From the NCBI GenBank assembly GCA_030039755.1, contig JASHUY010000233.1, positions 1-64,000 on the forward strand: a stretch of 64,000 bases of DNA, given 5' to 3'. The position numbers and the translations under genes were made by a program. A model generated the notes under the pieces. The model worked only from the letters and a program-made list of their open reading frames with translations, did not search any database and had not been told where the DNA came from. Shown here one piece after another: positions 1-64,000 of this stretch; position 1 is the stretch's first letter, and the number at the start of each line of letters is the position of its first letter. This stretch comes from Acidimicrobiales bacterium. GTDB lineage: Bacteria > Actinomycetota > Acidimicrobiia > Acidimicrobiales > RAAP-2.

Positions 1-789
1 GACCGCTACCGCGCCCTGCTCGAGACCGACGAGGACCGCGCCGCGTTCGATCAGATGCTCGGCCTCTGCCGGACGACGTTCCCGTACATCGAGGAGCACA
101 AGTTCTTCTGCGAGCACTGGTTCACGACCCGGTTCTTCGCCAAGATGCGCGAGTTCGGACAGCTCCTCGTGGACTTCGGCGTGCTCGACGAGGCCGAGGA
201 CCTGTTCCAGCTCCAGCACTACGAGATCGACCAGCAGCTCGCGAACGTGATGCTCGCCTGGTCTGCAGGATCGGCACCTGTCGGCACCGACGCCGTGAAG
301 GCGCTCGTCGCCGAGCGCAAGGCGATGCTCGAGGTGCTCGCCACCTGGCCCGCGCCGCCCGCGCTCGGCCCGCTCCCCGAGGCGCTCAACGACCCGGCCG
401 TCAAGCTCCTGTGGGGGATCAATTCCAAGACGGTCCGCATGTGGGCGGAGGCAGCCGACCCGAGCTCGGCCCGGATCGAAGGGCTCGCCGCCTCGCCGGG
501 CATCGCCGAAGGGGTGGCCCGCGTGCTCATGAGCGTGAACGAGATCGACCACATCGAAAGTGGCGAGATCCTCGTCTGCCCCGTCACCTCGCCGAGTTGG
601 GGCCCGGTCTTCGGAAAGATCAAGGCGGCCGTGTCGGACAGCGGCGGCATGATGTCGCACGCGGCGATCGTGGCGCGCGAGTACGGGATGCCCGCCGTCG
701 TCGGCACCGGGACCGCGACCCGGCGGATCAAGACCGGCGACCGCCTGCGGGTGGACGGCGATCAAGGAGTCGTGGTTATCCTGTCCTGA
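1..789 (+). CDS. PEP-synthase-like phosphotransferase, central/swivel part (5'-truncated by window)
   Basis: The reading frame is open from base 1, so the N-terminus lies outside the window; 262 residues are visible. The last ~95 residues are a PEP-utiliser mobile (swivel) domain. The motif GGMMSHAAIVAREYG carries the histidine that is phosphorylated in PEP synthase, PPDK and phenylphosphate synthase. The upstream part is helical and has no pyruvate-binding signature. The ATP-grasp half of such an enzyme is encoded separately by the next gene, which resembles the subunit split of phenylphosphate synthase. The inferred role is ATP-dependent phosphoryl transfer to an organic acceptor. Acceptor identity is unknown, and a rifampicin-phosphotransferase-like or PEP synthase role cannot be excluded. 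The gene sits 58 bp upstream of its partner and heads a biotin-carboxylase operon. Confidence 0.85.
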   Translation, partial: DRYRALLETDEDRAAFDQMLGLCRTTFPYIEEHKFFCEHWFTTRFFAKMREFGQLLVDFGVLDEAEDLFQLQHYEIDQQLANVMLAWSAGSAPVGTDAVKALVAERKAMLEVLATWPAPPALGPLPEALNDPAVKLLWGINSKTVRMWAEAADPSSARIEGLAASPGIAEGVARVLMSVNEIDHIESGEILVCPVTSPSWGPVFGKIKAAVSDSGGMMSHAAIVAREYGMPAVVGTGTATRRIKTGDRLRVDGDQGVVVILS

Positions 790-847
790 CCGCGCGAGAG
801 AGGGTCGCGACAATGGCGGGATCGGCCGCGAGGAGCGTGTTGCTGTC

Positions 848-1903
848 ATGAGCGACCTCGTCGTCCGGATCACAGAGGTGGGGCGGCCCGACGTCCTGCT
901 CGTCGGCGGCAAGGGCGCGAGCCTCGGCGAGATGGTTCGCCTCGGCCTCCCCGTACCTCCGGGTTACGTCGTGACGACGCAGGCGTTCCGCCAGGCGCTC
1001 CTCGAGCTCGACCCGGACGCACGGCGGTCGACGACGATCTCTGCCCTCGAGCCCGACGACCGCAAGGCGGTCGAGGCGGCGACCGCTCCGCTGCGCGAGG
1101 CGATCACGAACTGCCCCCTCCCGGCCGCGCTGGAAGACGCGGTCCTCCGTCACCACATGGACCTCCGGAGCGGTCGCGGCTCGGTTCCGGTCGCCGTGCG
1201 GTCGAGCGCCACCGGGGAGGATGCACTGGACGCGAGCTTTGCGGGGCTCCAGGACACGTTCCTTTGGGTCCACGACGAAGCCACGCTCCTCAGCCGGCTC
1301 CGAACGTGCTGGGCGAGCCTGTACTCGGTGGAGTCCGTCTCCTACCGCCTCCAGCGCGGCATCGCGGAGGAGGACGCAGCGATGGCCGTCGTCGTCCAGC
1401 AGATGGTCGAGGCGCGAAGCGCCGGGGTGATGTTCACCCGCTCGCCGAGCACCGGCGACCGCTCGGTCGTCGCCATCGAGTCGTCCTGGGGCCTCGGATC
1501 GGCCGTCGTCGGTGGCGAGGTCACCCCGGACTCGTTCACGGTGAGCAAGGTCACCGGGGAGGTGCTCCGCCGGCAGGTGTCCGAGAAGCTCCGACGCCAT
1601 GTCCCGGCCGGTCCCGGCGGCGGAGTGCTCGACGAGGAAGTCCCCGTCGAGCTCCGGTCGGTGGCGAGCGTCACCGACGAGGAGCTCGCCCGACTGGTCG
1701 CGCTCGCCCAGGCGGTCGAGGGACACTACGGCATCGCTCAGGACGTCGAGTGGGCGGTCGCGGTCGACCACCCCTCCGGCGACGGTCTCTTCCTGCTCCA
1801 GAGCCGGCCCGAAACCGCCTGGTCGAGGCGCGCGACCGAGCCGATCGCCGCGCCGAAGGCCCGGGCCTTCGACCACGTGATCGACGCGATGGGCCGCGCG
1901 TGA
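848..1903 (+). CDS. PEP/pyruvate-binding ATP-grasp subunit of a PEP-synthase-like enzyme
   Basis: This 351-residue protein corresponds to the N-terminal nucleotide-binding domain of PEP synthase. Visible signatures are GGKGASLGEM near the N-terminus, VAVRSSATGEDALDASFAG around residues 117-135, and the terminal FLLQSRPE of the ATP-grasp fold. It lacks the swivel histidine domain, which the preceding gene supplies, so the two probably form one enzyme that uses ATP to phosphorylate the swivel histidine. The ATG at 848 follows a purine-rich stretch and no better upstream start is seen. The downstream biotin carrier starts 28 bp after its stop. In phenylphosphate synthase the same two halves occur as separate subunits; this is the nearest architecture known to me, not proof of substrate. 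Confidence 0.88.
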   Translation: MSDLVVRITEVGRPDVLLVGGKGASLGEMVRLGLPVPPGYVVTTQAFRQALLELDPDARRSTTISALEPDDRKAVEAATAPLREAITNCPLPAALEDAVLRHHMDLRSGRGSVPVAVRSSATGEDALDASFAGLQDTFLWVHDEATLLSRLRTCWASLYSVESVSYRLQRGIAEEDAAMAVVVQQMVEARSAGVMFTRSPSTGDRSVVAIESSWGLGSAVVGGEVTPDSFTVSKVTGEVLRRQVSEKLRRHVPAGPGGGVLDEEVPVELRSVASVTDEELARLVALAQAVEGHYGIAQDVEWAVAVDHPSGDGLFLLQSRPETAWSRRATEPIAAPKARAFDHVIDAMGRA

Positions 1904-1931
1904 CCCAGGCCGTCCGGGCGACGGGCCGCGC

Positions 1932-2453
1932 GTGAACCTTTCGCCTGAAGACGTCCAGGACATCTTGAAGGTCCTCGACTCGACCGACTACGACGAGCTG
2001 CACCTCGAGACGGACCGCTTCGTGTTGCGGCTCCGTCGAGCTCCAGGTGGCTGGACCGAAGAGCGCGAAGCGCTGGGTGAGGCGCGCCTCGTCCCCGGTC
2101 AGGCTGTCGAGGAGGGCGTGCCAGCCGAGGAGCCGAACCGGGCCCGGGACTCCACCTCGGCCGGAGAAGACGCAGACCCGCAGCGCCAGGGGATGCACGC
2201 GGTCCGCGCCCCGCTCCCGGGCGTGCTGTACCGGGCCCCGAAGCCCGGCGAGCCGCCCTTCGTCGAGGTCGGCGACCATGTCGAAGCCGACACGGTCGTG
2301 GCGATCCTCGAGACGATGAAGCTCATGAACCCCGTCCGCGCCGGAGCCGCCGGCACCGTCTCCCACTTCGCCGTCACCAACAGCGAGCCGGCCGGGCAAG
2401 GCGACGTCCTCTTGTGGCTGCTGCCGGACGCTCCGACCCCTGGCGAGCCTTGA
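1932..2453 (+). CDS. accB: Biotin carboxyl carrier protein
   Basis: This 173-residue protein has an AccB-like N-terminus (LSPEDVQDILKVLDST), a charged Pro/Glu-rich linker (about residues 45-95) and a C-terminal biotinyl domain. The biotinylation motif ETMKLMN supplies the lysine that accepts biotin and carries CO2 between the biotin carboxylase and carboxyltransferase sites. The start is GTG at 1932. Its stop overlaps the TTG start of the biotin carboxylase gene, so translation is probably coupled. A stand-alone carrier with separate carboxylase and transferase genes is the bacterial multi-subunit arrangement. Its neighbours (PEP-synthase-like genes and a pyruvate-carboxylase-type transferase) argue against simple acetyl-CoA carboxylase function. 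Confidence 0.93.
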   Translation: MNLSPEDVQDILKVLDSTDYDELHLETDRFVLRLRRAPGGWTEEREALGEARLVPGQAVEEGVPAEEPNRARDSTSAGEDADPQRQGMHAVRAPLPGVLYRAPKPGEPPFVEVGDHVEADTVVAILETMKLMNPVRAGAAGTVSHFAVTNSEPAGQGDVLLWLLPDAPTPGEP

Positions 2454-3868
2454 GGATCCGACGCCTCCTCGTCGCCAACCGAGGCGAGATCGCCCTCCGG
2501 ATCCTGGGCACCTGCGAGCGGCTCGGCATCGAGACGGTCCTCGCCGCCTCCGACGCGGACCTCGACTCTCCCGCCGCGCGCCGGGCGGACTCGGTCGTCC
2601 GCCTCGGGCCCGCACTCCCTGCTCACAGCTACCTCTCGGTCGGCGCCGTCCTGCGCGCGGCGCTCGCGTCGGGGGCTGGCGCCGTGCACCCCGGATACGG
2701 CTTCCTCTCCGAGAGCCCGGCGCTCGCGGACGCCTGCGCGAGCGCCGGGCTCTCCTTCGTCGGGCCGTCCGCCGAGCACCTGCGCGCCCTCGGCGACAAG
2801 CTGCGTGCCCGTGCCGCCGCCGTCGCCGCGGGCCTCCCCGTCCTTCCCGGCGGTGAGGTCACGAGCGTGGCCGAAGCCGAGTCCCTTCTCGACCGCACCG
2901 GTCTGCCCGTCCTCGTGAAGGCGGTCGGCGGTGGCGGCGGACGCGGGATGCGGCTGGTGGAGCACGCCGGCGAGCTCGCCCGCGCCCTCGAGCTGTCGGT
3001 GGCCGAGGCGCACGCCGCCTTCGGGGACGGCCGCGTCTACCTCGAGCGCTACGTCGCCCCCGGTCGCCACGTCGAGGTCCAGCTCCTCGCCGACGGCGAG
3101 CGCGTGCTGCACGTCGGCGAGCGGGACTGCTCGGTCCAGCGCCGCTACCAGAAGCTGCTGGAAGAGGCCCCCGCGGCGGGGCTGCCCGAGACCCTGCGAC
3201 TGTCGATGCACGCCGCGGCCGTTCGTTTGGGCCGCCATCTCGGCTATCGCGGGCTCGGCACGGTCGAATTCCTCGTCGACGTCGGCCGCGAAGACTTCTT
3301 CTTCCTCGAGGTCAATCCCCGGATCCAAGTCGAGCACCCGGTGACCGAGGCGACCACGCACCTCGACCTCGTCGCCGAGCAGCTCTACGTCGCCGAAGGA
3401 CGTCCGCTGAGGCTCGGCCAAGGGGACGTCGCCTTCGACGGCCACGCCATCGAGTGCCGGGTCAACGCCGAGGATCCCGAGCGTGACTTCGCCCCTTCGC
3501 CCGGCACGGTCACGAGCATGCGGCTGCCCGCCGGCGAGGGCATCCGCGTCGACGCAGGCGCACAGAGCGGCTCGACGGTGCCGCCGTACTACGATTCGCT
3601 CCTCGCCAAGCTCGTCGTCTCGGGCCCCGACCGGTCCGCAGCGATCGCGCGCCTTGCCGGCGCGCTCGACCGTTTCACGGTGGACGGCGTCCCGACCACG
3701 ATCCCGCTCCACCGACGCCTCGTCGCCGACCCGGCGTTCCGCGCCGGTGGCGTCGACACCGGCTGGCTCAGCCGCGTGCTCGCGCCGGGAGCGGGCGGTG
3801 CGCACCAGCCCTCCTTCCCCGGCGCTCCCGGCGCGCTCGAGGAGGCCGAGGTGAGCACCCGTGGCTGA
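2450..3868 (+). CDS. accC: Biotin carboxylase (ATP-grasp)
   Basis: About 472 residues, the usual length for a stand-alone biotin carboxylase. It catalyses ATP- and bicarbonate-dependent carboxylation of carrier-bound biotin. Domains in order: N-terminal fold with LLVANRGEIALRI, ATP-grasp with the glycine loop KAVGGGGGRGM and the catalytic FLEVNPRIQVEHPVTE, then the C-terminal domain containing ECRVNAEDP. I chose the TTG at 2450 because it overlaps the upstream stop (TTGA) and gives the normal N-terminus; a GTG at 2414 would add 12 residues. It overlaps the following carboxyltransferase gene by 8 bases. A methylcrotonyl-, propionyl- or pyruvate-carboxylase A-subunit assignment is equally compatible with the sequence alone. 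Confidence 0.93.
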   Translation: MRIRRLLVANRGEIALRILGTCERLGIETVLAASDADLDSPAARRADSVVRLGPALPAHSYLSVGAVLRAALASGAGAVHPGYGFLSESPALADACASAGLSFVGPSAEHLRALGDKLRARAAAVAAGLPVLPGGEVTSVAEAESLLDRTGLPVLVKAVGGGGGRGMRLVEHAGELARALELSVAEAHAAFGDGRVYLERYVAPGRHVEVQLLADGERVLHVGERDCSVQRRYQKLLEEAPAAGLPETLRLSMHAAAVRLGRHLGYRGLGTVEFLVDVGREDFFFLEVNPRIQVEHPVTEATTHLDLVAEQLYVAEGRPLRLGQGDVAFDGHAIECRVNAEDPERDFAPSPGTVTSMRLPAGEGIRVDAGAQSGSTVPPYYDSLLAKLVVSGPDRSAAIARLAGALDRFTVDGVPTTIPLHRRLVADPAFRAGGVDTGWLSRVLAPGAGGAHQPSFPGAPGALEEAEVSTRG

Positions 3869-5381
3869 GGTGCGTCTCGTCGACGTGTCGATCCGGGACG
3901 GCAACCAGTGCATGTGGAGCGCGACCGGGCTGCGGACTCCGCAGATCCTCCAGGCGGCGCCGCTGCTCGAGCGCGTCGGCTTCCACGCGCTCGACTACAT
4001 CTCGAGCACGTTCATGGGGATCGCCGCCCGGACGCACCGGGAGGACCCGTGGGAGCGGATCCGCCTCACCCGCGCCGCGGCGCCGACGACGCACCTGCAG
4101 TTCATCGGGACCGGGTTCCGATTCATCTCCTGGGAAGAAGCGAGCCCCGAGCTCATGCAGCTCATCTACGACCGCCTCGTCGTCGCGGGCATCTCCCGGT
4201 TCATCGTCCTCGACCCGATGCACGACGTCGAGGCGATGCGCAAGTCCGCCGGCATGGTGAAGCGTGCGGGCGCACCGGAAGTGATGGGGGCGCTGACGTT
4301 CACCCTCAGCCCCGTCCACGACGACGCCTTCTACGCCGGCATCGCACGGGTGATCGCCGAGGACCCGAACTTCGACCGCGCCTACATCAAGGACCCTACG
4401 GGCATGCTCGACCTCGAGCGCGCCCGCTCCCTCGTCCCGGCGGTCAAGGCGGCGCTCGGCCGCAAGCCGCTCGAGCTCCACTCGCACTGCACGATCGGGC
4501 TGTCGCCCATCACCTACCCGCGGGCGCCGGACCTCGGCGTCGACGTCCTGCACGTGGCGCCCGGACCGCTTTCCAACGGGTCGTCGCTGCCGGACGCCCA
4601 GCGCGTCGTGGCGAACCTGCGGGAGCTCGGTCACACCGTCGACATCGACGACCGCGCCCTCGACCTCGTCGCCCGCTACTTCCACGCCCTCGCCCGGGCG
4701 GAGGGGCTGCCGGTCGGGGCTCCGCAGGATTACGACGCGGCGTTCCTGCGTCACCAGGTCGCCGGTGGCGTCCTCACGACGACGCGCCGCCAGCTGCACG
4801 AGGTCGGGCTGGAGGACCGCTTCGACGAGGTGCTCGAGGAAGTGCCCCGCGTCCGCGCGGAGCTCGGGTACCCGATCATGGTGACGCCGTTCCCCCAGAT
4901 GGTCTGCACCCAGGCGCTCTACAACGTCTTGAGCCCCGAGCGTTACGAGCACGTCCCCGACGAGGTCGTCCGCTACGTGCTCGCCCGCTTCGGCCGTCCG
5001 ACCTCACCGGTCGACGCGGAGGTGAAGGACAAGATCCTCTCGAGCCCGCGCGCGAAGGAGCTCGAGGCCGAGCCCCCACCGCCGACCGTCGCCGAGCTGC
5101 GCCGGCGGTTCCCCCGGGTCGGCGACGAGGAGCTCATCCTGCGGGCCACCATGCCGGGCAACCAGGTGGACGCGATGAAGGCTGCAGGTCCCGCCCGCCG
5201 CCATTACAACCCTGCGCTGCGCCCCGTCCTCGGCCTGCTCGAAGAGCTGAGCCGCCGGCCGGCGCTCGCAGAGCTGGTCGTCGAGCGCCCCGGTACGCGG
5301 CTTCTCCTCCGCCGCGACGCGCGCGACCGTCGGGACGCCGACGACACCCACCGCGAGCACAAGGAGGCACATGCGGTCTGA
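3861..5381 (+). CDS. Pyruvate carboxylase/oxaloacetate decarboxylase-like carboxyltransferase, diverged
   Basis: 506 residues. The N-terminal TIM-barrel belongs to the HMGL/PYC_OADA carboxyltransferase family; the C-terminal ~130 residues match the PYC_OADA conserved domain but carry no biotinyl motif. Landmarks are RDGNQCMWSATGLRT (usually RDAHQSLLATRMRT), AYIKDPTG with the lysine expected to be carboxylated, HSHCTIG (usually HTHDTSG) and MVTPFPQMVCTQA. The metal-binding His-x-His remains, but the active-site Asp and Thr-Ser neighbourhood is changed, so the CO2 acceptor is probably not pyruvate. The start is GTG at 3861, inside the end of the biotin carboxylase gene. It is expected to take CO2 from the biotin carrier encoded upstream. 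Which acceptor it carboxylates cannot be told from sequence. Confidence 0.85.
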   Translation: MAEVRLVDVSIRDGNQCMWSATGLRTPQILQAAPLLERVGFHALDYISSTFMGIAARTHREDPWERIRLTRAAAPTTHLQFIGTGFRFISWEEASPELMQLIYDRLVVAGISRFIVLDPMHDVEAMRKSAGMVKRAGAPEVMGALTFTLSPVHDDAFYAGIARVIAEDPNFDRAYIKDPTGMLDLERARSLVPAVKAALGRKPLELHSHCTIGLSPITYPRAPDLGVDVLHVAPGPLSNGSSLPDAQRVVANLRELGHTVDIDDRALDLVARYFHALARAEGLPVGAPQDYDAAFLRHQVAGGVLTTTRRQLHEVGLEDRFDEVLEEVPRVRAELGYPIMVTPFPQMVCTQALYNVLSPERYEHVPDEVVRYVLARFGRPTSPVDAEVKDKILSSPRAKELEAEPPPPTVAELRRRFPRVGDEELILRATMPGNQVDAMKAAGPARRHYNPALRPVLGLLEELSRRPALAELVVERPGTRLLLRRDARDRRDADDTHREHKEAHAV

Positions 5382-6261
5382 CCCCGCCCCCGACGACGCG
5401 CCCGGCGCAGCTCGGGCGCACGACCACGCTGCCGTCGCGCACCTGCGCGAGCTGGGCGCGTTCCTGCTCGATCTCGACGGCACCCTCGTCCTCGGCGACC
5501 GCAGGAACCACGGGCTCGTGCCGCTGCCGGGCGCGGTCGAGCTCGTCGACGCCCTCCACGAGGACGGCGTCGCCGTCGCGGTCCTGACGAACGGCACCGC
5601 GCGCCCGCCGGCTGCCCAGGCCGCCGTATTGCGCGGGATCGGCTTCGATCTTGCCGACGACGCGGTGCTGACGCCGGCCTCGGCCGCGGCAGAGGTGTGC
5701 GTGCGGGCCGGGCACACGCGGGTGATGGTGCTCGGAGGGGAAGGCGTCTTCGCCCCCCTCCTGGAGGCAGGCATCGAGGTGCTCGCGCCGGAGGGGCGGC
5801 CGAAGGTCGACGCGGTGTTCGTCGGTTGGTTCCGAGAATTCGGGATCGACCATCTCGAGGCCGCCGCCAACGCGGTCTCCGACGGCGCCGCGTTCTACAG
5901 CGCGAGCCAGTCGCTGTACTTCGCCACCGCCGACGGCCGGGCGCTCGGCACCTCGCGGGCCATCTGCGCGGTCGTGAAAGACCTGACCGGGGTCCGGCCC
6001 ACCGTCGTGGGCAAGCCCTCGCCCCATGCGTTCCGCACCGCGGTCCACCGCCTCGGCGTGCGGCCGCGCGAGCTCGCGGTCGTCGGGGACGATCCCGAGC
6101 TCGAGGTCCCGATGGCGCTTCGCGGCGGCGCGTTCGCGATCGCGGTCAACTCGGGCACCGGGCACGCGGGTTCCTTCGACCACCTGGAGGCCCGACGGCG
6201 TCCCCACCTCATCGTGAACGGCGTCGACGAGCTGCTGCAGCTCTACCGTTCCGCCGGCTGA
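5371..6261 (+). CDS. HAD-superfamily IIA phosphatase (NagD-like)
   Basis: 296 residues with HAD motif I DLDGTLV near residue 32, motif II as VLTNGT, motif III lysine in VGKPSPHAF and motif IV in VVGDDPELEV, the pattern of NagD and 4-nitrophenylphosphatase-type enzymes. The cap domain (about residues 90-200) is of the C2 type. It starts with ATG inside the end of the carboxyltransferase gene (11-base overlap) and is the last gene of the operon. A phosphatase beside a PEP-synthase-like kinase and a carboxylase suggests removal of phosphate from a phosphorylated intermediate or of a dead-end product. That role is inferred from context only. Confidence 0.85.
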   Translation: MRSDPAPDDAPGAARAHDHAAVAHLRELGAFLLDLDGTLVLGDRRNHGLVPLPGAVELVDALHEDGVAVAVLTNGTARPPAAQAAVLRGIGFDLADDAVLTPASAAAEVCVRAGHTRVMVLGGEGVFAPLLEAGIEVLAPEGRPKVDAVFVGWFREFGIDHLEAAANAVSDGAAFYSASQSLYFATADGRALGTSRAICAVVKDLTGVRPTVVGKPSPHAFRTAVHRLGVRPRELAVVGDDPELEVPMALRGGAFAIAVNSGTGHAGSFDHLEARRRPHLIVNGVDELLQLYRSAG

Positions 6262-6308
6262 TCGTCGCCGTGCGGCGCGGTGCGCAGGCGCGGGCCGGCA
6301 AGCGCGGT

Positions 6309-7859
6309 TCAACCGGGCAGCACGGGCACCCGCAGGCGTGAGCCGCCTTCGCCGAGGACCACGGTCACGGTGCTCTCGGGGGTGTCGGGCACGAGCGCGG
6401 GTGCGTCGCCCCCGGAGAGGCTCACCCGGAGACGGTGACCGGCCCGGATGCGCCAGTGGGCCGGCTGGAGGACGACCGCGAGATCGCCCACCTCGCCCTT
6501 CGGGACCGCGACGACCCTGTCGTGGCCCTCGCGGTGGCTCGCCCGCAGGTACCCGACGGTGATCTCCTGCGCGCGCCCGTCCGGGGAGTAGTCCATGAGC
6601 CTCGCCACGATGCTCGCGTCGATCCCGCTCAGCGCGGCGCGAAGGAACAGGTGTGCGGTTCCCACCAGCGTCACGTCGGTCTCGAACGGCCCGGTCTCGA
6701 AGCCGAGGCGCTCGGCGTCGCGCGCTCGCCGGTCGACTCCCGGGTCGTCGGGGAGCGTCGCTTCCGGTGTGAAGACCACGATCGCGGGGGGACCGTCGGA
6801 GGGGTCGGCCACGAACGTCGCGGTCTCCTGCACGCCGGCCTCCGCGGCGGGCAGAAGACCGCCGCCCGACAGCGCGAGGTCGAGCTCGGCGGCTCCTGCC
6901 GGAGGGAACCCGTCGAGCTCGGTCCACCCGTGGCTCGCCGGCCGGGGGAGCTCGTAGCTCGTCACCCGCGCCGACGGACCGGGAGCGCCGTCGCCCTCGT
7001 CCCAGCCGTCGCCCGTGCAATGGCCGTCGAGGAAGGCGAGCACCGCTCCGAGGGGAAGGGGCTCGAGCTCCATCTGGTCGAGCGGGCCATGCGTCCACGG
7101 ACCCATCACGAGGAACGAGCGCTCCCCGAGACCGTCGTGGTTCTCGACCATCCCTTCCCGGAACACGTCCAGCCAACCGCCGCAGCACAGGGCTGGCACG
7201 GCGATCGCCGCGTACTTCGTGTCGATGTCGACCTGGCGCCAGAAATCGTCGATGAGCGGATGGACCGCCCAGAGCTCCTTTTGGAACTCCGTGCTCACCC
7301 TGCCGCCGGTGTAGGTCGGCACCCCGTCCGCCCAGTTGCGCCCCGCCCCCGCCGGGATCCCACCGGGGAACGCCGTGTGCCGGTAGTAGCTCGAGTAGGC
7401 CTCCTGCGGGACGATCGCCACGAGATGGGGCGGGCGCAGCGACGCGACCCGGAGCGCCGCCATGCCCCCGTAGCTCTGGCCGTACTGGGCCACCCTCCCG
7501 GTGCAGAACGGCTGCGCGGCGAGCCACTCGACGACGTCCGCGTTGTCCTCGTTCTCGCCCGCGGACAGGCACCCCGGGAACATCCCGGGCGAGTCGCCCG
7601 TCCCCCGGATGTCGCACACGAGGACGGCGTACCCCCGTTGCGCCCACCACGCCGCCTCCGGCCTTCTCCCGGCGCGGCCGTACGGGGTGTAGTGGGCGAC
7701 GAGGCCGGGGAAGGGGCCGGGTTCGGGCACGTCACCCGATGCGGGCAGGGTCAGATCGGCCACGAGGTGCATCCCGTTGCGCAGCGGCACCTCCACGGTC
7801 CTGCACCGCGCGCCGTGACGCGGAGGGCGGTCGTAGTCGAAGAACGCCGGGCGTGCCAT
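6309..7859 (-). CDS. CocE/NonD-family hydrolase (X-Pro dipeptidyl-peptidase S15 fold)
   Basis: 516 residues. An alpha/beta hydrolase domain carries the nucleophile elbow GQSYGG (about residue 120) and the preceding DIRGTGDSPG, followed by a C-terminal jelly-roll domain. This is the architecture of cocaine esterase, alpha-amino-acid ester hydrolases and X-Pro dipeptidyl peptidases. It is expected to hydrolyse an ester or amide. No signal peptide is seen, so it is probably cytoplasmic. It is transcribed away from the HD-domain gene, with a perfect 18-bp inverted repeat between them, so a regulator probably controls one or both. The ATG at 7859 gives the standard N-terminus. Substrate is unknown. 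Confidence 0.85.
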   Translation of the reverse strand: MARPAFFDYDRPPRHGARCRTVEVPLRNGMHLVADLTLPASGDVPEPGPFPGLVAHYTPYGRAGRRPEAAWWAQRGYAVLVCDIRGTGDSPGMFPGCLSAGENEDNADVVEWLAAQPFCTGRVAQYGQSYGGMAALRVASLRPPHLVAIVPQEAYSSYYRHTAFPGGIPAGAGRNWADGVPTYTGGRVSTEFQKELWAVHPLIDDFWRQVDIDTKYAAIAVPALCCGGWLDVFREGMVENHDGLGERSFLVMGPWTHGPLDQMELEPLPLGAVLAFLDGHCTGDGWDEGDGAPGPSARVTSYELPRPASHGWTELDGFPPAGAAELDLALSGGGLLPAAEAGVQETATFVADPSDGPPAIVVFTPEATLPDDPGVDRRARDAERLGFETGPFETDVTLVGTAHLFLRAALSGIDASIVARLMDYSPDGRAQEITVGYLRASHREGHDRVVAVPKGEVGDLAVVLQPAHWRIRAGHRLRVSLSGGDAPALVPDTPESTVTVVLGEGGSRLRVPVLPG

Positions 7860-7891
7860 CTGTCCCCCCTCGGTCCCGCCTCGTGCGGTCG

Positions 7892-7909
7892 TGTGCTAGC
7901 ACTAGCACA
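7892..7909. promoter_or_regulatory. Palindromic operator candidate between divergent genes
   Basis: TGTGCTAG-CA-CTAGCACA is a perfect inverted repeat (8-bp arms, 2-bp centre). It lies 33 bp upstream of the CocE-type hydrolase start and 65 bp upstream of the HD-domain gene. Its size and position fit a TetR/GntR/MarR-type binding site. No regulator gene is adjacent, so the cognate factor is unknown. Confidence 0.6.
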
Positions 7910-7973
7910 GGCGGCGCGTGCCTGTCGGTGGCGCGGGCCCGAAGAGCAGGGGCAAGGCCCAGGGGAGGTCGCG

Positions 7974-8744
7974 TTGGCGCCCGATGAGAGCGGTGCGAAG
8001 CGATCCGTCGACGTGGTCTCGGAGGCGGACCGCCTCGAAGCCGAGGCTGCAGCCGCCCTCGAAGACCAGACGGTCCTGAAGTCGGTCCTCTACGTCTCGG
8101 GGGAGATCGACCCGCGTGGAGGCGTGGCGGCGCCGGCCGGACGGCGGCGGTTCCTCATCGGCGAGGACCCGCGCCTTCCCGCCATGCCCGAGGCGCCCAC
8201 CATCGCCGACTTCTTCGCGCTCCGCTTCGGTCCGTCGTCCCACCTGCTCCAGAGCGCCCGGCGCGCGAGGAAGGCGGGGTGCGACGAGAAGGTGGTCCTC
8301 GCCTGCCTTCTGCACGACATCGCCGTCATCGGCTTCATCCGCGCCGACCACGGCTTTTGGGCGGCTCAGCTCGTCGAGCCCTACGTCGATCCGGAGATCG
8401 CCTGGGCGATCCGGATGCACCAGGTGCTCCGCTTCTTCCCCGACGACGAGGCGGGCTACGAGTACCCGCAGATGTACGTCGACTTCTTCGGCGAGGACTT
8501 CGAGCCACCCCGCTGGCTCGTCGCCGAGTACGAGCGGGCTCGCAAGCATCGCTGGTACATGACCGCCCGCCAGATCACGCTGAACGACGAGTACTCCTTC
8601 GACCCGAACGCGGTGGTCTCACTCGACGAGTTCGTCGATGTCATCGGTCGCAACTTCCGTCAACCCGAAGAGGGACTGGGCTTCGACGGCAGCCCGGCGG
8701 CCCACATGTGGCGGACCATCATCGCCCCCACGCGCTTCTTGTAG
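7974..8744 (+). CDS. HD-domain protein (PhnZ/TmpB-like or phosphohydrolase), function unknown
   Basis: 256 residues starting at TTG 7974, chosen because AGGGGAGG lies just upstream; longer readings run into the antisense of the hydrolase gene. The metal-binding HD signature CLLHDIA sits near residue 112, with further conserved-looking histidines in RADHGFW and RMHQVLRF. That is compatible with either an HD phosphohydrolase or an HD-type di-iron oxygenase (PhnZ, TmpB, inositol-oxygenase-like). The C-terminus is rich in acidic and aromatic residues. It is divergent from the CocE-type hydrolase and convergent with the UGSC partner gene (36-bp gap). The substrate cannot be assigned. Confidence 0.75.
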   Translation: MAPDESGAKRSVDVVSEADRLEAEAAAALEDQTVLKSVLYVSGEIDPRGGVAAPAGRRRFLIGEDPRLPAMPEAPTIADFFALRFGPSSHLLQSARRARKAGCDEKVVLACLLHDIAVIGFIRADHGFWAAQLVEPYVDPEIAWAIRMHQVLRFFPDDEAGYEYPQMYVDFFGEDFEPPRWLVAEYERARKHRWYMTARQITLNDEYSFDPNAVVSLDEFVDVIGRNFRQPEEGLGFDGSPAAHMWRTIIAPTRFL

Positions 8745-8780
8745 CCGGCGCGGCGCGACCGACGGGTTCGACGGGGCGGC

Positions 8781-9920
8781 CTACGCGGGCTCCCCGGGCG
8801 GTCGACGCTTGGGTCGCACCACCGAGTGGCCGGGGAAGCGGGGCGGGAAGCCGAGTGGCTGCGCGACGGCGGACACGCCCGCGTTCGGCGCACCGGCGAC
8901 GACCACGAGGACGTCGTCCGGCGACCGCAGCACCCCGACCCGTCGATCCCAACCCGGGTCGTCCTCGGCGCTGCCGGAGGGCTGCGCCCAGCCGTGCATG
9001 GACCCGGTCGAGACCGGTGCGTTGCTCGGGGTCGGCCTGACCCCGTCCTTGCCGGTGCGCCGGAGGTCGCCCAGCCTCCGCACGGCGTTCTCGACGAGGT
9101 ACTCCTTCACGTCGCGCTTGGTCATCCCCTGCGTCGCGAGCAACTGGGCGTGCTCGGGGCCGATGATCACGGCGATGCGCTTCTCGGCCCGCAAGATCGT
9201 GCCGGTCCGGGCGATCGAGTCGCCGATGTCGTTCAGGATGTGGTGGGCATCGGCCGTCTGCCGGTTGTCGATGAAGTCGATGCCGCGGGTGTGCAGCGCC
9301 GAGACCGCGCTCTCGTCGGAGGAACCGCCGAGCTCCACGTGGAGCGGCTCCCAGGGGCTCTCCTCCTCGTTCTCGGCGATGCACAGGCTGTACTTGCCGG
9401 GATTGCCCTGCGTCGACTGGTCGAGCTCGTGCGGGCTCACCCCGAAGACGTCGATGATGACGAGCCGCATCGTCCGGCCGACGGTCGCGTTCGCGCGGAA
9501 GCCCGGGCCGAAGACGTTGCCTCTCGAGTTGAAGCCGAGCTCGGTGCGCACCGGGCCGTTGACGATCAGCAGCGGCCCGCCTCCGGTGGTGCTCTGCCAT
9601 GCCCCCGCCTCCGGCCACCCCTCGTCGATGACCGCCTCGAAGGCGGCGAGGACGACGGGAAGGTACTCGGGTCGGCAACCCGCCATCGCCGCGCAGACGG
9701 CGATCTGGCGCACCGTCGCGACCCGTCGGAATTGGCTGATGTTGGCCAGGATCTCGTCCGGGTCCCGGTCGGTCGCAGAGAGGAACCGCTCGACGAGCTC
9801 CGGCGTCGGCGGCACGACGGGCAGGCCGTCGGTCCAACCCTGCTCGTAGCAGTGCTCGATCGCCTGGAGGAGGGGGTCGAGGTCGACCGGTGGTTCGTCC
9901 CGCGCCTCGTCGACGGCCAT
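8781..9920 (-). CDS. Partner protein of UGSC selenoprotein, function unknown
   Basis: 379 residues without recognisable catalytic motifs. It aligns closely by eye along its length with the 356-residue product at 20343-21413. Shared blocks include AIEHCYxQGWxDGLP, AAMAGCxPEY, GFNSxG, FGPGFRxNATV and ENEEESPWEPL. Two cysteines, in EHCY and MAGC, are shared and could be functional. No signal peptide or membrane segment is visible. Its ATG overlaps the stop of the selenoprotein gene (TGATG), and the same junction recurs at the second locus. This indicates translational coupling and probably a stable two-protein unit. The C-terminal ~60 residues diverge and are Pro/Arg-rich. I do not recognise a named family. 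Confidence 0.88.
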   Translation of the reverse strand: MAVDEARDEPPVDLDPLLQAIEHCYEQGWTDGLPVVPPTPELVERFLSATDRDPDEILANISQFRRVATVRQIAVCAAMAGCRPEYLPVVLAAFEAVIDEGWPEAGAWQSTTGGGPLLIVNGPVRTELGFNSRGNVFGPGFRANATVGRTMRLVIIDVFGVSPHELDQSTQGNPGKYSLCIAENEEESPWEPLHVELGGSSDESAVSALHTRGIDFIDNRQTADAHHILNDIGDSIARTGTILRAEKRIAVIIGPEHAQLLATQGMTKRDVKEYLVENAVRRLGDLRRTGKDGVRPTPSNAPVSTGSMHGWAQPSGSAEDDPGWDRRVGVLRSPDDVLVVVAGAPNAGVSAVAQPLGFPPRFPGHSVVRPKRRPPGEPA

Positions 9921-10474
9921 CAGCTGTGCCGCCCGGGCTCGCCGCCCGCGCCGGGGCCGCGCAGGATCTCGAGGACCTGGGGAGCGGCCAACTCCGCGTG
10001 GGCGCGCAGCCCGTCGGCGTCGAGGCTGCTCACCGGGTGCGGGACGATCGCGTAGCGGTACCCCGGGGCCCCGTGCAGGGCTGCCATGGCGTTCGCGCTC
10101 GCTTGGAGCGCATCGGTGCAGATCGCCGCGGACGGCACGCCGCGACGCTCGAGAAAGATGACGTCGGCCACACTGGCCGCGCTACAGCTCCCTCAATCGC
10201 CTATCGCCTCGATGACGAGGTCGCACTCCGCGGCGATCTGGTCGAGCACCTCGTCGGACGCCGGCAGCGTCCCGGGAACGCTGTACCGGTTGACGATCGC
10301 GGGCTCGAGCTCGTCCCGCAGGAAGGCCTCCACCTCCTCGAGCAGCGCGGCGGCGTTGGCCTTGGTGTTCTCCATGAGGCCGAGACGCAACCCGCGCAGT
10401 TCGGCCGGACGGGCTGCCAGGGTCACGGCGAGGCCGGTCGGCTGCTGAGTGGGATCGACGAGCACGAACTTCAT
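9920..10474 (-). CDS. UGSC-family selenoprotein (in-frame UGA at 10193-10195 = Sec94)
   Basis: Read with UGA as selenocysteine, the gene encodes 184 residues, the same length as the cysteine paralogue at 19789-20343. The frame continues directly across the stop: IGD-U-GSCSAASVAD here against VGD-C-GSCSAAAVAD there, with matching flanks such as GYRYAIVPHP/GYRYATVEHP. Sec94 and Cys97 form a UGSC redox-type motif. Conventional gene calling would split it into 10193-10474 and 9920-10171. ATG 10474 is preceded by AGGAGG at a suitable distance. A hairpin of 5 bp with loop AGUGU lies 13 nt after UGA, as expected for a bacterial SECIS. The UGSC family is known from metagenomic selenoprotein surveys; its biochemical role is unknown. 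SelA/B/C/D are not in the window and must be encoded elsewhere. Confidence 0.9.
10165..10179 (-). promoter_or_regulatory. SECIS-like hairpin downstream of UGA(Sec)
   Basis: On the minus strand CGGCC-AGUGU-GGCCG forms a perfect 5-bp stem with a 5-nt loop starting 13 nt after the UGA. The loop guanine is 20 nt from the UGA, within the spacing known for bacterial SECIS elements, and lies in the first two loop positions as usual. The cysteine paralogue has a different sequence at the left arm and does not keep this hairpin. Confidence 0.7.
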
Positions 10475-10518
10475 TACGCCATCCTCCTTCTCCCGTCGGA
10501 CCGCGCCCGACACGTGGG

Positions 10519-10620
10519 ACTCTATTCGACGCCGCGTGCCGCAGGCCCGGACCCCGTTCGACGCCGCGTTCCGGGGTGAGACCGTTCCCGTTCGACGCCG
10601 CGTGCCGGGGTCAGACCGTT
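10519..10620. repeat. Three tandem copies of a ~34-bp repeat
   Basis: Two adjacent 34-bp units (10553-10586 and 10587-10620) differ at only two positions, and share the core TTCGACGCCGCG. A third, more degenerate unit precedes them with the core at 10525. The last copy runs into the 3' end of the ABC ATPase gene that ends at 10611. The array lies between that gene and the selenoprotein gene, both on the minus strand. Confidence 0.75.
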
Positions 10621-11723
10621 GCGCCGATCGGTTCGTCGCAGGGGTGCCAGCAGGCGAAGCGGTGACCGTCGCCCCCGGGGGCGACCAGCTCCGGGGTGCT
10701 CGTCCGGCAGCGCTCGTCCGCCCGGTCGCAGCGCGGCGCGAAGGCACACCCGGCCGGTAGACGGCTGAGGTCCGGCGGGCGACCCTCCACCACGGGTAGC
10801 AGCAGGTGCGACGGGCGGTCGAGGCGGGGGATCGCCTGCAGCAACGCCCGGGTGTAGGGCATCTTCACGTTGGCGAAGAGCTCCCGCGTCAACGCCTGCT
10901 CGACCGCCCGCCCGCCGTACATCACGATCACCTCGTCGACGTAGGAGGCCGCCAGCCCGAGATCGTGGCTGACGAGCACGAGCGCCATGTTGCTCTGCTC
11001 CTGCAGCTCGATCAGCAGCTCCATGATCTGGGCCTGGGTGGTGACGTCGAGCGACGTGGTCGCTTCGTCTGCGATCAGCAGCTTCGGGTCGCACGCCAAG
11101 GCGATGGCGATCATGACCCGCTGGCGCATGCCCCCGGACAGCTGGTGGGGGTAGTCGAGGTAGCGGCGGGCCGCAGCCGGGACGCGCACGCGCTCGAGCA
11201 GGTCCACCGCCCGGTCCCGGGCCTCGTCGCGGCTGACCGGCAGGTGGGCGCGCACGGCCTCCGCGACCTGCCGCCCGATCCGCATGGTCGGGTTGAGCGA
11301 ACGGGAGGGGTCCTGGAACACCATGGACACCCCCGTCCCCCGGTAGCGGCAGAGCTCCTTCTCCGAGAGCCCGACCAGCTCGTCGCCCCCGAGGCGGACA
11401 GACCCCGTGACCCGGGCGGTCGGCGGGAGGAGGCCCATCACCGCCCGGCAGCTCACCGTCTTGCCCGAGCCGGACTCGCCGATGATCGCGAGGCTCTTGC
11501 CCGCTGCCAGCTCGTAGCTGATCCCGTTGACGGCGTAGACCTGCCGCCTCCGCTGGACGAAGCGCACGCGGAGGTCGCGTACGACGAGCAACGACTCGCG
11601 ACCGACCTGCCCGTCTCCCGTCCCCGTCGCGCTAGCCGCCACGCCGACGTCCTGGTTCGTGTGCAGCGCCAACCGTTCCTCCAGGGCGCCGGGTGCGGGT
11701 ACCGTGGGATTTCGCGGGCTCAC
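10611..11723 (-). CDS. Peptide/opine-type ABC transporter ATP-binding protein (OppD/DppD-like)
   Basis: About 370 residues with Walker A GESGSGKT, signature LSGGMRQRV, Walker B LLIADEATTSLD and the C-terminal oligopeptide-transporter extension containing CAFAPRCDRADERC. It energises import of a small solute with the two permeases and binding protein encoded at 13438-17337. I chose GTG 11723 because AGGAGG precedes it; the open frame extends to 11870 but the added residues are low-complexity. It is transcribed opposite to the rest of the transporter, toward the selenoprotein genes, so it may be co-transcribed with them across the tandem repeats. Exact substrate is unknown. Confidence 0.88.
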   Translation of the reverse strand: MSPRNPTVPAPGALEERLALHTNQDVGVAASATGTGDGQVGRESLLVVRDLRVRFVQRRRQVYAVNGISYELAAGKSLAIIGESGSGKTVSCRAVMGLLPPTARVTGSVRLGGDELVGLSEKELCRYRGTGVSMVFQDPSRSLNPTMRIGRQVAEAVRAHLPVSRDEARDRAVDLLERVRVPAAARRYLDYPHQLSGGMRQRVMIAIALACDPKLLIADEATTSLDVTTQAQIMELLIELQEQSNMALVLVSHDLGLAASYVDEVIVMYGGRAVEQALTRELFANVKMPYTRALLQAIPRLDRPSHLLLPVVEGRPPDLSRLPAGCAFAPRCDRADERCRTSTPELVAPGGDGHRFACWHPCDEPIGATV

Positions 11724-11876
11724 CGTAGCCACCGCCTCCTGGGAGCACAAGAACTCCCCGGAGCCCGCCGGGTGCGTGGTGCCGTCGGGTCCCGGCGACG
11801 ACGGGGGGCCTCCGTGGACGCGACGTGGACGCGACGTGGGGCTACGTGACCCGGGCGGGCCGATGTGCACCCAATG

Positions 11877-11906
11877 TTGACATTCCTGTAAACAAAGCGA
11901 TACGTT
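11877..11906 (+). promoter_or_regulatory. Sigma-70-type promoter candidate
   Basis: TTGACA at 11877-11882 is separated by 18 bp from TACGTT at 11901-11906, which fits the actinobacterial TAnnnT -10. It reads toward the dehydrogenase gene at 12142 and stands out as AT-rich in this GC-rich DNA. Confidence 0.5.
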
Positions 11907-11923
11907 TCAGCTGTCGTTTGCAG
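11886..11923. promoter_or_regulatory. Inverted-repeat operator candidate overlapping the promoter
   Basis: CTGTAAAC (11886-11893) and GTTTGCAG (11916-11923) form an inverted repeat with one mismatch across a 22-bp gap, covering the spacer and -10 of the candidate promoter. A repressor or activator of the divergent transporter and dehydrogenase genes could bind here. Confidence 0.4.
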
Positions 11924-12141
11924 ATGTCCAACGTGCGGGGCTTGGGGGGCTATGACGCCGATCGGATCACACCGTCCCCCGCGAGGGCGCGGAGCGGACG
12001 CAGCCGGGCCTGTCTGCGACTCGAGGCACGTGAGCCGAGCGGTGGCCGTGCGGTGACCGAAGGACACGAGCTGCTCGCAGGCGGTGGACCGGTGGACCGA
12101 CGCACCTCGGCCCCCCTTCGTCGAGACCGGAGGTGGCCGCG

Positions 12142-13269
12142 ATGACGGAAACCGTCAGCAGGACCCGAGCAGCCGTGCTTCACGAGTTCGGCAAGCCGTG
12201 GGACATCGTCGAGCTCGACCTCGACCCTCCCAAGGAGACCGAGGTCCTCGTCAAGTTCAAGGCGGCGGGGCTGTGCCACTCCGACGAGCACATCCGCTCA
12301 GGCGACAGCCGCGCCCGCCTCCCGATCGTCGGCGGCCACGAGGGCTCCGGCGTGGTCGTGGCTGCGGGCTCCAAGGTCACCCGGGTGGCCGAAGGCGACC
12401 ACATCGTCTGCTCGTTCATCCCGGTCTGCGGCGCATGCCGCTACTGCCAGACCGGCCGCTCCAGCCTTTGCAACCGAGGTTTGTACGCCGCGGTCGGCTG
12501 CCTCCCCGACCAGACCTTCCGCTTCCACGAGAACGGCGAGGACGTGGGCGGCATGTGCGTGCTCGGCACCTTCTCGGAGTACGCCGTCCTCTCCGAGTGG
12601 TCGGTGACCAAGATCCACGACTGGCTCCCCTTCGACGTGGCGGCGCTGGTGGGTTGCGGCGTCACCACCGGGTGGGGCTCGGCCGTCTACGCCTCGCAGG
12701 TGCGCGCCGGGGACGTCGTCGTCGTCTTCGGCATCGGCGGGGTCGGGATCAACGCCGTGCAGGGCGCCCGGTTCGCCGGGGCCAAGCATCTCGTGGCCGT
12801 CGACCCGGTCCCCTTCAAACTGGAGATGGCCGAGAAGGTCGGCGCCACCCGTACGTTCACCGACCCCGACGAAGCGCAGAAGTTCATCACCGAGGTCACC
12901 TGGGGCGAAGGAGCGGATCACGCCATCTTGACCGTCGGCGTGATGACGGCCGACGTCGTCGACCGGGGGATCAAGATCGTCGGCAAGGGCGGCACGATCA
13001 CCATCACGGGCATCCCGAAGCAGGGCGAGATGACCATCGTCCAGAACAGCGCCGCCATCACCGGCTGGCAGAAGCGCATCCAGGGGACCATCTTCGGGTC
13101 GTCGAACCCCCTCCACGACATCCCCCGCCTGCTCTCGCTCTGGGAGAACGGCGACCTGATGCTGGACGAGCTGATCACGAGGCGCTACACGCTCGACGAG
13201 GTCAACGAGGGGTACCAGGACATGCTGGACGGCAAGAACATCCGCGGCGTCGTGATCTACGACGGGTGA
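12142..13269 (+). CDS. NDMA-dependent (mycofactocin-type) alcohol dehydrogenase
   Basis: 375 residues of the zinc-dependent MDR fold. Catalytic zinc ligands lie in GLCHSDEH and GGHEGSG, structural zinc cysteines in CGACRYCQTGRSSLC, and the Rossmann glycine motif is GIGGVG. The block IRGVVIYDG and overall pattern match the NDMA-dependent alcohol dehydrogenases of actinobacteria, whose tightly bound NAD is recycled through mycofactocin. ATG 12142 is preceded by GGAGG at 8 nt; GTG 12133 would add three residues. A paralogue lies at 18630-19745. It is divergent from an ABC ATPase and precedes the binding-protein gene of the same transporter, so it probably oxidises the imported alcohol or a product of it. 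The mycofactocin biosynthesis genes are not in the window. Confidence 0.9.
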   Translation: MTETVSRTRAAVLHEFGKPWDIVELDLDPPKETEVLVKFKAAGLCHSDEHIRSGDSRARLPIVGGHEGSGVVVAAGSKVTRVAEGDHIVCSFIPVCGACRYCQTGRSSLCNRGLYAAVGCLPDQTFRFHENGEDVGGMCVLGTFSEYAVLSEWSVTKIHDWLPFDVAALVGCGVTTGWGSAVYASQVRAGDVVVVFGIGGVGINAVQGARFAGAKHLVAVDPVPFKLEMAEKVGATRTFTDPDEAQKFITEVTWGEGADHAILTVGVMTADVVDRGIKIVGKGGTITITGIPKQGEMTIVQNSAAITGWQKRIQGTIFGSSNPLHDIPRLLSLWENGDLMLDELITRRYTLDEVNEGYQDMLDGKNIRGVVIYDG

Positions 13270-13414
13270 GCCCGAGCCCGCGGCGTCGCCCGGCACGTGC
13301 AGTCGTGGGTGGGCGACCCTGCCGGCTCCCTGCCGAACCCCGCCAGGGGAGCTCGAAGGAGCTCGAAGCAGTCAGCAGCAGTCAGAAGAAGGCAGACAAA
13401 AAGGGGGTAGTTCA

Positions 13415-13441
13415 GTGAGACACAAGGGGGTAGTCCAGTGA
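13415..13441 (+). promoter_or_regulatory. Duplicated ribosome-binding/start block with 8-codon leader ORF
   Basis: AAGGGGGTAGTTCAGTGA and AAGGGGGTAGTCCAGTGA occur 23 bp apart. The first GTG opens an 8-codon frame whose TGA overlaps the GTG start of the binding-protein gene (GTGA). This may be a coupled leader peptide, or just a duplicated translation-initiation region. Confidence 0.4.
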
Positions 13442-15141
13442 AAGAGCACTCTGCAAGAGTTCGCGCAGAGCGGGGGCACAGGCGGGTGTTCATCGGGGCC
13501 GGCATGGCGTCGCTCGTCGTGGCGATGGTGCTCATGCTGATCGGCACCGGTTCGATGGCCTCGGCGGCGCGCTCGCACGATCTCGCGAACGTTGCGGCGG
13601 CGCACACGACCTCGTCGGCGCACACGACCTCCTCGGCACCGCCGTGCCCGTACTGCGGCGGCGTCACTCCGAAGGAGGGAGGCTCGATGACGGTGCTCGA
13701 GTGGACGGGTTACGAGGGCAGCTGGCCCGGACTCGACCCGGAGACCGACACCGACGGCGGTGCGGACATCAGCTATCTGGACGCCATCTTCGGTGAGCTG
13801 TTCGAGCTCGGCCCGACAGGCGCGAACGTCGACGACCTCGCCACCGGTTACAAGTTCACGAACGGCACAAAGACGATCGACGTCTTCATCCGGAAGGGAG
13901 TGAAGTTCTCCGACGGCGAGTCGTTCACGCCCACAGCCGTTGCCGCCGACTGGAAGGCCGACCTCACGACCAGCTGTTCGTGCAAGCCGACCTTCGACCA
14001 GAAGACAACGCCGGTCATCAAGGTGATCCCGGGCGGGGTGTCGATCACGCTGCAGTACGTCGACGCCTCGTTCATCAGCGCGATGCAGGGGAGCATCTTC
14101 AACTGGATCGTGGCGCCGGGAGCGCTCGCCAAGGAGGGTGCGGCGAAGTACGCCATCACCCCGGTCGGCGCAGGCCCCTTCGAGGTCGTGAGCGACACGC
14201 CGAGCTCGGTCCTGGTGCTGAAGAAGAACCCGCACTACTGGCAGACCGGGCTTCCCTACCTCAACAACCTGACGTTCAAGTCGGTGGCCAACACAGAAGC
14301 GGCCTACGAGGCGATGCTGGCGGGGGCCGGGCAGGCGTACGAGGACATCTCCTCGCCGTCGCTGGCGAAATCGTTCGGGTCGCACTTCACCCTCACGAGC
14401 GAGCCCTCCACGTCGCCGTACGACATCCAGGTCAACACGTCGATCAAGCCGTTCACAAACATCACAGCGCGCAAGGCCATCTACTACGCCACGACAGCCA
14501 AGCTGCTCGACACAAAGCTGTTCGGCGGGAAGACCCCCGTGGGTGAGTCCTTCGAAGCCCCTGCCGGCAAGTTCTACGAGCAGAAGGTGCCCGGTTACAT
14601 CGGCTACACACTCAGCAAGGCCAAGGCGATCGTGAAGAAGCTCGGCGGACTCTCCTTCACACTCTTCACGATCGAGAACGTCCAAGCGCAGGAGATGGAC
14701 GAGGCGCTGCAGACGATGTACGAGGACGCGGGCATGCACGTGACGCTCAAGGAGTACACACTCACCGCGTTGGTGGCGGAGTTCGAGACCGGCAAGTGGC
14801 AGATCGCGCTGCAGACGGCGGGTGCCTACACACCGGCCACCGGCGTCGGCGTGGCCTTCCGCTTCACATCGCACTCGCCGTTCTCGGGCGTGCACTCCAC
14901 ACAGCTCGACACCCTGCTGGAGGAGGCCGCCGGGACGACCGACACATCCGTCCGGCAGAAGTACTACGACGATGCGGCCGCCCTCATCGCCAAGGAGGCC
15001 TGGGGGCCGTTCCTCTTCCCGATCAACGGCTACGACACGGTGATCCACAACGCCGGCGGCCCAGGTCTGTCGACCCCGCTCGCGGCGGTGGACGTGGTTC
15101 CGGCGATCCTGTGGGAGTACGCCTACAACAACAACTCCTAG
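13438..15141 (+). CDS. ABC transporter substrate-binding protein, SBP_bac_5 (peptide/opine/nickel) family
   Basis: 567 residues. A signal peptide is visible (basic start, hydrophobic segment around residues 19-38, GSMASAA end), followed by a Thr/Ser/Ala-rich stretch and a CPYC motif near residue 63 that could form a disulphide. The mature part has family 5 landmarks: FSDGESFTP, VGAGPFEVV, KNPHYWQTG and the late AKEAWGPFLFPIN. It is expected to capture a solute outside the membrane and deliver it to the two permeases encoded downstream. GTG 13438 follows AGGGGG. There is no lipobox cysteine, so membrane attachment may be by an uncleaved helix. Ligand class cannot be told; family members bind peptides, opines, glycosides or nickel. 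Confidence 0.88.
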   Translation: MKEHSARVRAERGHRRVFIGAGMASLVVAMVLMLIGTGSMASAARSHDLANVAAAHTTSSAHTTSSAPPCPYCGGVTPKEGGSMTVLEWTGYEGSWPGLDPETDTDGGADISYLDAIFGELFELGPTGANVDDLATGYKFTNGTKTIDVFIRKGVKFSDGESFTPTAVAADWKADLTTSCSCKPTFDQKTTPVIKVIPGGVSITLQYVDASFISAMQGSIFNWIVAPGALAKEGAAKYAITPVGAGPFEVVSDTPSSVLVLKKNPHYWQTGLPYLNNLTFKSVANTEAAYEAMLAGAGQAYEDISSPSLAKSFGSHFTLTSEPSTSPYDIQVNTSIKPFTNITARKAIYYATTAKLLDTKLFGGKTPVGESFEAPAGKFYEQKVPGYIGYTLSKAKAIVKKLGGLSFTLFTIENVQAQEMDEALQTMYEDAGMHVTLKEYTLTALVAEFETGKWQIALQTAGAYTPATGVGVAFRFTSHSPFSGVHSTQLDTLLEEAAGTTDTSVRQKYYDDAAALIAKEAWGPFLFPINGYDTVIHNAGGPGLSTPLAAVDVVPAILWEYAYNNNS

Positions 15142-15380
15142 TCCGCGCTCGGGGAGCAGCGGTACGACACGGACGGACGAGAGCAAGAAACGGCTCGTGA
15201 CCGAAGGAGCAGTGCGAGGTCGAGTAGGAAGGCGCTTGTGACAGCGTGCTGCTCGAGAGGGTTGCTCGGGGGTGCCGGGACACCGGCGCCCCCGAGCGGT
15301 CCCGACCTCGCGCCGGTCGCCAACCGGGTGGTGACCGCCTGCGGGCACGGCGCCGGCGAGGAACGGCACGGCAGGTCGCG

Positions 15381-16463
15381 TTGAGCACGTCGGTGATCGC
15401 GCCGTCGAGGGGGGCGGGGGGGAACGACCCGTCCCGGGCGGCGGGCGGGGACAAGGGGGACGGGAGCGGCCTGCGGTGGTGGGCGGCGTTCTCCTCGTCG
15501 CCCACCCTCCGACTCGTCGTCCGCCGTATCCTCGTCGCCATCCCGGTGATGGTCGGGGTGACCTTCCTCACGGCCGTCCTCTTGAACCTGCTGCCGGGGG
15601 ACGCCGCCTCAGCCCTGCTCGGGGCGGACGCCACCCCCCAGGAGGTGCACCAGCTCTACCTCAAACTGCACCTGAACGAGCCGTTCTTCGTGCGGTACTG
15701 GCAATGGATCGTGGGGGTCTTCCACGGGCACCTGGGCGCCTCGTTGCAGAACGGCCAGCCGGTCGCCCAGATCATCGGTCAGCGGCTGCCGATCACCTTC
15801 GAGCTCATCGTCTTCGCCTCGATCGTGATGCTGCTGATCTCGATCCCCCTGGCGATGCTGTGCGCGCGCCGCCCGGGAGGGGTCGTCGACCGGATCACGA
15901 TGGTCCTGTCGATGGGCTTCCTTTCGGTCCCCCAGTTCGTGCTCGGGCTCATCTTCGTGCTCGTCTTCGCGGTGATCTTCCGCGTCTTTCCGGCTCTCGG
16001 CTACACGCCGATCACCCAGAGCGTGGGCGAGAACCTCCGGGACTTCACCCTCCCCGCCTTCAGCATCGCGCTGCCCTTGGCCGGGTTCTACGTCCGGCTG
16101 CTGCGGGCGGACCTCATCGAGCAGATGGAGTCGCAGGACTACGTGGTCACCGCCCGCGCCAAGGGCTTCGGCTCCTGGTACATCCTCACCCGCCACGCGT
16201 TCAGGAACTCGCTCATCGGCTTCGTGACCATCTTCGGGCTGAACGTGGCCACGCTGTTCGCGTACACCGTCATCGTCGAGGAGATCTTCGGCCTCCCCGG
16301 TCTCGGGTACGCGCTCATCAACGGTGTGGGCGACCGGGACGCTCCGCTCGTCCAGGGCATCGTCCTGGTTCTCGCCGGCATCGTCGTCATCGTGAACCTG
16401 CTCACCGACCTCACGTACGGCGTCATCGACCCGAGGGTCCGCTATGGCCGCTCTGCTGTCTGA
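15381..16463 (+). CDS. ABC transporter permease (DppB-like)
   Basis: About 360 residues from TTG 15381; the open frame starts at 15246 but the extra N-terminus is Arg/Gly-rich and unlikely to be translated. It has six predicted membrane segments, the DppB-type start RILVAIPVMVGVTFL and the permease EAA-like loop containing ARAKGFGSWYILTRHAFRNS. It forms the membrane channel with the following permease. Its end overlaps that gene by 20 bases. The ~240-bp region before it shows no strong promoter, so it is probably co-transcribed with the binding protein. Confidence 0.88.
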   Translation: MSTSVIAPSRGAGGNDPSRAAGGDKGDGSGLRWWAAFSSSPTLRLVVRRILVAIPVMVGVTFLTAVLLNLLPGDAASALLGADATPQEVHQLYLKLHLNEPFFVRYWQWIVGVFHGHLGASLQNGQPVAQIIGQRLPITFELIVFASIVMLLISIPLAMLCARRPGGVVDRITMVLSMGFLSVPQFVLGLIFVLVFAVIFRVFPALGYTPITQSVGENLRDFTLPAFSIALPLAGFYVRLLRADLIEQMESQDYVVTARAKGFGSWYILTRHAFRNSLIGFVTIFGLNVATLFAYTVIVEEIFGLPGLGYALINGVGDRDAPLVQGIVLVLAGIVVIVNLLTDLTYGVIDPRVRYGRSAV

Positions 16464-17337
16464 GACCGAGACGCAGATCCTGCCGGAGGCGGTGCTCGAA
16501 GAGATCCCGGTGCGCCGCGGCCGGGGCTGGGTGCGCTCGCTCGACATCTACATCCCCGGCGTCTTCCTCCTCGCCCTCTTGTTCGTCTGCTTCATCTGGC
16601 CGTACCTCTACACGATCCCCCCGCCCGTAGGGGGCAGCATCCTCGACGCCGGCCTGCCGGTCGGCTCGCCGGGACACATCTTCGGGACGACAGCGGTGGG
16701 TAACGACGTCATGTCCCGACTCATCTACGGCGGCAGGACCTCCTTCGAGATCGTCTTCGCCGTCCAGGGCTTGGGCCTCGCCGTTGGGGGCCTGATCGGC
16801 GTGATGGCGGCCATGATGCGGGGGGTGGCGGAGACGGTGGCGATGCGCCTTCTCGACGTGATCATCGCCTTCCCCGCCTTCGTCCTCGTCGTCGTCATCG
16901 TCCTGGGTCTCGGCGCCAGCGAGATCAATCTCATCTGGGCGCTCGCCGTGATCAGCGTCCCGACCTTCGCCCGGGTCGCGCGGGCCGGCGCGGTGACCGT
17001 GAGGGAGCGGACCTACGTCGTGGCGGCGGAGCTGTCGGGCTCGAAGCGCTGGCAGATCGCCCTGCGCCATGTCGTCCCGAACATCATCACGTCCCTGCTC
17101 ACCTTCGCCGTCCTCGGCGCCGGCGTGGTGGTCATCCTCGAGGCGACCGTCAGCTACTTCGGCTACGGGATCCCGCCGCCGGGGCCCAGCTGGGGCAACA
17201 TGATCGCGACCGGCCAGACCACAATGTCCGCACGGCCGTCGCTGCTGCTCATCCCGTGCATCACGCTGCTCATCACGGTCATCGCGCTCAACACCCTGAG
17301 CGAGGGGATGCGCCGGCGCTGGGGGGCGGTCCGGTGA
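16444..17337 (+). CDS. ABC transporter permease (DppC-like)
   Basis: 297 residues with an N-terminal cytoplasmic stretch, a first membrane segment around residues 36-57, then the DppC block PGHIFGTTAVGNDVMSRLIYG and five further membrane segments. The EAA loop reads VVAAELSGSKRWQIALRHV. It pairs with the upstream DppB-like permease (20-base overlap) to form the heterodimeric channel. An ATPase gene follows after 61 bp. Start ATG 16444 is the first in frame. Confident family assignment; solute unknown. Confidence 0.9.
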   Translation: MAALLSETETQILPEAVLEEIPVRRGRGWVRSLDIYIPGVFLLALLFVCFIWPYLYTIPPPVGGSILDAGLPVGSPGHIFGTTAVGNDVMSRLIYGGRTSFEIVFAVQGLGLAVGGLIGVMAAMMRGVAETVAMRLLDVIIAFPAFVLVVVIVLGLGASEINLIWALAVISVPTFARVARAGAVTVRERTYVVAAELSGSKRWQIALRHVVPNIITSLLTFAVLGAGVVVILEATVSYFGYGIPPPGPSWGNMIATGQTTMSARPSLLLIPCITLLITVIALNTLSEGMRRRWGAVR

Positions 17338-17398
17338 GGCCGAGCCGTGCGACCGGGGGCGAGACGGTCGTGGCCGCGCACCGCGGGAGCGCCGGCCC

Positions 17399-18517
17399 AT
17401 GACCGTCAACGGATCGGGCACGACCGCCGGCACGGGCACGCTCCCGGGCGACGTGCCGGCTGGTCGCACCCCGGGAGGGGGGAAGGTCCTCCTCGAGGTG
17501 CGCCACCTCGTGCAGGAGTTCCCCGTCCGCAATGCCGGAGGGGTGAAGGGCGGCATGCTCCAGGCAGTCTCGGACGTCTCGTTCTCCTTGCACGCCGGAG
17601 AATCGCTCGGGGTCGTGGGCGAGACCGGCTCGGGCAAGTCCACCCTCGCCCGCTCCATCGTCCAGGCGCCGCCGCCCAGGTCGGGCGAGGTGATCTTCGA
17701 CGGCGTGGACCTGGTCAAGCTCAAGCGCCGCCAGATGGAACGTCTGCGGCGCCACATGCAGATGGTCTTCCAGGACCCCTTCGGCTCGCTCGACCCGAAG
17801 TGGCGGGTCAGCGACATCGTCGCCGAGCCGCTCGTCGCCTACAGAGTGGGCGGTCGGCAGGAGCGCCGGGCGAGAGTCGACCTGCTCCTGGAGCTCGTCG
17901 GTCTCGATCCGGAGGTGCACGGCGTACGGCACCCGGGACAGCTGTCGGGAGGGCAGGCCCAGCGTGTCGCGATCGCGCGGGCGATCGCGCTCAGTCCGCA
18001 GCTGCTGATCTGCGACGAGCCCGTCTCCTCGCTCGACGTGCTGGTGCAGGCGCAGGTGTTGAACCTGTTCGAAAAGCTCCGGCAGGAGCTCGACCTCGCC
18101 TACCTGTTCATCGCCCACGACCTCGCCCTCGTCAAGCAGGTCAGCGACCGGGTGGCCGTGATGTACCTCGGCAAGTTCTGCGAGGTGGGGCCGTCCGAAA
18201 GCCTCTACGAGGAGCCGCTCCACCCGTACACGTTCGCCCTGCTGAAGTCGATCCCCGACCCGGACCCCGAGACCGGCAGGGTGCGGTCGAAGGACGTCAT
18301 CAGTGGCGAGCTCCCCTCGCCGCTCGACCCGCCCAGCGGTTGCCGCTTCCGCACGCGGTGTCCCCGGGCACAGGCCCGCTGCGCCGAGGAGGTGCCGGAG
18401 CTCCGCATGGTCGGCGAGGACCACCTCGTCGCCTGCCATTTCCCCTTGTCCGTGAAGAGCGGTGGGGACCTCACCGCCGTAGGCTCGGCCGTCGCACCCG
18501 ACACGGCGTCGTCGTGA
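17399..18517 (+). CDS. Peptide/opine-type ABC transporter ATP-binding protein (OppF/DppF-like)
   Basis: 372 residues with Walker A GETGSGKS, OppF-type HMQMVFQDPFGSLDPKW, signature LSGGQAQRV, Walker B LLICDEPVSSLD and the C-terminal cysteine-containing extension (CRFRTRCPRAQARC). Together with the OppD-like ATPase at 10611-11723 it would complete the heterodimeric ATPase pair. It ends the transporter operon; a second NDMA-dependent dehydrogenase gene begins 112 bp later. An N-terminal ~25 residues rich in Gly/Thr precede the conserved fold, so an internal start is possible. Confidence 0.9.
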   Translation: MTVNGSGTTAGTGTLPGDVPAGRTPGGGKVLLEVRHLVQEFPVRNAGGVKGGMLQAVSDVSFSLHAGESLGVVGETGSGKSTLARSIVQAPPPRSGEVIFDGVDLVKLKRRQMERLRRHMQMVFQDPFGSLDPKWRVSDIVAEPLVAYRVGGRQERRARVDLLLELVGLDPEVHGVRHPGQLSGGQAQRVAIARAIALSPQLLICDEPVSSLDVLVQAQVLNLFEKLRQELDLAYLFIAHDLALVKQVSDRVAVMYLGKFCEVGPSESLYEEPLHPYTFALLKSIPDPDPETGRVRSKDVISGELPSPLDPPSGCRFRTRCPRAQARCAEEVPELRMVGEDHLVACHFPLSVKSGGDLTAVGSAVAPDTASS

Positions 18518-18629
18518 CGTCGGGCCCCGACCGTTCGAGCCGGTCCGTCGGCCCGGCGCGGCGCGCCAGCATGGGGAGAGCCGATCGCGGGATCACCTCC
18601 GGTGGCTCGACGAGACAAGGAGCCAAGTG

Positions 18630-19745
18630 ATGAAGACGACCGCCGCAGTCCTTCGGGTCCCGGGCAAGCCTTGGGAGATCACCGAGCTCGACCTCGACGA
18701 GCCGAAACCCCACGAGGTCCTCGTCAGGTTCATGGCGTCGGGGATGTGCCATTCCGACGAGCACATCCGGGAGAGCGGGGGGTCCCACATCCGCATGCCC
18801 CTCGTGGGCGGGCACGAAGGTTCCGGCATCGTCGAGGCGGTGGGCTCGGCGGTGCAGCGGGTGCAGCCGGGCGACCACATCGTGACCTCCTACATCCCTG
18901 CCTGTGGCCACTGTCGCTACTGCTCGACGGGGCGGCAGAACCTGTGCGACCGCGGCCTGTACGCGGGGAAGGGGTGCCTGCAGGACGAGACCTTCCGCTT
19001 CCACCAGGACGGGGAGGATTTCGGGGCTTTCTGCGTCGTCGGCTCCTTCTCCCAGTACTCGGTGGTCTCCGAGTACTCCTGCATCAAGATGGACGACGAC
19101 ATCCCCTTCGAAGTGGCCTGTCTCGTCGGTTGTGGCGCGACCACCGGTTGGGCGTCCGCCGTCTACGCCGCGGACGTGAGGGTCGGCGAGACCGTCGTGA
19201 TCTTCGGCACGGGCGGGGTGGGGATGAACGCCGTCCAGGGGGCGAGGCTCGCCGGCGCGAAGAACGTCATCGCGATCGACCCCGTCCCCTTCAAGCGCGA
19301 GCAGGCGCTGCGCTTCGGGGCGACCCTCGCCTTCGCGGACCCGACAGCGGCGCGAACGAAGATCGTCGAGATCACCCGGGGCCAGCTGGCCGACAAGATC
19401 ATCCTGACGGTCGGCCTCCTCGCCGAGGCGGACGTCTCGAACGCCGTCTCGATGTGCGGCAAGGCAGGCACGGTCGTGATCACCTCGGTCAGCCCGCCCG
19501 ACGAGAAGACCGTGAGCCTGACGGGCAGCCCGCTCGTCGGCTACGTGCGGCGCATCCAGGGCGCCTTGTTCGGGAACGCGAACCCGCTCTACGACATCCC
19601 GAAGATGCTCGGCCTCTACAAGTCCGGCGACATGAAGCTCGAAGAGCTCATCACCCGGCGCTACCCCCTGGAGGAGATCAACGAGGGCTACCAGGACATG
19701 CTGGACGGCAAGAACATCCGTGGCGTGATCGTCCACGAGCATTGA
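18630..19745 (+). CDS. NDMA-dependent (mycofactocin-type) alcohol dehydrogenase, second copy
   Basis: 371 residues, clearly paralogous to the 12142-13269 product. Zinc ligands are in GMCHSDEH and GGHEGSG, the structural cysteine cluster is CGHCRYCSTGRQNLC, the Rossmann motif is GTGGVG and the C-terminus is GKNIRGVIVHEH. ATG 18630 follows AAGGAG at 7 nt; a GTG three bases earlier is less well placed. Family members oxidise primary or secondary alcohols and hand electrons to mycofactocin. It is followed after 43 bp by the CGSC protein gene, so the two are probably co-transcribed. That links this dehydrogenase class physically to the UGSC family. Confidence 0.9.
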   Translation: MKTTAAVLRVPGKPWEITELDLDEPKPHEVLVRFMASGMCHSDEHIRESGGSHIRMPLVGGHEGSGIVEAVGSAVQRVQPGDHIVTSYIPACGHCRYCSTGRQNLCDRGLYAGKGCLQDETFRFHQDGEDFGAFCVVGSFSQYSVVSEYSCIKMDDDIPFEVACLVGCGATTGWASAVYAADVRVGETVVIFGTGGVGMNAVQGARLAGAKNVIAIDPVPFKREQALRFGATLAFADPTAARTKIVEITRGQLADKIILTVGLLAEADVSNAVSMCGKAGTVVITSVSPPDEKTVSLTGSPLVGYVRRIQGALFGNANPLYDIPKMLGLYKSGDMKLEELITRRYPLEEINEGYQDMLDGKNIRGVIVHEH

Positions 19746-19788
19746 AGGACCGCGGGAACTTGACACGACGCGAACCGAGGAGGAGACG

Positions 19789-20343
19789 ATGGGCAGCCTG
19801 ATCATGGACCCGACCGGACAGACGACGCGGGCCGAGGCCGAGATGCGGCTCGCGCGCCGCCCCGAAAGCCTCCGCGGCAGGACCGTGGGTCTGCTCGACA
19901 ACGGCAAGCAGAATGCCGGCCGTTTCGTCGACGAGCTCGGCAAGGTGCTCGCGGAGCGCTACTCGATCGGCGGCGTGGTCCTGCGCAAGAAGCCCGTGGC
20001 GACGGTGGACGCCCCCGCCGAGCTGCTCGACGACCTCCACGACTCTGTCGAGCTCGTGGTCATCGCGGTCGGCGACTGTGGCTCGTGCAGCGCCGCCGCC
20101 GTGGCCGACGGCATCGCCCTGGAGCGGCTCGGCACCCCGACGGCGGTGGTCTGCACGGAGTCCTTCAAGGCGACCGCCGACGCCATGGCCGTGGTGCGCG
20201 GCGCGTCGGGGTACCGCTACGCCACCGTCGAGCACCCGATGGCAGGCCTTCCGGCGGACGAGGTCCGAGCACGCGCCGAAGGTGTCGCCGACGAGGTCGT
20301 GTCGTTGCTGGTCGACGCCGCGGTACGCCGCGGCGCCGCCTGA
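19789..20343 (+). CDS. UGSC-family protein, cysteine form (CGSC)
   Basis: 184 residues, homologous over its whole length to the selenoprotein at 9920-10474. The redox-type motif is GDCGSCSAA with Cys97 (TGT at 20077-20079) exactly at the selenocysteine position and Cys100 conserved. The C-terminal half shares VCTESFKATADAMA and GYRYATVEHP. It is a small cytoplasmic alpha/beta-looking protein without signal or membrane segment. ATG 19789 has GAGGAGGAG upstream. Its stop overlaps the start of the partner gene (TGATG). Function is unknown; sulfur/selenium redox or C-S/C-Se chemistry is an inference from the motif. Confidence 0.88.
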   Translation: MGSLIMDPTGQTTRAEAEMRLARRPESLRGRTVGLLDNGKQNAGRFVDELGKVLAERYSIGGVVLRKKPVATVDAPAELLDDLHDSVELVVIAVGDCGSCSAAAVADGIALERLGTPTAVVCTESFKATADAMAVVRGASGYRYATVEHPMAGLPADEVRARAEGVADEVVSLLVDAAVRRGAA

Positions 20344-21413
20344 TGGGAGAGGCCGCCCCGGCGCTGGATCTCGACCCCGAGGCCGCCCAGGCGGCGATCG
20401 AGCACTGCTACGACCAGGGTTGGTCCGACGGCCTCCCACTGGTCCCGGCCACCCGCGAGCTGGTCGACCGCTTCCTCGCGGAGACCGACCGCCCGCCCGA
20501 CGAGGTGATCGGCAGGATGGATCACCTGGGCCGCGCCTGCACGGTCGAGCTGGCAGCGGTGAACGCCGCGATGGCGGGGTGCCTGCCCGAGTACTTCCCC
20601 GTGGTGCTCGCGGCCTGGGAGGCGGTGATGCGTGACCGGGCCGCCAAGGGAGGCGGTTGGCAGAGCACGAGCGGGCCTGCGCCGATGATCGTCGTGAACG
20701 GCACGGTGCGCGAGGAGCTGGGGTTCAATAGCACCGGGGGGGCGTTCGGACCCGGGTTCCGTCCGAACGCCACGGTGCCCCGGGCGATCGGGCTGATCGT
20801 GCGGAACGCCTTCGGGATCAGACCGCACGAGTTCGACCAGGCGACCCAGGGCCTGCCCGGACGCTTCTCGATCTGCTTCGGGGAAAACGAGGAGGAGAGC
20901 CCCTGGGAACCCCTGTCGGTCGAGATGGGGCTGCCCGAAGGTCAGAGCGCGGTGTCGGCCACGCTGCTCCGGACCTGCGAGTTCGTGGACAACCGCCACA
21001 CCGTCGATCCGGACCAGGTCCTCTTCGACTTCGCCGACACCATCGTGCGGACCGGGTCGCTCATCTTCCGGGACCAGTCCTGCTTCGTCGTCTTCGGCCC
21101 GGAGCACGCGCAGCTCCTGGCCAACGCCGGGTACTCGAAGACGGACGTCAAGGACTGGTTCATCGACCACTGCGTGCGCCGGGAGGCCGACCTGCGACGG
21201 GCCGGCAAGGACGCGGTCGGAGAAGGGGGCCTGGGCGGGCGGGGGCCCAGCGACGGGGAGCGGGTGAGCCCGGATACGCTCACCTCGATCATCCCGACCA
21301 GGGCGCAGATCCCGATTACCGTGACCGGCGCCCGGAACGCCGCGATGTCGCTCGTCTGCAGGGTCTTCGGCACGTGGTCGAACACCTCGTGCCCGATCGA
21401 GCGCCGTCGGTGA
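20343..21413 (+). CDS. Partner protein of UGSC family, function unknown (second copy)
   Basis: 356 residues from ATG 20343, which overlaps the stop of the CGSC gene in the same TGATG arrangement as the minus-strand pair. It is closely similar to the 8781-9920 product, sharing AIEHCYDQGWSDGLPLVP, AAMAGCLPEYFPVVLAAW, GFNSTGGAFGPGFRPNATV and GENEEESPWEPL. The last ~60 residues differ between the copies. No known catalytic motif, signal peptide or membrane helix is visible. Conserved cysteines (EHCY and MAGC) are candidates for contact with the UGSC/CGSC motif. The coupling suggests the two proteins act as a complex. Confidence 0.88.
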   Translation: MGEAAPALDLDPEAAQAAIEHCYDQGWSDGLPLVPATRELVDRFLAETDRPPDEVIGRMDHLGRACTVELAAVNAAMAGCLPEYFPVVLAAWEAVMRDRAAKGGGWQSTSGPAPMIVVNGTVREELGFNSTGGAFGPGFRPNATVPRAIGLIVRNAFGIRPHEFDQATQGLPGRFSICFGENEEESPWEPLSVEMGLPEGQSAVSATLLRTCEFVDNRHTVDPDQVLFDFADTIVRTGSLIFRDQSCFVVFGPEHAQLLANAGYSKTDVKDWFIDHCVRREADLRRAGKDAVGEGGLGGRGPSDGERVSPDTLTSIIPTRAQIPITVTGARNAAMSLVCRVFGTWSNTSCPIERRR

Positions 21414-21450
21414 GGCGCCGCGTCCGCAGGTCGGCGCCGGGCACGACAGC

Positions 21451-21522
21451 GAGAGCCGAGCCGGCCACGCAAACGAGAGCAGAGCCGGGCACGCAAATAG
21501 GAACAGAGCCGGGCACCCAAAC
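21451..21522 (+). repeat. Three tandem copies of a 24-bp repeat
   Basis: Units at 21451-21474, 21475-21498 and 21499-21522 share the core GAGCCGGGCACGCAAAC with a few changes each. A shorter related piece (GCCGGGCACGACA) precedes them. They fill the gap between the partner gene and the 75-aa gene. Confidence 0.75.
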
Positions 21523-21546
21523 GAGAGAAGAACAAGGAGCGGAGCA

Positions 21547-21774
21547 GTGATCGACTTGGAAGGACTCGCCGGAATCCGTACCTCGCTCGAGGCGGACGGC
21601 TACGAGATCGACGTGACCGAGGGCGAGCGCGTGGAGGTCGTCATCTCGGCCACCCCCGACGCCTGTGCCGAATGCCTGGTGCCGGCGAGCGTGATGGTGC
21701 CGATCCTCGAGCACGCGCTGAAGGTCCCCGGCGACCGCATCGACCTCACCTATCCGGAGGGCCATGAGACATGA
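21547..21774 (+). CDS. Small CxxC protein, function unknown
   Basis: 75 residues from GTG 21547, which has AAGGAG at 7 nt. The N-terminal half is acidic with alternating beta-like pattern (EIDVTEGERVEVVISAT), followed by a DACAECLVP motif with a CxxC pair and a helix. The pattern faintly recalls small NifU-like or ferredoxin-fold carriers, but no family is assigned. Its position directly after the UGSC/partner pair and its CxxC suggest a role in the same redox process. It is followed within ~10 bases by an SDR gene. Confidence 0.7.
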   Translation: MIDLEGLAGIRTSLEADGYEIDVTEGERVEVVISATPDACAECLVPASVMVPILEHALKVPGDRIDLTYPEGHET

Positions 21775-21784
21775 GCGCCGCGCG

Positions 21785-22660
21785 ATGAGCGCAGTGAGTC
21801 CGGAACGTCGGGTGGCCCTCGTCACCGGCTGCGGAAAACGGGACGGCGTCGGTCGGGGGATCGCCCGGCGCCTGGCCGCCTCGGGGGCCACGGTCGTCGT
21901 GGCCGACCGCAAGTCGACCGGCGTGCTGAACCGGCGCCAGGAGGTCGTCGGGGTCGAAGACGACGGCTGGCGAGGTCTCGACAGCCTCGTCGAGGAGATC
22001 ACGGCCGCGGGGGGCACCGCGAGCTCGGTCACGGGGGACATCGGCGAGGTGGCCGACGCCGACGCCATGGTCGCCGCCGCGGTCGCCGCGCACGGTCGTC
22101 TCGACATCCTGGTCAACAACGCGGCGGCCCCGCAGGGGCTCGACCGCCGTGAGATCGCAGAGGTCCCCGTCGAGGTGTTCGACGAGGTCGTGCGCATCAA
22201 CCTGCGGGGCACCTACCTGATGTCGCGCGCTGCGGTCCCGGTCATGCGCGAGCAGCGGTGGGGGAGGATCGTCGCCGTCTCGTCGATGGCCGGCGTCATC
22301 GGCGCCGCCTACTCGACGGCCTACTCCGCGTCCAAGGCCGGGATCCTCGGCTTCACGCGGGCGCTGGCGATGGACGTGGCCCGCTGGGGCATCACCGTCA
22401 ACGCCGTCGCCCCGGGCGCGGTCGGCACGAGCCGCGCGTTCCTCAGCGAGGACCCGGATCTCGACGTCGACGCAGAGATGGCGCGCAGGGCGCAGGGGAT
22501 CCCGGTCGGGCGCGTGGGGCGACCCGAGGACATCGCCGGCGCGGTCGCCTACCTGGCGAGCGACGACGCCGGGTACATGACCGGCCAGTACCTCGTGCTC
22601 GACGGCGGGGGTCGCGCCGGTTTCCTGCCCGAGCCGGCCCCGGAGCCTTCCGGCAGCTGA
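21785..22660 (+). CDS. Short-chain dehydrogenase/reductase
   Basis: About 291 residues. The glycine-rich cofactor motif is TGCGKRDGVGRGIA, NAG-like NNAA is at about residue 120, and the catalytic Ser-Tyr-Lys is seen as VSSMAG and YSASK. An insertion of ~20 residues (NRRQEVVGVEDDGWRG) follows the second beta strand, as in mycofactocin-associated SDRs, although the exact subfamily is uncertain. ATG 21785 gives the usual SDR N-terminus; ATG 21764 lies only 3 nt from GGAGG and would add 7 residues. It is expected to oxidise or reduce an alcohol/ketone pair with NAD(P) or bound NAD. It is probably in the same operon as the UGSC genes. Confidence 0.85.
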   Translation: MSAVSPERRVALVTGCGKRDGVGRGIARRLAASGATVVVADRKSTGVLNRRQEVVGVEDDGWRGLDSLVEEITAAGGTASSVTGDIGEVADADAMVAAAVAAHGRLDILVNNAAAPQGLDRREIAEVPVEVFDEVVRINLRGTYLMSRAAVPVMREQRWGRIVAVSSMAGVIGAAYSTAYSASKAGILGFTRALAMDVARWGITVNAVAPGAVGTSRAFLSEDPDLDVDAEMARRAQGIPVGRVGRPEDIAGAVAYLASDDAGYMTGQYLVLDGGGRAGFLPEPAPEPSGS

Positions 22661-22835
22661 GCTCCGGGTCCCCCGGCCCCGCCCTCGACCGGAGTCGGGA
22701 CGGGCGGCGCACATCGCGCGCGTTGCGTCGACGCGCGCCGGTGCTCTACGGTGCGTCGCAGCCCGCTCTGCGCGGACGACGAGCGTCGACACCACGCCAG
22801 AGCCCGCAAGCGCAGGCACAACCGGAGGGCGTCGC

Positions 22836-24272
22836 GTGGGGACGACCGTTGGTCGCAGCATGGACAAGATCGTCGCCTCCCCTGCGGAGGCGGTCGCCGA
22901 CGTCGTCGACGGTTCGAGCGTCGCGATCGCGGGCTTCGGGCTCGCGCACCGCTTTCCCTCGAGCCTGATCATGGCGCTCGCCGACCTCGGGTCGAAGGAC
23001 CTGACCGTCTACTGCAACGGCCTCGGTCAGCCTGGACACCCGACGGCCCACCTGCTGGCGGAGAACCATCAGCTGGGCAAGCTCGTCGCCTCTTTCTCCG
23101 CCCGTCCGGGGGTGCGCGAGTCCGAGGCCGAGACCCAGATCACCGCCGGCCAGCTCGAGTTCGAGGTCGTCCCGCAGGGCACCCTGGTCGAACGGATGCG
23201 CGCCGGGGGGGCGGGGCTGGCGGCGATCTACACGCCCACTGCGGTGGGCACCCCGCTCGCCGAGGGCAAGGAGGTCCGCTACTTCGACGGGAAGCCCTAC
23301 GTCCTCGAGCTGGCGATCACCACCGACTTCGCCTTCCTCCGCGGCTACCGCGGCGACCGTCTCGGCAACATCCAGATGCGCGGCGGCTCGCGCAACTTCA
23401 ACGTCAGCTTCGCCAAGGCGGCCCGCGTCGCCATCGCCGAGGTCGAGGAGATCGTCGAGCCCGGCGAGATCCCGCCGGACCTCGTGGACATCCCGGGAGC
23501 GTTCGTGGGCCGCGTCGTCCAGAGCACCTACACGATGGACACGAGGTCGCTGCCGATGCGCCCGAACCGTGCGGCGACCAGCGCGCGGTCCTACAACGAC
23601 AAGCCGGCGCTTGCCCGGAACGAGATCGCGCGGCGTGCCGCGCTGCTGCTCGAGGACCGCACGTACGTGAACCTCGGCGCAGGGCTCCCGAACCTCATCA
23701 CGAACCACCTCGGCGACCGGGAGGTCGTCCTCCACGCCGAGAACGGCATCCTCGACTACGGGTCCTTCGCGGAGGAAGACGACTTCGACCCCGACGTGCA
23801 CGACGCCGGAGGCTGGTTCGTCACGACCCGGCCCGGCACCTCGTTCTTCGAGAGCGTCACCTCCTTCGAGATCGCGCGCTCCGGCCGGCTGTCCGCCGTC
23901 GTGCTCGGCGCCTACCAGGTTGCCGCGAACGGCGACTTCGCCAACTGGGCGACGCCGGAGATGGCCGGGGGCGGGATCGGGGGGGCGATGGACCTCGCGG
24001 TGGGGGCCAAGCGCGTCATCATCACGATGGAGCACTGCGACAGCTCCGGCCGGCCGAAGCTCGTCGAGCGCTGCACCTACCCGATCACCGCGGTCGGGGT
24101 CGTGGACACCGTCGTGACGGACCTCGCCCTCCTGCGGCGCGTCGGGAGCACCTTCCGGCTGGAGGAGGTGGCACGGGGGTTCGGCGTCGACGAGGTGCTC
24201 GCGCTCACCGGCATGCACGTCGAGGTGCCGCCGCAGGTGCGCGTCATGCAGGACGCCTTCGAGTCAACGTGA
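22836..24272 (+). CDS. 3-oxoacid CoA-transferase, fused A and B subunits
   Basis: 478 residues covering both halves of a family I CoA-transferase. The A half has VAIAGFGLAHRFP and a conserved region around IQMRGGSRNFN, and the B half carries the catalytic glutamate in HAENGILDYG. Members such as succinyl-CoA:3-oxoacid CoA-transferase move CoA between an acyl-CoA and an acid such as acetoacetate. GTG 22836 has GGAGGG at 8 nt; ATG 22860 is the alternative. An aldehyde dehydrogenase gene follows after 13 bp. The linker between halves (about residues 225-265) differs from textbook SCOT, so the acid substrate may differ. Confidence 0.88.
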   Translation: MGTTVGRSMDKIVASPAEAVADVVDGSSVAIAGFGLAHRFPSSLIMALADLGSKDLTVYCNGLGQPGHPTAHLLAENHQLGKLVASFSARPGVRESEAETQITAGQLEFEVVPQGTLVERMRAGGAGLAAIYTPTAVGTPLAEGKEVRYFDGKPYVLELAITTDFAFLRGYRGDRLGNIQMRGGSRNFNVSFAKAARVAIAEVEEIVEPGEIPPDLVDIPGAFVGRVVQSTYTMDTRSLPMRPNRAATSARSYNDKPALARNEIARRAALLLEDRTYVNLGAGLPNLITNHLGDREVVLHAENGILDYGSFAEEDDFDPDVHDAGGWFVTTRPGTSFFESVTSFEIARSGRLSAVVLGAYQVAANGDFANWATPEMAGGGIGGAMDLAVGAKRVIITMEHCDSSGRPKLVERCTYPITAVGVVDTVVTDLALLRRVGSTFRLEEVARGFGVDEVLALTGMHVEVPPQVRVMQDAFEST

Positions 24273-24285
24273 GAAGGAGCGGCAG

Positions 24286-25776
24286 ATGACCGTGACACTG
24301 GCGCAGGAGAAGGACACGCGCCGCCTGGATGTCGGCGCGCTGGTTCCCGAAGGGACGCACCTCGTCGGTGGCGAGTGGGTCCCTGCCGAAAGCGGCGAGG
24401 TCATCGAGGTGATCAACCCCGCCACGAAGGAGCTGCTCTCCACCGTGGCGCGGGGCGCAGCGGCCGACGTCGACGCCGCCGTCGACGCCGCCGCGGCCGC
24501 CTTGCGAGCATGGCGCGACACGAGCCCGACGGTCCGGGGCCAGCTCCTTTACAAGTGGGCGGAGGTCTGCCGGGCGCACGAGCAGGAGATCGACCTCCTC
24601 GAGCGCCTGGAGGTGGGCCGGCCGTCCTGGGGCCCCTCGGGCATCCCGGGCATCCTCACCTACGTCGCGGGGCTCGCCGACAAGATCACGGGTCAGACGC
24701 TTCCGACGTCGATGCCGAACATGCTCGGACTGACGCTGCGCGAGCCCTACGGGGTGGTCGGCAGCATCATCCCCTGGAACACGCCCGGTCCGCTCACGAT
24801 CGCAGACGTCGCCCCCGCCATCGCCGCGGGCAACACCATCGTCGTCAAGCCGGCCGAGGACGCGCCGCTGACGCCGCTGCTCCTCGGGAAGCTCGCGCTC
24901 GAGGCGGGCATCCCCCCCGGCGTGGTCAACGTCGTGACCGGCTACGGGCCCGAGGCAGGCGCCGCGCTGCCCGCCCACCCGGGGGTTCGTCGGATGAGCT
25001 TCACCGGCTCGCCGGAGACCGGCTCGAAGGTCATGGAGGCCTGCGCCAAGAACCTGATCCCCCTGCACGTCGAGCTCGGCGGAAAGTCGCCTCAGGTGGT
25101 GCTGCGCGATGCCCCGCTCGACCGGGCGATCCCGACGATCGTGCGGGCGATCACCTTCAACACGGGCCAGGTCTGCGCCGCGGGCTCGCGTCTCGTCGTC
25201 GACGCGACGATTCACGACCAGGTCGTCGAGGCGCTCGCCGGCGCCTTCGAGAAGGTGACGGTCGGACCGTGGTACGAGAAGGTCGACATGGGCCCGCTCA
25301 TCAGCGCGAAGCAAGAGGCCCGGGTCCTCGGCTACCTCGACGCCGGCCGGAAGGAGGGCGCCAAGGTCGTCACCGGCGGCCACAAGCTCTCGGGGGAGAA
25401 GTTCGACCCGGGCTTCTTCGTCGAGCCGACGATCTTCGACGCCGTGACCCCGCAGATGCGCATCGCCCAGGAGGAGATCTTCGGGCCCGTGCTCTCGGTG
25501 CTCACCTACGACGACGAGCAGGAGGCGCTCGCCATCGCGAACGGCACCCGCTACGGGCTCGTCTCGTCGATCTGGACGACGGACGTCGGCCGTGCGGTCC
25601 GCCTGGCGAGGGGAATCGAGGCGGGGCAGGTCGGCATCAACACGACCTGGTCGCGTGGGGTGATCGGGGCGCCGCACGGCGGCTACAAGCACAGCGGGTT
25701 CGGCCGGACGATGAGTGCCGACTCGATCCTCGACTACACCCAGCTGAAGAGCGTCGTGATCGACGGGAACGTCTGA
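24286..25776 (+). CDS. NAD(P)-dependent aldehyde dehydrogenase
   Basis: 496 residues, normal for the family. The catalytic cysteine lies in NTGQVCAAGSR and the general-base glutamate in HVELGGKSPQ. The cofactor-binding IIPWNTPGP and the FTGSPETGSKV loop are present. It oxidises an aldehyde to a carboxylic acid. It is 13 bp downstream of the CoA-transferase and 28 bp upstream of a zinc dehydrogenase, consistent with an alcohol-to-aldehyde-to-acid-to-CoA-ester route in this cluster. The ATG at 24286 has a GAAGGAG ribosome-binding site. Substrate unknown. Confidence 0.92.
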   Translation: MTVTLAQEKDTRRLDVGALVPEGTHLVGGEWVPAESGEVIEVINPATKELLSTVARGAAADVDAAVDAAAAALRAWRDTSPTVRGQLLYKWAEVCRAHEQEIDLLERLEVGRPSWGPSGIPGILTYVAGLADKITGQTLPTSMPNMLGLTLREPYGVVGSIIPWNTPGPLTIADVAPAIAAGNTIVVKPAEDAPLTPLLLGKLALEAGIPPGVVNVVTGYGPEAGAALPAHPGVRRMSFTGSPETGSKVMEACAKNLIPLHVELGGKSPQVVLRDAPLDRAIPTIVRAITFNTGQVCAAGSRLVVDATIHDQVVEALAGAFEKVTVGPWYEKVDMGPLISAKQEARVLGYLDAGRKEGAKVVTGGHKLSGEKFDPGFFVEPTIFDAVTPQMRIAQEEIFGPVLSVLTYDDEQEALAIANGTRYGLVSSIWTTDVGRAVRLARGIEAGQVGINTTWSRGVIGAPHGGYKHSGFGRTMSADSILDYTQLKSVVIDGNV

Positions 25777-25804
25777 ATGCTCAGTCCCGAGAGGAGCTGA
25801 CCAG

Positions 25805-26902
25805 TTGAGCGACAAGGTGAGGGCGATGGTCCAATCGGGGCCGCGCCAGATGGAGCTGCGTGAGTTCGAGCGGCCGACCATCGGCGACGACGACGCGTTG
25901 GTGCGGGTGGAGGCGTGCGGGATCTGCGGGAGCGACGTCGAGCAGTACAAGGGCCACCTCTGGCGGGAGGGCGCCAAGCCCTCCATCCCGGGGCACGAGC
26001 CGCTCGGCGTGATCGAGGAGATCGGGGAGCGTGCAGCCGCCCGCTGGGGGGTGGAGACCGGCGACCGCGTGGCGATCGAGATCATCATCCCCTGCCACAC
26101 CTGTGACCTCTGCCTGACCGGCCGCTACCAGGCGTGCCGCAATCGACGTGGTGGCCACGGCGTCACGCCCATCGAGAAGGAGCCGTCGCTCTGGGGCGGG
26201 TTCGCCGACTACATCTACCTCCACCCCGACTCCATCGTGCACAAGATGCGCAAGGACATCCCCGCCGAGGTCGCGGTGCTCTTCAACCCGCTCGGCGCAG
26301 GGTTCCGGTGGGCCGTCGACTACGGCAGGACGGGCATCGGCGACACGGTGCTCGTGCTCGGGCCGGGCCAGCGGGGGATCGCGGCGGTGATCGCCGCGAA
26401 AATTGCGGGTGCCGGCACCGTCATCGTCACGGGGCTCGCCAAGGACGGCGCCAAGCTCGACCTCGCCAGGGAGTTCGGGGCCGACCACACCATCAACGTC
26501 GAGGAGGAGAACACCGTCGAGAAGGTGATGGACCTCACCGGTGGTGTCGGAGCCGACGTGGTGCTCGAGCTCACCCCGATCGCGAGCGCGCCGGTGCTGG
26601 ACGCCATCGAGTCCGTGCGTCACGGCGGCCGGGTCGTCCTCGCCGGATTGAAGGGCGGAAAGGGGATCGAGATCACGACGGACCGTCTGATCAACAAGGC
26701 GATCACGATGGTCGGAGCCTTCGGCGTCGACGCCACGGCGTACGTCCAAGCCATCGAGGCGATCGAGTCCGGCCGCCTCCCGCTCGAGAAGATGCACACC
26801 CACACCTTCGAGCTGGCCGACACCGTCCGGGCCATCGAGACGCTCGCCGGCGAAGTCGAGGGCGAAGAGGCGGTGCACGTGGCGATCTGCCCGACGCCCT
26901 GA
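25805..26902 (+). CDS. Zinc-dependent alcohol dehydrogenase (MDR, threonine/sorbitol type)
   Basis: 365 residues. The catalytic zinc cysteine is in ACGICGSDVEQYKG, the structural cysteines in CHTCDLCLTGRYQAC, and the cofactor motif is GPGQRGIAAV. The pattern matches the polyol/threonine dehydrogenase branch of MDR enzymes rather than the NDMA-dependent type found upstream. TTG 25805 is preceded by GAGGAG. It probably feeds the adjacent aldehyde dehydrogenase. The exact alcohol is not evident. Confidence 0.88.
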   Translation: MSDKVRAMVQSGPRQMELREFERPTIGDDDALVRVEACGICGSDVEQYKGHLWREGAKPSIPGHEPLGVIEEIGERAAARWGVETGDRVAIEIIIPCHTCDLCLTGRYQACRNRRGGHGVTPIEKEPSLWGGFADYIYLHPDSIVHKMRKDIPAEVAVLFNPLGAGFRWAVDYGRTGIGDTVLVLGPGQRGIAAVIAAKIAGAGTVIVTGLAKDGAKLDLAREFGADHTINVEEENTVEKVMDLTGGVGADVVLELTPIASAPVLDAIESVRHGGRVVLAGLKGGKGIEITTDRLINKAITMVGAFGVDATAYVQAIEAIESGRLPLEKMHTHTFELADTVRAIETLAGEVEGEEAVHVAICPTP

Positions 26903-26980
26903 GCGTCGGCAGCTCCGGAGAGGCCCTGCCGACCGGTAGTACCCGGCGCCTGCCTCCTGCGACCGGCGCCCTGGCAGTCT

Positions 26981-27024
26981 GCGCCTGCAGCCTGCGAAAT
27001 GAAATGCGACTGCAGCCTGCGAAA
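26981..27024 (+). repeat. 19-bp direct repeat upstream of amidohydrolase gene
   Basis: GCGCCTGCAGCCTGCGAAA (26981-26999) and GCGACTGCAGCCTGCGAAA (27006-27024) differ at one base. The second copy runs directly into the ribosome-binding site of the next gene. Confidence 0.7.
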
Positions 27025-27038
27025 GGAAGGAGAAGCGA

Positions 27039-28037
27039 TTGATCGTCGACCTGCACGCGCACGTGATCCCGGACCGGCTTTCGCCGGTCGGAAGGGGGGA
27101 CAGGCCGGGGCCGAGCATCGGCCCGGGGGAGGACGCCGCGAGCCGCGTGCTCGAGAACGGCCCGATGCGCTTCCCGGCCAAGGCGGTCTTCTTCGCTTCC
27201 GAGGCGCGGCTCGAGGCGCTGGACGCCAACGGCGTCGACGTCGAGGTGGTCACGCCGATGCCCCCGCTGCTCGACTACAACCTTCCCGGCGACGAGGGGC
27301 TCGAGCTGTCCCGGCGGGTGAACGAGTTCGTGGTCCGTTTGTCCGAGGCAGACCCCGGTCGCATCCTCGGCATGGGCATGGTGCCCCTCCAGGACGTCGA
27401 CCTCGCGACGAAGGAGCTCGCGACGCTCAGGGCGATGGGGCTCAAGGGAGTCGAGATCGCCTCCAACGCAGGCGGCCGCTCGATCGGCGACGACCACTTC
27501 TTCCCGTTCTTCGAGGAGGCCGAACGCCTCGGGCTGCCGGTCTTCGTGCACGCCCTCAACCCCACCTTCGGCGAGCGCCTGCCGCGTGCGGCGGGGCCGA
27601 CCTTCTCGGTGATGAGCGAGATCGCCGTCGCTGCCGCCTCGGTCGTCTCGGGTGGCCTCCCCGAGCACTGCCCGGACGTGCGCATGTGCTTCAGCCACGG
27701 GGCGGGCGGTTTCCCGCTCACGCTGCCGCGGGCCCATTGGTTCTGGGGCGGCACCTGGGACGAGCTGCCGCCCGAGCGCGAGACGCAGGGCAGGTCCCCG
27801 ATCGAGGTCGCCCGCACGTACTACTACGACTCGCTCGTGTTCGACCGCCGGGCGCTGCGCTTCTTGATCGACATGCTCGGCCACGACCGGCTCCTCATCG
27901 GGACGGACTTCCCGGCCATGCCGAGGGAGCAGCCGATCGGCCGGACGCTGCGTTCGATGGACCTGCCCGCGGAGGTCGTCGAGGACATCTGCTGGAACAA
28001 CGCCTTCCGGTTCCTCGGCGTCGAGCAGCCGAAGTAG
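27039..28037 (+). CDS. ACMSD-like amidohydrolase (amidohydrolase_2 family)
   Basis: 332 residues of the metal-dependent hydrolase/decarboxylase fold. The metal site is indicated by DLHAHVIPD at the N-terminus, HALNPTFG, FSHGAGG and GTDFPAM near the C-terminus, the pattern of 2-amino-3-carboxymuconate semialdehyde decarboxylase and related non-oxidative decarboxylases. TTG 27039 follows AAGGAG. It sits between the zinc dehydrogenase and an LLM flavoenzyme. It could decarboxylate or hydrolyse an intermediate of the pathway; choosing between these is not possible from sequence. Confidence 0.87.
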   Translation: MIVDLHAHVIPDRLSPVGRGDRPGPSIGPGEDAASRVLENGPMRFPAKAVFFASEARLEALDANGVDVEVVTPMPPLLDYNLPGDEGLELSRRVNEFVVRLSEADPGRILGMGMVPLQDVDLATKELATLRAMGLKGVEIASNAGGRSIGDDHFFPFFEEAERLGLPVFVHALNPTFGERLPRAAGPTFSVMSEIAVAAASVVSGGLPEHCPDVRMCFSHGAGGFPLTLPRAHWFWGGTWDELPPERETQGRSPIEVARTYYYDSLVFDRRALRFLIDMLGHDRLLIGTDFPAMPREQPIGRTLRSMDLPAEVVEDICWNNAFRFLGVEQPK

Positions 28038-28094
28038 CAGGGGCACCGCGTTGACGCGTCGGGCCCGGCGGTGGCCGGGAGGACTGGAGGAGCG

Positions 28095-29021
28095 ATGAGG
28101 GTACGCGTGCTGCTCGAGCCGCGCTACGGCGCGACCTACGACCAGCTCGCCGCGATGGCGAGGACGGCGGAGGAGGCAGGTTTCGACGCCTTCTTCAGGT
28201 CGGACCACTATCTCGGCATCGACGCCGACGACACCAGTCTCGTGCCGACGGACTCCTGGACCACCATCGGCGGGCTGGCACGGGAGACCAGCGTCGTGCG
28301 GCTCGGGACGCTGATGACGGCGGCCACCTTCCGCCACCCCGGTCAACTCGCCGTCGAGGTGGCCACGGCGGACGCGATGAGCGGGGGACGCGTCGAGCTC
28401 GGGATCGGCACCGGCTGGTACGAGCGGGAGCACCGGTACTTCGGGCTCCCCTTCCCGCCGACGGGCGAGCGGTTCGACCGCCTGGAGGAAGCGCTGGCGA
28501 TCGTCACCGGGCTCTGGACCACCCCGCCCGGGGAACGGTTCAGCTTCGAGGGGCGACACTGGCGCATCGACGGCTGCGCCAACTTCCCGCGCTCGTCGCA
28601 GCGTCCGCGCCCGAGGATCATCGTCGGCGGGGTCGGACCGAAGCGCACGCCCCGGATCGCCGCACGCTATGCGGACGAGTTCAACGCCGCCTTGTCGGGC
28701 TCGGACTCGGGCGTGGTCGACAATTTCCGCAGGATCTGTGAGGAGATGGGACGCGATCCGGCCACGGTCACCATCTCGACGGTCGTCCCGGTCAGCTGCG
28801 GCACGTCGCAAGAGGAAGCCGAGATGCGCCGGGACCGCCTCGGCGACGCGGGCAGGCGGCTGCTCGCCGCCGGCGTCGTCGGCACTCCGAACGACGTCAT
28901 CGCGCGGGTTGAGGCCTCGCGCACGCTCGGAGCCGACGTCGTCTACTTCCACGTCTACGACGGCGAGGACCTCGACCACATCCGGCTGCTGGGAGCAGAG
29001 GTCGTCCCCGCACTCGCGTAA
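28095..29021 (+). CDS. LLM-class (probably F420-dependent) oxidoreductase
   Basis: 308 residues of the bacterial luciferase-like TIM barrel. Visible blocks are FDAFFRSDHYLG, SVVRLGTLMTAATFRHP and SGGRVELGIGTGWYEREH, typical of F420-dependent actinobacterial members. ATG 28095 follows GGAGGAG; an upstream ATG would add 8 residues of low plausibility. It would transfer hydride between F420H2 (or FMN) and an organic substrate. It lies 57 bp after the amidohydrolase gene in the same direction. Confidence 0.87.
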   Translation: MRVRVLLEPRYGATYDQLAAMARTAEEAGFDAFFRSDHYLGIDADDTSLVPTDSWTTIGGLARETSVVRLGTLMTAATFRHPGQLAVEVATADAMSGGRVELGIGTGWYEREHRYFGLPFPPTGERFDRLEEALAIVTGLWTTPPGERFSFEGRHWRIDGCANFPRSSQRPRPRIIVGGVGPKRTPRIAARYADEFNAALSGSDSGVVDNFRRICEEMGRDPATVTISTVVPVSCGTSQEEAEMRRDRLGDAGRRLLAAGVVGTPNDVIARVEASRTLGADVVYFHVYDGEDLDHIRLLGAEVVPALA

Positions 29022-29116
29022 GGGCGGTCCTGCCGCAGCGTCCCGGGCGCGCCCGTCGCGTTGCGGCGCAACTCGTCGATCTCCGCCGTGGGCGGAGGAA
29101 AGGAGAAGGGAGTCCG

Positions 29117-30013
29117 ATGGAGCAGTTCCTCGAGGGGAGGACCGCGCTCGTCACCGGCGCAGGCCCCAACATCGGCAGCGGCATCGCCCTCGCGCTCGCG
29201 TCCTACGGCGCCACCGTCGCCTGCAACGACGTGGACCTGGACAATGCGAGAGCATGCGTGGCCCGCCTCGAGCGCAACGGGTACCGGGGCATTGCGCTCC
29301 AGGGTGACGTCACCGCGGAGGACGAGGTCGCCGCCAACGTCCAGGCGGTGCTGGACGCCTTTGGAAAGATCGACATCCTGGTGAACAACGCCGCCCTGCT
29401 CGGAGGGAAGGGAGTGCTGGACGAGACCGCCGAGGCCTTCGCGCGGGCCGTCCTCGTGAGCGGACTCGGCACCTTCTTGTTCACCAAGCACGTCGCGAGG
29501 TCCATGTGCGAGCGCCAGATCCGCGGCTCGATCGTGTGCATCTCGTCCTCGCACGGGTGGAGCGCGTCACCAGGGGTCGTCGCGTACGCCTTCCACAAGG
29601 GGGGGATCAACAACTTCGTCCGCGCGGCGGCGATGGACCTCGCCCCCTACGGCATCCGGGTGAACGGCTACAGCCCGACCGCCCCGACCCCGGACAACCC
29701 GGACCTGGTCGCCAAGGGCACCGCGCCGCTGCTCTCGGGGAGAGGCGGCCGCCTCGGGGGCGGGGGAGGGGACGAGGAGTGGCGCAGGCCGACCCACTAC
29801 ACCGGCGACCGTCCCCCCCTCGTGCCCATGGGCACGACCGGTACGCCGACCGACATCGGGCACTGCGTCGCCTGGATGTGCTCGGACTACGCACGGCTCA
29901 TCACCGGATGCGACTTCGTCGTCGACGGCGGCGCCCGCGCCAAGAACTTCTCCTACATGCCCGCCCCTGCGAGCGACCTGTTGGGCCCGCTCCCCGTCGT
30001 CCCGATGGAATAG
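29117..30013 (+). CDS. Short-chain dehydrogenase/reductase, second
   Basis: 298 residues. The cofactor motif is TGAGPNIGSGIA, the NNAA strand end is at about residue 92, the catalytic serine region is ISSSHGW and the active-site pair is YAFHK. An unusual Gly/Arg-rich loop (GRGGRLGGGGGDEEWRR) is inserted in the substrate-binding lobe near residue 215. ATG 29117 is preceded by AAAGGAGAAGGGAG. It is probably part of the same catabolic operon as the preceding LLM enzyme. The substrate is unknown. Confidence 0.87.
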   Translation: MEQFLEGRTALVTGAGPNIGSGIALALASYGATVACNDVDLDNARACVARLERNGYRGIALQGDVTAEDEVAANVQAVLDAFGKIDILVNNAALLGGKGVLDETAEAFARAVLVSGLGTFLFTKHVARSMCERQIRGSIVCISSSHGWSASPGVVAYAFHKGGINNFVRAAAMDLAPYGIRVNGYSPTAPTPDNPDLVAKGTAPLLSGRGGRLGGGGGDEEWRRPTHYTGDRPPLVPMGTTGTPTDIGHCVAWMCSDYARLITGCDFVVDGGARAKNFSYMPAPASDLLGPLPVVPME

Positions 30014-30070
30014 GGCGCGGCCGCCCGGCGCTGGACGCCAGGGGGGGCGAAGTCGAAGAAAGGGTCGCCG

Positions 30071-30448
30071 ATGAGCGATGGCATGAGGGTCCCCGACGGG
30101 TGGCACCCGATCACGATCGAGCCCGGCTCGGTGCACGTGCGGGTAGAGGTCGACGGCCGGACGGTGGCGGAGAGCTCCAAGGTGCTGGTCCTGCGGGAAG
30201 CCAGCCACCCCCCCGTCTACTACGTGCCGCTCGAGGACGTCGATCCCGAGCTGCTGCGCCGGTCGGAGACCACCAGCCACTGCCCCTACAAGGGGGACGC
30301 CGCCTACTACAGCGTCGTCATCCCGAACGGCCGAGAGGTGCCCGACGCCCTGTGGGCGTACGAGGACCCGTACCCGGCCGTCGCCGAGATCGCCGGTCAC
30401 GTGGCGTTCTACCCGGATCGGGCGACGATCTCGGTCGCCCCCGACTGA
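30071..30448 (+). CDS. DUF427-domain protein
   Basis: 125 residues matching the DUF427 fold: VHVRVEVDGRTVAESSKVLVLRE, PPVYYVPLEDV, TSHCPYKGDAAYYSV and AWAYEDPYPAV-like ending. The family is a small beta-rich domain often found alone, and its function is not established. ATG 30071 is preceded by AAAGGGTCGCCG, a weak ribosome-binding site. The 3' end overlaps by 40 bases the convergent zinc permease gene. It is the last plus-strand gene of the catabolic block. Confidence 0.85.
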   Translation: MSDGMRVPDGWHPITIEPGSVHVRVEVDGRTVAESSKVLVLREASHPPVYYVPLEDVDPELLRRSETTSHCPYKGDAAYYSVVIPNGREVPDALWAYEDPYPAVAEIAGHVAFYPDRATISVAPD

Positions 30449-31269
30449 CCGGCCGACGGTCGGGCGGCCGGGGCACCGGTCCGATCCCGGCGCCAGACGG
30501 CGTAGGCCCGTCCGGTGAGGAAGAACGCCGCCCCGAGCACACCCACGAAGAACCCGATCGGCCATGTGGTCGTGTAGGACGCCGCGATGGCGGCCCACAC
30601 GGTCGCCAAGGCGAACGAGACGGCCAGGACGACGGCGAAGAAGGGGTTCGTGGTGAACGAGCGGGCCGCCGCGGGGGGACCGATCATCAGGCTGAACATC
30701 AGGAGGGCCCCGACCACCGGCACGCTCAGGCTGGTCGCCACCGCGACGATCAAGAGGAACACCAACTCGACCCGGTAGGTGTGCACGCCGCGCGCTTCGG
30801 CCAGTTCCGGCATGACCGAGGTGAGAAGGAGGAGCCGCCAGCAGGTTGCGACGGCCACGATGGCCAGAAGGGCGAGTACGACGGTCGGCATCAGCTCGCT
30901 GCTCGAGATGCCGAGCACCTCGCCGAAGAGGAGTGAGTACGTCTCCGCGGCGTACTCGGTGCTGAAACTCAAGAAGAGCGCGCCCAGCGCCAGCATCAGC
31001 ACGACGGCCAGCGCGGTGGCGACGTCACGGCGCCCACGCTTCGAGAGGAAGGCGATGCCCAGGGCGCCGGCGACGGCGAAGACCAGGAGCCCGCCGACGG
31101 CGTTCGCCCCGACCAGGTTGGCGCCTGCCGCACCCGCGAACGAGGCGTTGGGGATGGCGTGGGCGGCGAACGAGGAGCCACGCAGGACGACGAAGAACCC
31201 GACGACCCCGGCCACGATCGCCACGATGGTGGCGACGATCCACGTGTTGACCATGAAACCGGCGAACAT
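30409..31269 (-). CDS. Zinc/manganese-type ABC permease (ZnuB-like), second copy
   Basis: 286 residues with eight or so hydrophobic segments of the ABC-3 metal permease family, including VVLRGSSFAAHAIPNASFAGA and SVPVVGALLMFSLMIGPPAAA. It starts at ATG 31269, one base after the stop of the other permease gene. It probably forms a heterodimeric channel with that gene's product. The 3' end overlaps the convergent DUF427 gene by 40 bases and ends in TAG at 30409-30411. The C-terminal ~25 residues are Arg/Ala/Gly-rich and hydrophilic. Confidence 0.87.
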   Translation of the reverse strand: MFAGFMVNTWIVATIVAIVAGVVGFFVVLRGSSFAAHAIPNASFAGAAGANLVGANAVGGLLVFAVAGALGIAFLSKRGRRDVATALAVVLMLALGALFLSFSTEYAAETYSLLFGEVLGISSSELMPTVVLALLAIVAVATCWRLLLLTSVMPELAEARGVHTYRVELVFLLIVAVATSLSVPVVGALLMFSLMIGPPAAARSFTTNPFFAVVLAVSFALATVWAAIAASYTTTWPIGFFVGVLGAAFFLTGRAYAVWRRDRTGAPAARPSAGQSGATEIVARSG

Positions 31270-31270
31270 C

Positions 31271-32245
31271 TCAATCCGTCCGGGGACTGCCGAGGACTTC
31301 TGCGTCGTGGGTCGACGACTCGTGGAGAGGACGTGCCGCGGCCGCGGCCGGGTCCTGCGAGCCCGCCGGGACGTTCGCACGGCGGAGGCGGTGCCACCGC
31401 GCCGAGTCGACCACCAGGTACGAGACGAAGATGACGGCCACGATGCAGAAGCTCACCGGCCATCCGTGTTGGACGGGTGGCCAGTAGAAGCTGTCGTAGG
31501 CGAGCAAGCAGCCCACCCAGGTCGCCGCCACGCCGATCGCCACGGCCGCGACCATCGCGGTGACCGGCCGTCTGGTCATCCGAAGCGCGGTCGCCGCCGG
31601 TCCGATGAGGAGGGCCGTGCTCAAGATCGCCCCGATCGTGATCGCGGAGAGGGCGACGGTGATCGCCATCGTGAGGATGAAGAGCGCACCGATCACCCGG
31701 ACGGGCACCCCGCGCGCGGCCGCCACGTCCTCACCGATCGAGCTCAGGAGAAGTGGTCGGTAGAGCAGCAGGACGACGGCGAAGGCCCCGGCCGCGCAGG
31801 CGACGATGGCCGGCACGGTCGACGTGCTGACGACGAACAGCGAGCCGAAGAGCACGGTGATCGCCGCCCCGGACGTGCTGTGAAAGGTGGTGTCGAAGTA
31901 GAGGAAGAGCGCCGCGACTCCGAGGGCGGCACCGAGCACGATGCCGGTGGCGACGTCCCTGCCGCGCACGCGGCGGACGCCGATCGCCTCCATGCACCCG
32001 GCCGCGGCCAGGCCCATGCCGAGGAACCCGAAGAGCGGATTGATGCTGAGGAGAAACGCTCCCGATCCGCCGGTGGCGCTGATGTCCCCGAGCGCATGGC
32101 CGGCGAACGACTGACCCCGGAGCACCGTGAGCACCCCCACCACACCCGAGACTGCGGCGACGACGCCTCCGACGAGCAGCGCGACCTGGACGGTCTGGCT
32201 TTGGAAGAATCCGGGCTCCACGACGTGGGACCAGAAGCCGCCCAC
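31271..32245 (-). CDS. znuB: Zinc/manganese-type ABC permease (ZnuB-like), first copy
   Basis: 324 residues. Signatures are VLTVLRGQSFAGHALGDISATGGSG and ITIGAILSTALLIGPAATALR, with about eight membrane segments and a hydrophilic C-terminal tail. GTG 32245 follows the ATPase stop by two bases and gives a sensible N-terminus (VGGFWSHVVEP). Longer readings only translate the antisense side of the ATPase gene. It is similar to the next permease. Two different permeases with one ATPase and one binding protein suggest a heterodimeric channel. Confidence 0.87.
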   Translation of the reverse strand: MGGFWSHVVEPGFFQSQTVQVALLVGGVVAAVSGVVGVLTVLRGQSFAGHALGDISATGGSGAFLLSINPLFGFLGMGLAAAGCMEAIGVRRVRGRDVATGIVLGAALGVAALFLYFDTTFHSTSGAAITVLFGSLFVVSTSTVPAIVACAAGAFAVVLLLYRPLLLSSIGEDVAAARGVPVRVIGALFILTMAITVALSAITIGAILSTALLIGPAATALRMTRRPVTAMVAAVAIGVAATWVGCLLAYDSFYWPPVQHGWPVSFCIVAVIFVSYLVVDSARWHRLRRANVPAGSQDPAAAAARPLHESSTHDAEVLGSPRTD

Positions 32246-32247
32246 CC

Positions 32248-33120
32248 TCAGACCGCCATGATGTCGTCGAGAGGGTTCGACAACCGTCCGAGCTCTTGTG
32301 CGAGCGGCGGGTCCGCACCCCGGCCCTGGCCGGCGACGACGAGGATCCGGCCGTGGAGCCGGATCACGTCGACGTGGTGGCCGTAGAGGCGGGTCAGCAC
32401 CTCGGTCGTGACCACCTCGTCCGTGGTCCCGCTGGCTACGTGACCGTGCGCCACGTAGACGACCCGGTCCACGACCGGCAGCAACGGGTTGAGGTCGTGT
32501 GCCGAGATCAAGACGGCAAGCCCCTTTTCCTTGGCGATCCGCGCGAGAAGCTCCACCACCTCCTGCTCGCTCCGCAGGTCCAGGTTGGCCAGCGGCTCGT
32601 CGAGGAGCAGCAGCTCGGGGCGACTGACGAGCGCGTGGGCGATCATCACCCGTTGCTGCTCGCCGCCCGAAAGGCTTCCGACTCTCGAGTCGGCGAAGCG
32701 CGTGGCGTCGACGGCGTGGAGCATCTCGTCGACCAGCTCGCGACGTCGCCGAGACGGGAGTGGCACACCGAGCCGGTGGCCGTCCAGTCCCAATGCGACG
32801 AGGTCCCGGGACCGCAGGGGCATGTCCGGGTCGAGTGCGATCTTCTGGGGGACGTAGCCCACCGAACGGTTCCGTCGAGGTCGGGGACGGCCGTCGATCA
32901 GCACTCTCCCCGAACTCGGCGCAAGGAGGCCCAGGACGACGCGAAAGATGGTGGTCTTTCCCGCGCCGTTCGAGCCGATCAGCCCGACGAGCTCGCCGGG
33001 ACCGACGCCGAACTTGACGTCGTCCAGGATCTCCCGGCCCGACAACCACACCCCGATGCCGTCGAGCTCGAGGATCGGCGGTCGGACGCCGGCGGAAGCG
33101 CCTTGTGCGAGATCGGCCAT
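32248..33120 (-). CDS. znuC: Zinc/manganese-type ABC transporter ATP-binding protein
   Basis: 290 residues. Walker A is GSNGAGKTT, signature LSGGEQQRV, Walker B LLLLDEPLANLD, and switch histidine in ISAHDLNPL, typical of ZnuC/MntB-type ATPases. It powers the two downstream permeases. Start ATG 33120 lies 13 bp after the binding-protein gene stop. Regulation by the Zur-like protein is inferred from the box upstream of the binding-protein gene. Confidence 0.9.
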   Translation of the reverse strand: MADLAQGASAGVRPPILELDGIGVWLSGREILDDVKFGVGPGELVGLIGSNGAGKTTIFRVVLGLLAPSSGRVLIDGRPRPRRNRSVGYVPQKIALDPDMPLRSRDLVALGLDGHRLGVPLPSRRRRELVDEMLHAVDATRFADSRVGSLSGGEQQRVMIAHALVSRPELLLLDEPLANLDLRSEQEVVELLARIAKEKGLAVLISAHDLNPLLPVVDRVVYVAHGHVASGTTDEVVTTEVLTRLYGHHVDVIRLHGRILVVAGQGRGADPPLAQELGRLSNPLDDIMAV

Positions 33121-33133
33121 GCGCCCCCCTTAT

Positions 33134-34102
33134 CTACAGCTTGGGCGATGACTTGCCGCTGGCCAACGCGTTGTACACGGCGTCGGCTTCGGCAAGCATC
33201 CACGATTGATAGTCGTACCCGGGGGTCGGCATCGTCTCGTAGACGCCGACCACCGGGATGCCTTCATGCTGCGCGAGCTTGTAGAAGGCCTTGGTCACCG
33301 AGCTGGTGACCTGCTGGTTGTACACGAAGACCTTGACCTTCTTCGACGTGAACAGGGCGTCTTGGATCGACACGTCCTGCGGCGAGGGGTCGGTTGTGTT
33401 CATGATGTCCGCCTGCAGCGCCCACGGCGTCATGTTGTCGATCCCCGACGCCTGGAGCATGTAGTCGGCCACAGGCTCGGTGGTGGCCACCGCGGCGTCC
33501 GGGAAGGTCGCCTTGATCCCCGCCATCTCCTGGTAGTAGGGCGCCAGCGAGGCGTCGAAGATCTGCAGGTTCTGCTGGAAATAGGCCGCGTGGTCGGGTT
33601 GGAACGCCGTGAGGTCCCGTGCGACCGCCTTGGCCACGGCCGGCATCGTCGTCGGCTTGTACCACAGGTGGGGGTTCGGAGTTGAATCCGGCAGACCCAG
33701 CAGATGCTGGACGTCGATCACCTTTCGAGAGGAGCTCGGTGACGCCGACTCGATCTTTGTCATGAAGGTGTCGTAGCCGACGCCGTTCTGGACGACGAGC
33801 TGGGCGGCGCTCACCACGCGCGAGACGCTCGCACTCGACTCGAAGGTGTGCGGGTCGGTGTTCGGGTTGCTCATGATCGCGGTCGCCCTGACGTACTGGC
33901 CACCGATCTGGGAGACGACGTCGGCGTACTCGTTCTCGGCGCCGACCGCCACGATCGTGCCGGACTTGCCGCTCGACGCGGCTCCGGCTGAGGACGCGAG
34001 CGCACCGAACGCCCCGAACGCCGCGAACGCCCCGAGGACCGCCGCAGCGCTGGTGGCCGCCACGGCCGCAGTCCAGGGCCGTGGCACACGACGTTTTCCC
34101 AT
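33134..34102 (-). CDS. znuA: Zinc/manganese-type ABC substrate-binding protein
   Basis: 322 residues of cluster A-I metal-binding proteins. The N-terminus is a long Ala/Gly/Phe-rich signal sequence (about residues 11-40) without a lipobox. Metal-ligand candidates are the histidines in DPHTFE and NPHLWY, and TTEPVADY takes the place of the usual third histidine region. ATG 34102 was chosen because AAGGAG lies 11 nt upstream; the ATG/GTG at 34111/34114 are too close to it. There is no His-rich loop of the E. coli ZnuA type. A dyad resembling a Zur/Fur box lies 57 bp upstream. Confidence 0.87.
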   Translation of the reverse strand: MGKRRVPRPWTAAVAATSAAAVLGAFAAFGAFGALASSAGAASSGKSGTIVAVGAENEYADVVSQIGGQYVRATAIMSNPNTDPHTFESSASVSRVVSAAQLVVQNGVGYDTFMTKIESASPSSSRKVIDVQHLLGLPDSTPNPHLWYKPTTMPAVAKAVARDLTAFQPDHAAYFQQNLQIFDASLAPYYQEMAGIKATFPDAAVATTEPVADYMLQASGIDNMTPWALQADIMNTTDPSPQDVSIQDALFTSKKVKVFVYNQQVTSSVTKAFYKLAQHEGIPVVGVYETMPTPGYDYQSWMLAEADAVYNALASGKSSPKL

Positions 34103-34159
34103 GGTGACCATCACTCCTTCCGGTGGCAGCCGGCCTCCTGCCGGCCCACCCTAGCGGAA

Positions 34160-34168
34160 TGATAATCA
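34160..34168. promoter_or_regulatory. Zur/Fur-box core upstream of znuA
   Basis: TGATAATCA is a perfect palindrome around a central A, inside the AT-rich stretch AATGATAATCACTCTTATAA. Its sequence resembles Fur/Zur operators and it sits between the zur-like gene and znuA, both on the minus strand. Confidence 0.6.
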
Positions 34169-34251
34169 CTCTTATAACGTCGGTCTACCCCGACACGTCT
34201 CGGGCCGCTCGCCTGCGCACGGTTCGACTCTCGGTGAGACGGAAAGAGGGG

Positions 34252-34698
34252 TCAGGCCGTCGTGCACTCGGGGCAGAGCCCCAACAACTCGACGCGGTGC
34301 TCGGTCACCCGGTACCCGTGGGCGTCGCCGAGGGCACGGACGGCCTCGCCCAGCGCCCGCTCCAAGGGCTCGGACGCCACGACGTCCTCGACCTTGCCGC
34401 ACGCCAGGCAGACCAGATGGTGGTGGTGGCCGGAGAACTCCTCAGCGAGCTCGAACAGCCCGTGGTCCTCAGGGCCGGCGATCCGGCGCACGACGCCCGC
34501 GTCGATGAGGGCGGTGACGTTCCGATAGGCGCTCGACTGGGGCAGCTCGGGCGCAGCCTCCAGGATCTCGGGGATGGTCAGCGGGCGCGCCGAAGCCGCC
34601 AGGGCTTCGACGAGTACCCGGCGTAGCCGGGTGTAGCGCTGGTCCAACCTGGCGAGGCGAACGGCGATGGCGTCGTGGAGCGACGGCGCGAGGGTCAC
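34252..34698 (-). CDS. zur: Fur-family regulator, probably Zur
   Basis: 148 residues. N-terminal winged helix with LTIPEILEAAPELPQSSAYRN, the central HHHHLVCLACGKVEDV metal region, and a second CxxC in LGLCPECTTA. Two CxxC pairs form the structural zinc site of Fur proteins. Its location next to a zinc-type transporter and a His-rich protein supports Zur rather than Fur. Start GTG 34698; the upstream region lacks a strong ribosome-binding site. A second Fur-family gene at 57480 is linked to katG and is FurA-like. Confidence 0.88.
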   Translation of the reverse strand: MTLAPSLHDAIAVRLARLDQRYTRLRRVLVEALAASARPLTIPEILEAAPELPQSSAYRNVTALIDAGVVRRIAGPEDHGLFELAEEFSGHHHHLVCLACGKVEDVVASEPLERALGEAVRALGDAHGYRVTEHRVELLGLCPECTTA

Positions 34699-34743
34699 CC
34701 GGACGACCCTAGGACTCGACCGGCGCGGCCCGACGGGCCATGT

Positions 34744-35046
34744 TCAGTGCTCGTCCCAGTGTCCCGCGTGGGCGGCGTGCCGGTGTCCTTCGTGGACGTA
34801 GTCGGTGTGATCGCGATGGGGCGCGGCTGCGTGGCCGCAGTCCGGCCCGTGCTCGTGAGCGTGGTCGTCGTGCACCACATGGGTCTCGAGCGAGCACTCG
34901 TCCCAGTGACCTTCGTGGCCGTGGTGTGCGTGGCCGTCGTGGAGGTAGTCGGCATGGTCTCCGTGGAGCACGGCAACGTGCCCGCACCCCTCGCGGTGGA
35001 CGTGGTCGTGGTCGTGTGCCTCATGGGTTTCGTGAGTGGTCGTCAT
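34744..35046 (-). CDS. Histidine-rich putative metal-binding protein
   Basis: 100 residues, 30 of them histidine. It contains two ~30-residue repeats, residues 21-50 and 70-99. Each begins with CGH and runs through a DHxDYxHxGH core to GHWDE. Acidic residues and three cysteines add further ligands. No signal peptide or membrane segment is seen, so it would be cytoplasmic: a metal buffer, chaperone or reservoir. The ATG overlaps the stop of the ArsR gene by four bases (ATGA), so the repressor probably controls it. The Zur-like gene lies 45 bp downstream. Confidence 0.85.
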   Translation of the reverse strand: MTTTHETHEAHDHDHVHREGCGHVAVLHGDHADYLHDGHAHHGHEGHWDECSLETHVVHDDHAHEHGPDCGHAAAPHRDHTDYVHEGHRHAAHAGHWDEH

Positions 35047-35399
35047 CTGCTTCCTTCCTCTCTTGTCCGTGATCTCGGCTCGCTTCCGTGCGTCAACGCG
35101 TCGCGAGCGATGTGGGCGACGTGTGCGTCCGCAAGCGAGTACGCCATCTCCTTACCCCGGCGCACGCCCACGACGAGGCCACCCGTCCGGAGCACCCGGA
35201 GGTGCTGGGAGGTGAGCGATTGCGAGATGCCGAGCACCGCCACGAGCTCGTGGACGCAGCGCGTCCCCTCGGCGAGCTCGAGGACGATCGCCAAACGGTG
35301 CGGCGCGCTGAGCGCACGGAGGAGCTCGCCGGCAGAGTGCAGAGCGTCGGAGCTCGCACCGGACCGGGCGTCGACCGCCGTGGATCTCCCGGTGCTCAC
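35043..35399 (-). CDS. ArsR/SmtB-family metal-sensing repressor
   Basis: 118 residues with a winged helix (LSAPHRLAIVLELAEGTRCVHELV, then SQSLTSQHLRVLRTGGLV) and a C-terminal helix DAHVAHIARDALTH. That helix has the D-x-H spacing of alpha-5 metal sites in SmtB/CzrA zinc sensors. GTG 35399 is chosen; a TAATAT -10 element lies 6 nt upstream, which would give a leaderless mRNA. It overlaps the His-rich gene, and both likely respond to zinc or a similar metal. Confidence 0.85.
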   Translation of the reverse strand: MSTGRSTAVDARSGASSDALHSAGELLRALSAPHRLAIVLELAEGTRCVHELVAVLGISQSLTSQHLRVLRTGGLVVGVRRGKEMAYSLADAHVAHIARDALTHGSEPRSRTREEGSR

Positions 35400-35405
35400 A
35401 CAAAC

Positions 35406-35425
35406 ATATTAGCAGAACTTCATAT
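35406..35425 (-). promoter_or_regulatory. Promoter/operator region of the ArsR gene, leaderless start
   Basis: On the minus strand ATATGAAGTTCTGCTAATAT contains the -10 hexamer TAATAT ending 6 nt before the GTG, and ATAT repeats at both ends. The overlap of a dyad-like sequence with the -10 suits autorepression. Confidence 0.5.
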
Positions 35426-35462
35426 ACCAGATCGGCCCCTCGGGTGAAGGGACGGGCGGCGC

Positions 35463-35804
35463 TCACCAGCCGAGCTCGCGCAGGCGCGGGTCGCCGATAC
35501 CGAAGTAGTGGCCCACCTCGTGCAGCACGGTCCGGCGGACCTGTTCTTTCACCTGGTTTTCGGTCCTGCTCCGAGCGAGGATCGGAAGTCGGAAGATGGT
35601 GATCCTGTCCGGTGCCACGCCGGTGTAGCCGGCCGTCCGCTTGGTCAGGGGAATGCCCTCGTAGAGCCCGAGCAACGGGCTCTCGGTCGTGCCGTCCTCC
35701 ACCATGACGGCCACGTTGTCGATGCGGCTGGCGAACTCTTGGGGTAGCGAGTCGAGGGCTTCCGACACGAGCTCTTCGAACCGATCCTTGCTCACGTCGA
35801 TCAC
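35463..35804 (-). CDS. Small zincin-like metallopeptidase-family protein
   Basis: 113 residues with the zinc-protease motif HEVGHYFGIGD near the C-terminus, and the preceding block ITIFRLPIL. It matches the small DUF1025/zincin-like metallopeptidase family (PF06262-type). Family members have a zincin fold, but their peptidase activity is not generally shown. GTG 35804 overlaps the stop of the upstream small gene (GTGA). GGGAGAG precedes it. The longer open frame upstream is the antisense of other sequence. Confidence 0.82.
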   Translation of the reverse strand: MIDVSKDRFEELVSEALDSLPQEFASRIDNVAVMVEDGTTESPLLGLYEGIPLTKRTAGYTGVAPDRITIFRLPILARSRTENQVKEQVRRTVLHEVGHYFGIGDPRLRELGW

Positions 35805-36010
35805 GGCGCCTCTCCCGGGCACCACCGGGAGGCCGGCTCGCGGTCCCACGACTGGGGTGGGTCGCTCGCGGGAAACGATTCGGCGATCCATTCGTCGACG
35901 ATGTCGAAAGGTGGCGACGGCGGGTCTTCTTCCTCGTCTGCGAATTGGCGCAACTCTCCTCCTCCCGGGTCGTGGTCCTCATGCCCGTCTCCGCCCGATC
36001 CATGCGTCAT
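35801..36010 (-). CDS. Small acidic protein with ESFPASDPP motif
   Basis: 69 residues from ATG 36010 on the minus strand. It is rich in Asp/Glu/Gly and ends with DEWIAESFPASDPPQSW. That motif occurs in many small actinobacterial and proteobacterial hypothetical proteins. Its TGA overlaps the GTG of the metallopeptidase gene. The frame is open further upstream (to 36157), but the TetR gene occupies that region. Function is unknown. Confidence 0.65.
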   Translation of the reverse strand: MTHGSGGDGHEDHDPGGGELRQFADEEEDPPSPPFDIVDEWIAESFPASDPPQSWDREPASRWCPGEAP

Positions 36011-36036
36011 CACGACGCCGGACGTCTTCTGCACGC

Positions 36037-36663
36037 CTACGGAGCGAGAAGGTCGTGGATCGCGTCGCGAAGGAGCGGGGCGAGCTCCTCCGACCCGGGG
36101 TCCAGGGCATCGCGTCCGATGAAGAGCACACTGAAGATGGCACCGAGTGAGGAGCACATGCGCACGCGATCGCGAAGGGGGAGCGAGGGATCCGACAGGA
36201 TCTGAACCAGGCGCACCTGGAGATCTTCGTGCTGCGCGTCGTGCTCCTCACGGTGAAGCCGCTCGAGGACCGCCTGGTTCCGCTCGTGCATCAGGAACAG
36301 AGGGCGCTGCGCCACCATCTCGTCGAGCAACGACGAAAGAAGGGTCTCCCACATCTCGAGCGTGACCACACGCTGCTCGCGCAATTGCTCCAAGGCCTCC
36401 ACGCCCAATTGGTGCATGCGCATGTGCAGCGCCATGAGGATGTCTTCCTTGGAACGGTAGTGGTAGTAGATCGCAGCCTTGGTGAAACCGAGCCGGTCTG
36501 CGATCTCCTGCAGCGTCGTCGCGTCGAACCCTTTCTCCGTGAAGAGCTGCAGGGCCGTGTCGAGGATGCGGTCGCGAGTGGAGGTCGGTCGTGCCTCGCC
36601 ACGGGGCGGGGCCGACGAGTCCTCGCCCGCACCCGTCGCGCCGGCGGGACTCGATCGGCTCAT
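36037..36663 (-). CDS. TetR-family transcriptional regulator
   Basis: 208 residues. N-terminal HTH: RDRILDTALQLFTEKGF, TTLQEIADRLGFTKAAIYYHY, SKEDIL. The C-terminal ligand domain is unremarkable. It is divergent from an ABC exporter operon, with a dyad and promoter in the 107-bp gap, the usual layout for a repressor that controls its neighbouring exporter. ATG 36663 is used; the first ~28 residues are Ser/Pro/Gly-rich and may be trimmed. Confidence 0.9.
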   Translation of the reverse strand: MSRSSPAGATGAGEDSSAPPRGEARPTSTRDRILDTALQLFTEKGFDATTLQEIADRLGFTKAAIYYHYRSKEDILMALHMRMHQLGVEALEQLREQRVVTLEMWETLLSSLLDEMVAQRPLFLMHERNQAVLERLHREEHDAQHEDLQVRLVQILSDPSLPLRDRVRMCSSLGAIFSVLFIGRDALDPGSEELAPLLRDAIHDLLAP

Positions 36664-36698
36664 CCCGGCGCCCTCCTCGCACTCGTGGGGCCACTTAC

Positions 36699-36728
36699 TT
36701 GACAGCTAGTTAGGAACCTACTTACCAT
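36699..36728 (+). promoter_or_regulatory. Promoter and TetR operator candidate for the exporter operon
   Basis: TTGACA (36699-36704) and TACCAT (36723-36728) are separated by 18 bp. The spacer contains the dyad TAGG-AA-CCTA (36711-36720), which extends imperfectly (12 of 18 positions). A TetR dimer bound there would block transcription. Confidence 0.55.
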
Positions 36729-36770
36729 GTGGCCAGTGCAGCTTACTGGTTGGCTAGTCAGGTGAGGCGG

Positions 36771-37778
36771 ATGACGCGAGACATGATCGAAGTCGAGGCG
36801 CTGACCAAGCGGTACGGCGAAACCCGGGCCCTGGCGGGGGTGGACTTTTCGGTGGCGCCGGGAACCGTCCTCGGGCTCCTCGGCCCGAACGGCGCCGGCA
36901 AGACGACGGCGGTCCGGGTGCTGACGACGCTCGCACTGCCGGATTCGGGGCGGGCGGCGGTGGCCGGCATCGACGTCGTGCGCCACCCCGCCGAGGTTCG
37001 TCGCCGCATCGGGGTCGCCGCGCAGGACGCAACGCTTGATCGGCTCCTCACCGGACGCCAAAACCTCGTCCTCGTGGCGGAGCTCAGCGGGATCAGCGGC
37101 CGGCGCGCGAAGGCGAGGGCGAAGGAACTGCTGGAGCAGTTCGAGCTCTCCGACGCCGCCGACCGGGTCCTGAAGGGCTACTCGGGCGGGATGCGTCGCA
37201 GGCTCGATGTGGCGGCAAGCCTGGTCGCCCGACCGCCCGTGTTGTTCCTCGACGAGCCCACGACGGGCCTCGACCCGTCCAGCCGCCTGCGGGTGTGGGA
37301 GGCGGTGCGCCAGCTGCTCGCGGAGGGCATCACGGTGCTGCTCACCACCCAATACCTCGAGGAGGCGGACGAGCTGGCAGATCGGATCGTCGTCATCGAC
37401 CACGGGCGGGTCGTCGCCAACGGCACCCCTCTCGAGCTCAAGCACGCGAGCCGAAGCGCGCGGCTGGAGGTCACGCTGGCGAGCCCGCACTCCGAGGCCG
37501 CCTCGGCGATCGCTTCGCTCGTCAACGGGCCGGTGCGCGTCAGCGACGACGGGCGCGTTCTCGACGCGGGGGTCGATCCGGTGCCCGGCTTGGCGACGTC
37601 GGTCATCCGCGCGCTCGACGTGGCCGGGATCCTCGTCGACAACGTCGAGGTGCGCCAACCGTCGCTCGACGACGTCTTTTTCTCGCTGACCGGAGGTCAA
37701 CTCGAGGACGAGTTGCTCCCCGGGAGGCCGAAGTCCGGTGACGATGGGGACAAGGTGCTGGAAGGAGCGCGGTCATGA
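36771..37778 (+). CDS. ABC exporter ATP-binding protein (DrrA/daunorubicin-resistance type)
   Basis: 335 residues. Walker A GPNGAGKTT, signature YSGGMRRRLD, Walker B VLFLDEPTTGLD, and the DrrA-type C-terminal domain with VRQPSLDDVFFSLTG. ATG 36771 is used (GAGGCGG upstream); ATG 36783 is possible. It forms a two-gene exporter with the overlapping permease gene. Such DrrAB systems export lipids, antibiotics or other hydrophobic compounds. The TetR gene is divergent. Confidence 0.9.
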   Translation: MTRDMIEVEALTKRYGETRALAGVDFSVAPGTVLGLLGPNGAGKTTAVRVLTTLALPDSGRAAVAGIDVVRHPAEVRRRIGVAAQDATLDRLLTGRQNLVLVAELSGISGRRAKARAKELLEQFELSDAADRVLKGYSGGMRRRLDVAASLVARPPVLFLDEPTTGLDPSSRLRVWEAVRQLLAEGITVLLTTQYLEEADELADRIVVIDHGRVVANGTPLELKHASRSARLEVTLASPHSEAASAIASLVNGPVRVSDDGRVLDAGVDPVPGLATSVIRALDVAGILVDNVEVRQPSLDDVFFSLTGGQLEDELLPGRPKSGDDGDKVLEGARS

Positions 37779-38629
37779 CGGTCACCACGGAAGCTCCGCC
37801 GTTCGTCACGACGCCGCTCTCGGAGCGGAGCTCCGCCACCAGCCGGCGGATCCGTGACGTCTGGGCGATGACCCGCAGGAACCTCGTGCACATCTCGCGC
37901 GAACCCATGCAGCTATCCGACGTCACCCTTCAGCCCGTGCTGTTCACCGTGTTGTTCGTGTACATCTTCGGCGGCGGCATCCCCATCCCGAACGGGAGCT
38001 ACAAGGACTTCGTTCTCGCGGGCCTGCTCGCTCTGAACCTGGTCACGTCGACCATGGGCACCGCCGTGGGACTTGGCACCGACATCCACGAGGGCATGAT
38101 CGACCGCTTCCGGGCGTTGCCGATGTGGCGCGCGTCGGTTCTCGTGGGGCGCTCTTTCGCCGACCTCACCACCTCGTGCATCTGCGCGCTCATCGTCGGG
38201 GTGACGGGTCTCGTGGTCGGATGGCGACCTGACGCAGGCGTGGCGTCGATCGTCGGCGGCTTCGCGCTGGTGCTGTTCTTCGCCTACTCCCTCACCTGGA
38301 TCGCGATGTGCGTGGGGCTCAAGAGCAAGAGCCCGGAATCCGCGGCCTCGTTCGGGTTCATCGTGCTCTTCCCGCTGGCGTTCGTCTCCAACGCGATGGT
38401 TCCGACGCAGCACATGCCGATCTGGCTCAGAGACGTCGCCGACTGGAACCCGGTGAGCGCGGTCACCGCGGCTGCCCGGCACCTCTGGGGGAACCCCAAC
38501 CCGTCCGCGGCCATCAACGCGTGGCCGATGCAGCACCCGGTTCTGGCGGCAGCTGCGTGGTCGACGTTCATTCTGGCGGTGGCCGCGCCATTGGCCGCCT
38601 GGACGTTCCGGCGGCGCACGACCGAGTGA
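37775..38629 (+). CDS. ABC-2-type permease (DrrB-like)
   Basis: 284 residues with six membrane segments, and DrrB features such as MTRRNLVHISREPMQLSDVTLQP and the FPLAFVSNAMVPTQHMPIWL loop. The ATG overlaps the ATPase gene by four bases (ATGA), so translation is coupled. It is the membrane half of the exporter controlled by the adjacent TetR-type protein. Exported compound unknown. Confidence 0.9.
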   Translation: MTVTTEAPPFVTTPLSERSSATSRRIRDVWAMTRRNLVHISREPMQLSDVTLQPVLFTVLFVYIFGGGIPIPNGSYKDFVLAGLLALNLVTSTMGTAVGLGTDIHEGMIDRFRALPMWRASVLVGRSFADLTTSCICALIVGVTGLVVGWRPDAGVASIVGGFALVLFFAYSLTWIAMCVGLKSKSPESAASFGFIVLFPLAFVSNAMVPTQHMPIWLRDVADWNPVSAVTAAARHLWGNPNPSAAINAWPMQHPVLAAAAWSTFILAVAAPLAAWTFRRRTTE

Positions 38630-38675
38630 CCGGGGGCGCCCCTGCCGCCCACCGAGCGGCAGCGGGCCTCCGCCG

Positions 38676-39419
38676 TCAGGCCCCGAGGGTGGAGCCGAAG
38701 AAGTGCTCCGTGGCCTTCCAGTGGCGTTCGGCGGCGGCTTCGTCGTAGCTCGGGTTGTCGGGGACCGCGAAGCCATGGTGCGCCTGGTAGGTCTCGATGG
38801 TGTGCACCACCCCCGCCTCGGTCAGTGACTTCTCGAGGAGCTCCTTCTGCTCGTCTGAGAACGACTGGTCCTCGATCGCCCCCGCGACGTAGACCGCGGC
38901 GTCGATGTCGCGGGCCTTGTGGTGAGGGCTGTCGGGGTCGTCGGAATTGGCGAGGTTCCCGCCGTGGAAGGAAGCCGCAGCGGCGATGGCCGTGCCGAGG
39001 TTCGCTGCGGCCAGGAGCGAGAGCCGGCCGCCCATGCAGTAGCCGGTCGTGCCGACGCCACCCTGCTTCTTCTCGGGAAGCGATTCGAGGTAATCCACGA
39101 AGCTGCGGGCATCGCGTACCGCCAAGTCGACCGTGTAGCTCCGGATCATGTTCATGAGCTTCTCGGCGTTGTCCTTTGTGGAGAACGCCGTGCGCATGTC
39201 CAGGGGGCCATAGGGCCCGTTGCGGTAGTAGAAGTCCGGCACGAGGACCACATAGCCGAGATCCGACAGTCGCGCACCCATCTCCCGCATGGTGTCCCGC
39301 ATCCCTCCGGCGTCGGGAAACATGATCACCGCCGGCCAGGGGCCACCTCCAGCGGGAACACTGAGCGAGGCGGGGCAGGACCCGTCTGCTGCCTGGATCT
39401 CCACAGAGCGTTGCGTCAT
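38676..39419 (-). CDS. Dienelactone hydrolase family protein
   Basis: 247 residues of the alpha/beta hydrolase fold with a cysteine nucleophile in GTTGYCMGGR, the aspartate in AGAIEDQSF and histidine in AHHGFAVPD, the triad order of dienelactone hydrolase. The N-terminus AADGSCPASLSVP is typical. It hydrolyses lactone or ester substrates in the cytoplasm. It converges with the exporter operon (46-bp gap) and has ~600 bp of non-coding DNA upstream. Whether it acts in aromatic degradation is not evident, since no muconate genes are near. Confidence 0.9.
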   Translation of the reverse strand: MTQRSVEIQAADGSCPASLSVPAGGGPWPAVIMFPDAGGMRDTMREMGARLSDLGYVVLVPDFYYRNGPYGPLDMRTAFSTKDNAEKLMNMIRSYTVDLAVRDARSFVDYLESLPEKKQGGVGTTGYCMGGRLSLLAAANLGTAIAAAASFHGGNLANSDDPDSPHHKARDIDAAVYVAGAIEDQSFSDEQKELLEKSLTEAGVVHTIETYQAHHGFAVPDNPSYDEAAAERHWKATEHFFGSTLGA

Positions 39420-40028
39420 GGTGGTTCCCTCCCTCGTGGTAGCGGTGCGCGGACCCTATCGACCGGAGCGGCTCCCGAGCCAGGCGGGGGAGGGCGGTCA
39501 CGCGAGCTCCGGCCGCAGGTGCGAGCTGGGTACAGGCACACCGTGGCACTCCGCCGCCGCGGCGGGCCCCTACCGGACCCCTCGTCGCGCACACCGGCCC
39601 GGCGGCTCCTGCCGCTTCTTTCCGTGGCGCATCATGACATCGCACTATCTGATGCAGTGATGCAGAGCGGTCCACACCAGAACCCTCGAGCCGCTGCGCC
39701 GTTTGGCTCCCTCTTGTGCCTCAGTTGGCCTGATCTTGGGCTGCCCCCGGTTCGATTTAAACGGGGGTTGACGAAGAGTCGGACGGACCAGCGCTGTCCG
39801 GCGCGGAAGGAACCAGGGCACGATTTCCAGGTGGCGGCCGCATCTGCGGGGTGGCAGCCGGCGCGGAAGGGGCGGAACCCGCCGTGTCGGCGCGTGCTCA
39901 GGACGTTGCCTGGGTGGCGCGCGCCGCTGGACGGGTGCCGGAGCGGGCCCGGGACGTAACGGGCCGTCACCGGCCCCAGGCGCAGGGACGGCGGGAACCG
40001 CTGACCGCACGGGCGGACGAACCCCCCC
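39420..40028. other. Long intergenic region with one hairpin
   Basis: About 610 bp without a supported gene; both-strand open frames here look like shadows. It contains a CGCACTATCTGATGCAGTGATGCAG stretch near 39640 (with a duplicated TGATGCAG/GTGATGCAG), a 6-bp hairpin at 39743-39766, and two copies of CCGGCGCGGAAGG. It probably holds promoters for the divergent flanking genes. No riboswitch class was recognised. Confidence 0.5.
39743..39766. other. Hairpin CCCCCG-(12 nt)-CGGGGG
   Basis: A perfect 6-bp stem surrounds the AT-rich loop GTTCGATTTAAA. There is no T-run after it, so it is not a classical intrinsic terminator. It may be a transcript end or an attenuating structure upstream of the surface-protein gene. 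Confidence 0.4.
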
Positions 40029-43000
40029 GTGAACCGCATGAACGGAGTCCGTTTGCGAGTCCCCAGGCTCCTTCTCGCGTCGTGGGTGATCGTCGGAACG
40101 TCCGTCGCAGCCCTCGTGCTGACCGGCGAGGTCGCTGGCGCCGATGCGCCCACAGGCACCTCGATCACCGCAACGGTGACGCAGACATCGACGAATACCG
40201 GCAGACAAGTCGTGACCCTCGAAGGCACGTGGAGGTTCACAGGAGAGAGGTGTGCATCCGGCGGCAGCACCGGCCGCGGCGAGCCGAGCTCTCGCACAGG
40301 TGTCGGCTGGTCGGTGAACTGGTGGGGGATAGGAACGTCGTCAACGGGGCCGTCCCCCTTCTTCGACCTCTACACAGCGACCTTGGTGACAACGGCCAAC
40401 TCCAACGGGAGGGGGGCAACGAAGTTCACCGGCACGATCAGTGAAGTGGAGAACGACCTGAGGATCGGGTCCACCTCCACATTCTTCTACGAAGGGCCCA
40501 ATCTGGACGGGTACACCACAAACAAGAACGCAGCGACATGCACGGACACAGGCGACAGCTCGACGGGGCCATGGAAAGCGGAAGCGACCTATCCCAGTGC
40601 GACAAAGATCCCGGCCTCGGTTTGCGTGAACTTCTACGATCTTCACGAATTCTCTTCGGGCACATTCACACTGACGCACAACACCGACAGCACCGTGCAG
40701 CGCGACGGCGGTCGCAACTTCGACAGAGCGGAGGACTGCTTCGTCGTCAAGGCGACGCCGACGCTCGATACGACAGCTGGCACGGGCGTCATGTTCGGAT
40801 CCTCGATAGCGGATACGGCGAATCTCAGCGGGGGGAGCACGCCCAGCGGGACGTTGACCTTCACCCTCTACAAGACAACGTGCACCACGAAGGTCGCGGC
40901 GTTCACGACACACGGTGTGGCGGTGAGCGGGGACGGCACGTACCGGTCGCCGTCCTACGATCCGACGTCAATCGGCACGTACCTCTGGGCGGTCAGCTAC
41001 TCGGGCAACGCCACCAACAACGCCGTGACAAGTCTCTGCGGCGCGTCGCACGAAGAAGTCACCGTGGCCGCGGTCACAGCGCCGGTCACGACCACCCCGT
41101 CGGTCACCGGCACCGTCACCTTGGGCTCGAGCTCCAACAAGGTCCACGACACAGTCAGCGTGGCCGGCAAGGCGGGCGCCTCCGCGCCGACAGGCACCGT
41201 CACACTCCTTGAGTGCTTCAGCCCCGGCTCTACCGCCGCGGCCACGTGCGGCCCGACCGGCGCCACCAGCACCGAGCAGAAGACCCTCGCCCCGCAGACA
41301 TCGGGCGGACCGGTGCCCCACTCGACGGCCGAGACGACAACATTCACACTCGACGCGGCCGGGGAGTACTGCTTCGGGGCGGTCTTCACCCCGTCGGCGG
41401 GCACAACGAACTACACGAGCTCCCACGACAACACGGCGTCGACAACGGCCGTGGTCACAGGGGAGTGCCTCACCGTGGCCGCGGTCACAGCGCCGGTCAC
41501 TCCGGCTTCGGCCCCTCCGCCTCCGCCACCACCCCCGACTCCGCCGCCGCCGACCCCGCCACCCCCGACCCCCCCGCCCCCACCGCCCCCGACTCCGCCG
41601 ACCCCCCCGCCGCCGACTCCGCCGACCCCACCGCCACCGACTCCGCCGACCCCACCGCCCCCGACTCCGCCGACCCCACAACCGACTCCCCCGCCACCGA
41701 CCCCGCCGCCGTCACCGACTCCGCCAGTGGTCCCGGCGCTCTCCAGCGTGGCCGCGCCGTCATCCGGGGTCGCAGGGTTGGAGGGCAGGTTCGGCGACAC
41801 GCTCACGGTGACGGGAGGCAACGGCAGGGCGACGGGGACGGTGACGTTCGCCTTGTACACAGCCGATTGCAGGACCGTCGAGCTCGGGCCGAGCTCGAGC
41901 GTCGAGTTGGCAGGCACAGGCTCGGCTCCGACCGCCGGCTACGTGACCACGTGGGTACCTCCCGCACCCGGCACCTACTACTGGAAGGTGACCTACAGCG
42001 GCGACGCGGCGTACAAGGCCGCGATCGACGACGCCGGGTGCAACGTTCGAGCCGAGTCGGTCGTGATCGGCGCGCCACCGCCGCCCACGAAGAAATCGTT
42101 GCCGGTGACGAACCCCGACTTCATCGTCGCAATGAGTGACGCGCCCGGCGACGGGCTCCCGGTCCCGGCGGGGGCGACCACGTCCTACACGATCTCGGTT
42201 CGGAACGCGGGTACCGCGAGCGGATACACCGTGGTCTCCGACGCGCTCCCTTCGGACTTGACCCTGACGGCGCCCGAGCCCCACTGCGCGGGAGCCACCG
42301 CAGCGGACCGCTGTCGCGTCTCGGTCGAAGGGAATGCGGTCGTCCTCAACGCGTACCTCCCCGTCGGACATGCGGTCGACATGGTCGTGGCTGCGGTGGT
42401 CTCTCCCGCTGACCGGAGGAGCGTCGTCAACACTGCGGTCGTCGTGTCGGGCCTGTGCACGACCTGCCGGGCCACGACCGTCAACGCCGTGATCGCGCTG
42501 GGCGCCCACGAGCGCTCCACCCCGCCGGACGGGCCGACGGTGCCGCCCGGCACACGGGTCGGGTACGACGTCGTCCTGTCCGACGGTGGGAGCGGGCCCG
42601 CCTCGGCGGTTCGCGTCGCCGACGTCTTCCCGCTCGGGACCGGCTACGTACCGGGCTCCGGATCCTGTGCAGGAGACGGCGGCTGCTCGGTGTCCGGCAA
42701 CGGCTCGAGCGTGACGTGGACCGGCGTCACCGTTCCCCCGCACGGGACCGTCACCCTCAGGTTCGCGCTCACGGTGAGCGCGATCGACCGGTCCGGCGAG
42801 CGGATCTCCGATGTCGCGGTGTTCACCAACGAGGGCACGCCCGGCTGCACGTCACCGACGTGTCGTACGAACACGGTGACCGTCGCAGTAGGTGCGGTTC
42901 CCGCGCTCCATCTCAGCCGTTCGCTCATCTCTCCCGGACAGATGACGATCGCCACGGGTGTCGGCTGCCCCGCAGGAGCAGCGGTCCGACTCGAGGTCGA

Positions 43001-43292
43001 CGGGAAGGTCGTAGGGCTCACGCGCGCAGACCCCAGTGGCTCCTTCACGATGTCGATCAGCCCGCCGAACCAGCTGCCGGGAGAGGAGACGGTGACCGCC
43101 ACGTGCGGCTCCGTCCGCATGCATTCGACGCTGTCGATCGTGGACAATGCGAAGGCGTCGTCGCCTGCGGGTAGCGCAGGGGTTTTCGCGGTGTTCGTGC
43201 TCCTCGGCGGTTTCCTCGTGAAGGGGCAGTTCCCGAACGCTGCAGCAGCTCGACGCCGTCGCAAGAAGCGTCCGAAGGGGAGCGGGAAATGA
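40029..43292 (+). CDS. Large exported surface protein with Ig-like/DUF11 domains and Pro/Thr linker
   Basis: 1087 residues from GTG 40029 (ATG 40038 is equally possible). A signal peptide is visible at residues ~12-38 (cleavage near AGA-DA). Next come an N-terminal region of ~200 residues, two Ig-like stretches (about 240-345 and 355-480) and a PPPTPP-type linker of ~75 residues. After the linker there are another Ig-like stretch and two DUF11-type repeats (about 700-930), a beta domain, a membrane helix near 1050-1067 and the basic tail RRRRKKRPK. The helix plus basic tail anchors it in the membrane with nearly everything outside. Many ACA codons in the first half differ from neighbours and may signal different origin. 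No ribosome-binding site is obvious. Adhesion or cell-envelope structure is inferred. Confidence 0.82.
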   Translation: MNRMNGVRLRVPRLLLASWVIVGTSVAALVLTGEVAGADAPTGTSITATVTQTSTNTGRQVVTLEGTWRFTGERCASGGSTGRGEPSSRTGVGWSVNWWGIGTSSTGPSPFFDLYTATLVTTANSNGRGATKFTGTISEVENDLRIGSTSTFFYEGPNLDGYTTNKNAATCTDTGDSSTGPWKAEATYPSATKIPASVCVNFYDLHEFSSGTFTLTHNTDSTVQRDGGRNFDRAEDCFVVKATPTLDTTAGTGVMFGSSIADTANLSGGSTPSGTLTFTLYKTTCTTKVAAFTTHGVAVSGDGTYRSPSYDPTSIGTYLWAVSYSGNATNNAVTSLCGASHEEVTVAAVTAPVTTTPSVTGTVTLGSSSNKVHDTVSVAGKAGASAPTGTVTLLECFSPGSTAAATCGPTGATSTEQKTLAPQTSGGPVPHSTAETTTFTLDAAGEYCFGAVFTPSAGTTNYTSSHDNTASTTAVVTGECLTVAAVTAPVTPASAPPPPPPPPTPPPPTPPPPTPPPPPPPTPPTPPPPTPPTPPPPTPPTPPPPTPPTPQPTPPPPTPPPSPTPPVVPALSSVAAPSSGVAGLEGRFGDTLTVTGGNGRATGTVTFALYTADCRTVELGPSSSVELAGTGSAPTAGYVTTWVPPAPGTYYWKVTYSGDAAYKAAIDDAGCNVRAESVVIGAPPPPTKKSLPVTNPDFIVAMSDAPGDGLPVPAGATTSYTISVRNAGTASGYTVVSDALPSDLTLTAPEPHCAGATAADRCRVSVEGNAVVLNAYLPVGHAVDMVVAAVVSPADRRSVVNTAVVVSGLCTTCRATTVNAVIALGAHERSTPPDGPTVPPGTRVGYDVVLSDGGSGPASAVRVADVFPLGTGYVPGSGSCAGDGGCSVSGNGSSVTWTGVTVPPHGTVTLRFALTVSAIDRSGERISDVAVFTNEGTPGCTSPTCRTNTVTVAVGAVPALHLSRSLISPGQMTIATGVGCPAGAAVRLEVDGKVVGLTRADPSGSFTMSISPPNQLPGEETVTATCGSVRMHSTLSIVDNAKASSPAGSAGVFAVFVLLGGFLVKGQFPNAAAARRRRKKRPKGSGK
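41515..41735 (+). repeat. Low-complexity CCN/ACN repeat encoding the Pro/Thr linker
   Basis: About 220 bp of near-periodic codons, including several copies of a CCGACTCCGCCGACCCC unit, encode PPTPPP-type repeats. Such tracts are prone to slippage and length change. Confidence 0.8.
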
Positions 43293-43318
43293 TGGCATGT
43301 GACCCGGTAAAGGGTGAA

Positions 43319-44284
43319 CTATCGGCCGAGAGGGAAGACGCCGAAGATGGTCTCCTCCCCGATCCGACCCTTGACGGTGACCGTCTGTGGGGCCTCGAAG
43401 GTGAAGGGCCCGCGCGCCGCCGCCCGAATCGCGTCGATGGCGAGGATCGAGGCGCGACCGTCGCGCCCGGCGAGCGCAGAGACCCGGAAGCCGAGGTTCA
43501 CCGCGTCCCCGATGGCCATCACCACTGCACCGGGCATGAGGCGCAGCACGACGGTGCCGATCACCACCCCCCATCCCATGCGCAACGGGGAGCCGTCCTC
43601 GTAGCGGAGCTCGAGGTCGCGGACCCACTCCTGCACGCGTTGCGAGGCGTCCACGACGAAGGCCAGCGCGTGGTGGACCGCGTCGGGGTCGCTGTCGACC
43701 TCCCAACTCGCGAAGAACGCGTCGCCGACGTAATCGATGAGCGTGCCCCTGTGTGCACGGAGGAGCTCCCGGAGGTTGCGGTAGAGCCGGTCGACGTCGC
43801 GAGCGAGCACGGTCTGGTCGGCCTGCTCGGACACGGTCGAATAGTTGATGAGGTCGCCCATCACCATCGCCATCGTGAGCGGCGCCTCGATCGACATGGT
43901 CGCACGGGAGCCGCCGGGCGCGGCCGCGCGCGGCGCCACGCTCTCGCTGTGGAACTCGACGACGTGCCCGCCCACCTGGATCCGGTCCCCGTCGTTCAAG
44001 GGGACCGCGACGGCGCGCTCGATGCGAACGCCGTTCACCCTCGTCCCATTGCTGGACGTGTCGACGACCACCGCTCGGGACGTGTCCGGGTCGACTCTGA
44101 CCTCGAGGTGGTTGCGCGACACTTCGAGGTCGTCGGTCACGAGGATCCGCCGGGAATCTTCGACGCCGGCACACTCACGCCCCACGAAGACGCGGTCGAC
44201 GAGAGGCACCGGGACCGCGTGTGCTCCGCCAGGGTCGAGGACCAGGTACCCGATGGCGCCGGTTCCGTCCCGCTCCGCCTCCAT
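43319..44284 (-). CDS. FHA-domain class III adenylate/guanylate cyclase
   Basis: 321 residues. An N-terminal FHA phosphothreonine-binding domain spans about residues 28-112 (FVGREC, SRNHLEVRV, SSNGTRVNG). A class III cyclase catalytic domain spans about 135-320. The metal aspartates are seen in MVMGDLINYS and DYVGDAFFASW, and the transition-state Asn and Arg in IGDAVNLGFRV. The lysine that usually selects adenine (as in VKTIGD) is replaced by Asp in IDYVGD, so nucleotide specificity is uncertain. It is divergent from a Ser/Thr kinase gene 53 bp away. FHA domains read phosphothreonine, so the kinase probably controls this enzyme. Confidence 0.87.
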   Translation of the reverse strand: MEAERDGTGAIGYLVLDPGGAHAVPVPLVDRVFVGRECAGVEDSRRILVTDDLEVSRNHLEVRVDPDTSRAVVVDTSSNGTRVNGVRIERAVAVPLNDGDRIQVGGHVVEFHSESVAPRAAAPGGSRATMSIEAPLTMAMVMGDLINYSTVSEQADQTVLARDVDRLYRNLRELLRAHRGTLIDYVGDAFFASWEVDSDPDAVHHALAFVVDASQRVQEWVRDLELRYEDGSPLRMGWGVVIGTVVLRLMPGAVVMAIGDAVNLGFRVSALAGRDGRASILAIDAIRAAARGPFTFEAPQTVTVKGRIGEETIFGVFPLGR

Positions 44285-44337
44285 CGCGGAGATCGTAGAT
44301 CGAGCCCCTCAGCTCTTCGCTCGACGGGTGGCAGGAG

Positions 44338-46227
44338 ATGACCGGGCCGCCCACCGGGTGGGCAGGCGCCGCCGAGGACCGGGGGCGCCTGCTCGAACTG
44401 GTGCTCCCCGGCTACGAGGTCTTCGCAGAGCTCGGCCGCGGGGCCTACGGCGCCGTCTTCGCCGGGCGTCACCGACAGCTCGACAGGGACGTCGCGATCA
44501 AGCAGCTCCTCCTCGGGCACGCGAACAACGAGGCCGTTCGTGCCCGCTTCCGCGCCGAGGCGCAGGTGCTCGCTGCGATCTCGCACCCCCACGTCGTGCC
44601 GATCTACGACTACGTCGAGAGCGAAGACGTCTGTGTGCTCGTGATGGAGCGTCTGAACGGCGGGACCGTGTGGCGACGTTTCGTCGAGCAGGGGTTCAGC
44701 CAACCCACGTCGTGCGCCGTCGCCCTCGTGGCGTGCTCCGGGCTCCACGGCGCACACGCCCACGGCGTCCTGCATCGGGACATGAAGCCGGAGAACGTCC
44801 TCTTCGGCTCGGACGGCAGCCTCAAGGTGACCGACTTCGGGCTGGCAAAGGTCCTCAGCTCCGAAGACACCCTGGCGTCCCCGGAAGGCGAGCTCCTCGG
44901 GACGCCTGCGTACATGGCGCCCGAACAGGCTTCGGGCGCCCAGATCGGACCGGCGACGGACGTGTACGCGGCCGGCGTGATGCTCTACGAGATGCTGTCA
45001 GGGCAGCTGCCGTACCCAGAAGAAGGCGGGCCGCTCGCGATCGTGCTGAGACATTTGAACGAGGAGCCGACCCCTCTCGTGCAGGTCGCGCCGCACGTCC
45101 CGAAGGAGCTCGCGGACGTGGTGATGCGCGCGCTCGGGCGCTCACCCGGGGACCGCTTCGGCTCCGCCGAGGATTTCGGCGTGGCCATCGCCGACGCCGC
45201 GTCGAGGGCGTGGGGGTCCCGGTGGCTGGACGGGCTGACCGTCTCGTTGCGCGAGCCCGGCCCCATCCTCGACACCGCCCGCCGAGGGGGTGAGGTGCGC
45301 GTGACGCACAGCGACGTCGGCATGGTGCGGCCGGCCGTCGATCTCCACGTCGCAGGTGTGGCTGGCGGCCTGGTGTTGGACGACATGCTGCCGCTTCGCC
45401 GCGCGCCGGTGGAGATCCCTTCGTTTCCGACCCGGCTCGCCTGGGCTGCGAGCATTCTCGCAGTCCTCGCTGCGGTGTTCGGCCTGCTCGGCATCGGCTC
45501 GTCCATACCGCACACGTCCAAAGGGGCGGTGACCGTCGCCGGGCGGGATCCCGCCGCCGGAACCGTGGACGTCGATCTCGGGAAGACCATTCGTGTCGTA
45601 GTACGCAGGTCCCCGGCGGGAACCGGGACGCCCACCTCCGCAGCGCTCGACCTCTCCCTCGGGGGTGTCACGATCGTGCACTCGACGGCGTCGACCGTGA
45701 GCGGCAGCACGACCGGGACCGTCGCCGTGCTCGATGCGAGCGCGGGCCGTTACGTGGTGGGCGGGATGCTGGACGCAAGCTTGGCGTTGACGGGGCCGCG
45801 TGGCACTGTGCACGACGACTTCGAAGTGCATGCGACCCGTTCGCCCTTCGCCACGCTCGTCGGCGCCGCGTGCATCATCCTCCTTCTCGTGGTTGTTGCG
45901 TACGCCGAGTCCCTGCTTCGGGGGCTCCGGCGGGGACGGCGGCGCGAGACCCGCCAAGCAATCGCCGGAACGTCCGTGGTCGGGGCGGTCGGAGGTTTGA
46001 CCTTCGCCCTCTGGGGGTGGATGCTCGGCGCCAGCGTGCCCACCTTCCCGGGACTGCTCGTTCCGGTCGTCGTGGGCGCCGCCGCCGGGCTCGTGGCGGC
46101 GCTCGCGGCGCGGCGTGCAGGGGACCGGGCGCGAGCGAAGCGTCAGGCCAACCGCCTGGTCCTCGTGGCCAAACGCAGGTCGGCGCCGGCGCAGTCGCAG
46201 CCCGTAGCGGTGAGGACGACCAGTTGA
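44338..46227 (+). CDS. Transmembrane Ser/Thr protein kinase
   Basis: 629 residues. The kinase domain covers about 25-285: GRGAYGAVF, ATP-lysine in DVAIKQLL, catalytic HRDMKPENV, metal DFGLAK and APEQA. A juxtamembrane stretch follows, then a membrane helix near 363-390, an extracellular beta-type domain (~390-500), and three more helices (about 501-522, 543-565 and 571-592) with a basic tail. This is larger than the usual PknB layout, which has one helix and PASTA repeats. ATG 44338 follows GGCAGGAG closely. The next gene starts inside its stop codon. The FHA-cyclase is divergent, so phosphorylation may feed cyclic-nucleotide signalling. Confidence 0.88.
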   Translation: MTGPPTGWAGAAEDRGRLLELVLPGYEVFAELGRGAYGAVFAGRHRQLDRDVAIKQLLLGHANNEAVRARFRAEAQVLAAISHPHVVPIYDYVESEDVCVLVMERLNGGTVWRRFVEQGFSQPTSCAVALVACSGLHGAHAHGVLHRDMKPENVLFGSDGSLKVTDFGLAKVLSSEDTLASPEGELLGTPAYMAPEQASGAQIGPATDVYAAGVMLYEMLSGQLPYPEEGGPLAIVLRHLNEEPTPLVQVAPHVPKELADVVMRALGRSPGDRFGSAEDFGVAIADAASRAWGSRWLDGLTVSLREPGPILDTARRGGEVRVTHSDVGMVRPAVDLHVAGVAGGLVLDDMLPLRRAPVEIPSFPTRLAWAASILAVLAAVFGLLGIGSSIPHTSKGAVTVAGRDPAAGTVDVDLGKTIRVVVRRSPAGTGTPTSAALDLSLGGVTIVHSTASTVSGSTTGTVAVLDASAGRYVVGGMLDASLALTGPRGTVHDDFEVHATRSPFATLVGAACIILLLVVVAYAESLLRGLRRGRRRETRQAIAGTSVVGAVGGLTFALWGWMLGASVPTFPGLLVPVVVGAAAGLVAALAARRAGDRARAKRQANRLVLVAKRRSAPAQSQPVAVRTTS

Positions 46228-47351
46228 CCTCCCGAGCATGGTCCAAGGTCGGGAAGCGCCGGCTCGCCCGGGCGGCGCTCGTTGTCGGGATGACCTGGTC
46301 CGCCTTTCTCTGGATGCCGCTCGGTGGCGCCGTCGCAGGCGCCGCGCACGTCCCCGTCCGGGTACGGATCGTCGTCAACGGACAGCCCGCGGCAACGTCC
46401 TCGGACGCGCATCCGGTTCGCCTCGATCCGCGGAGCACCGCCCGGGTCCATGTCGTCCTCACTGCCGTCAGCTCGGAAGTGCGTGTCTCGACGGTGCGGT
46501 TCGAAGGGGACGTGATGGCGCTCCCGCTGTTCTCCTACGACAGCACGGTCGACTTCGTGGTCCCCGCGGGAGCGACGAGATCGTTCACATTCGAGATAAG
46601 CCTCACGGGGATCGGCAACGAAGCCACCGGGCTCGTCGACGCGACGTTCACGCTGCTCTCACCGAGTGGTGCGCCACTCGTGTCGCAGGGTGCGGTCACC
46701 GACGTCAATGGTTCGATCGTGTCCCTCTACGGTCTCTTCGGCCTCGCCGTGCTCCTGCTCACCGTGTCGTCGCTCCTCTTCGGGCTCCTCGCGATGGCCA
46801 GGCACCAACTTCCCCAGAACCGCTGGATGCGTGCGCTGCGGTTCCTCGTCCCCGGTTTCGGGGTCGGCTTGGTCCTCATCTTCACCATGTCCTCCCTGGG
46901 CGTCTTCGATCCGGGAACCGGCCACTGGCTTCCGCTCCTGATCATTCCGAGTGCGATCGGCCTCGCAGGTGGTTACCTGACTCCTGCACCGGACGAAGAG
47001 GAATTCGACGACTACGACCCGGACGTGCTGATCGCGCAGATCATGATCGTGGACGAGGACCCGCTCGAGGAACAGCCTGCGCGCGAGCCCGAGTTCGCGT
47101 ATTCGGGCGTCGTGCGGCCGACGGGGCTCTCCGCCGCCTCGACGGAGAGCTCGGGTGGCCGCGACGGGAGGGCCACGGCCGGACCACCGCCGGAGAGCCG
47201 GGCGTCCGCCGACCCGCCGTGGTCGAGCTCCGACAGCCGGGCCACGGTCGCACCCGCCGCGGGGATCCCCGAGCCCGACGGCCGGGCCACGGCCGCACCT
47301 GCTCCCGACGCAGACGCGCCGGCCGAAGACGACCACCGCTCGTCGGGTTGA
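46224..47351 (+). CDS. Membrane protein coupled to the kinase, function unknown
   Basis: 375 residues from TTG 46224, which overlaps the kinase stop (TTGA) and has GAGGA at 8 nt. A signal-like helix (about 12-40) is followed by an extracellular beta-rich domain (~42-160), three membrane helices (about 166-192, 205-228 and 234-251) and an acidic cytoplasmic tail. The tail contains repeats around GRATAGPPPE, DSRATVAPA and GRATAAPAP. The layout of beta domain then helices echoes the C-terminal part of the kinase. The tail is encoded opposite to the 3' end of the MFS gene over 340 bp. A role as a kinase partner or substrate is inferred. Confidence 0.8.
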   Translation: MTSRAWSKVGKRRLARAALVVGMTWSAFLWMPLGGAVAGAAHVPVRVRIVVNGQPAATSSDAHPVRLDPRSTARVHVVLTAVSSEVRVSTVRFEGDVMALPLFSYDSTVDFVVPAGATRSFTFEISLTGIGNEATGLVDATFTLLSPSGAPLVSQGAVTDVNGSIVSLYGLFGLAVLLLTVSSLLFGLLAMARHQLPQNRWMRALRFLVPGFGVGLVLIFTMSSLGVFDPGTGHWLPLLIIPSAIGLAGGYLTPAPDEEEFDDYDPDVLIAQIMIVDEDPLEEQPAREPEFAYSGVVRPTGLSAASTESSGGRDGRATAGPPPESRASADPPWSSSDSRATVAPAAGIPEPDGRATAAPAPDADAPAEDDHRSSG

Positions 47352-48748
47352 CGGCCGGCAGTCGTCGGCCTTCGCCCGATGCCGAGGCTGGCGAGCCCGC
47401 TCAGGGCGGCCATGAGCGCACAGAACAGCCAGAGATGGTGGGCCGAGGCCACGGCGCCGTCGAGCGACCGGGGCGTGCCCAAGATCACCACCAGGATCGC
47501 CACCCCGAACGAGCCGCCGACCTGGCGGGCGGTCTGGTTCACGGCACTGCCCACGGCGAAGCGTTCGGGGTGGAGGGAGGACACGGCGGCCGCCCCGAGC
47601 ACCGGCAAGGTGAGCCCGATCCCGAGCCCTCCGAGCAGGGTCGCGGGGAGCCACCCGGTGAGGTACTCGGGGTGGGGCCCTACCCGGAAGGCGTAGAAGA
47701 GCAGGCCCGCCGCCATGAACGTTGCGCCGATGACGACCATGCGCCGGAACCCGTACCTGGTGGCCAGCCTCCCGGCCGGACCCGAGACGGCGGCCACCAC
47801 GACCGGTCCCGGAGTGATCGACAGTCCGGCTCGGAGGATCGAGAAGTGCCACACGCTCGTGAGGAACAAGATGTTCCCGAGCAGCATGGCGAAGAAGCCC
47901 ATGGCGTAGAGCAAGGTCGCGAGATTGGCGAAGGTGAACGATCGAGCCTTGAACAGGGTCAGGTCGAGCACCGGCTCGGGGTGACGCCGACAGCGGACGA
48001 GGAAGGCGGCGCCGACGACCACTCCGGCGGCGAAGCACGTGAGAACGCGAGCGCTCGTCCAACCCCATGCCGGCCCTTCGGAGATCGCGAGCACCGACGC
48101 GGCGAGCGACGCGCTCACCAGCACGACGCCGAAGTAGTCCGGGTGCGGGCGCGTGGCATCGGCCCGATGTGCCACGAGCACTCGCCGGCCGGCGAGAAAG
48201 GCGGCCGCCGCGACCGGGACGTTGACGAAGAAGGCCCAGCGCCATCCTGCCGCGGTGATGAGCGCCGCCCCCAACGACGGCCCCGTGGCGACGGCCAGCG
48301 CACCGACGCCGGCCCAGAGGGCCACGATCTGCGATCGTCGCTCGGGTTCGAATGCGGCGAGCAGCAGCCCGAGAGAGGAGGGCAGCAGGGCAGCGGCGCC
48401 TGCGCCTTGGAGCACGCGTCCGAGGACCAGTACGGCGACGCTCGGAGCAAAGCCGCACAGCGCCGAGCCGAACGTGAAGACGCCGAGCCCCACGAAGAAC
48501 ACCAATCGCTTCCCGATGCGGTCTGCGGTGCGACCGCCGGTGACGAGCAAGGCGGCGAAGACGATGGCGTACCCGGTGATCACCCACGCGAGGGCTGCCC
48601 TGGTGTCGTGGGGAAACGAGCGTTCGAGGGCGGGGAACGCCACGTTCACGATCGAGAGATCGAGAGACGCCATGAAGGTGCCGAGCGCCGTCACGGCGAA
48701 CACCGCACCCCGGTGGGAACCCGGAGACGCCACCGCGAGTTCACTCAT
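47012..48748 (-). CDS. MFS transporter (DHA2-type exporter) with extended C-terminus
   Basis: 578 residues from ATG 48748. The first ~470 residues are a 14-helix DHA2-type drug/proton antiporter: MASLDLSIVNVAFPALER at helix 1, TGGRTADRIGKRL loop, and motif C as TGPSLGAALITAAGWRW. It would export a toxic compound. A further ~110 residues of Ser/Ala/Gly-rich sequence follow without a stop until TAG at 47012-47014. They lie opposite the end of the kinase-linked membrane protein gene. An HxlR-type regulator is divergent, with a palindrome in the 57-bp gap. Confidence 0.83.
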   Translation of the reverse strand: MSELAVASPGSHRGAVFAVTALGTFMASLDLSIVNVAFPALERSFPHDTRAALAWVITGYAIVFAALLVTGGRTADRIGKRLVFFVGLGVFTFGSALCGFAPSVAVLVLGRVLQGAGAAALLPSSLGLLLAAFEPERRSQIVALWAGVGALAVATGPSLGAALITAAGWRWAFFVNVPVAAAAFLAGRRVLVAHRADATRPHPDYFGVVLVSASLAASVLAISEGPAWGWTSARVLTCFAAGVVVGAAFLVRCRRHPEPVLDLTLFKARSFTFANLATLLYAMGFFAMLLGNILFLTSVWHFSILRAGLSITPGPVVVAAVSGPAGRLATRYGFRRMVVIGATFMAAGLLFYAFRVGPHPEYLTGWLPATLLGGLGIGLTLPVLGAAAVSSLHPERFAVGSAVNQTARQVGGSFGVAILVVILGTPRSLDGAVASAHHLWLFCALMAALSGLASLGIGRRPTTAGRQPDERWSSSAGASASGAGAAVARPSGSGIPAAGATVARLSELDHGGSADARLSGGGPAVALPSRPPELSVEAAESPVGRTTPEYANSGSRAGCSSSGSSSTIMICAISTSGS

Positions 48749-48769
48749 GGAACTGAGCCTACGGGATCG

Positions 48770-48786
48770 AGTAGCATCATGCAACT
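48770..48786. promoter_or_regulatory. HxlR operator candidate
   Basis: AGTAGCATCATGCAACT is a 17-bp palindrome with a single symmetric mismatch, located in the 57-bp gap between the divergent MFS and HxlR genes. It overlaps an ATG at 48779, which supports ATG 48806 as the HxlR start. Confidence 0.6.
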
Positions 48787-48805
48787 GACCGGCTATCCTG
48801 GCCGG

Positions 48806-49297
48806 ATGGAACGGACGAGCTTCTCAAAATGGAACTGCTCTGTGGCGCAGTGCCTCGAGGTCGTCGGCGAGTGGTGGAGCATGCTCATCGTGCGCGATGC
48901 GTTCATGGGCATCCGGCGCTTCGACGACTTTCAGCGTGACCTCGGGATCTCGCGCAACATCCTGAACCAGCGGCTCAACCATCTGGTCGAGTTCGGGGTG
49001 CTGAGCAAGGAGCCCTACTGCGAGCGGCCACTTCGATACCAGTACCGACTGACCGAGAAGGGGAGGGACCTGTGGCCCGTTCTCACCGCCATCCGCCAGT
49101 GGGGCGACACCTACCAAGCCCCTGATGGTCCGCCGGTCGAGCTGGTCCACAAGGGGTGCGGCCACACCAGCACGGCGGTGATGCACTGTTCGGTCTGCGA
49201 TGAGCCCATCGAGGCCGGCGACATGAAGGTGGCGCCGGGTCCGGGCTACAAGGGGGATTCGATCCTGCCGGTTCTCCGGGCGGTCTCCCGCTCCTGA
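48806..49297 (+). CDS. HxlR-family transcriptional regulator with C-terminal zinc-ribbon-like extension
   Basis: 163 residues. The HxlR winged helix includes NCSVAQCLEVVGEWWSMLIV with conserved cysteines, FDDFQRDLGISRNILNQRL and the wing YCERPLRYQYRLTEKGRDL. After it, about 45 residues contain CGHTSTAVMHCSVC, which could bind metal. Most HxlR proteins are shorter and end near residue 110-120. The cognate operator is probably the palindrome upstream, and the divergent MFS exporter is the likely target. A thiol-reactive or quinone inducer is typical of the family. Confidence 0.85.
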   Translation: MERTSFSKWNCSVAQCLEVVGEWWSMLIVRDAFMGIRRFDDFQRDLGISRNILNQRLNHLVEFGVLSKEPYCERPLRYQYRLTEKGRDLWPVLTAIRQWGDTYQAPDGPPVELVHKGCGHTSTAVMHCSVCDEPIEAGDMKVAPGPGYKGDSILPVLRAVSRS

Positions 49298-49353
49298 GGG
49301 GAGCGGAGTGCTCCCATGCGCGTCTGGTGGCGGGCGCATGTGTACATGGCAAG

Positions 49354-50292
49354 TTAGGGAACCAGCACGATCCGGTCGTCGGACCCGGCGCTGTCGGTCC
49401 ACACCTTCTCGACCTCGGAGAGCGGTACAGCCTTGGCCCTGACGTCGAACGCGCCGTCGGCGACGGCTTTCGCGAGCTTCGGGATCTCCTCGACGAAGTC
49501 GCGGCCGGCGACCGACCCGATGCCGCTGCCGACGATCTCCAGGCGCGCCGAGCGAAGCGCGGCCGCCGGGACCGCGGCCTCCGGGCCGGCGACCGCGCCG
49601 ACCTCGATCCAGGTCAGCTGCTTGCCACGGTCGGCGCGGTTGGTGAGGATCTCGACCATTGCCTTCGCCGTGGGCTCGCCCCACAGGTAGTCGATCACCA
49701 CGTCGACATCGGCCGCCTGCGCAAGCTGGTCGAGGGTGCAGGTGAGGTCGGCGCCCAGTACCGAGAGTTCGGCCAGCTTGGCCGTGTCGCGGCCCGCGGC
49801 GATCACTTCGGAAGCCCCGAAGCGTTTGGCGACCTGGATCGCCATGCGCCCGGCGTTGCCCGTCGCCCCCAGGACGGCCACTCGCTGCCGGCGCCCGAAC
49901 TCGATCCGCCGCCGCAGCGCCACCCATGAGGACATCGCCGGATTCATCGCGGCCGCTACCGCGACCGGATCGGTGCCATCCGGGAGCACCACGCTGCGGT
50001 CGAGGTCGATCACCGTCCGCTCGGCCATCGTCCCGAGCGTCGTCTCGTCGACGTCGATGATCGCGTAGCGGATCTTTCCCTTCGGGTCGCGCACGACGGC
50101 GTCCACACCGGGGATGAGGGGCAGTTCGCCGGTACTCGTGTAATGGGACCCTCCCGCCTGGGAGCGCACCCGCGGATGCAAACCGGCCGCCAGAACGCCC
50201 ACGACGACCTCACCCCTGCCTTTTGCGACAGGGTCGGGAAAGTCCTGGTAGTGAGGTGGCCTTGAGAAATCGTCGACGACTGCGGCCTTCAT
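49354..50292 (-). CDS. Quinone-reductase-like MDR oxidoreductase
   Basis: 312 residues of the zinc-free medium-chain dehydrogenase fold, starting at MKAAVVDDF with GGAGG upstream of ATG 50292. The cofactor motif is LGATGNAGRMAIQVAKRFGA, and there are no zinc cysteine ligands, which points to the quinone oxidoreductase/enoyl reductase branch. It is divergent from a MarR gene with a clear inverted repeat between them. A detoxification role is likely. Confidence 0.87.
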   Translation of the reverse strand: MKAAVVDDFSRPPHYQDFPDPVAKGRGEVVVGVLAAGLHPRVRSQAGGSHYTSTGELPLIPGVDAVVRDPKGKIRYAIIDVDETTLGTMAERTVIDLDRSVVLPDGTDPVAVAAAMNPAMSSWVALRRRIEFGRRQRVAVLGATGNAGRMAIQVAKRFGASEVIAAGRDTAKLAELSVLGADLTCTLDQLAQAADVDVVIDYLWGEPTAKAMVEILTNRADRGKQLTWIEVGAVAGPEAAVPAAALRSARLEIVGSGIGSVAGRDFVEEIPKLAKAVADGAFDVRAKAVPLSEVEKVWTDSAGSDDRIVLVP

Positions 50293-50352
50293 GGTCGTCC
50301 TCCTTCGGGCGCTGCCACCTGAGCGCGCGCATCTCCCAGGACTAGTTCTTCC

Positions 50353-50373
50353 TACCAATCAATATAGTTGGTA
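50353..50373. promoter_or_regulatory. MarR operator candidate
   Basis: TACCAA-(9 bp)-TTGGTA is a perfect inverted repeat in an AT-rich stretch between the divergent quinone-reductase-like and MarR genes. It is 30 bp from the MarR start and 61 bp from the other start. Confidence 0.65.
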
Positions 50374-50402
50374 CTTCCAATCATCTCAAGTAGGATCGCC
50401 TC

Positions 50403-50864
50403 ATGGCTACCTCCAACCCCGAGGCGCGGCCGCTGTCGCGAGGTCAGGTGGAGTTGATCGACGCCATGGTCCGCGCGTCGTTCGTCACCATGGCCGTACT
50501 CACCAGGACCGCCGCTGAGCACGACCTTTCGCTGACCCAGTTGCGCATGCTCGCCATCCTGCGCGACCGCCAGGGCGCGATGAGTGAGCTGGCCGACTAC
50601 CTCGGGCTCGACCGCTCGACGATCTCGGGATTGGTCGATCGGGCCGAGAAGCGGGGGCTGCTGCGGCGAACCCCCAATCCGCTGGACGGTCGCGGCGTCG
50701 ATGTCGCCCTCACCTCTGAGGGGATCGAACTGGCCCATCGTGGCGCTGAGCAGATCGCCCAGGCGCTGTCGCCGATGACCCGCGTTCTCAGTCGCGTGGA
50801 AGCACGCCGCCTCGTGGCACTGCTGGAGCGGATGTTCGGTCCCGACGGGGCGTACGAGCCGTGA
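50403..50864 (+). CDS. MarR-family transcriptional regulator
   Basis: 153 residues. Winged helix with LSLTQLRMLAILRDRQGAM, LADYLGLDRSTISGLVDRAEKRGLL and the wing NPLDGRGVDVALTSEG. It probably represses the divergent oxidoreductase gene and itself through the inverted repeat between them. ATG 50403 is the first start after the operator. Confidence 0.9.
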   Translation: MATSNPEARPLSRGQVELIDAMVRASFVTMAVLTRTAAEHDLSLTQLRMLAILRDRQGAMSELADYLGLDRSTISGLVDRAEKRGLLRRTPNPLDGRGVDVALTSEGIELAHRGAEQIAQALSPMTRVLSRVEARRLVALLERMFGPDGAYEP

Positions 50865-51006
50865 GCGCACCCGGAAAGGCGATCGCGCGGGGGGCGACGA
50901 ACCGTCCGCGGTCGGCGTTCCGTCGGGTGGTTGAACGGTTCCGGCCGGTGGCAGGTACGGTCCTGTCCGTGACCGCCACACCGGGCTCGAGCGGCTCTTC
51001 CCCTCG

Positions 51007-52386
51007 ATGACACACGCGCCGAGCCCGAGTTACTCCACGACCGCTCGCGTCGAGGCACCCACGTCGGCCCACCTCCTCATGGATCTCGCCCGATCGATCA
51101 GCCAGCACGGCGGCGACGTCGTCGCCATCGACCTCGTGGAGGTCACCACCACCGGGGCGCGGGTCGACGTCACCTTCAACGCGGTGGACGAGCCGCACGT
51201 CGGGCGCATCGGTGCCGGGCTGCAAGCCGACGGTTATCAGGTGCGCAGCGTCTCCGACCGCACCTTCCTCTCCCATCTCGGCGGCGTCATCGAGGTGATG
51301 CCACGCATCAGGATCCGCACGCGCGACGACTTGTCGCGCGTGTACACGCCCGGCGTGGCCCGTATCTCCCGCCAGATCGCCGCCCGGCCGGAGGCAGCCT
51401 GGAACCTCACCGGCAAGGGCAACACCGTCGCGGTGGTGACCGACGGTACGGCCGTGCTCGGGCTGGGGAACGTGGGGCCTCTCGCGGCCCTGCCCGTGAT
51501 GGAAGGGAAGGCGGCCCTCTTCAAGTCCTTTGCCAACGTGAACGCCTTTCCCATATGCCTCGACACCACGCGAACCGACGACACCGTGGCTGCGGTGCGA
51601 GCGATCGCCCCCGGCTTCGGCGGCGTGAACCTCGAGGACATCGCTGCGCCGCAGTGCTTCGAGGTGGAGGCCCGGCTGCAGGAGGCGCTCGACGTGCCCG
51701 TCTTCCACGACGACCAGCACGGCACGGCGGTGGTCGTCCTCGCCGGCCTCGTCAACGCGTGCCGCATCACCGGCCGGCGGCTGGAGGACCTGCGGGTCGT
51801 CGTGATCGGGATCGGGGCGGCCGGCACGGCGATCTCCAAGATCCTGCTCGACGCGGGTGTGCACGACCTTGTCGCCGTCGACCGCAACGGGCCGCTGAGC
51901 CCGGACGATCCCGGGTTGCCGCCGCACCAGCGCGAGGTGGTCGCGCGCAGCCGTGCTCGACCGGTGACGACCCTCGAGGAGGCGGTGACCGGGGCCGACG
52001 TGGTGGTGGGGGTGAGCCGCCGGGGGGGATGGGATCCGAACGTGCTGTCCAAAATGGCCCCCAACCCCATCGTCTTCGCGCTCGCAAATCCAGAGCCTGA
52101 GGTCTACTTGGAGGAGATGCCACCGGGCGGCCTGCTCGCGACCGGGCGCTCGGACCTTCCGAACCAGGTGAACAACGCGCTCTGCTTCCCCGGGATCTTC
52201 CGCGGTGCGCTGAACGCGAGGGCTTCCCAGATCACCCCGCGCATGCAGGAAGCGGCCGCGCACGCCATCGCCGGCGCGGTGAGCGACGCCGAGCGGGCGA
52301 TCGGTGTCATCGTCCCCTCCCTCTTCCATCCCGACGTCCACCGTGCGGTCGCGACAGCGGTGGAGGCGGTCGCACTCGGCCGGTGA
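51007..52386 (+). CDS. NAD(P)-dependent malic enzyme with N-terminal ACT domain
   Basis: 459 residues. An N-terminal ACT-like regulatory domain covers about 20-90. The malic enzyme core follows, with VYTPGVARIS, tyrosine/lysine region, GLGNVGPLAALPVMEGKAALFK, HDDQHGTAVV and the cofactor motif VIGIGAAGTAI. It decarboxylates malate to pyruvate with NAD(P). The N-terminal ACT domain suggests feedback control by an unknown small molecule. Start ATG 51007 is preceded by no clear ribosome-binding site. It converges with a membrane protein gene. Confidence 0.93.
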   Translation: MTHAPSPSYSTTARVEAPTSAHLLMDLARSISQHGGDVVAIDLVEVTTTGARVDVTFNAVDEPHVGRIGAGLQADGYQVRSVSDRTFLSHLGGVIEVMPRIRIRTRDDLSRVYTPGVARISRQIAARPEAAWNLTGKGNTVAVVTDGTAVLGLGNVGPLAALPVMEGKAALFKSFANVNAFPICLDTTRTDDTVAAVRAIAPGFGGVNLEDIAAPQCFEVEARLQEALDVPVFHDDQHGTAVVVLAGLVNACRITGRRLEDLRVVVIGIGAAGTAISKILLDAGVHDLVAVDRNGPLSPDDPGLPPHQREVVARSRARPVTTLEEAVTGADVVVGVSRRGGWDPNVLSKMAPNPIVFALANPEPEVYLEEMPPGGLLATGRSDLPNQVNNALCFPGIFRGALNARASQITPRMQEAAAHAIAGAVSDAERAIGVIVPSLFHPDVHRAVATAVEAVALGR

Positions 52387-52402
52387 CCGGCCCGGGAGTT
52401 TC

Positions 52403-52987
52403 TCAGGTGGGGGCAGCGTCCTCGAGGGTCTCCACCTCCTGGGGCCGGAGGCGCGACAGCAGCGGCCGTACGGCGGTACTCAGCGCGTCCTTGGCCTGCG
52501 AGAGCCTCGCCCGGTCTGTGTCGGTGAGCTCGTCGCCCCGACGTCGCAGCATCCGGACCAACAAGGTGGAGAACCGCTCGACCTTCTCCATGAAGACCCG
52601 CGCCGCCGGGTCCTCGAAGAGGGCCGGAGCCGCGACGAGCACCATCGAAGCGAGCGCCTGCACCTCGCTCTCCGGATCGCGCTCACGCGGCTGACCGGGT
52701 GCACCGATCAGGGCGCTCTCCGTCCGCAAGGCCTGGCCGTAGACGATCAGGGCCTGGACGGCGGCGACACGCTTCCGCTCCCTGACCTTGCGGCGGGCGG
52801 CCACCTGGTCCACCACCTGGACCGTGACGCCCAGGATCAACGTGCTCGTGACGAACGAGCCGATCAGTGAGTGCCGGTCCCACCACGCGCCTACTCCGGG
52901 GACGGCGAGATCGGTGACCACCACCACGGCGATCGCAAGCAGCGTCGCGGTCCCACCCGCGGCCGTGATGCGGTTCACGGGTCTCAT
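52403..52987 (-). CDS. Small membrane protein, unknown function
   Basis: 194 residues from ATG 52987. Two membrane helices (about residues 12-30 and 42-63) are followed by a long alpha-helical soluble part with KVRERKRVAAVQALIVYGQ. No domain family is recognised. It lies between the malic enzyme (convergent, 16 bp) and a divergent DUF1801 gene. Confidence 0.7.
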   Translation of the reverse strand: MRPVNRITAAGGTATLLAIAVVVVTDLAVPGVGAWWDRHSLIGSFVTSTLILGVTVQVVDQVAARRKVRERKRVAAVQALIVYGQALRTESALIGAPGQPRERDPESEVQALASMVLVAAPALFEDPAARVFMEKVERFSTLLVRMLRRRGDELTDTDRARLSQAKDALSTAVRPLLSRLRPQEVETLEDAAPT

Positions 52988-53113
52988 TTGATACCAAGGA
53001 TCGTCCGTGCGTGACCGGCTCGACTCGTCGGGCTCGTGGAGGCGAGGTGTAGGACCCGCTTTGATAATCTGCGGCCACTTGCGAACGAAGGCGCGAGGCA
53101 CGGGTAGGCGACG

Positions 53114-53518
53114 GTGGTGGCGAACAAGAGCGGACGGCAAGAAGGGAATGCTTCGCGTCTCATCGATGCGAGGATCGAGGAGTTCGACGACTGGCGCGGC
53201 AAGACGCTCTCGCGGCTGCGAACGCTGATCAGGGAAGCGGATCCCGAGGTCGTCGAGGAGTGGAAGTGGGTGAAACCGAGCAGTGGCGGAACTCCCGTCT
53301 GGCACCACAACGGCGGCATCTGCACCGGTGAGGTGTACAAGGGCGTCGTGAAGCTCACCTTCTTCAAGGGCGCGTCCCTGGAAGACCCCTCGGGCCTCTT
53401 CAACTCGAGCCTCGAAGGCAAGGTCAGAAGGGCCATCGACGTGCACGAGGGCGATCGCATCGATGAGAAGGCCTTCAAGGCGCTCGTCCGTGCGGCCGTC
53501 GCCCTGAACCTGTCGTAG
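53114..53518 (+). CDS. DUF1801-domain protein
   Basis: 134 residues. The core WKWVKPSSGGTPVWHHNGGICTG and VKLTFFKGASLEDPSGLF match the DUF1801 (YdhG-like) fold, which has a frataxin-like shape and unknown function. The start is GTG 53114 (53117 is also possible). A VOC gene follows after 61 bp. Confidence 0.85.
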   Translation: MVANKSGRQEGNASRLIDARIEEFDDWRGKTLSRLRTLIREADPEVVEEWKWVKPSSGGTPVWHHNGGICTGEVYKGVVKLTFFKGASLEDPSGLFNSSLEGKVRRAIDVHEGDRIDEKAFKALVRAAVALNLS

Positions 53519-53579
53519 TCCCCGAACGTTCCCGTTGGACCGTGGGCGAGTGGGTGGCCGAACAGTTCGAGGAGTGAAG

Positions 53580-53936
53580 ATGACCAGCTCTTCCACCGGG
53601 GGGATCAAGACCGTGCTCCACCCCGTGTCCGACACGGCGAAAGCCAAGGCCGTCTACACGGCCCTGCTGGGCGTTCCGCCACAGGTCGACGAGCCCTACT
53701 ACGTCGGCTTCGACGTCGCAGGCCAGCACATCGGGCTGGTTCCGGGCGGCGGGGCGCAGGGCATGACCTCGCCCGTCGCGTACTGGCACGTGCCGGACAT
53801 CGAGGCGAAGCTGGCCGAGGTGACCGCGGCCGGTGCGACCCTCAAGGAACCGGCGCACGACGTCGGCGGCGGACGCCTGGTGGCCAGCGTCACCGATCCC
53901 GACGGCAACGTCCTCGGTCTCATCCAGGACCCGTGA
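53580..53936 (+). CDS. VOC/glyoxalase-family protein
   Basis: 118 residues with a single vicinal-oxygen-chelate domain (VLHPVSDTAKAKAVYTALLG, then VTDPDGNVLGLIQDP). The full metal ligand set is not evident. ATG 53580 has GAGGAG at 5 nt. The next gene's GTG overlaps its stop. It may bind or modify a small molecule, or confer resistance to one. Confidence 0.87.
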   Translation: MTSSSTGGIKTVLHPVSDTAKAKAVYTALLGVPPQVDEPYYVGFDVAGQHIGLVPGGGAQGMTSPVAYWHVPDIEAKLAEVTAAGATLKEPAHDVGGGRLVASVTDPDGNVLGLIQDP

Positions 53937-54385
53937 GCCCCGAACCGCGACCACGCGCGCGACGTCGTCACGACACCGAGCAGCGGCTGGCTCACGACGA
54001 CGACGTCTGGCTCGCCAGCTCCTCGCCGGACGGGGTGCCGTGGCTGGTACCGCTCTCCTTCGAGTGGGACGGCGAGACGTTGCTGGTGGCGACCCTGACG
54101 GACAGCCGGACCGGCCGGAACCTGGCCGCCAACCCGACCGCCAGGTTGGGCTTGGGCAACACCCGCGACGTCTCGACGATCGAGGGAGACGTCGAGGTCC
54201 TCGAAATGGACGAGCTGGCGGCGGAACGGCGACAGCGCTTCGTCGAGCGCACCGGCTGGGACCCCTCGACCGAAGCCGTCGCGTACCGGTGGTTCCGGGT
54301 GTCTCCTCGTCGCATCCAGGCTTGGCGTGAGGTGAACGAGATGGCAGGCCGCGAGTTGATGCGCGATGGGCGCTGGTTGGTGTGA
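53933..54385 (+). CDS. PNPOx-fold protein (FDOR type, probably F420- or FMN-binding)
   Basis: 150 residues of the split-barrel flavin/deazaflavin fold: DVWLASSSPDGVPWLVPLSFEWDG, TARLGLGNTRDVSTIEGDVEV and a C-terminal YRWFRVSPRRIQAW. The pattern resembles actinobacterial F420-dependent FDOR proteins. GTG 53933 overlaps the VOC stop (GTGA), so the two are probably co-translated. Confidence 0.82.
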   Translation: MSPEPRPRARRRHDTEQRLAHDDDVWLASSSPDGVPWLVPLSFEWDGETLLVATLTDSRTGRNLAANPTARLGLGNTRDVSTIEGDVEVLEMDELAAERRQRFVERTGWDPSTEAVAYRWFRVSPRRIQAWREVNEMAGRELMRDGRWLV

Positions 54386-54413
54386 ACCCGCGCACGCCGC
54401 GGCGAACCTCGAG

Positions 54414-55511
54414 TCACGCCATCCTGCGTAGGACGGCGACCGTGCTCTCCAACCCGTCCATGTCGGCGTAGCAGCCCTGCAGGTGCCGCCCGCCGGACGC
54501 CCCCTCGGAGAAGGCCGTCCGCGAGTGCAGCAGTCGCACGTTGTCGAAGATGACGCAGTCGCCGGGATCGAGCCGGAAGGTCAGCTGCAGCTCCGCCCGC
54601 GACACGATCTCACTGAAGCGGCGGTACGCCGTGTAGAAGTCCGCCGCGTCGCGGGGAGAGAGCCGAACGGTCTCCATCGAGCGATGGTTGAGGCGGACCT
54701 CCCGGATCCGACCGAGGGCGTCGAGCCCGATGATGGTCCGCTCGGCGCGGAGAGCAGCGTAGGCGTCGCTCCACGCAAACAAGACAGGAGTGCGGGCAAG
54801 CACCCCGAAGGCCTCCACGTCCTCCTCGCGGAGGAGGGCCGCGGCCGCGAAGCCGTCGACGAGCCCCGAGTCTCCGCCGTCGACGGCGTTCGAGAGGCAG
54901 TGCAGCAACTGCAACGTCGGCACGGGATCCCGGTAGGGGTTGTCCGTGTGGGGCGCGATCGCAAGACCGGTGTACGCGAGGTTGTTCGGGTTCACCTCGG
55001 CCCGCACGTCGAAGAGCCGGCCGTAGTTCGTCTCGCGCACGTAGCCGAGGGTGCCGGCGATGTCGAGTACGGTTCCCTCGACGGCCGGCGTTCGCCGGAG
55101 GATCGCAAAGCCGAGCAGCTCGACCAGCTCGAGCGTGCGCAACCGGACCGCGGGTTCTTGCACGTACTGCGCCCAGTCCTCGACCGGCATGCAGCCGGCG
55201 AGGTCGGCCGCCTGCCAACGTCGTTTGCCCCGCTCGCTGCGTCCGTCATGTTCGGGACGTCCCGCCTGCTCCACCAGCCAGTCGCGCCGGAACGTGGCGA
55301 CGTGCCCGTCAGGAGCGAACCGGACCGACACCGTCCCCTCGGCTTCCTCGACGCGTTCGACCGAGAGATCTTGCGGGAGGTCGCGCACCGAGGTGAGCCT
55401 CTGGCCGCTCCAGGGGTCGCGACAGCGCTCGCATGCGCAATTGTCCCGAAGCCACACCGCCGGATAGGACCGCACGACCTCGACGGCCGACGCCCCCGGC
55501 TCTACCCCCAC
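54414..55511 (-). CDS. TauD/gamma-butyrobetaine-hydroxylase-like Fe(II)/2-oxoglutarate dioxygenase
   Basis: 365 residues. The N-terminal GBBH-type domain has a zinc-binding-like LRDNCACERCRDPWSG. The C-terminal double-stranded beta-helix has the iron ligands in PHTDNPYRDP and in RLLHSRTAF. Family members hydroxylate gamma-butyrobetaine, trimethyllysine or aminoalkylphosphonates. It converges with the FDOR gene (28 bp), so context gives no substrate. The start GTG/ATG at 55511 leaves 91 bp to the divergent small gene. Confidence 0.88.
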   Translation of the reverse strand: MGVEPGASAVEVVRSYPAVWLRDNCACERCRDPWSGQRLTSVRDLPQDLSVERVEEAEGTVSVRFAPDGHVATFRRDWLVEQAGRPEHDGRSERGKRRWQAADLAGCMPVEDWAQYVQEPAVRLRTLELVELLGFAILRRTPAVEGTVLDIAGTLGYVRETNYGRLFDVRAEVNPNNLAYTGLAIAPHTDNPYRDPVPTLQLLHCLSNAVDGGDSGLVDGFAAAALLREEDVEAFGVLARTPVLFAWSDAYAALRAERTIIGLDALGRIREVRLNHRSMETVRLSPRDAADFYTAYRRFSEIVSRAELQLTFRLDPGDCVIFDNVRLLHSRTAFSEGASGGRHLQGCYADMDGLESTVAVLRRMA

Positions 55512-55602
55512 CCCGCCATCATGGCGCGTGCCCGGTACCAGGCGGGGGCCCGACAGCCGGACAACGTGCCCGCGGGCCCGATCTGGGGCAAGATTCCCCC
55601 CC

Positions 55603-55875
55603 GTGGTCGAAGAGCCGCAGCACCTGACCGGTCGCCATCAGGACACCCTCCGCCACGTCCTCGCGCACCCGCTGAGCCACAACGTCGAATGGCATTCTCT
55701 CGTTTCGCTCCTGCGAGAGGTCGGGTCTGTCGAGGAGCACGGGGAGGTCGTGACGATCGAAGCCGGCGGGCAGAGGATCGTGCTCACGAAGCCCCGCGGC
55801 AAGGACGTCGAGGCCGACGACCTCGTCGAGGTCCGCCGCCTGCTCGAAGACCTCGGGTACCGGGCGCAGGGCTGA
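55603..55875 (+). CDS. Small HicA-like-fold protein, unknown
   Basis: 90 residues from GTG 55603. The pattern HPLSHNVEWHSLVSLLREVG, VVTIEAGGQRIVLTKPR, ADDLVEVRRLLEDLGY fits the dsRBD-like HicA fold. No HicB-type antitoxin gene is adjacent, so it is unlikely to be a standard toxin. The upstream frame (from 55528) is the antisense of other sequence. Confidence 0.72.
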   Translation: MVEEPQHLTGRHQDTLRHVLAHPLSHNVEWHSLVSLLREVGSVEEHGEVVTIEAGGQRIVLTKPRGKDVEADDLVEVRRLLEDLGYRAQG

Positions 55876-55920
55876 CCGGCCTCGGCGCGGCGGCGGGGGC
55901 CGCGGCTCTGCAGCACGGCG

Positions 55921-56631
55921 TCATCCAGCGAGCTCCGGTGCGCGGGAGAGAACGCGTGGATCGAAGTCGAGCAACCCGGTGAGCTCGCGTGCGCCTCGGT
56001 CGGTGAGCCGGAGCCCGCGCCCGTGGGCGCTCCGCACGAACCATCCACGATCGAGCATGGCCCGGCACAGCGCGGCGCCCAGAGCGCCTGCGAGGTGAGG
56101 GCGTCGTTCCGTCCCGTCGAGGCAGGGTTTGGCGAAGGGCCGCCGCTGGCGGCTCACCTCCACGGGGTCGATCCCGAGCCCGCCGAACCTCCCGCCTTCG
56201 GGCCCGAGCGCGTAGAGCTCGCCCGCCGGAGCGACCCACTTCGCGTCGAGGAGCGCGTCGAGGAGCGCGACGCCGACCTGCCCGGCGAGGTGGTCGTAGC
56301 AAGTCCTCGCGAAGCCGAGTCGCGTCGCCTCCTGCGAAGCTCGCAACGACCGGATGGAGGCGCGGGGGCACACCCGCCCGAGTGCCTCCAGCGCGTCGGC
56401 GATCTCGGGACCTGCAATCTGGTAGCGACGTCGCCTCCCGTCGGCGACGACCGAGACGAGCCCCCCGTCCACGAGGGCTCGGAGGTGCTCGCTCGCCGTC
56501 GACGGTGCCACGCCGGCGCGACGCGCGAGCGCCGTGGCGCTCACCGGCTGGCCGTCGAACAACAGCCCGAGCATGGCCGAGCGCGCGGCACTCGAGAGCA
56601 ACCGTCCGATCCCCGTGTAGTCGACGTCCAC
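55921..56631 (-). CDS. ArsR-type winged-helix regulator with C-terminal domain
   Basis: 236 residues from GTG 56631. The N-terminal HTH is seen as SAARSAMLGLLFDGQ, VSATALARRAGVAPSTASEHLRALVDGGLV and GRRRRYQIA. The C-terminal part has RTCYDHLAGQVGVALLDALL and ends LLDFDPRVLSRAPELAG, a layout common in actinobacterial ArsR-like regulators. It lies divergent from the RibD-like gene (86 bp). Start is uncertain since the frame is open to 57021 and no ribosome-binding site is clear. Confidence 0.82.
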   Translation of the reverse strand: MDVDYTGIGRLLSSAARSAMLGLLFDGQPVSATALARRAGVAPSTASEHLRALVDGGLVSVVADGRRRRYQIAGPEIADALEALGRVCPRASIRSLRASQEATRLGFARTCYDHLAGQVGVALLDALLDAKWVAPAGELYALGPEGGRFGGLGIDPVEVSRQRRPFAKPCLDGTERRPHLAGALGAALCRAMLDRGWFVRSAHGRGLRLTDRGARELTGLLDFDPRVLSRAPELAG

Positions 56632-56717
56632 CTCGACAAACCTACGACGGCGGGACTTCGGAGATCGCCGAAGGTTGGTCGCGCGCCGGCGCGCCGGAAG
56701 CTGGCAATCTCGGTCGC

Positions 56718-57458
56718 GTGAGAGAGCTCCTCCCGTCGCCGAGATCCGACGTCGACCTCGCCGAGGCCTACGCCGTCCCGGTGCACGTCGCCGGCGCGCC
56801 GTTCGTGCGCTGCAACATGATCTCGACCCTCGACGGGGCCATCTCGCTCCAGGGCGGATCCGGGTCGCTCGGGGGCCCTGCGGACCGGCGCGTCTTCCGG
56901 GTGTTGCGGTCGCTGACCGACGTGGTGCTCGTCGGCGCGGGAACGGTGCGCGCCGAAGGATACGGGCCCGCGGTCCTCGATGACGAGCTGCGCGCTCAGC
57001 GTGTCGCAGAAGGCAGTCCACCGGTTCCGCCCATCGCGGTCGTCACGGGATCGGGCAACCTCGACTGGTCGTCGGGGTTCTTCACCCAGGCGGAGGTCCG
57101 GCCGATCATCTTCGTACCGCGTGCTGCCTATTCAGGCGCGAGCGCGAACGGCCGAGCCGTCGCCGACGTCGTCTCCGCAGGGGAGGCACGTGTGGACCCC
57201 CGCCTCGTGCTCGACCACTTCCGGCGCGCCGGCTACCGGTCCGTCCTCCTCGAGGGCGGTCCGGGTCTCAACGCCGACTTCATCCACGCCGGGCTTCTCG
57301 ACGAGCTGTGCCTCACGATCTCCCCGCGCCTCGTCGCGGGGGCGGGCCCCCGGGTGCTCGCGGGGCCGGAGTTCGCCCGGCCGCTCGAGCCCGAGATCGT
57401 CCACCTTCTGGAAGAGGAGGGGTTCTTGTTCTATCGACTGGCGTTGCCTCGTCGGTAG
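56718..57458 (+). CDS. RibD C-terminal-domain reductase
   Basis: 246 residues from GTG 56718. The fold matches the DHFR-like reductase domain of riboflavin biosynthesis: FVRCNMISTLDGAISLQGGSG, VLVGAGTVRAEGYGPA, SVLLEGGPGLNADFIHAGLLDEL and the LTISPRLVAG block. It would reduce a pyrimidinone or a deazaflavin/folate-like substrate with NADPH. No deaminase domain is attached, so it may be a dedicated reductase. Leaderless translation is possible. An ArsR-type gene diverges from it. Confidence 0.85.
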   Translation: MRELLPSPRSDVDLAEAYAVPVHVAGAPFVRCNMISTLDGAISLQGGSGSLGGPADRRVFRVLRSLTDVVLVGAGTVRAEGYGPAVLDDELRAQRVAEGSPPVPPIAVVTGSGNLDWSSGFFTQAEVRPIIFVPRAAYSGASANGRAVADVVSAGEARVDPRLVLDHFRRAGYRSVLLEGGPGLNADFIHAGLLDELCLTISPRLVAGAGPRVLAGPEFARPLEPEIVHLLEEEGFLFYRLALPRR

Positions 57459-57479
57459 CGCCTCGCCGCCCGCGGGGGG

Positions 57480-57953
57480 CTACGGGACGGTCACCATCTC
57501 GTCGCCCGCCGTCCCTCGTCTGTCGCCCGTTGCCCGGTGGCGTCGCGCGCAGGCGGGACACAAGCCGCGGTAGGTGATCTCCACGCCGGTCACGAGAAAG
57601 CCGCCGCGCGCACGCTCGGCGATCTCGGGCGGCGGCCCTGCACGCGGCACGTCACGGATCGCCTGGCACCCCTCGCAAACCAGGTGATCGTGGCGCTCGA
57701 CGACGTTCGGGTCGTAGCGCTTGGGGCCGTCTGCGACGTCTACCTCGAGGAGCTCTCCCATCGCGACCAGCTCGTTCAGCGTGTTGTACACGGTCGCCCT
57801 GCTGATCTCGGGGAGGCGCTCCCTGGCCAGGTCGTGCACCTGCTCGGCCGTAAGGTGGACGTGCTCCCCGACGAGCACCTGGGCGACGGCGCGGCGCTGG
57901 GCGCTCAGGCGCCAGTCCCGCGTCCGCAGGCGGGTGAGCAGGTCCGACGTCAT
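57480..57953 (-). CDS. furA: Fur-family regulator (FurA/PerR-like) next to katG
   Basis: 157 residues. Winged helix with HLTAEQVHDLARERLPEISRATVYNTLNEL-type pattern, then HDHLVCEGC and RGLCPACARRH zinc cysteines. It is divergent from katG with promoter sequence in the 108-bp gap. In mycobacteria FurA represses katG; the same role is inferred here. C-terminal ~15 residues are Arg/Gly/Thr-rich. It differs from the zur-like gene at 34252, which is linked to zinc transport. Confidence 0.9.
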   Translation of the reverse strand: MTSDLLTRLRTRDWRLSAQRRAVAQVLVGEHVHLTAEQVHDLARERLPEISRATVYNTLNELVAMGELLEVDVADGPKRYDPNVVERHDHLVCEGCQAIRDVPRAGPPPEIAERARGGFLVTGVEITYRGLCPACARRHRATGDRRGTAGDEMVTVP

Positions 57954-57970
57954 CCCAAGCAGAATATCTC

Positions 57971-57999
57971 TTGACTTGCTTTGCGTCGAGCATTAGAAG
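57971..57999 (+). promoter_or_regulatory. katG promoter candidate
   Basis: TTGACT (57971-57976), a 17-bp spacer and TAGAAG (57994-57999) lie in an AT-rich stretch between furA and katG, beginning with AATATCTC. It reads toward katG. Confidence 0.55.
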
Positions 58000-58013
58000 A
58001 AGTCCAGGAATAG

Positions 58014-60233
<2,220 letters not shown>

Positions 60234-60281
60234 CCGCGGGCAGCCGCCTGCGTTGCGGCGCGGGGCGACGTCGGCGAGGCT

Positions 60282-60989
60282 GTGCCGATGCTCCGGCGCC
60301 TCATCCTCTGGGACATCGATGGAACGCTCGTGTCGACCGGTCCTGCGGGGCGTCTCGCGCTCGAGCTCGGTGTACGCCGGGCTGCGGGTCTCGACGAGGT
60401 CCCGCACGTTGCGATGGGCGGGAAGACCGACCCTCTCATCGTCCGCGAGCTCCTCACCCTGGCAGGTCTCGCGCCCGCAGACGTCGACCGGGCGGTGCCC
60501 GTCGCGCTCGAGTGGGCCCGCGAGGCCCTCGCTGCCCAGACCGAACGCTTACGCGTCGAGGGTGTGGTCCACCCGGGCGTCCGTGAGCTGCTCGATGCGC
60601 TCTCCGGCGTCGATGGGGTCCGCCAGAGCCTCCTCACCGGCAACATCTTTCCCAACGCGCTCGTGAAGGTGCGCACGTTCGGGCTCGAACGCCACCTCGA
60701 CCCGGAGATCGGCGCGTACGGGACAGATCATGCCGACCGCGACGGCCTCGTTCCCATCGCGCTCGAGCGTGCGAAAGGGCGGCGCGGCGAGACCTACCGG
60801 CCCGAGGAGGTGTGGGTGATCGGCGACACCGCCCGCGACCTCAGCTGCGCCCGTGCCGGAGGCGTGCGTTGCCTGATCGTCGGGACCGGCCACGACGGCT
60901 TCGACGCCGTGCGCGCGCTCGAAGCCGATGCGGTCGTCGAGAACCTTGCCGACACCGATCTCGTCCTCGAGACGTTGGTCGGAGCGTAG
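60282..60989 (+). CDS. HAD-superfamily hydrolase
   Basis: 235 residues. HAD motif I is LWDIDGTLVSTG, motif II SLLTGN, motif IV VIGDTARDLSCARAGG. A helical cap sits between motifs I and II, as in phosphoglycolate phosphatase-like proteins. GTG 60282 or ATG 60288 starts it. It is likely a small-molecule phosphatase of unknown substrate. It follows katG after 48 bp and may be co-transcribed. Confidence 0.88.
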   Translation: MPMLRRLILWDIDGTLVSTGPAGRLALELGVRRAAGLDEVPHVAMGGKTDPLIVRELLTLAGLAPADVDRAVPVALEWAREALAAQTERLRVEGVVHPGVRELLDALSGVDGVRQSLLTGNIFPNALVKVRTFGLERHLDPEIGAYGTDHADRDGLVPIALERAKGRRGETYRPEEVWVIGDTARDLSCARAGGVRCLIVGTGHDGFDAVRALEADAVVENLADTDLVLETLVGA

Positions 60990-61002
60990 TGGCGTGCCCG
61001 CA

Positions 61003-61275
61003 CTAGTCCCGTCCGGTGAGCCGCACCGTGACGGTGTCACCCGCTTCCTTGCCGATCGCGGCGCGCAGATCGGCTCTGACAGGGAGCTTGTGGTGGCCGT
61101 CGCCGAGCGCCGTGAACGCGCTCTCGAAGGGGATTCCGTCGATCGTGCCGCGCACCTTGACGAGCCCCCTCCTCCCGAAGAAGACCGTGGAGCGGGGAAT
61201 GACCACGTACGTCCATCCTCCTTTGGACGGGCTCTTCACCAACTCCGCGGTGAACGTGGTGTCGAGCGGCTGCAC
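61003..61275 (-). CDS. DUF1905-domain protein
   Basis: 90 residues from GTG 61275. The core [35 protein letters not shown] and [19 protein letters not shown] matches DUF1905, a small beta domain often fused to bacteriocin-protection (OmdA) domains. Here it stands alone. It converges with the HAD gene (13 bp). Confidence 0.8.
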
Positions 61276-61491
61276 CTCCGCGCTCCTCTCCGCGGCCCCG
61301 ACGGGACCGAGCGGAGCTTTCCCGGTCCTTTCGAGCCTCGTCGTTCCGACGCAGCAATCCCCGGGAAATCATCGGAGCGCCGAGACGGTCGGTGCCGCGA
61401 TGAGTTCTCCCTCCGGATCCCGTCGGAACTCGCGACCCGCCGTTCGCTGACGTGCAAGAGCAGCCGTCAGACCCAGGAAGGGAGATGCCGG

Positions 61492-61995
61492 ATGGCCGAA
61501 ATCGCCAACGTCGTGTCCGTGACCCGCAGGATCCCTGCGCCGGCCACGCGCATCTTCGCCGTGCTCGCCGACCCCGCTCGCCATCCGGAGATCGACGGCT
61601 CCGGAATGCTGCGGCACGCGCTCGAGCCGCGACCGTTGAGCCGCGTCGGTGATGCGTTCGTGATCGCCATGCACAACGACGAGATGGGCGACTACGAGAT
61701 GACGAACCACGTCGTCGAGTACGAGCCGGGCCGCCGCCTCACCTGGGAGCCGGTCCTGAGCAGGGCGTCACGCGAGGAGGACGTCGCAGGGGTCGGCGGC
61801 TCCGCGCATCAGCGGTGGTCGTACACGCTCGTCCCCGAGAGCGCGGACGTCACGGTCGTCACGGAGACGTTCGACTGCACGGAGTCGCCTGAATGGCTCA
61901 AGAACGCGGTGCGCGGGGGCAAACGCTGGGAGGGGGCGATGTCCGCCACGCTGGAGCGCCTTGAATCGCTGACGACGTCGATCCCGACCGCATAG
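61492..61995 (+). CDS. SRPBCC-family protein
   Basis: 167 residues with the START-like fold pattern: ISVTRRIPAP-like start (VVSVTRRIPAPATRIFAVLADPARHPEIDGSG), a middle VVEYEPGRRLTWEPV and the C-terminal helix MSATLERLESL. Such proteins bind hydrophobic ligands or act as cyclases. ATG 61492 has GGAAGGGAG at 7 nt. A sigma-factor gene follows after 44 bp. Confidence 0.85.
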   Translation: MAEIANVVSVTRRIPAPATRIFAVLADPARHPEIDGSGMLRHALEPRPLSRVGDAFVIAMHNDEMGDYEMTNHVVEYEPGRRLTWEPVLSRASREEDVAGVGGSAHQRWSYTLVPESADVTVVTETFDCTESPEWLKNAVRGGKRWEGAMSATLERLESLTTSIPTA

Positions 61996-62039
61996 GACGT
62001 GGAAGCGGGCCCGGCGAACGTTCTCTAACATTCGCGGCC

Positions 62040-63050
62040 ATGACGGTAACCCCACTTCTGCTCGAAGCGGACCTCGAGCCCTACCGCCGGGAGCTCACCG
62101 GCTACTGCTACCGCATGCTCGGATCAGGGTTCGAAGCGGAGGACGCGGTCCAAGAGACGCTCGTGCGCGCGTGGCGCCACTCGACGGGCTTCGAGGGCCG
62201 CTCGAGCGTCCGTTCATGGCTGTACCGGATCGCGACCAACGTCTGCATCGACATGGGTCGCCAGGTTCAACGCCGTGCGAGGCCGATGGAGATGGGACCT
62301 TCGTCGCCACCTGACGAGACGCTCCTCGGTCCGCCGATGCCCGAGGCGACCTGGGTGACGCCGATCGGGGACGGCCGGGCGGGCGGGGAGTACGGCGACC
62401 CCGCCGAGCGCGCCACGTACCGCGAGTCGATCCGCCTGGCGTTCATCACCGCCCTCCAACACCTTCCCCCGCGCCAGCGTGCGGCGCTCATCCTGTGCGA
62501 GGTGCTGCGCTGGTCCGCTGCTGAGGTCGCCGAGTTGCTCGACACCACGGTGCCGGCGGTGAACAGCGCGCTGCAGCGCGCGCGAGCGACGCTCGCGTCG
62601 GCGCCGGGGCCCGTGCCGTCGGGACCGCTCGACGAGGTCGACGAGCAGCTCCTCGCACGCTACGTCGACGCCTTCGAGCGTTACGACATCGACACGCTGG
62701 TCACGTTGCTGCACGACGACGCGGTGCAGTCGATGCCACCGTTCGCGCTCTGGCTTCAGGGAGCGGAGCACATCGGAGCCTGGATGCTCCAGCCTGAACC
62801 CAGCCACTGCAGGGGTTCGCGCCTCGTCGCCACCTCGGCCAACGGGTGTCCCGCCTTCGGGCAGTACCGGGTGGATCCGGACGGTGGCTACGCGCCGTGG
62901 GCGCTCCAAGTCCTCGAGATCTCGAGGGGAAAGATCGCGGAGATGACCTTCTTCCTCGCATTCATGGACCCCGAGCGTCTCTTCCCGTCCTTCGGATTGC
63001 CGCTTCATCTGGATGTCCGAGCCTCCCCAACCCCGGACGACCCGCAGTGA
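62040..63050 (+). CDS. ECF RNA polymerase sigma factor, SigG/SnoaL-tail type
   Basis: 336 residues. Region 2 is seen in YCYRMLGSGFEAEDAVQETLVRAWR and region 4 in LPPRQRAALILCEVLRWSAAEVAELLDTTVPAVNSALQRAR. After ~205 residues a SnoaL-like domain (about 210-325, LLARYVDAFERYDIDTLVTLLHDDA) is attached, typical of SigG/ECF41-related factors where the tail controls activity. No anti-sigma gene is adjacent. Start ATG 62040. Its target promoters are unknown; self-regulation is common in the class. Confidence 0.92.
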   Translation: MTVTPLLLEADLEPYRRELTGYCYRMLGSGFEAEDAVQETLVRAWRHSTGFEGRSSVRSWLYRIATNVCIDMGRQVQRRARPMEMGPSSPPDETLLGPPMPEATWVTPIGDGRAGGEYGDPAERATYRESIRLAFITALQHLPPRQRAALILCEVLRWSAAEVAELLDTTVPAVNSALQRARATLASAPGPVPSGPLDEVDEQLLARYVDAFERYDIDTLVTLLHDDAVQSMPPFALWLQGAEHIGAWMLQPEPSHCRGSRLVATSANGCPAFGQYRVDPDGGYAPWALQVLEISRGKIAEMTFFLAFMDPERLFPSFGLPLHLDVRASPTPDDPQ

Positions 63051-63111
63051 CGACGAAACGACGACGACAGGCAAAAGAGACGACCCGGACCACGAGAGCG
63101 AGGAGCACGAG

Positions 63112-63891
63112 ATGCCGACGCGAGCAACCCCTCCGAACGGGGCGCCCTGTTGGGTGGACCTCTGGACCTCCGACGTGGAGGCGGCGCGTCGTTTCTACGG
63201 CGAGCTCTTCGGTTGGGAATCGGGCGATCCCGCGCCCGATTTCGGCGGCTACTTCATGTTCACTCGCGACGGAGTGCCGGTCGCGGGCGCGATGGGGGAC
63301 ATGGGGGACCTGAAGGCGAACGACCGCTGGAAGGTCTATTTCGCCACGGACGACGCCGACGCGACGCTGAAGACGGCATCGGCTGAGGGCGCGCAGGTCG
63401 TGGCCGGCGCGAGTGCGGTCGCCGACCTCGGCGTGCAGTCGGCCTTCGTCGACCCGACCGGAGCCGACTTCGGGACGTGGCAGCCGGGGAGCTTCGTCGG
63501 TTTCACGGTGCTCGAAGAGGCTCGGGCACCCTTCTGGTTCGACCTCGCCACCCGGGACCACGGCCGTGCAGTCGCCTTCTACGGCGCGGTGCTGGGTTGG
63601 GAAGTCGACCGGCAGATAGAGAACGCGCAGACGACCTACACCCTGCTCCGCCCTTCGAGTGGCGGTCCCCCTGTCGCCGGCATCGCAGACGCGTCCGGGT
63701 TCCTCCCCGCAGGCGCCCCCGGAAGCTGGACCACGTACTGGCAGGTCGACGACACCGCCGCGGCCGTCGCGACGGTCGAGCGCCTCGGTGGATCCGTCCG
63801 GATGCCTGCGCAGGGCACGCCGTACGGCATGGTCGCCGAGGTCGCCGACCCGACCGGTGCCGGGTTCAAGCTGCGGACTCCGCCGGGGTGA
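63112..63891 (+). CDS. Two-domain VOC/glyoxalase-family protein
   Basis: 259 residues from ATG 63112 (GAGGAG at 6 nt); an upstream start at 63013 would overlap the sigma gene. Two VOC domains are visible. The first is WVDLWTSDVEAARRFYGELFGWE to VDPTGADFGTWQPG, the second WFDLATRDHGRAVAFYGAVLGWE to ADPTGAGFKLRTPPG. This layout recurs in actinobacterial two-domain VOC proteins, which may bind small hydrophobic ligands. It is likely in the sigma-factor transcript. Confidence 0.87.
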   Translation: MPTRATPPNGAPCWVDLWTSDVEAARRFYGELFGWESGDPAPDFGGYFMFTRDGVPVAGAMGDMGDLKANDRWKVYFATDDADATLKTASAEGAQVVAGASAVADLGVQSAFVDPTGADFGTWQPGSFVGFTVLEEARAPFWFDLATRDHGRAVAFYGAVLGWEVDRQIENAQTTYTLLRPSSGGPPVAGIADASGFLPAGAPGSWTTYWQVDDTAAAVATVERLGGSVRMPAQGTPYGMVAEVADPTGAGFKLRTPPG

Positions 63892-63910
63892 TGGCCCGTA
63901 CCGGGGTGGC

Positions 63911-64000
63911 GTGCGCGTGCGCGCCCTGAACGGCCCGGTGGACCGTCCGTGGGGGGTTCGCACCGTGCGCTTCGAGGACCCGGGCGGACACGTCCGGGAG
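63911..64000 (+). other. Possible VOC-domain fragment running off the window
   Basis: From GTG 63911 an open frame reads to the window end with RPWGVRTVRFEDPGGHVRE, which resembles the C-terminal strand of a VOC domain. There is no room for the N-terminal part, so it may be a remnant, or the start of a longer gene that continues outside. Confidence 0.35.

Follow-up and report, generated by a model that had tools for sequence, protein, structure and literature searches.

Within the first 6,261 nt of the window, a 64,000-nucleotide stretch of genomic DNA from an Acidimicrobiales bacterium, we found all six genes named in the initial annotation, at the position stated there. They lie on the forward strand in a tight order: two-component dikinase, biotin carrier, biotin carboxylase, carboxyltransferase and HAD phosphatase. 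The window opens inside HpeH1, with the swivel-histidine and C-terminal part of the dikinase substrate-binding subunit (1..789, residues 343–604 of 604; PF00391, E=1e-25; NF006153, E=6e-107). It is followed by HpeI, the dikinase ATP-grasp subunit (848..1903; PF01326 (PPDK_N), E=2.6e-97), and by an HpeC-type biotin carboxyl carrier protein (1932..2453; PF00364, TIGR00531-like). Then come an HpeA-type biotin carboxylase subunit (2450..3868; PF00289, PF02786 and PF02785), an HpeB-type carboxyltransferase subunit (3861..5381; PYC_OADA, E=4e-26; PF02436; PRK09282, pyruvate carboxylase subunit B, E=6e-87) and an HpeD-type HAD-IIA phosphatase (5371..6261; PF13344, TIGR01460). The intergenic spacing along the cluster is +58, +28, -4, -8 and -11 nt, so that the description of these genes as tightly packed and overlapping applies to the last four.

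The rest of gene 1 was recovered from another contig, C69, which shares 197 identical bases with the start of the window (1–197). C69 matches this stretch exactly and completes a frame of 604 aa whose start codon falls at -1025 in window coordinates; gene 1 thus runs across the end of the contig and is not truncated. Its N-terminal, junction and C-terminal portions are each 86–90% identical to one single ortholog. The upstream sequence is thus the remainder of gene 1 and not part of an unrelated operon, a prospect that the initial annotation had raised. C69 additionally carries a divergent second kinase subunit (HpeH2), an NDMA-dependent alcohol dehydrogenase, an acetoacetate-CoA-ligase-type enzyme matching TIGR01217, and C1-folate genes; the dehydrogenase and the ligase adjoin the cluster.

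The kinase has the architecture of a two-component dikinase: the T/SxxGGxxxH swivel motif occurs as SDSGGMMSH (HpeH1, catalytic His562) and SDIGGIMSH, and the ATP-grasp domain is a separate subunit. By searching for related folds with a model of an HpeH ortholog, we found that rifampin phosphotransferase (RPH) aligned over the whole length (Z 22.7), the other families being listed mainly across the swivel domain. Both the sequence and the fold comparison indicate that HpeH ends at this domain, with no pyruvate-binding barrel after it, and activity with pyruvate only is therefore unlikely. The label “PEP-synthase-like” has to be amended as regards the fold, which is RPH-like. The best PDB match of HpeI is 9GOJ, the HpeI of Rhodococcus rhodochrous GD02 (E=9.8e-75). 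In this family, the two-component kinases that have been characterised (HpeHI, CreHI and PpsAB) act by phosphorylating phenols, in line with the initial argument, drawn from phenylphosphate synthase, that homologous kinases can activate a substrate other than pyruvate ahead of a carboxylase. However, the substrate cannot be read from the sequence of the kinase alone, because identity to the characterised Hpe-type kinase (43–46%) does not exceed that to PpsA of phenylphosphate synthase (44–45%), and because in a tree that did not include AcvAB of Sphingobium SYK-6 our HpeH fell inside a clade of carboxylase-linked kinases with GD02-type HpeH outside it, on a long branch.

Beside the kinase we found no UbiD-type phenylphosphate carboxylase but a three-subunit biotin-dependent carboxylase and a HAD phosphatase. 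The active-site motifs are intact in the biotin carboxylase (GGGGRG, NPRIQVEHP, ECRVNAEDP), the carboxyltransferase (RDGNQ, YIKDP, HSH) and the phosphatase (DLDGT), as is that of the kinase, and the biotinylation motif of the carrier, ETMKLM, is the most frequent form in its family (43/82). The carboxyltransferase is 65% identical to that of Pseudomonas putida YC-AE1 and 69–89% to those of actinomycete relatives, and the phosphatase is 57% identical to a Streptomyces cluster protein.

This gene set is that of the hydroxyphenylethanone (Hpe/Acv) pathway, as described in PMC9618137, PMC12167813 and PMC13101465. It was characterised in 2022 in R. rhodochrous GD02 and in Sphingobium SYK-6 (the latter as cited in PMC13101465). 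The genes of GD02, SYK-6 and A. macra have also been introduced into Rhodococcus RHA1. We compared our cluster with that of JS3073 as a GD02-type proxy, whose HpeI is 97.3% identical to the crystallised GD02 protein and which has Cys580-His581 as in GD02 HpeH. Measured against this proxy, identities were 45–46% for H, 43% for I, 50% for the biotin carboxylase, 46% for the carboxyltransferase, 36% for D, 42% for E (the ligase on C69) and 55% for F. Our genome shares with GD02 (hpeHICBADEF) the same eight enzyme types, including the acetoacetate-ligase-type CoA ligase and the amidohydrolase-type final enzyme, but it has two HpeH for one HpeI, a divergent E and an unlinked F. It also encodes LigM and protocatechuate 4,5-cleavage for vanillate, where GD02 uses VanAB and the β-ketoadipate pathway. 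In that last respect it resembles SYK-6, a member of another phylum, which likewise has a two-component kinase, a biotin carboxylase and a phosphatase, in a route for acetovanillone and acetosyringone, with LigM and 4,5-cleavage downstream (PMC6888825).

Other systems share only portions of this arrangement. Clusters of the Novosphingobium aromaticivorans type have the same order of carrier, biotin carboxylase, carboxyltransferase and phosphatase, but a single-component, Tm-1-like ATP-binding protein occupies the kinase position; going by citations in PMC13101465, this protein would be MarK. We found it at that position in 18 of 80 loci, and both kinase types together in none of the 80. PpsAB and CreHI are homologous two-component dikinases with an identical histidine motif; however, what follows them is not a biotin carboxylase but, for PpsAB, a UbiD-type phenylphosphate carboxylase (Azoarcus KH32C) and, for a CreHI-like pair of R. 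oxybenzonivorans, genes for a P450 and a dehydrogenase.

Together with the HpeE-type ligase on C69, an HpeF/CouO-type amidohydrolase on another contig (C141) completes the CoA ligase and hydrolase pair of the Hpe/Acv pathway, and HpeF-type hydrolases are present in all six near relatives as well. The same genome encodes the vanillate O-demethylase LigM (878 bits against a cutoff of 580) and protocatechuate 4,5-cleavage genes, with LigA, LigK and oxalomesaconate tautomerase above cutoff. In our assembly the lig genes also lie on C141, and their linkage to hpe is seen only in relatives. There, one 45-kb contig (genome G398) holds the lig operon, the hpe cluster, a second HpeH, the alcohol dehydrogenase, the ligase, mycofactocin genes, FTHFS, FolD, HpeF and LigM, while a single contig of a second relative (C108 of G401) carries HpeF, LigM, HpeI and LigA. 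A Burkholderiales MAG has hpe, HpeF and ligKUJIABC in one run.

Taken together, these data make it highly probable that the six genes form the upper part of an Hpe/Acv-type pathway, with acetovanillone as the most likely substrate. Counting against this reading are the separate contig of the lig genes in our own assembly and the failure to find PobA or an intradiol dioxygenase in this 70%-complete genome. By analogy with the characterised systems, HpeI would bind ATP and hand the β-phosphate to the swivel histidine on HpeH; HpeH would in turn phosphorylate the phenolic hydroxyl of an aryl methyl ketone derived from lignin. The methyl group of this phospho-ketone would then receive CO2 through the joint action of biotin carboxylase, carrier and carboxyltransferase, and the phosphatase would strip the phosphate to leave an aryl-β-keto acid. 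The HpeE-type ligase is predicted to form the CoA thioester and the amidohydrolase to split it into vanillate and acetyl-CoA. LigM would convert vanillate to protocatechuate by folate-using demethylation, the C1 unit being recycled by the FTHFS, FolD and MetF-like gene products, and LigAB, C, I, J, U and K would lead from protocatechuate to pyruvate and oxaloacetate. The neighboring NDMA/mycofactocin-type dehydrogenase may make the ketone from the corresponding alcohol. Our best reading of the overall route, in an uncultured Acidimicrobiales-like actinomycete, is hence from an acetovanillone-type ketone via vanillate and protocatechuate to central metabolism.

The same pathway logic could also serve 4-hydroxyacetophenone or a close methoxy-free phenolic ketone, such as one arising when bisphenol or ethylphenol is degraded; 4-hydroxybenzoate would then be formed. 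Only the substrate sets this variant apart from the acetovanillone route, and the confidence we place in the two overlaps. HpeCBA of GD02 indeed prefers phospho-4-hydroxyacetophenone, plasmid-borne homologs of the carboxyltransferase occur in P. putida YC-AE1 (with pobA nearby), Sphingobium yanoikuyae and Sphingomonas bisphenolicum, and four of six relatives carry a PobA-like gene that scores under the curated cutoff. Against this, our genome combines LigM with 4,5-cleavage and has no detected PobA, and LigM/DesA-type demethylases are present in 6 of the 7 genomes searched. We consider such a substrate possible, but rather unlikely.

Acetone or 2-propanol carboxylation, our own first reading of the upstream dehydrogenase and ligase, was dropped. 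In that scheme the dehydrogenase would yield acetone, the kinase an enol phosphate, the biotin enzyme acetoacetate and the ligase acetoacetyl-CoA; the initial annotation had likewise proposed acetone-like chemistry, with a CoA-transferase at 22836 as partner. However, with 766 bits the HpeE in the GD02-type reference cluster, too, exceeds the TIGR01217 cutoff of 521, and the linked HpeF, LigM and lig genes, which would have no role in acetone use, point to vanillate and protocatechuate. The action of the characterised kinases on phenols argues in the same direction. The CoA-transferase lies 16.6 kb away and had no close homolog beside the HpeHI-type clusters screened, and nothing relevant on biotin-dependent carboxylation of acetone coupled to a PEP-synthase-type kinase turned up in the literature searched. 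Acetone chemistry is therefore very improbable. A chance clustering of central metabolism, in which a split PEP synthase would sit beside a conventional pyruvate or acetyl-CoA carboxylase, is what the database names suggest (PEP synthase, pyruvate carboxylase subunit B, AccC), but we find it scarcely credible. The pyruvate-binding domain of PEP synthase is missing and RPH spans the entire HpeH model. HpeH and HpeI both stay below the TIGR01418 (PEP synthase) cutoff, and the carboxylase genes fall short of PRK12999 (527 vs 965 bits), TIGR00514 (519 vs 626) and PRK09282 (293 vs 402). Moreover, the carboxyltransferase is 47–89% identical to members of Hpe-type clusters vs 30–35% to other carboxyltransferases across the phylum.

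The phosphorylate-then-carboxylate mechanism proposed in the initial annotation was right, as was its guess of a phenol or ketone, the known substrate being a phenolic ketone, but the chemistry is not new, a 2022 publication having already described it. Novelty lies mainly in the host lineage and in the duplicated kinase subunit. A route for lignin ketones known in very few cultured strains is now placed in an uncultured actinomycete lineage, where it is linked to the demethylation of vanillate and the 4,5-cleavage of protocatechuate. As for the duplication, HpeI is a single copy in the assembly, and the two HpeH paralogs are 70% identical and both under purifying selection. At 13 sites that are near-invariant elsewhere, HpeH1, the operon copy, carries lineage-fixed changes (residues 47, 80, 196 and 204 among them) that may shift its specificity; 11 of the 13 fall in the substrate-binding part, about as expected from its length, and we claim no domain enrichment. 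We tentatively propose a modular dikinase in which one HpeI would serve both subunits, HpeH1 having been retuned towards, say, the bulkier syringyl ketones and HpeH2 keeping the ancestral specificity, within a full route in uncultured Acidimicrobiales-like actinomycetes that would use Sphingobium-style folate-dependent demethylation and 4,5-cleavage. The duplicate offers a direct test case for substrate choice in these dikinases.

Finally, the co-occurrence survey showed that the set recurs in many genomes. Among 80 fetched loci, which were the best matches to our carboxyltransferase and hence give biased frequencies, all six genes were present in 39, far beyond chance. Names such as PEP synthase, pyruvate carboxylase and acetoacetate-CoA ligase conceal the pathway in many genomes, and our reading corrects these misleading annotations. 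HpeHI occurred together with the biotin carboxylase and carboxyltransferase, a linkage that the literature had rated uncommon, in 46 of the 80 loci, including those of Streptomyces and Geodermatophilaceae.

By domain and family profile matches, we confirmed that the six genes at window 1-6261 (+) have the positions and families given in the initial annotation: HpeH1 (substrate-binding/swivel subunit), HpeI (ATP-grasp subunit), a biotin carrier, a biotin carboxylase (BC), a carboxyltransferase (CT) and a HAD phosphatase. The gaps among the last four genes and before them are +28, -4, -8 and -11 nt, that is overlapping or nearly so. The window starts at the end of its contig (C75, 70,712 bp). 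The upstream sequence that was initially lacking comes from C69, a 25,069-bp contig of the same assembly whose reverse complement exactly overlaps window 1-197. Joining both contigs supplies the remainder of gene 1, which then encodes 604 aa and has its start at window coordinate -1025. The N-terminal part, the junction and the C-terminal part of HpeH1 are respectively 89%, 86% and 90% identical to a single ortholog, H1 of locus L063, so that the join is in register; identity to the paralog in the L063 genome is 67-72%. Also, two relatives (L051 and L063) each carry the same divergent ADH-HpeH2/HpeH1-HpeI-carboxylase order on a single contig.

This set of dikinase, biotin carrier, BC, CT and HAD phosphatase is that of the hydroxyphenylethanone (Hpe)/Acv pathway. 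The "phosphorylate then carboxylate" route proposed initially as novel is therefore already known, since the same combination occurs in Rhodococcus rhodochrous GD02 (PMC9618137) and in the Acv pathway of Sphingobium SYK-6 (as described in PMC13101465). In GD02, the dikinase HpeHI phosphorylates both acetovanillone and 4-hydroxyacetophenone, and HpeCBA accepts these ketones for carboxylation only in phosphorylated form. Dephosphorylation by HpeD follows, and the proposed products of the HpeE and HpeF steps are vanillate or 4-hydroxybenzoate (PMC9618137). The nearest solved structure to the window HpeI by structure-database sequence search is GD02 HpeI (9GOJ), but PEP synthase 9DAE scores nearly as high, so that this match alone is not discriminating. 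As a proxy for the GD02 system we used a plasmid cluster of Rhodococcus sp. JS3073, whose HpeI shares 97.3% identity with 9GOJ across the aligned part and whose HpeH has Cys580-His581, numbered as in GD02. Identity to this proxy is 45-46% for H, 43% for I, 50% for BC, 46% for CT, 36% for D and 42% for E. The window cluster is real, well explained and known in kind; the new details are its host lineage, a lignin-ketone island and a doubled kinase subunit.

The motifs of BC, CT and HAD are all present, and the biotin carrier has ETMKLM, the commonest form in its family (43/82). The T/SxxGGxxxH swivel motif occurs in both HpeH1 and HpeH2 (the second copy, on C69); in HpeH, its histidine is essential (PMC12167813). 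When the HpeH1 ortholog of L063 was modelled with AlphaFold2 (mean pLDDT 88), residues 14-604 aligned to rifampin phosphotransferase (RPH; Z 22.7, rmsd 3.9, 478 residues), while the matches to PPDK and enzyme I were essentially confined to the swivel domain. HpeH has no pyruvate-binding domain and terminates at the swivel domain; the label "PEP-synthase-like" is therefore better read as RPH-like small-molecule dikinase.

The HpeH duplication is placed at the base of the lineage to which the window belongs (100/100 support), and we found only one HpeI in the assembly. In three genomes the two HpeH copies are each conserved at 86-89%, with a dN/dS of about 0.16 (NG86). Thirteen clade-fixed changes at otherwise nearly invariant positions were found in H1, the operon copy, and none in H2. 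Four of them (185, 193, 196 and 204) lie on one long helix (168-210 in the L063 model), close to H189, E191, Y200 and F203, which are invariant. From these substitutions, one might reasonably guess that the preference among ketones has shifted.

Reading away from the window, C69 carries HpeH2 (1476-3317), an NDMA-dependent alcohol dehydrogenase (TIGR03989), an acetoacetate-CoA-ligase-type enzyme (TIGR01217, 748 bits, cutoff 521) and a quinone-oxidoreductase-like gene. The mycofactocin genes mftR, mftB/C (one frame), mftD and mftF (L007, C69 7796-11438, and L009 331-1791) lie beside the NDMA-dependent alcohol dehydrogenase. The upstream region further encodes a CO-dehydrogenase-like large subunit, formate-THF ligase (FTHFS), two FolD-like proteins (assigned by reading their sequence) and a BVMO-like protein.

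The ligase annotation first suggested acetone as substrate, in line with the acetone-like chemistry considered initially. However, JS3073 HpeE passes the same model (766 bits), and the genome holds genes that point elsewhere. Another of its contigs, C141, encodes LigM (878 bits, cutoff 580), LigA, LigB, LigK and oxalomesaconate tautomerase, all of which exceed their cutoffs, genes that look like LigC, LigI and LigJ by position, size and sequence reading, without a decisive model match, and an HpeF/CouO-type amidohydrolase (Amidohydro_2; about 55% identical to its JS3073 counterpart). The assignment of HpeF/CouO as an amidohydrolase-type enzyme is supported by its position in the JS3073 and Rhizobium leguminosarum clusters and by the nature of CouO. 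In a relative (G398), a single 45-kb contig unites the lig operon, hpe cluster, HpeH2, ADH, ligase, mycofactocin genes, FTHFS, FolD, HpeF, LigM, a second LigM/DesA-type demethylase and a MetF-like gene; contig C108 of G401 carries HpeF, LigM, HpeI, LigA and a second demethylase, and in a Burkholderiales MAG (L088) hpe, HpeF and ligKUJIABC are found together. A search for PobA in the genome of the window (70% complete) found none. In SYK-6, LigM converts vanillate to protocatechuate, which then undergoes 4,5-cleavage (PMC6888825). Taken together, these observations make acetovanillone, or another methoxylated ketone like it, a more probable substrate than either 4-hydroxyacetophenone or acetone.

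Among 80 named loci fetched with the window's CT as query (the best 80 matches, so that counts are not frequencies), 39 have all six genes and 46 have HpeH, HpeI, BC and CT together. In 18, the kinase position holds a single Tm-1-like ATP-binding protein (e.g. L041 10883-12130), probably the MarK type; these loci make up a separate, second cluster class, and none of the 80 has both kinase types. Genera represented include Streptomyces, Blastococcus, Geodermatophilus and Prauserella. R. leguminosarum plasmid pRlBT01c (L163 9980-20330) has a complete hpe-type cluster in the order H-I-C-BC-CT-D-E-F, annotated there as acetyl-CoA carboxylase and acetoacetate-CoA ligase. HpeH homologs at 36-38% occur on haloarchaeal plasmids (Natribaculum, Natrinema, Haladaptatus; hits H27-H30), and on a Thermomicrobium roseum plasmid (L165 7983-12493) an HpeH-HpeI pair adjoins a divergent gene for biotin carboxylase, in a region where no carboxyltransferase is annotated.

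Elsewhere in the window, 3-oxoacid CoA-transferase A and B domains are fused in one reading frame (22860-24272); none of the HpeHI-type clusters screened had this gene alongside. Two copies of one gene pair, whose larger protein has no NCBIfam match (both copies) or Pfam match (one copy tested), lie at 8781-10474 (-) and 18630-21413 (+), near ABC-type transporter-like genes and NDMA-dependent alcohol dehydrogenases (12175, 18630).
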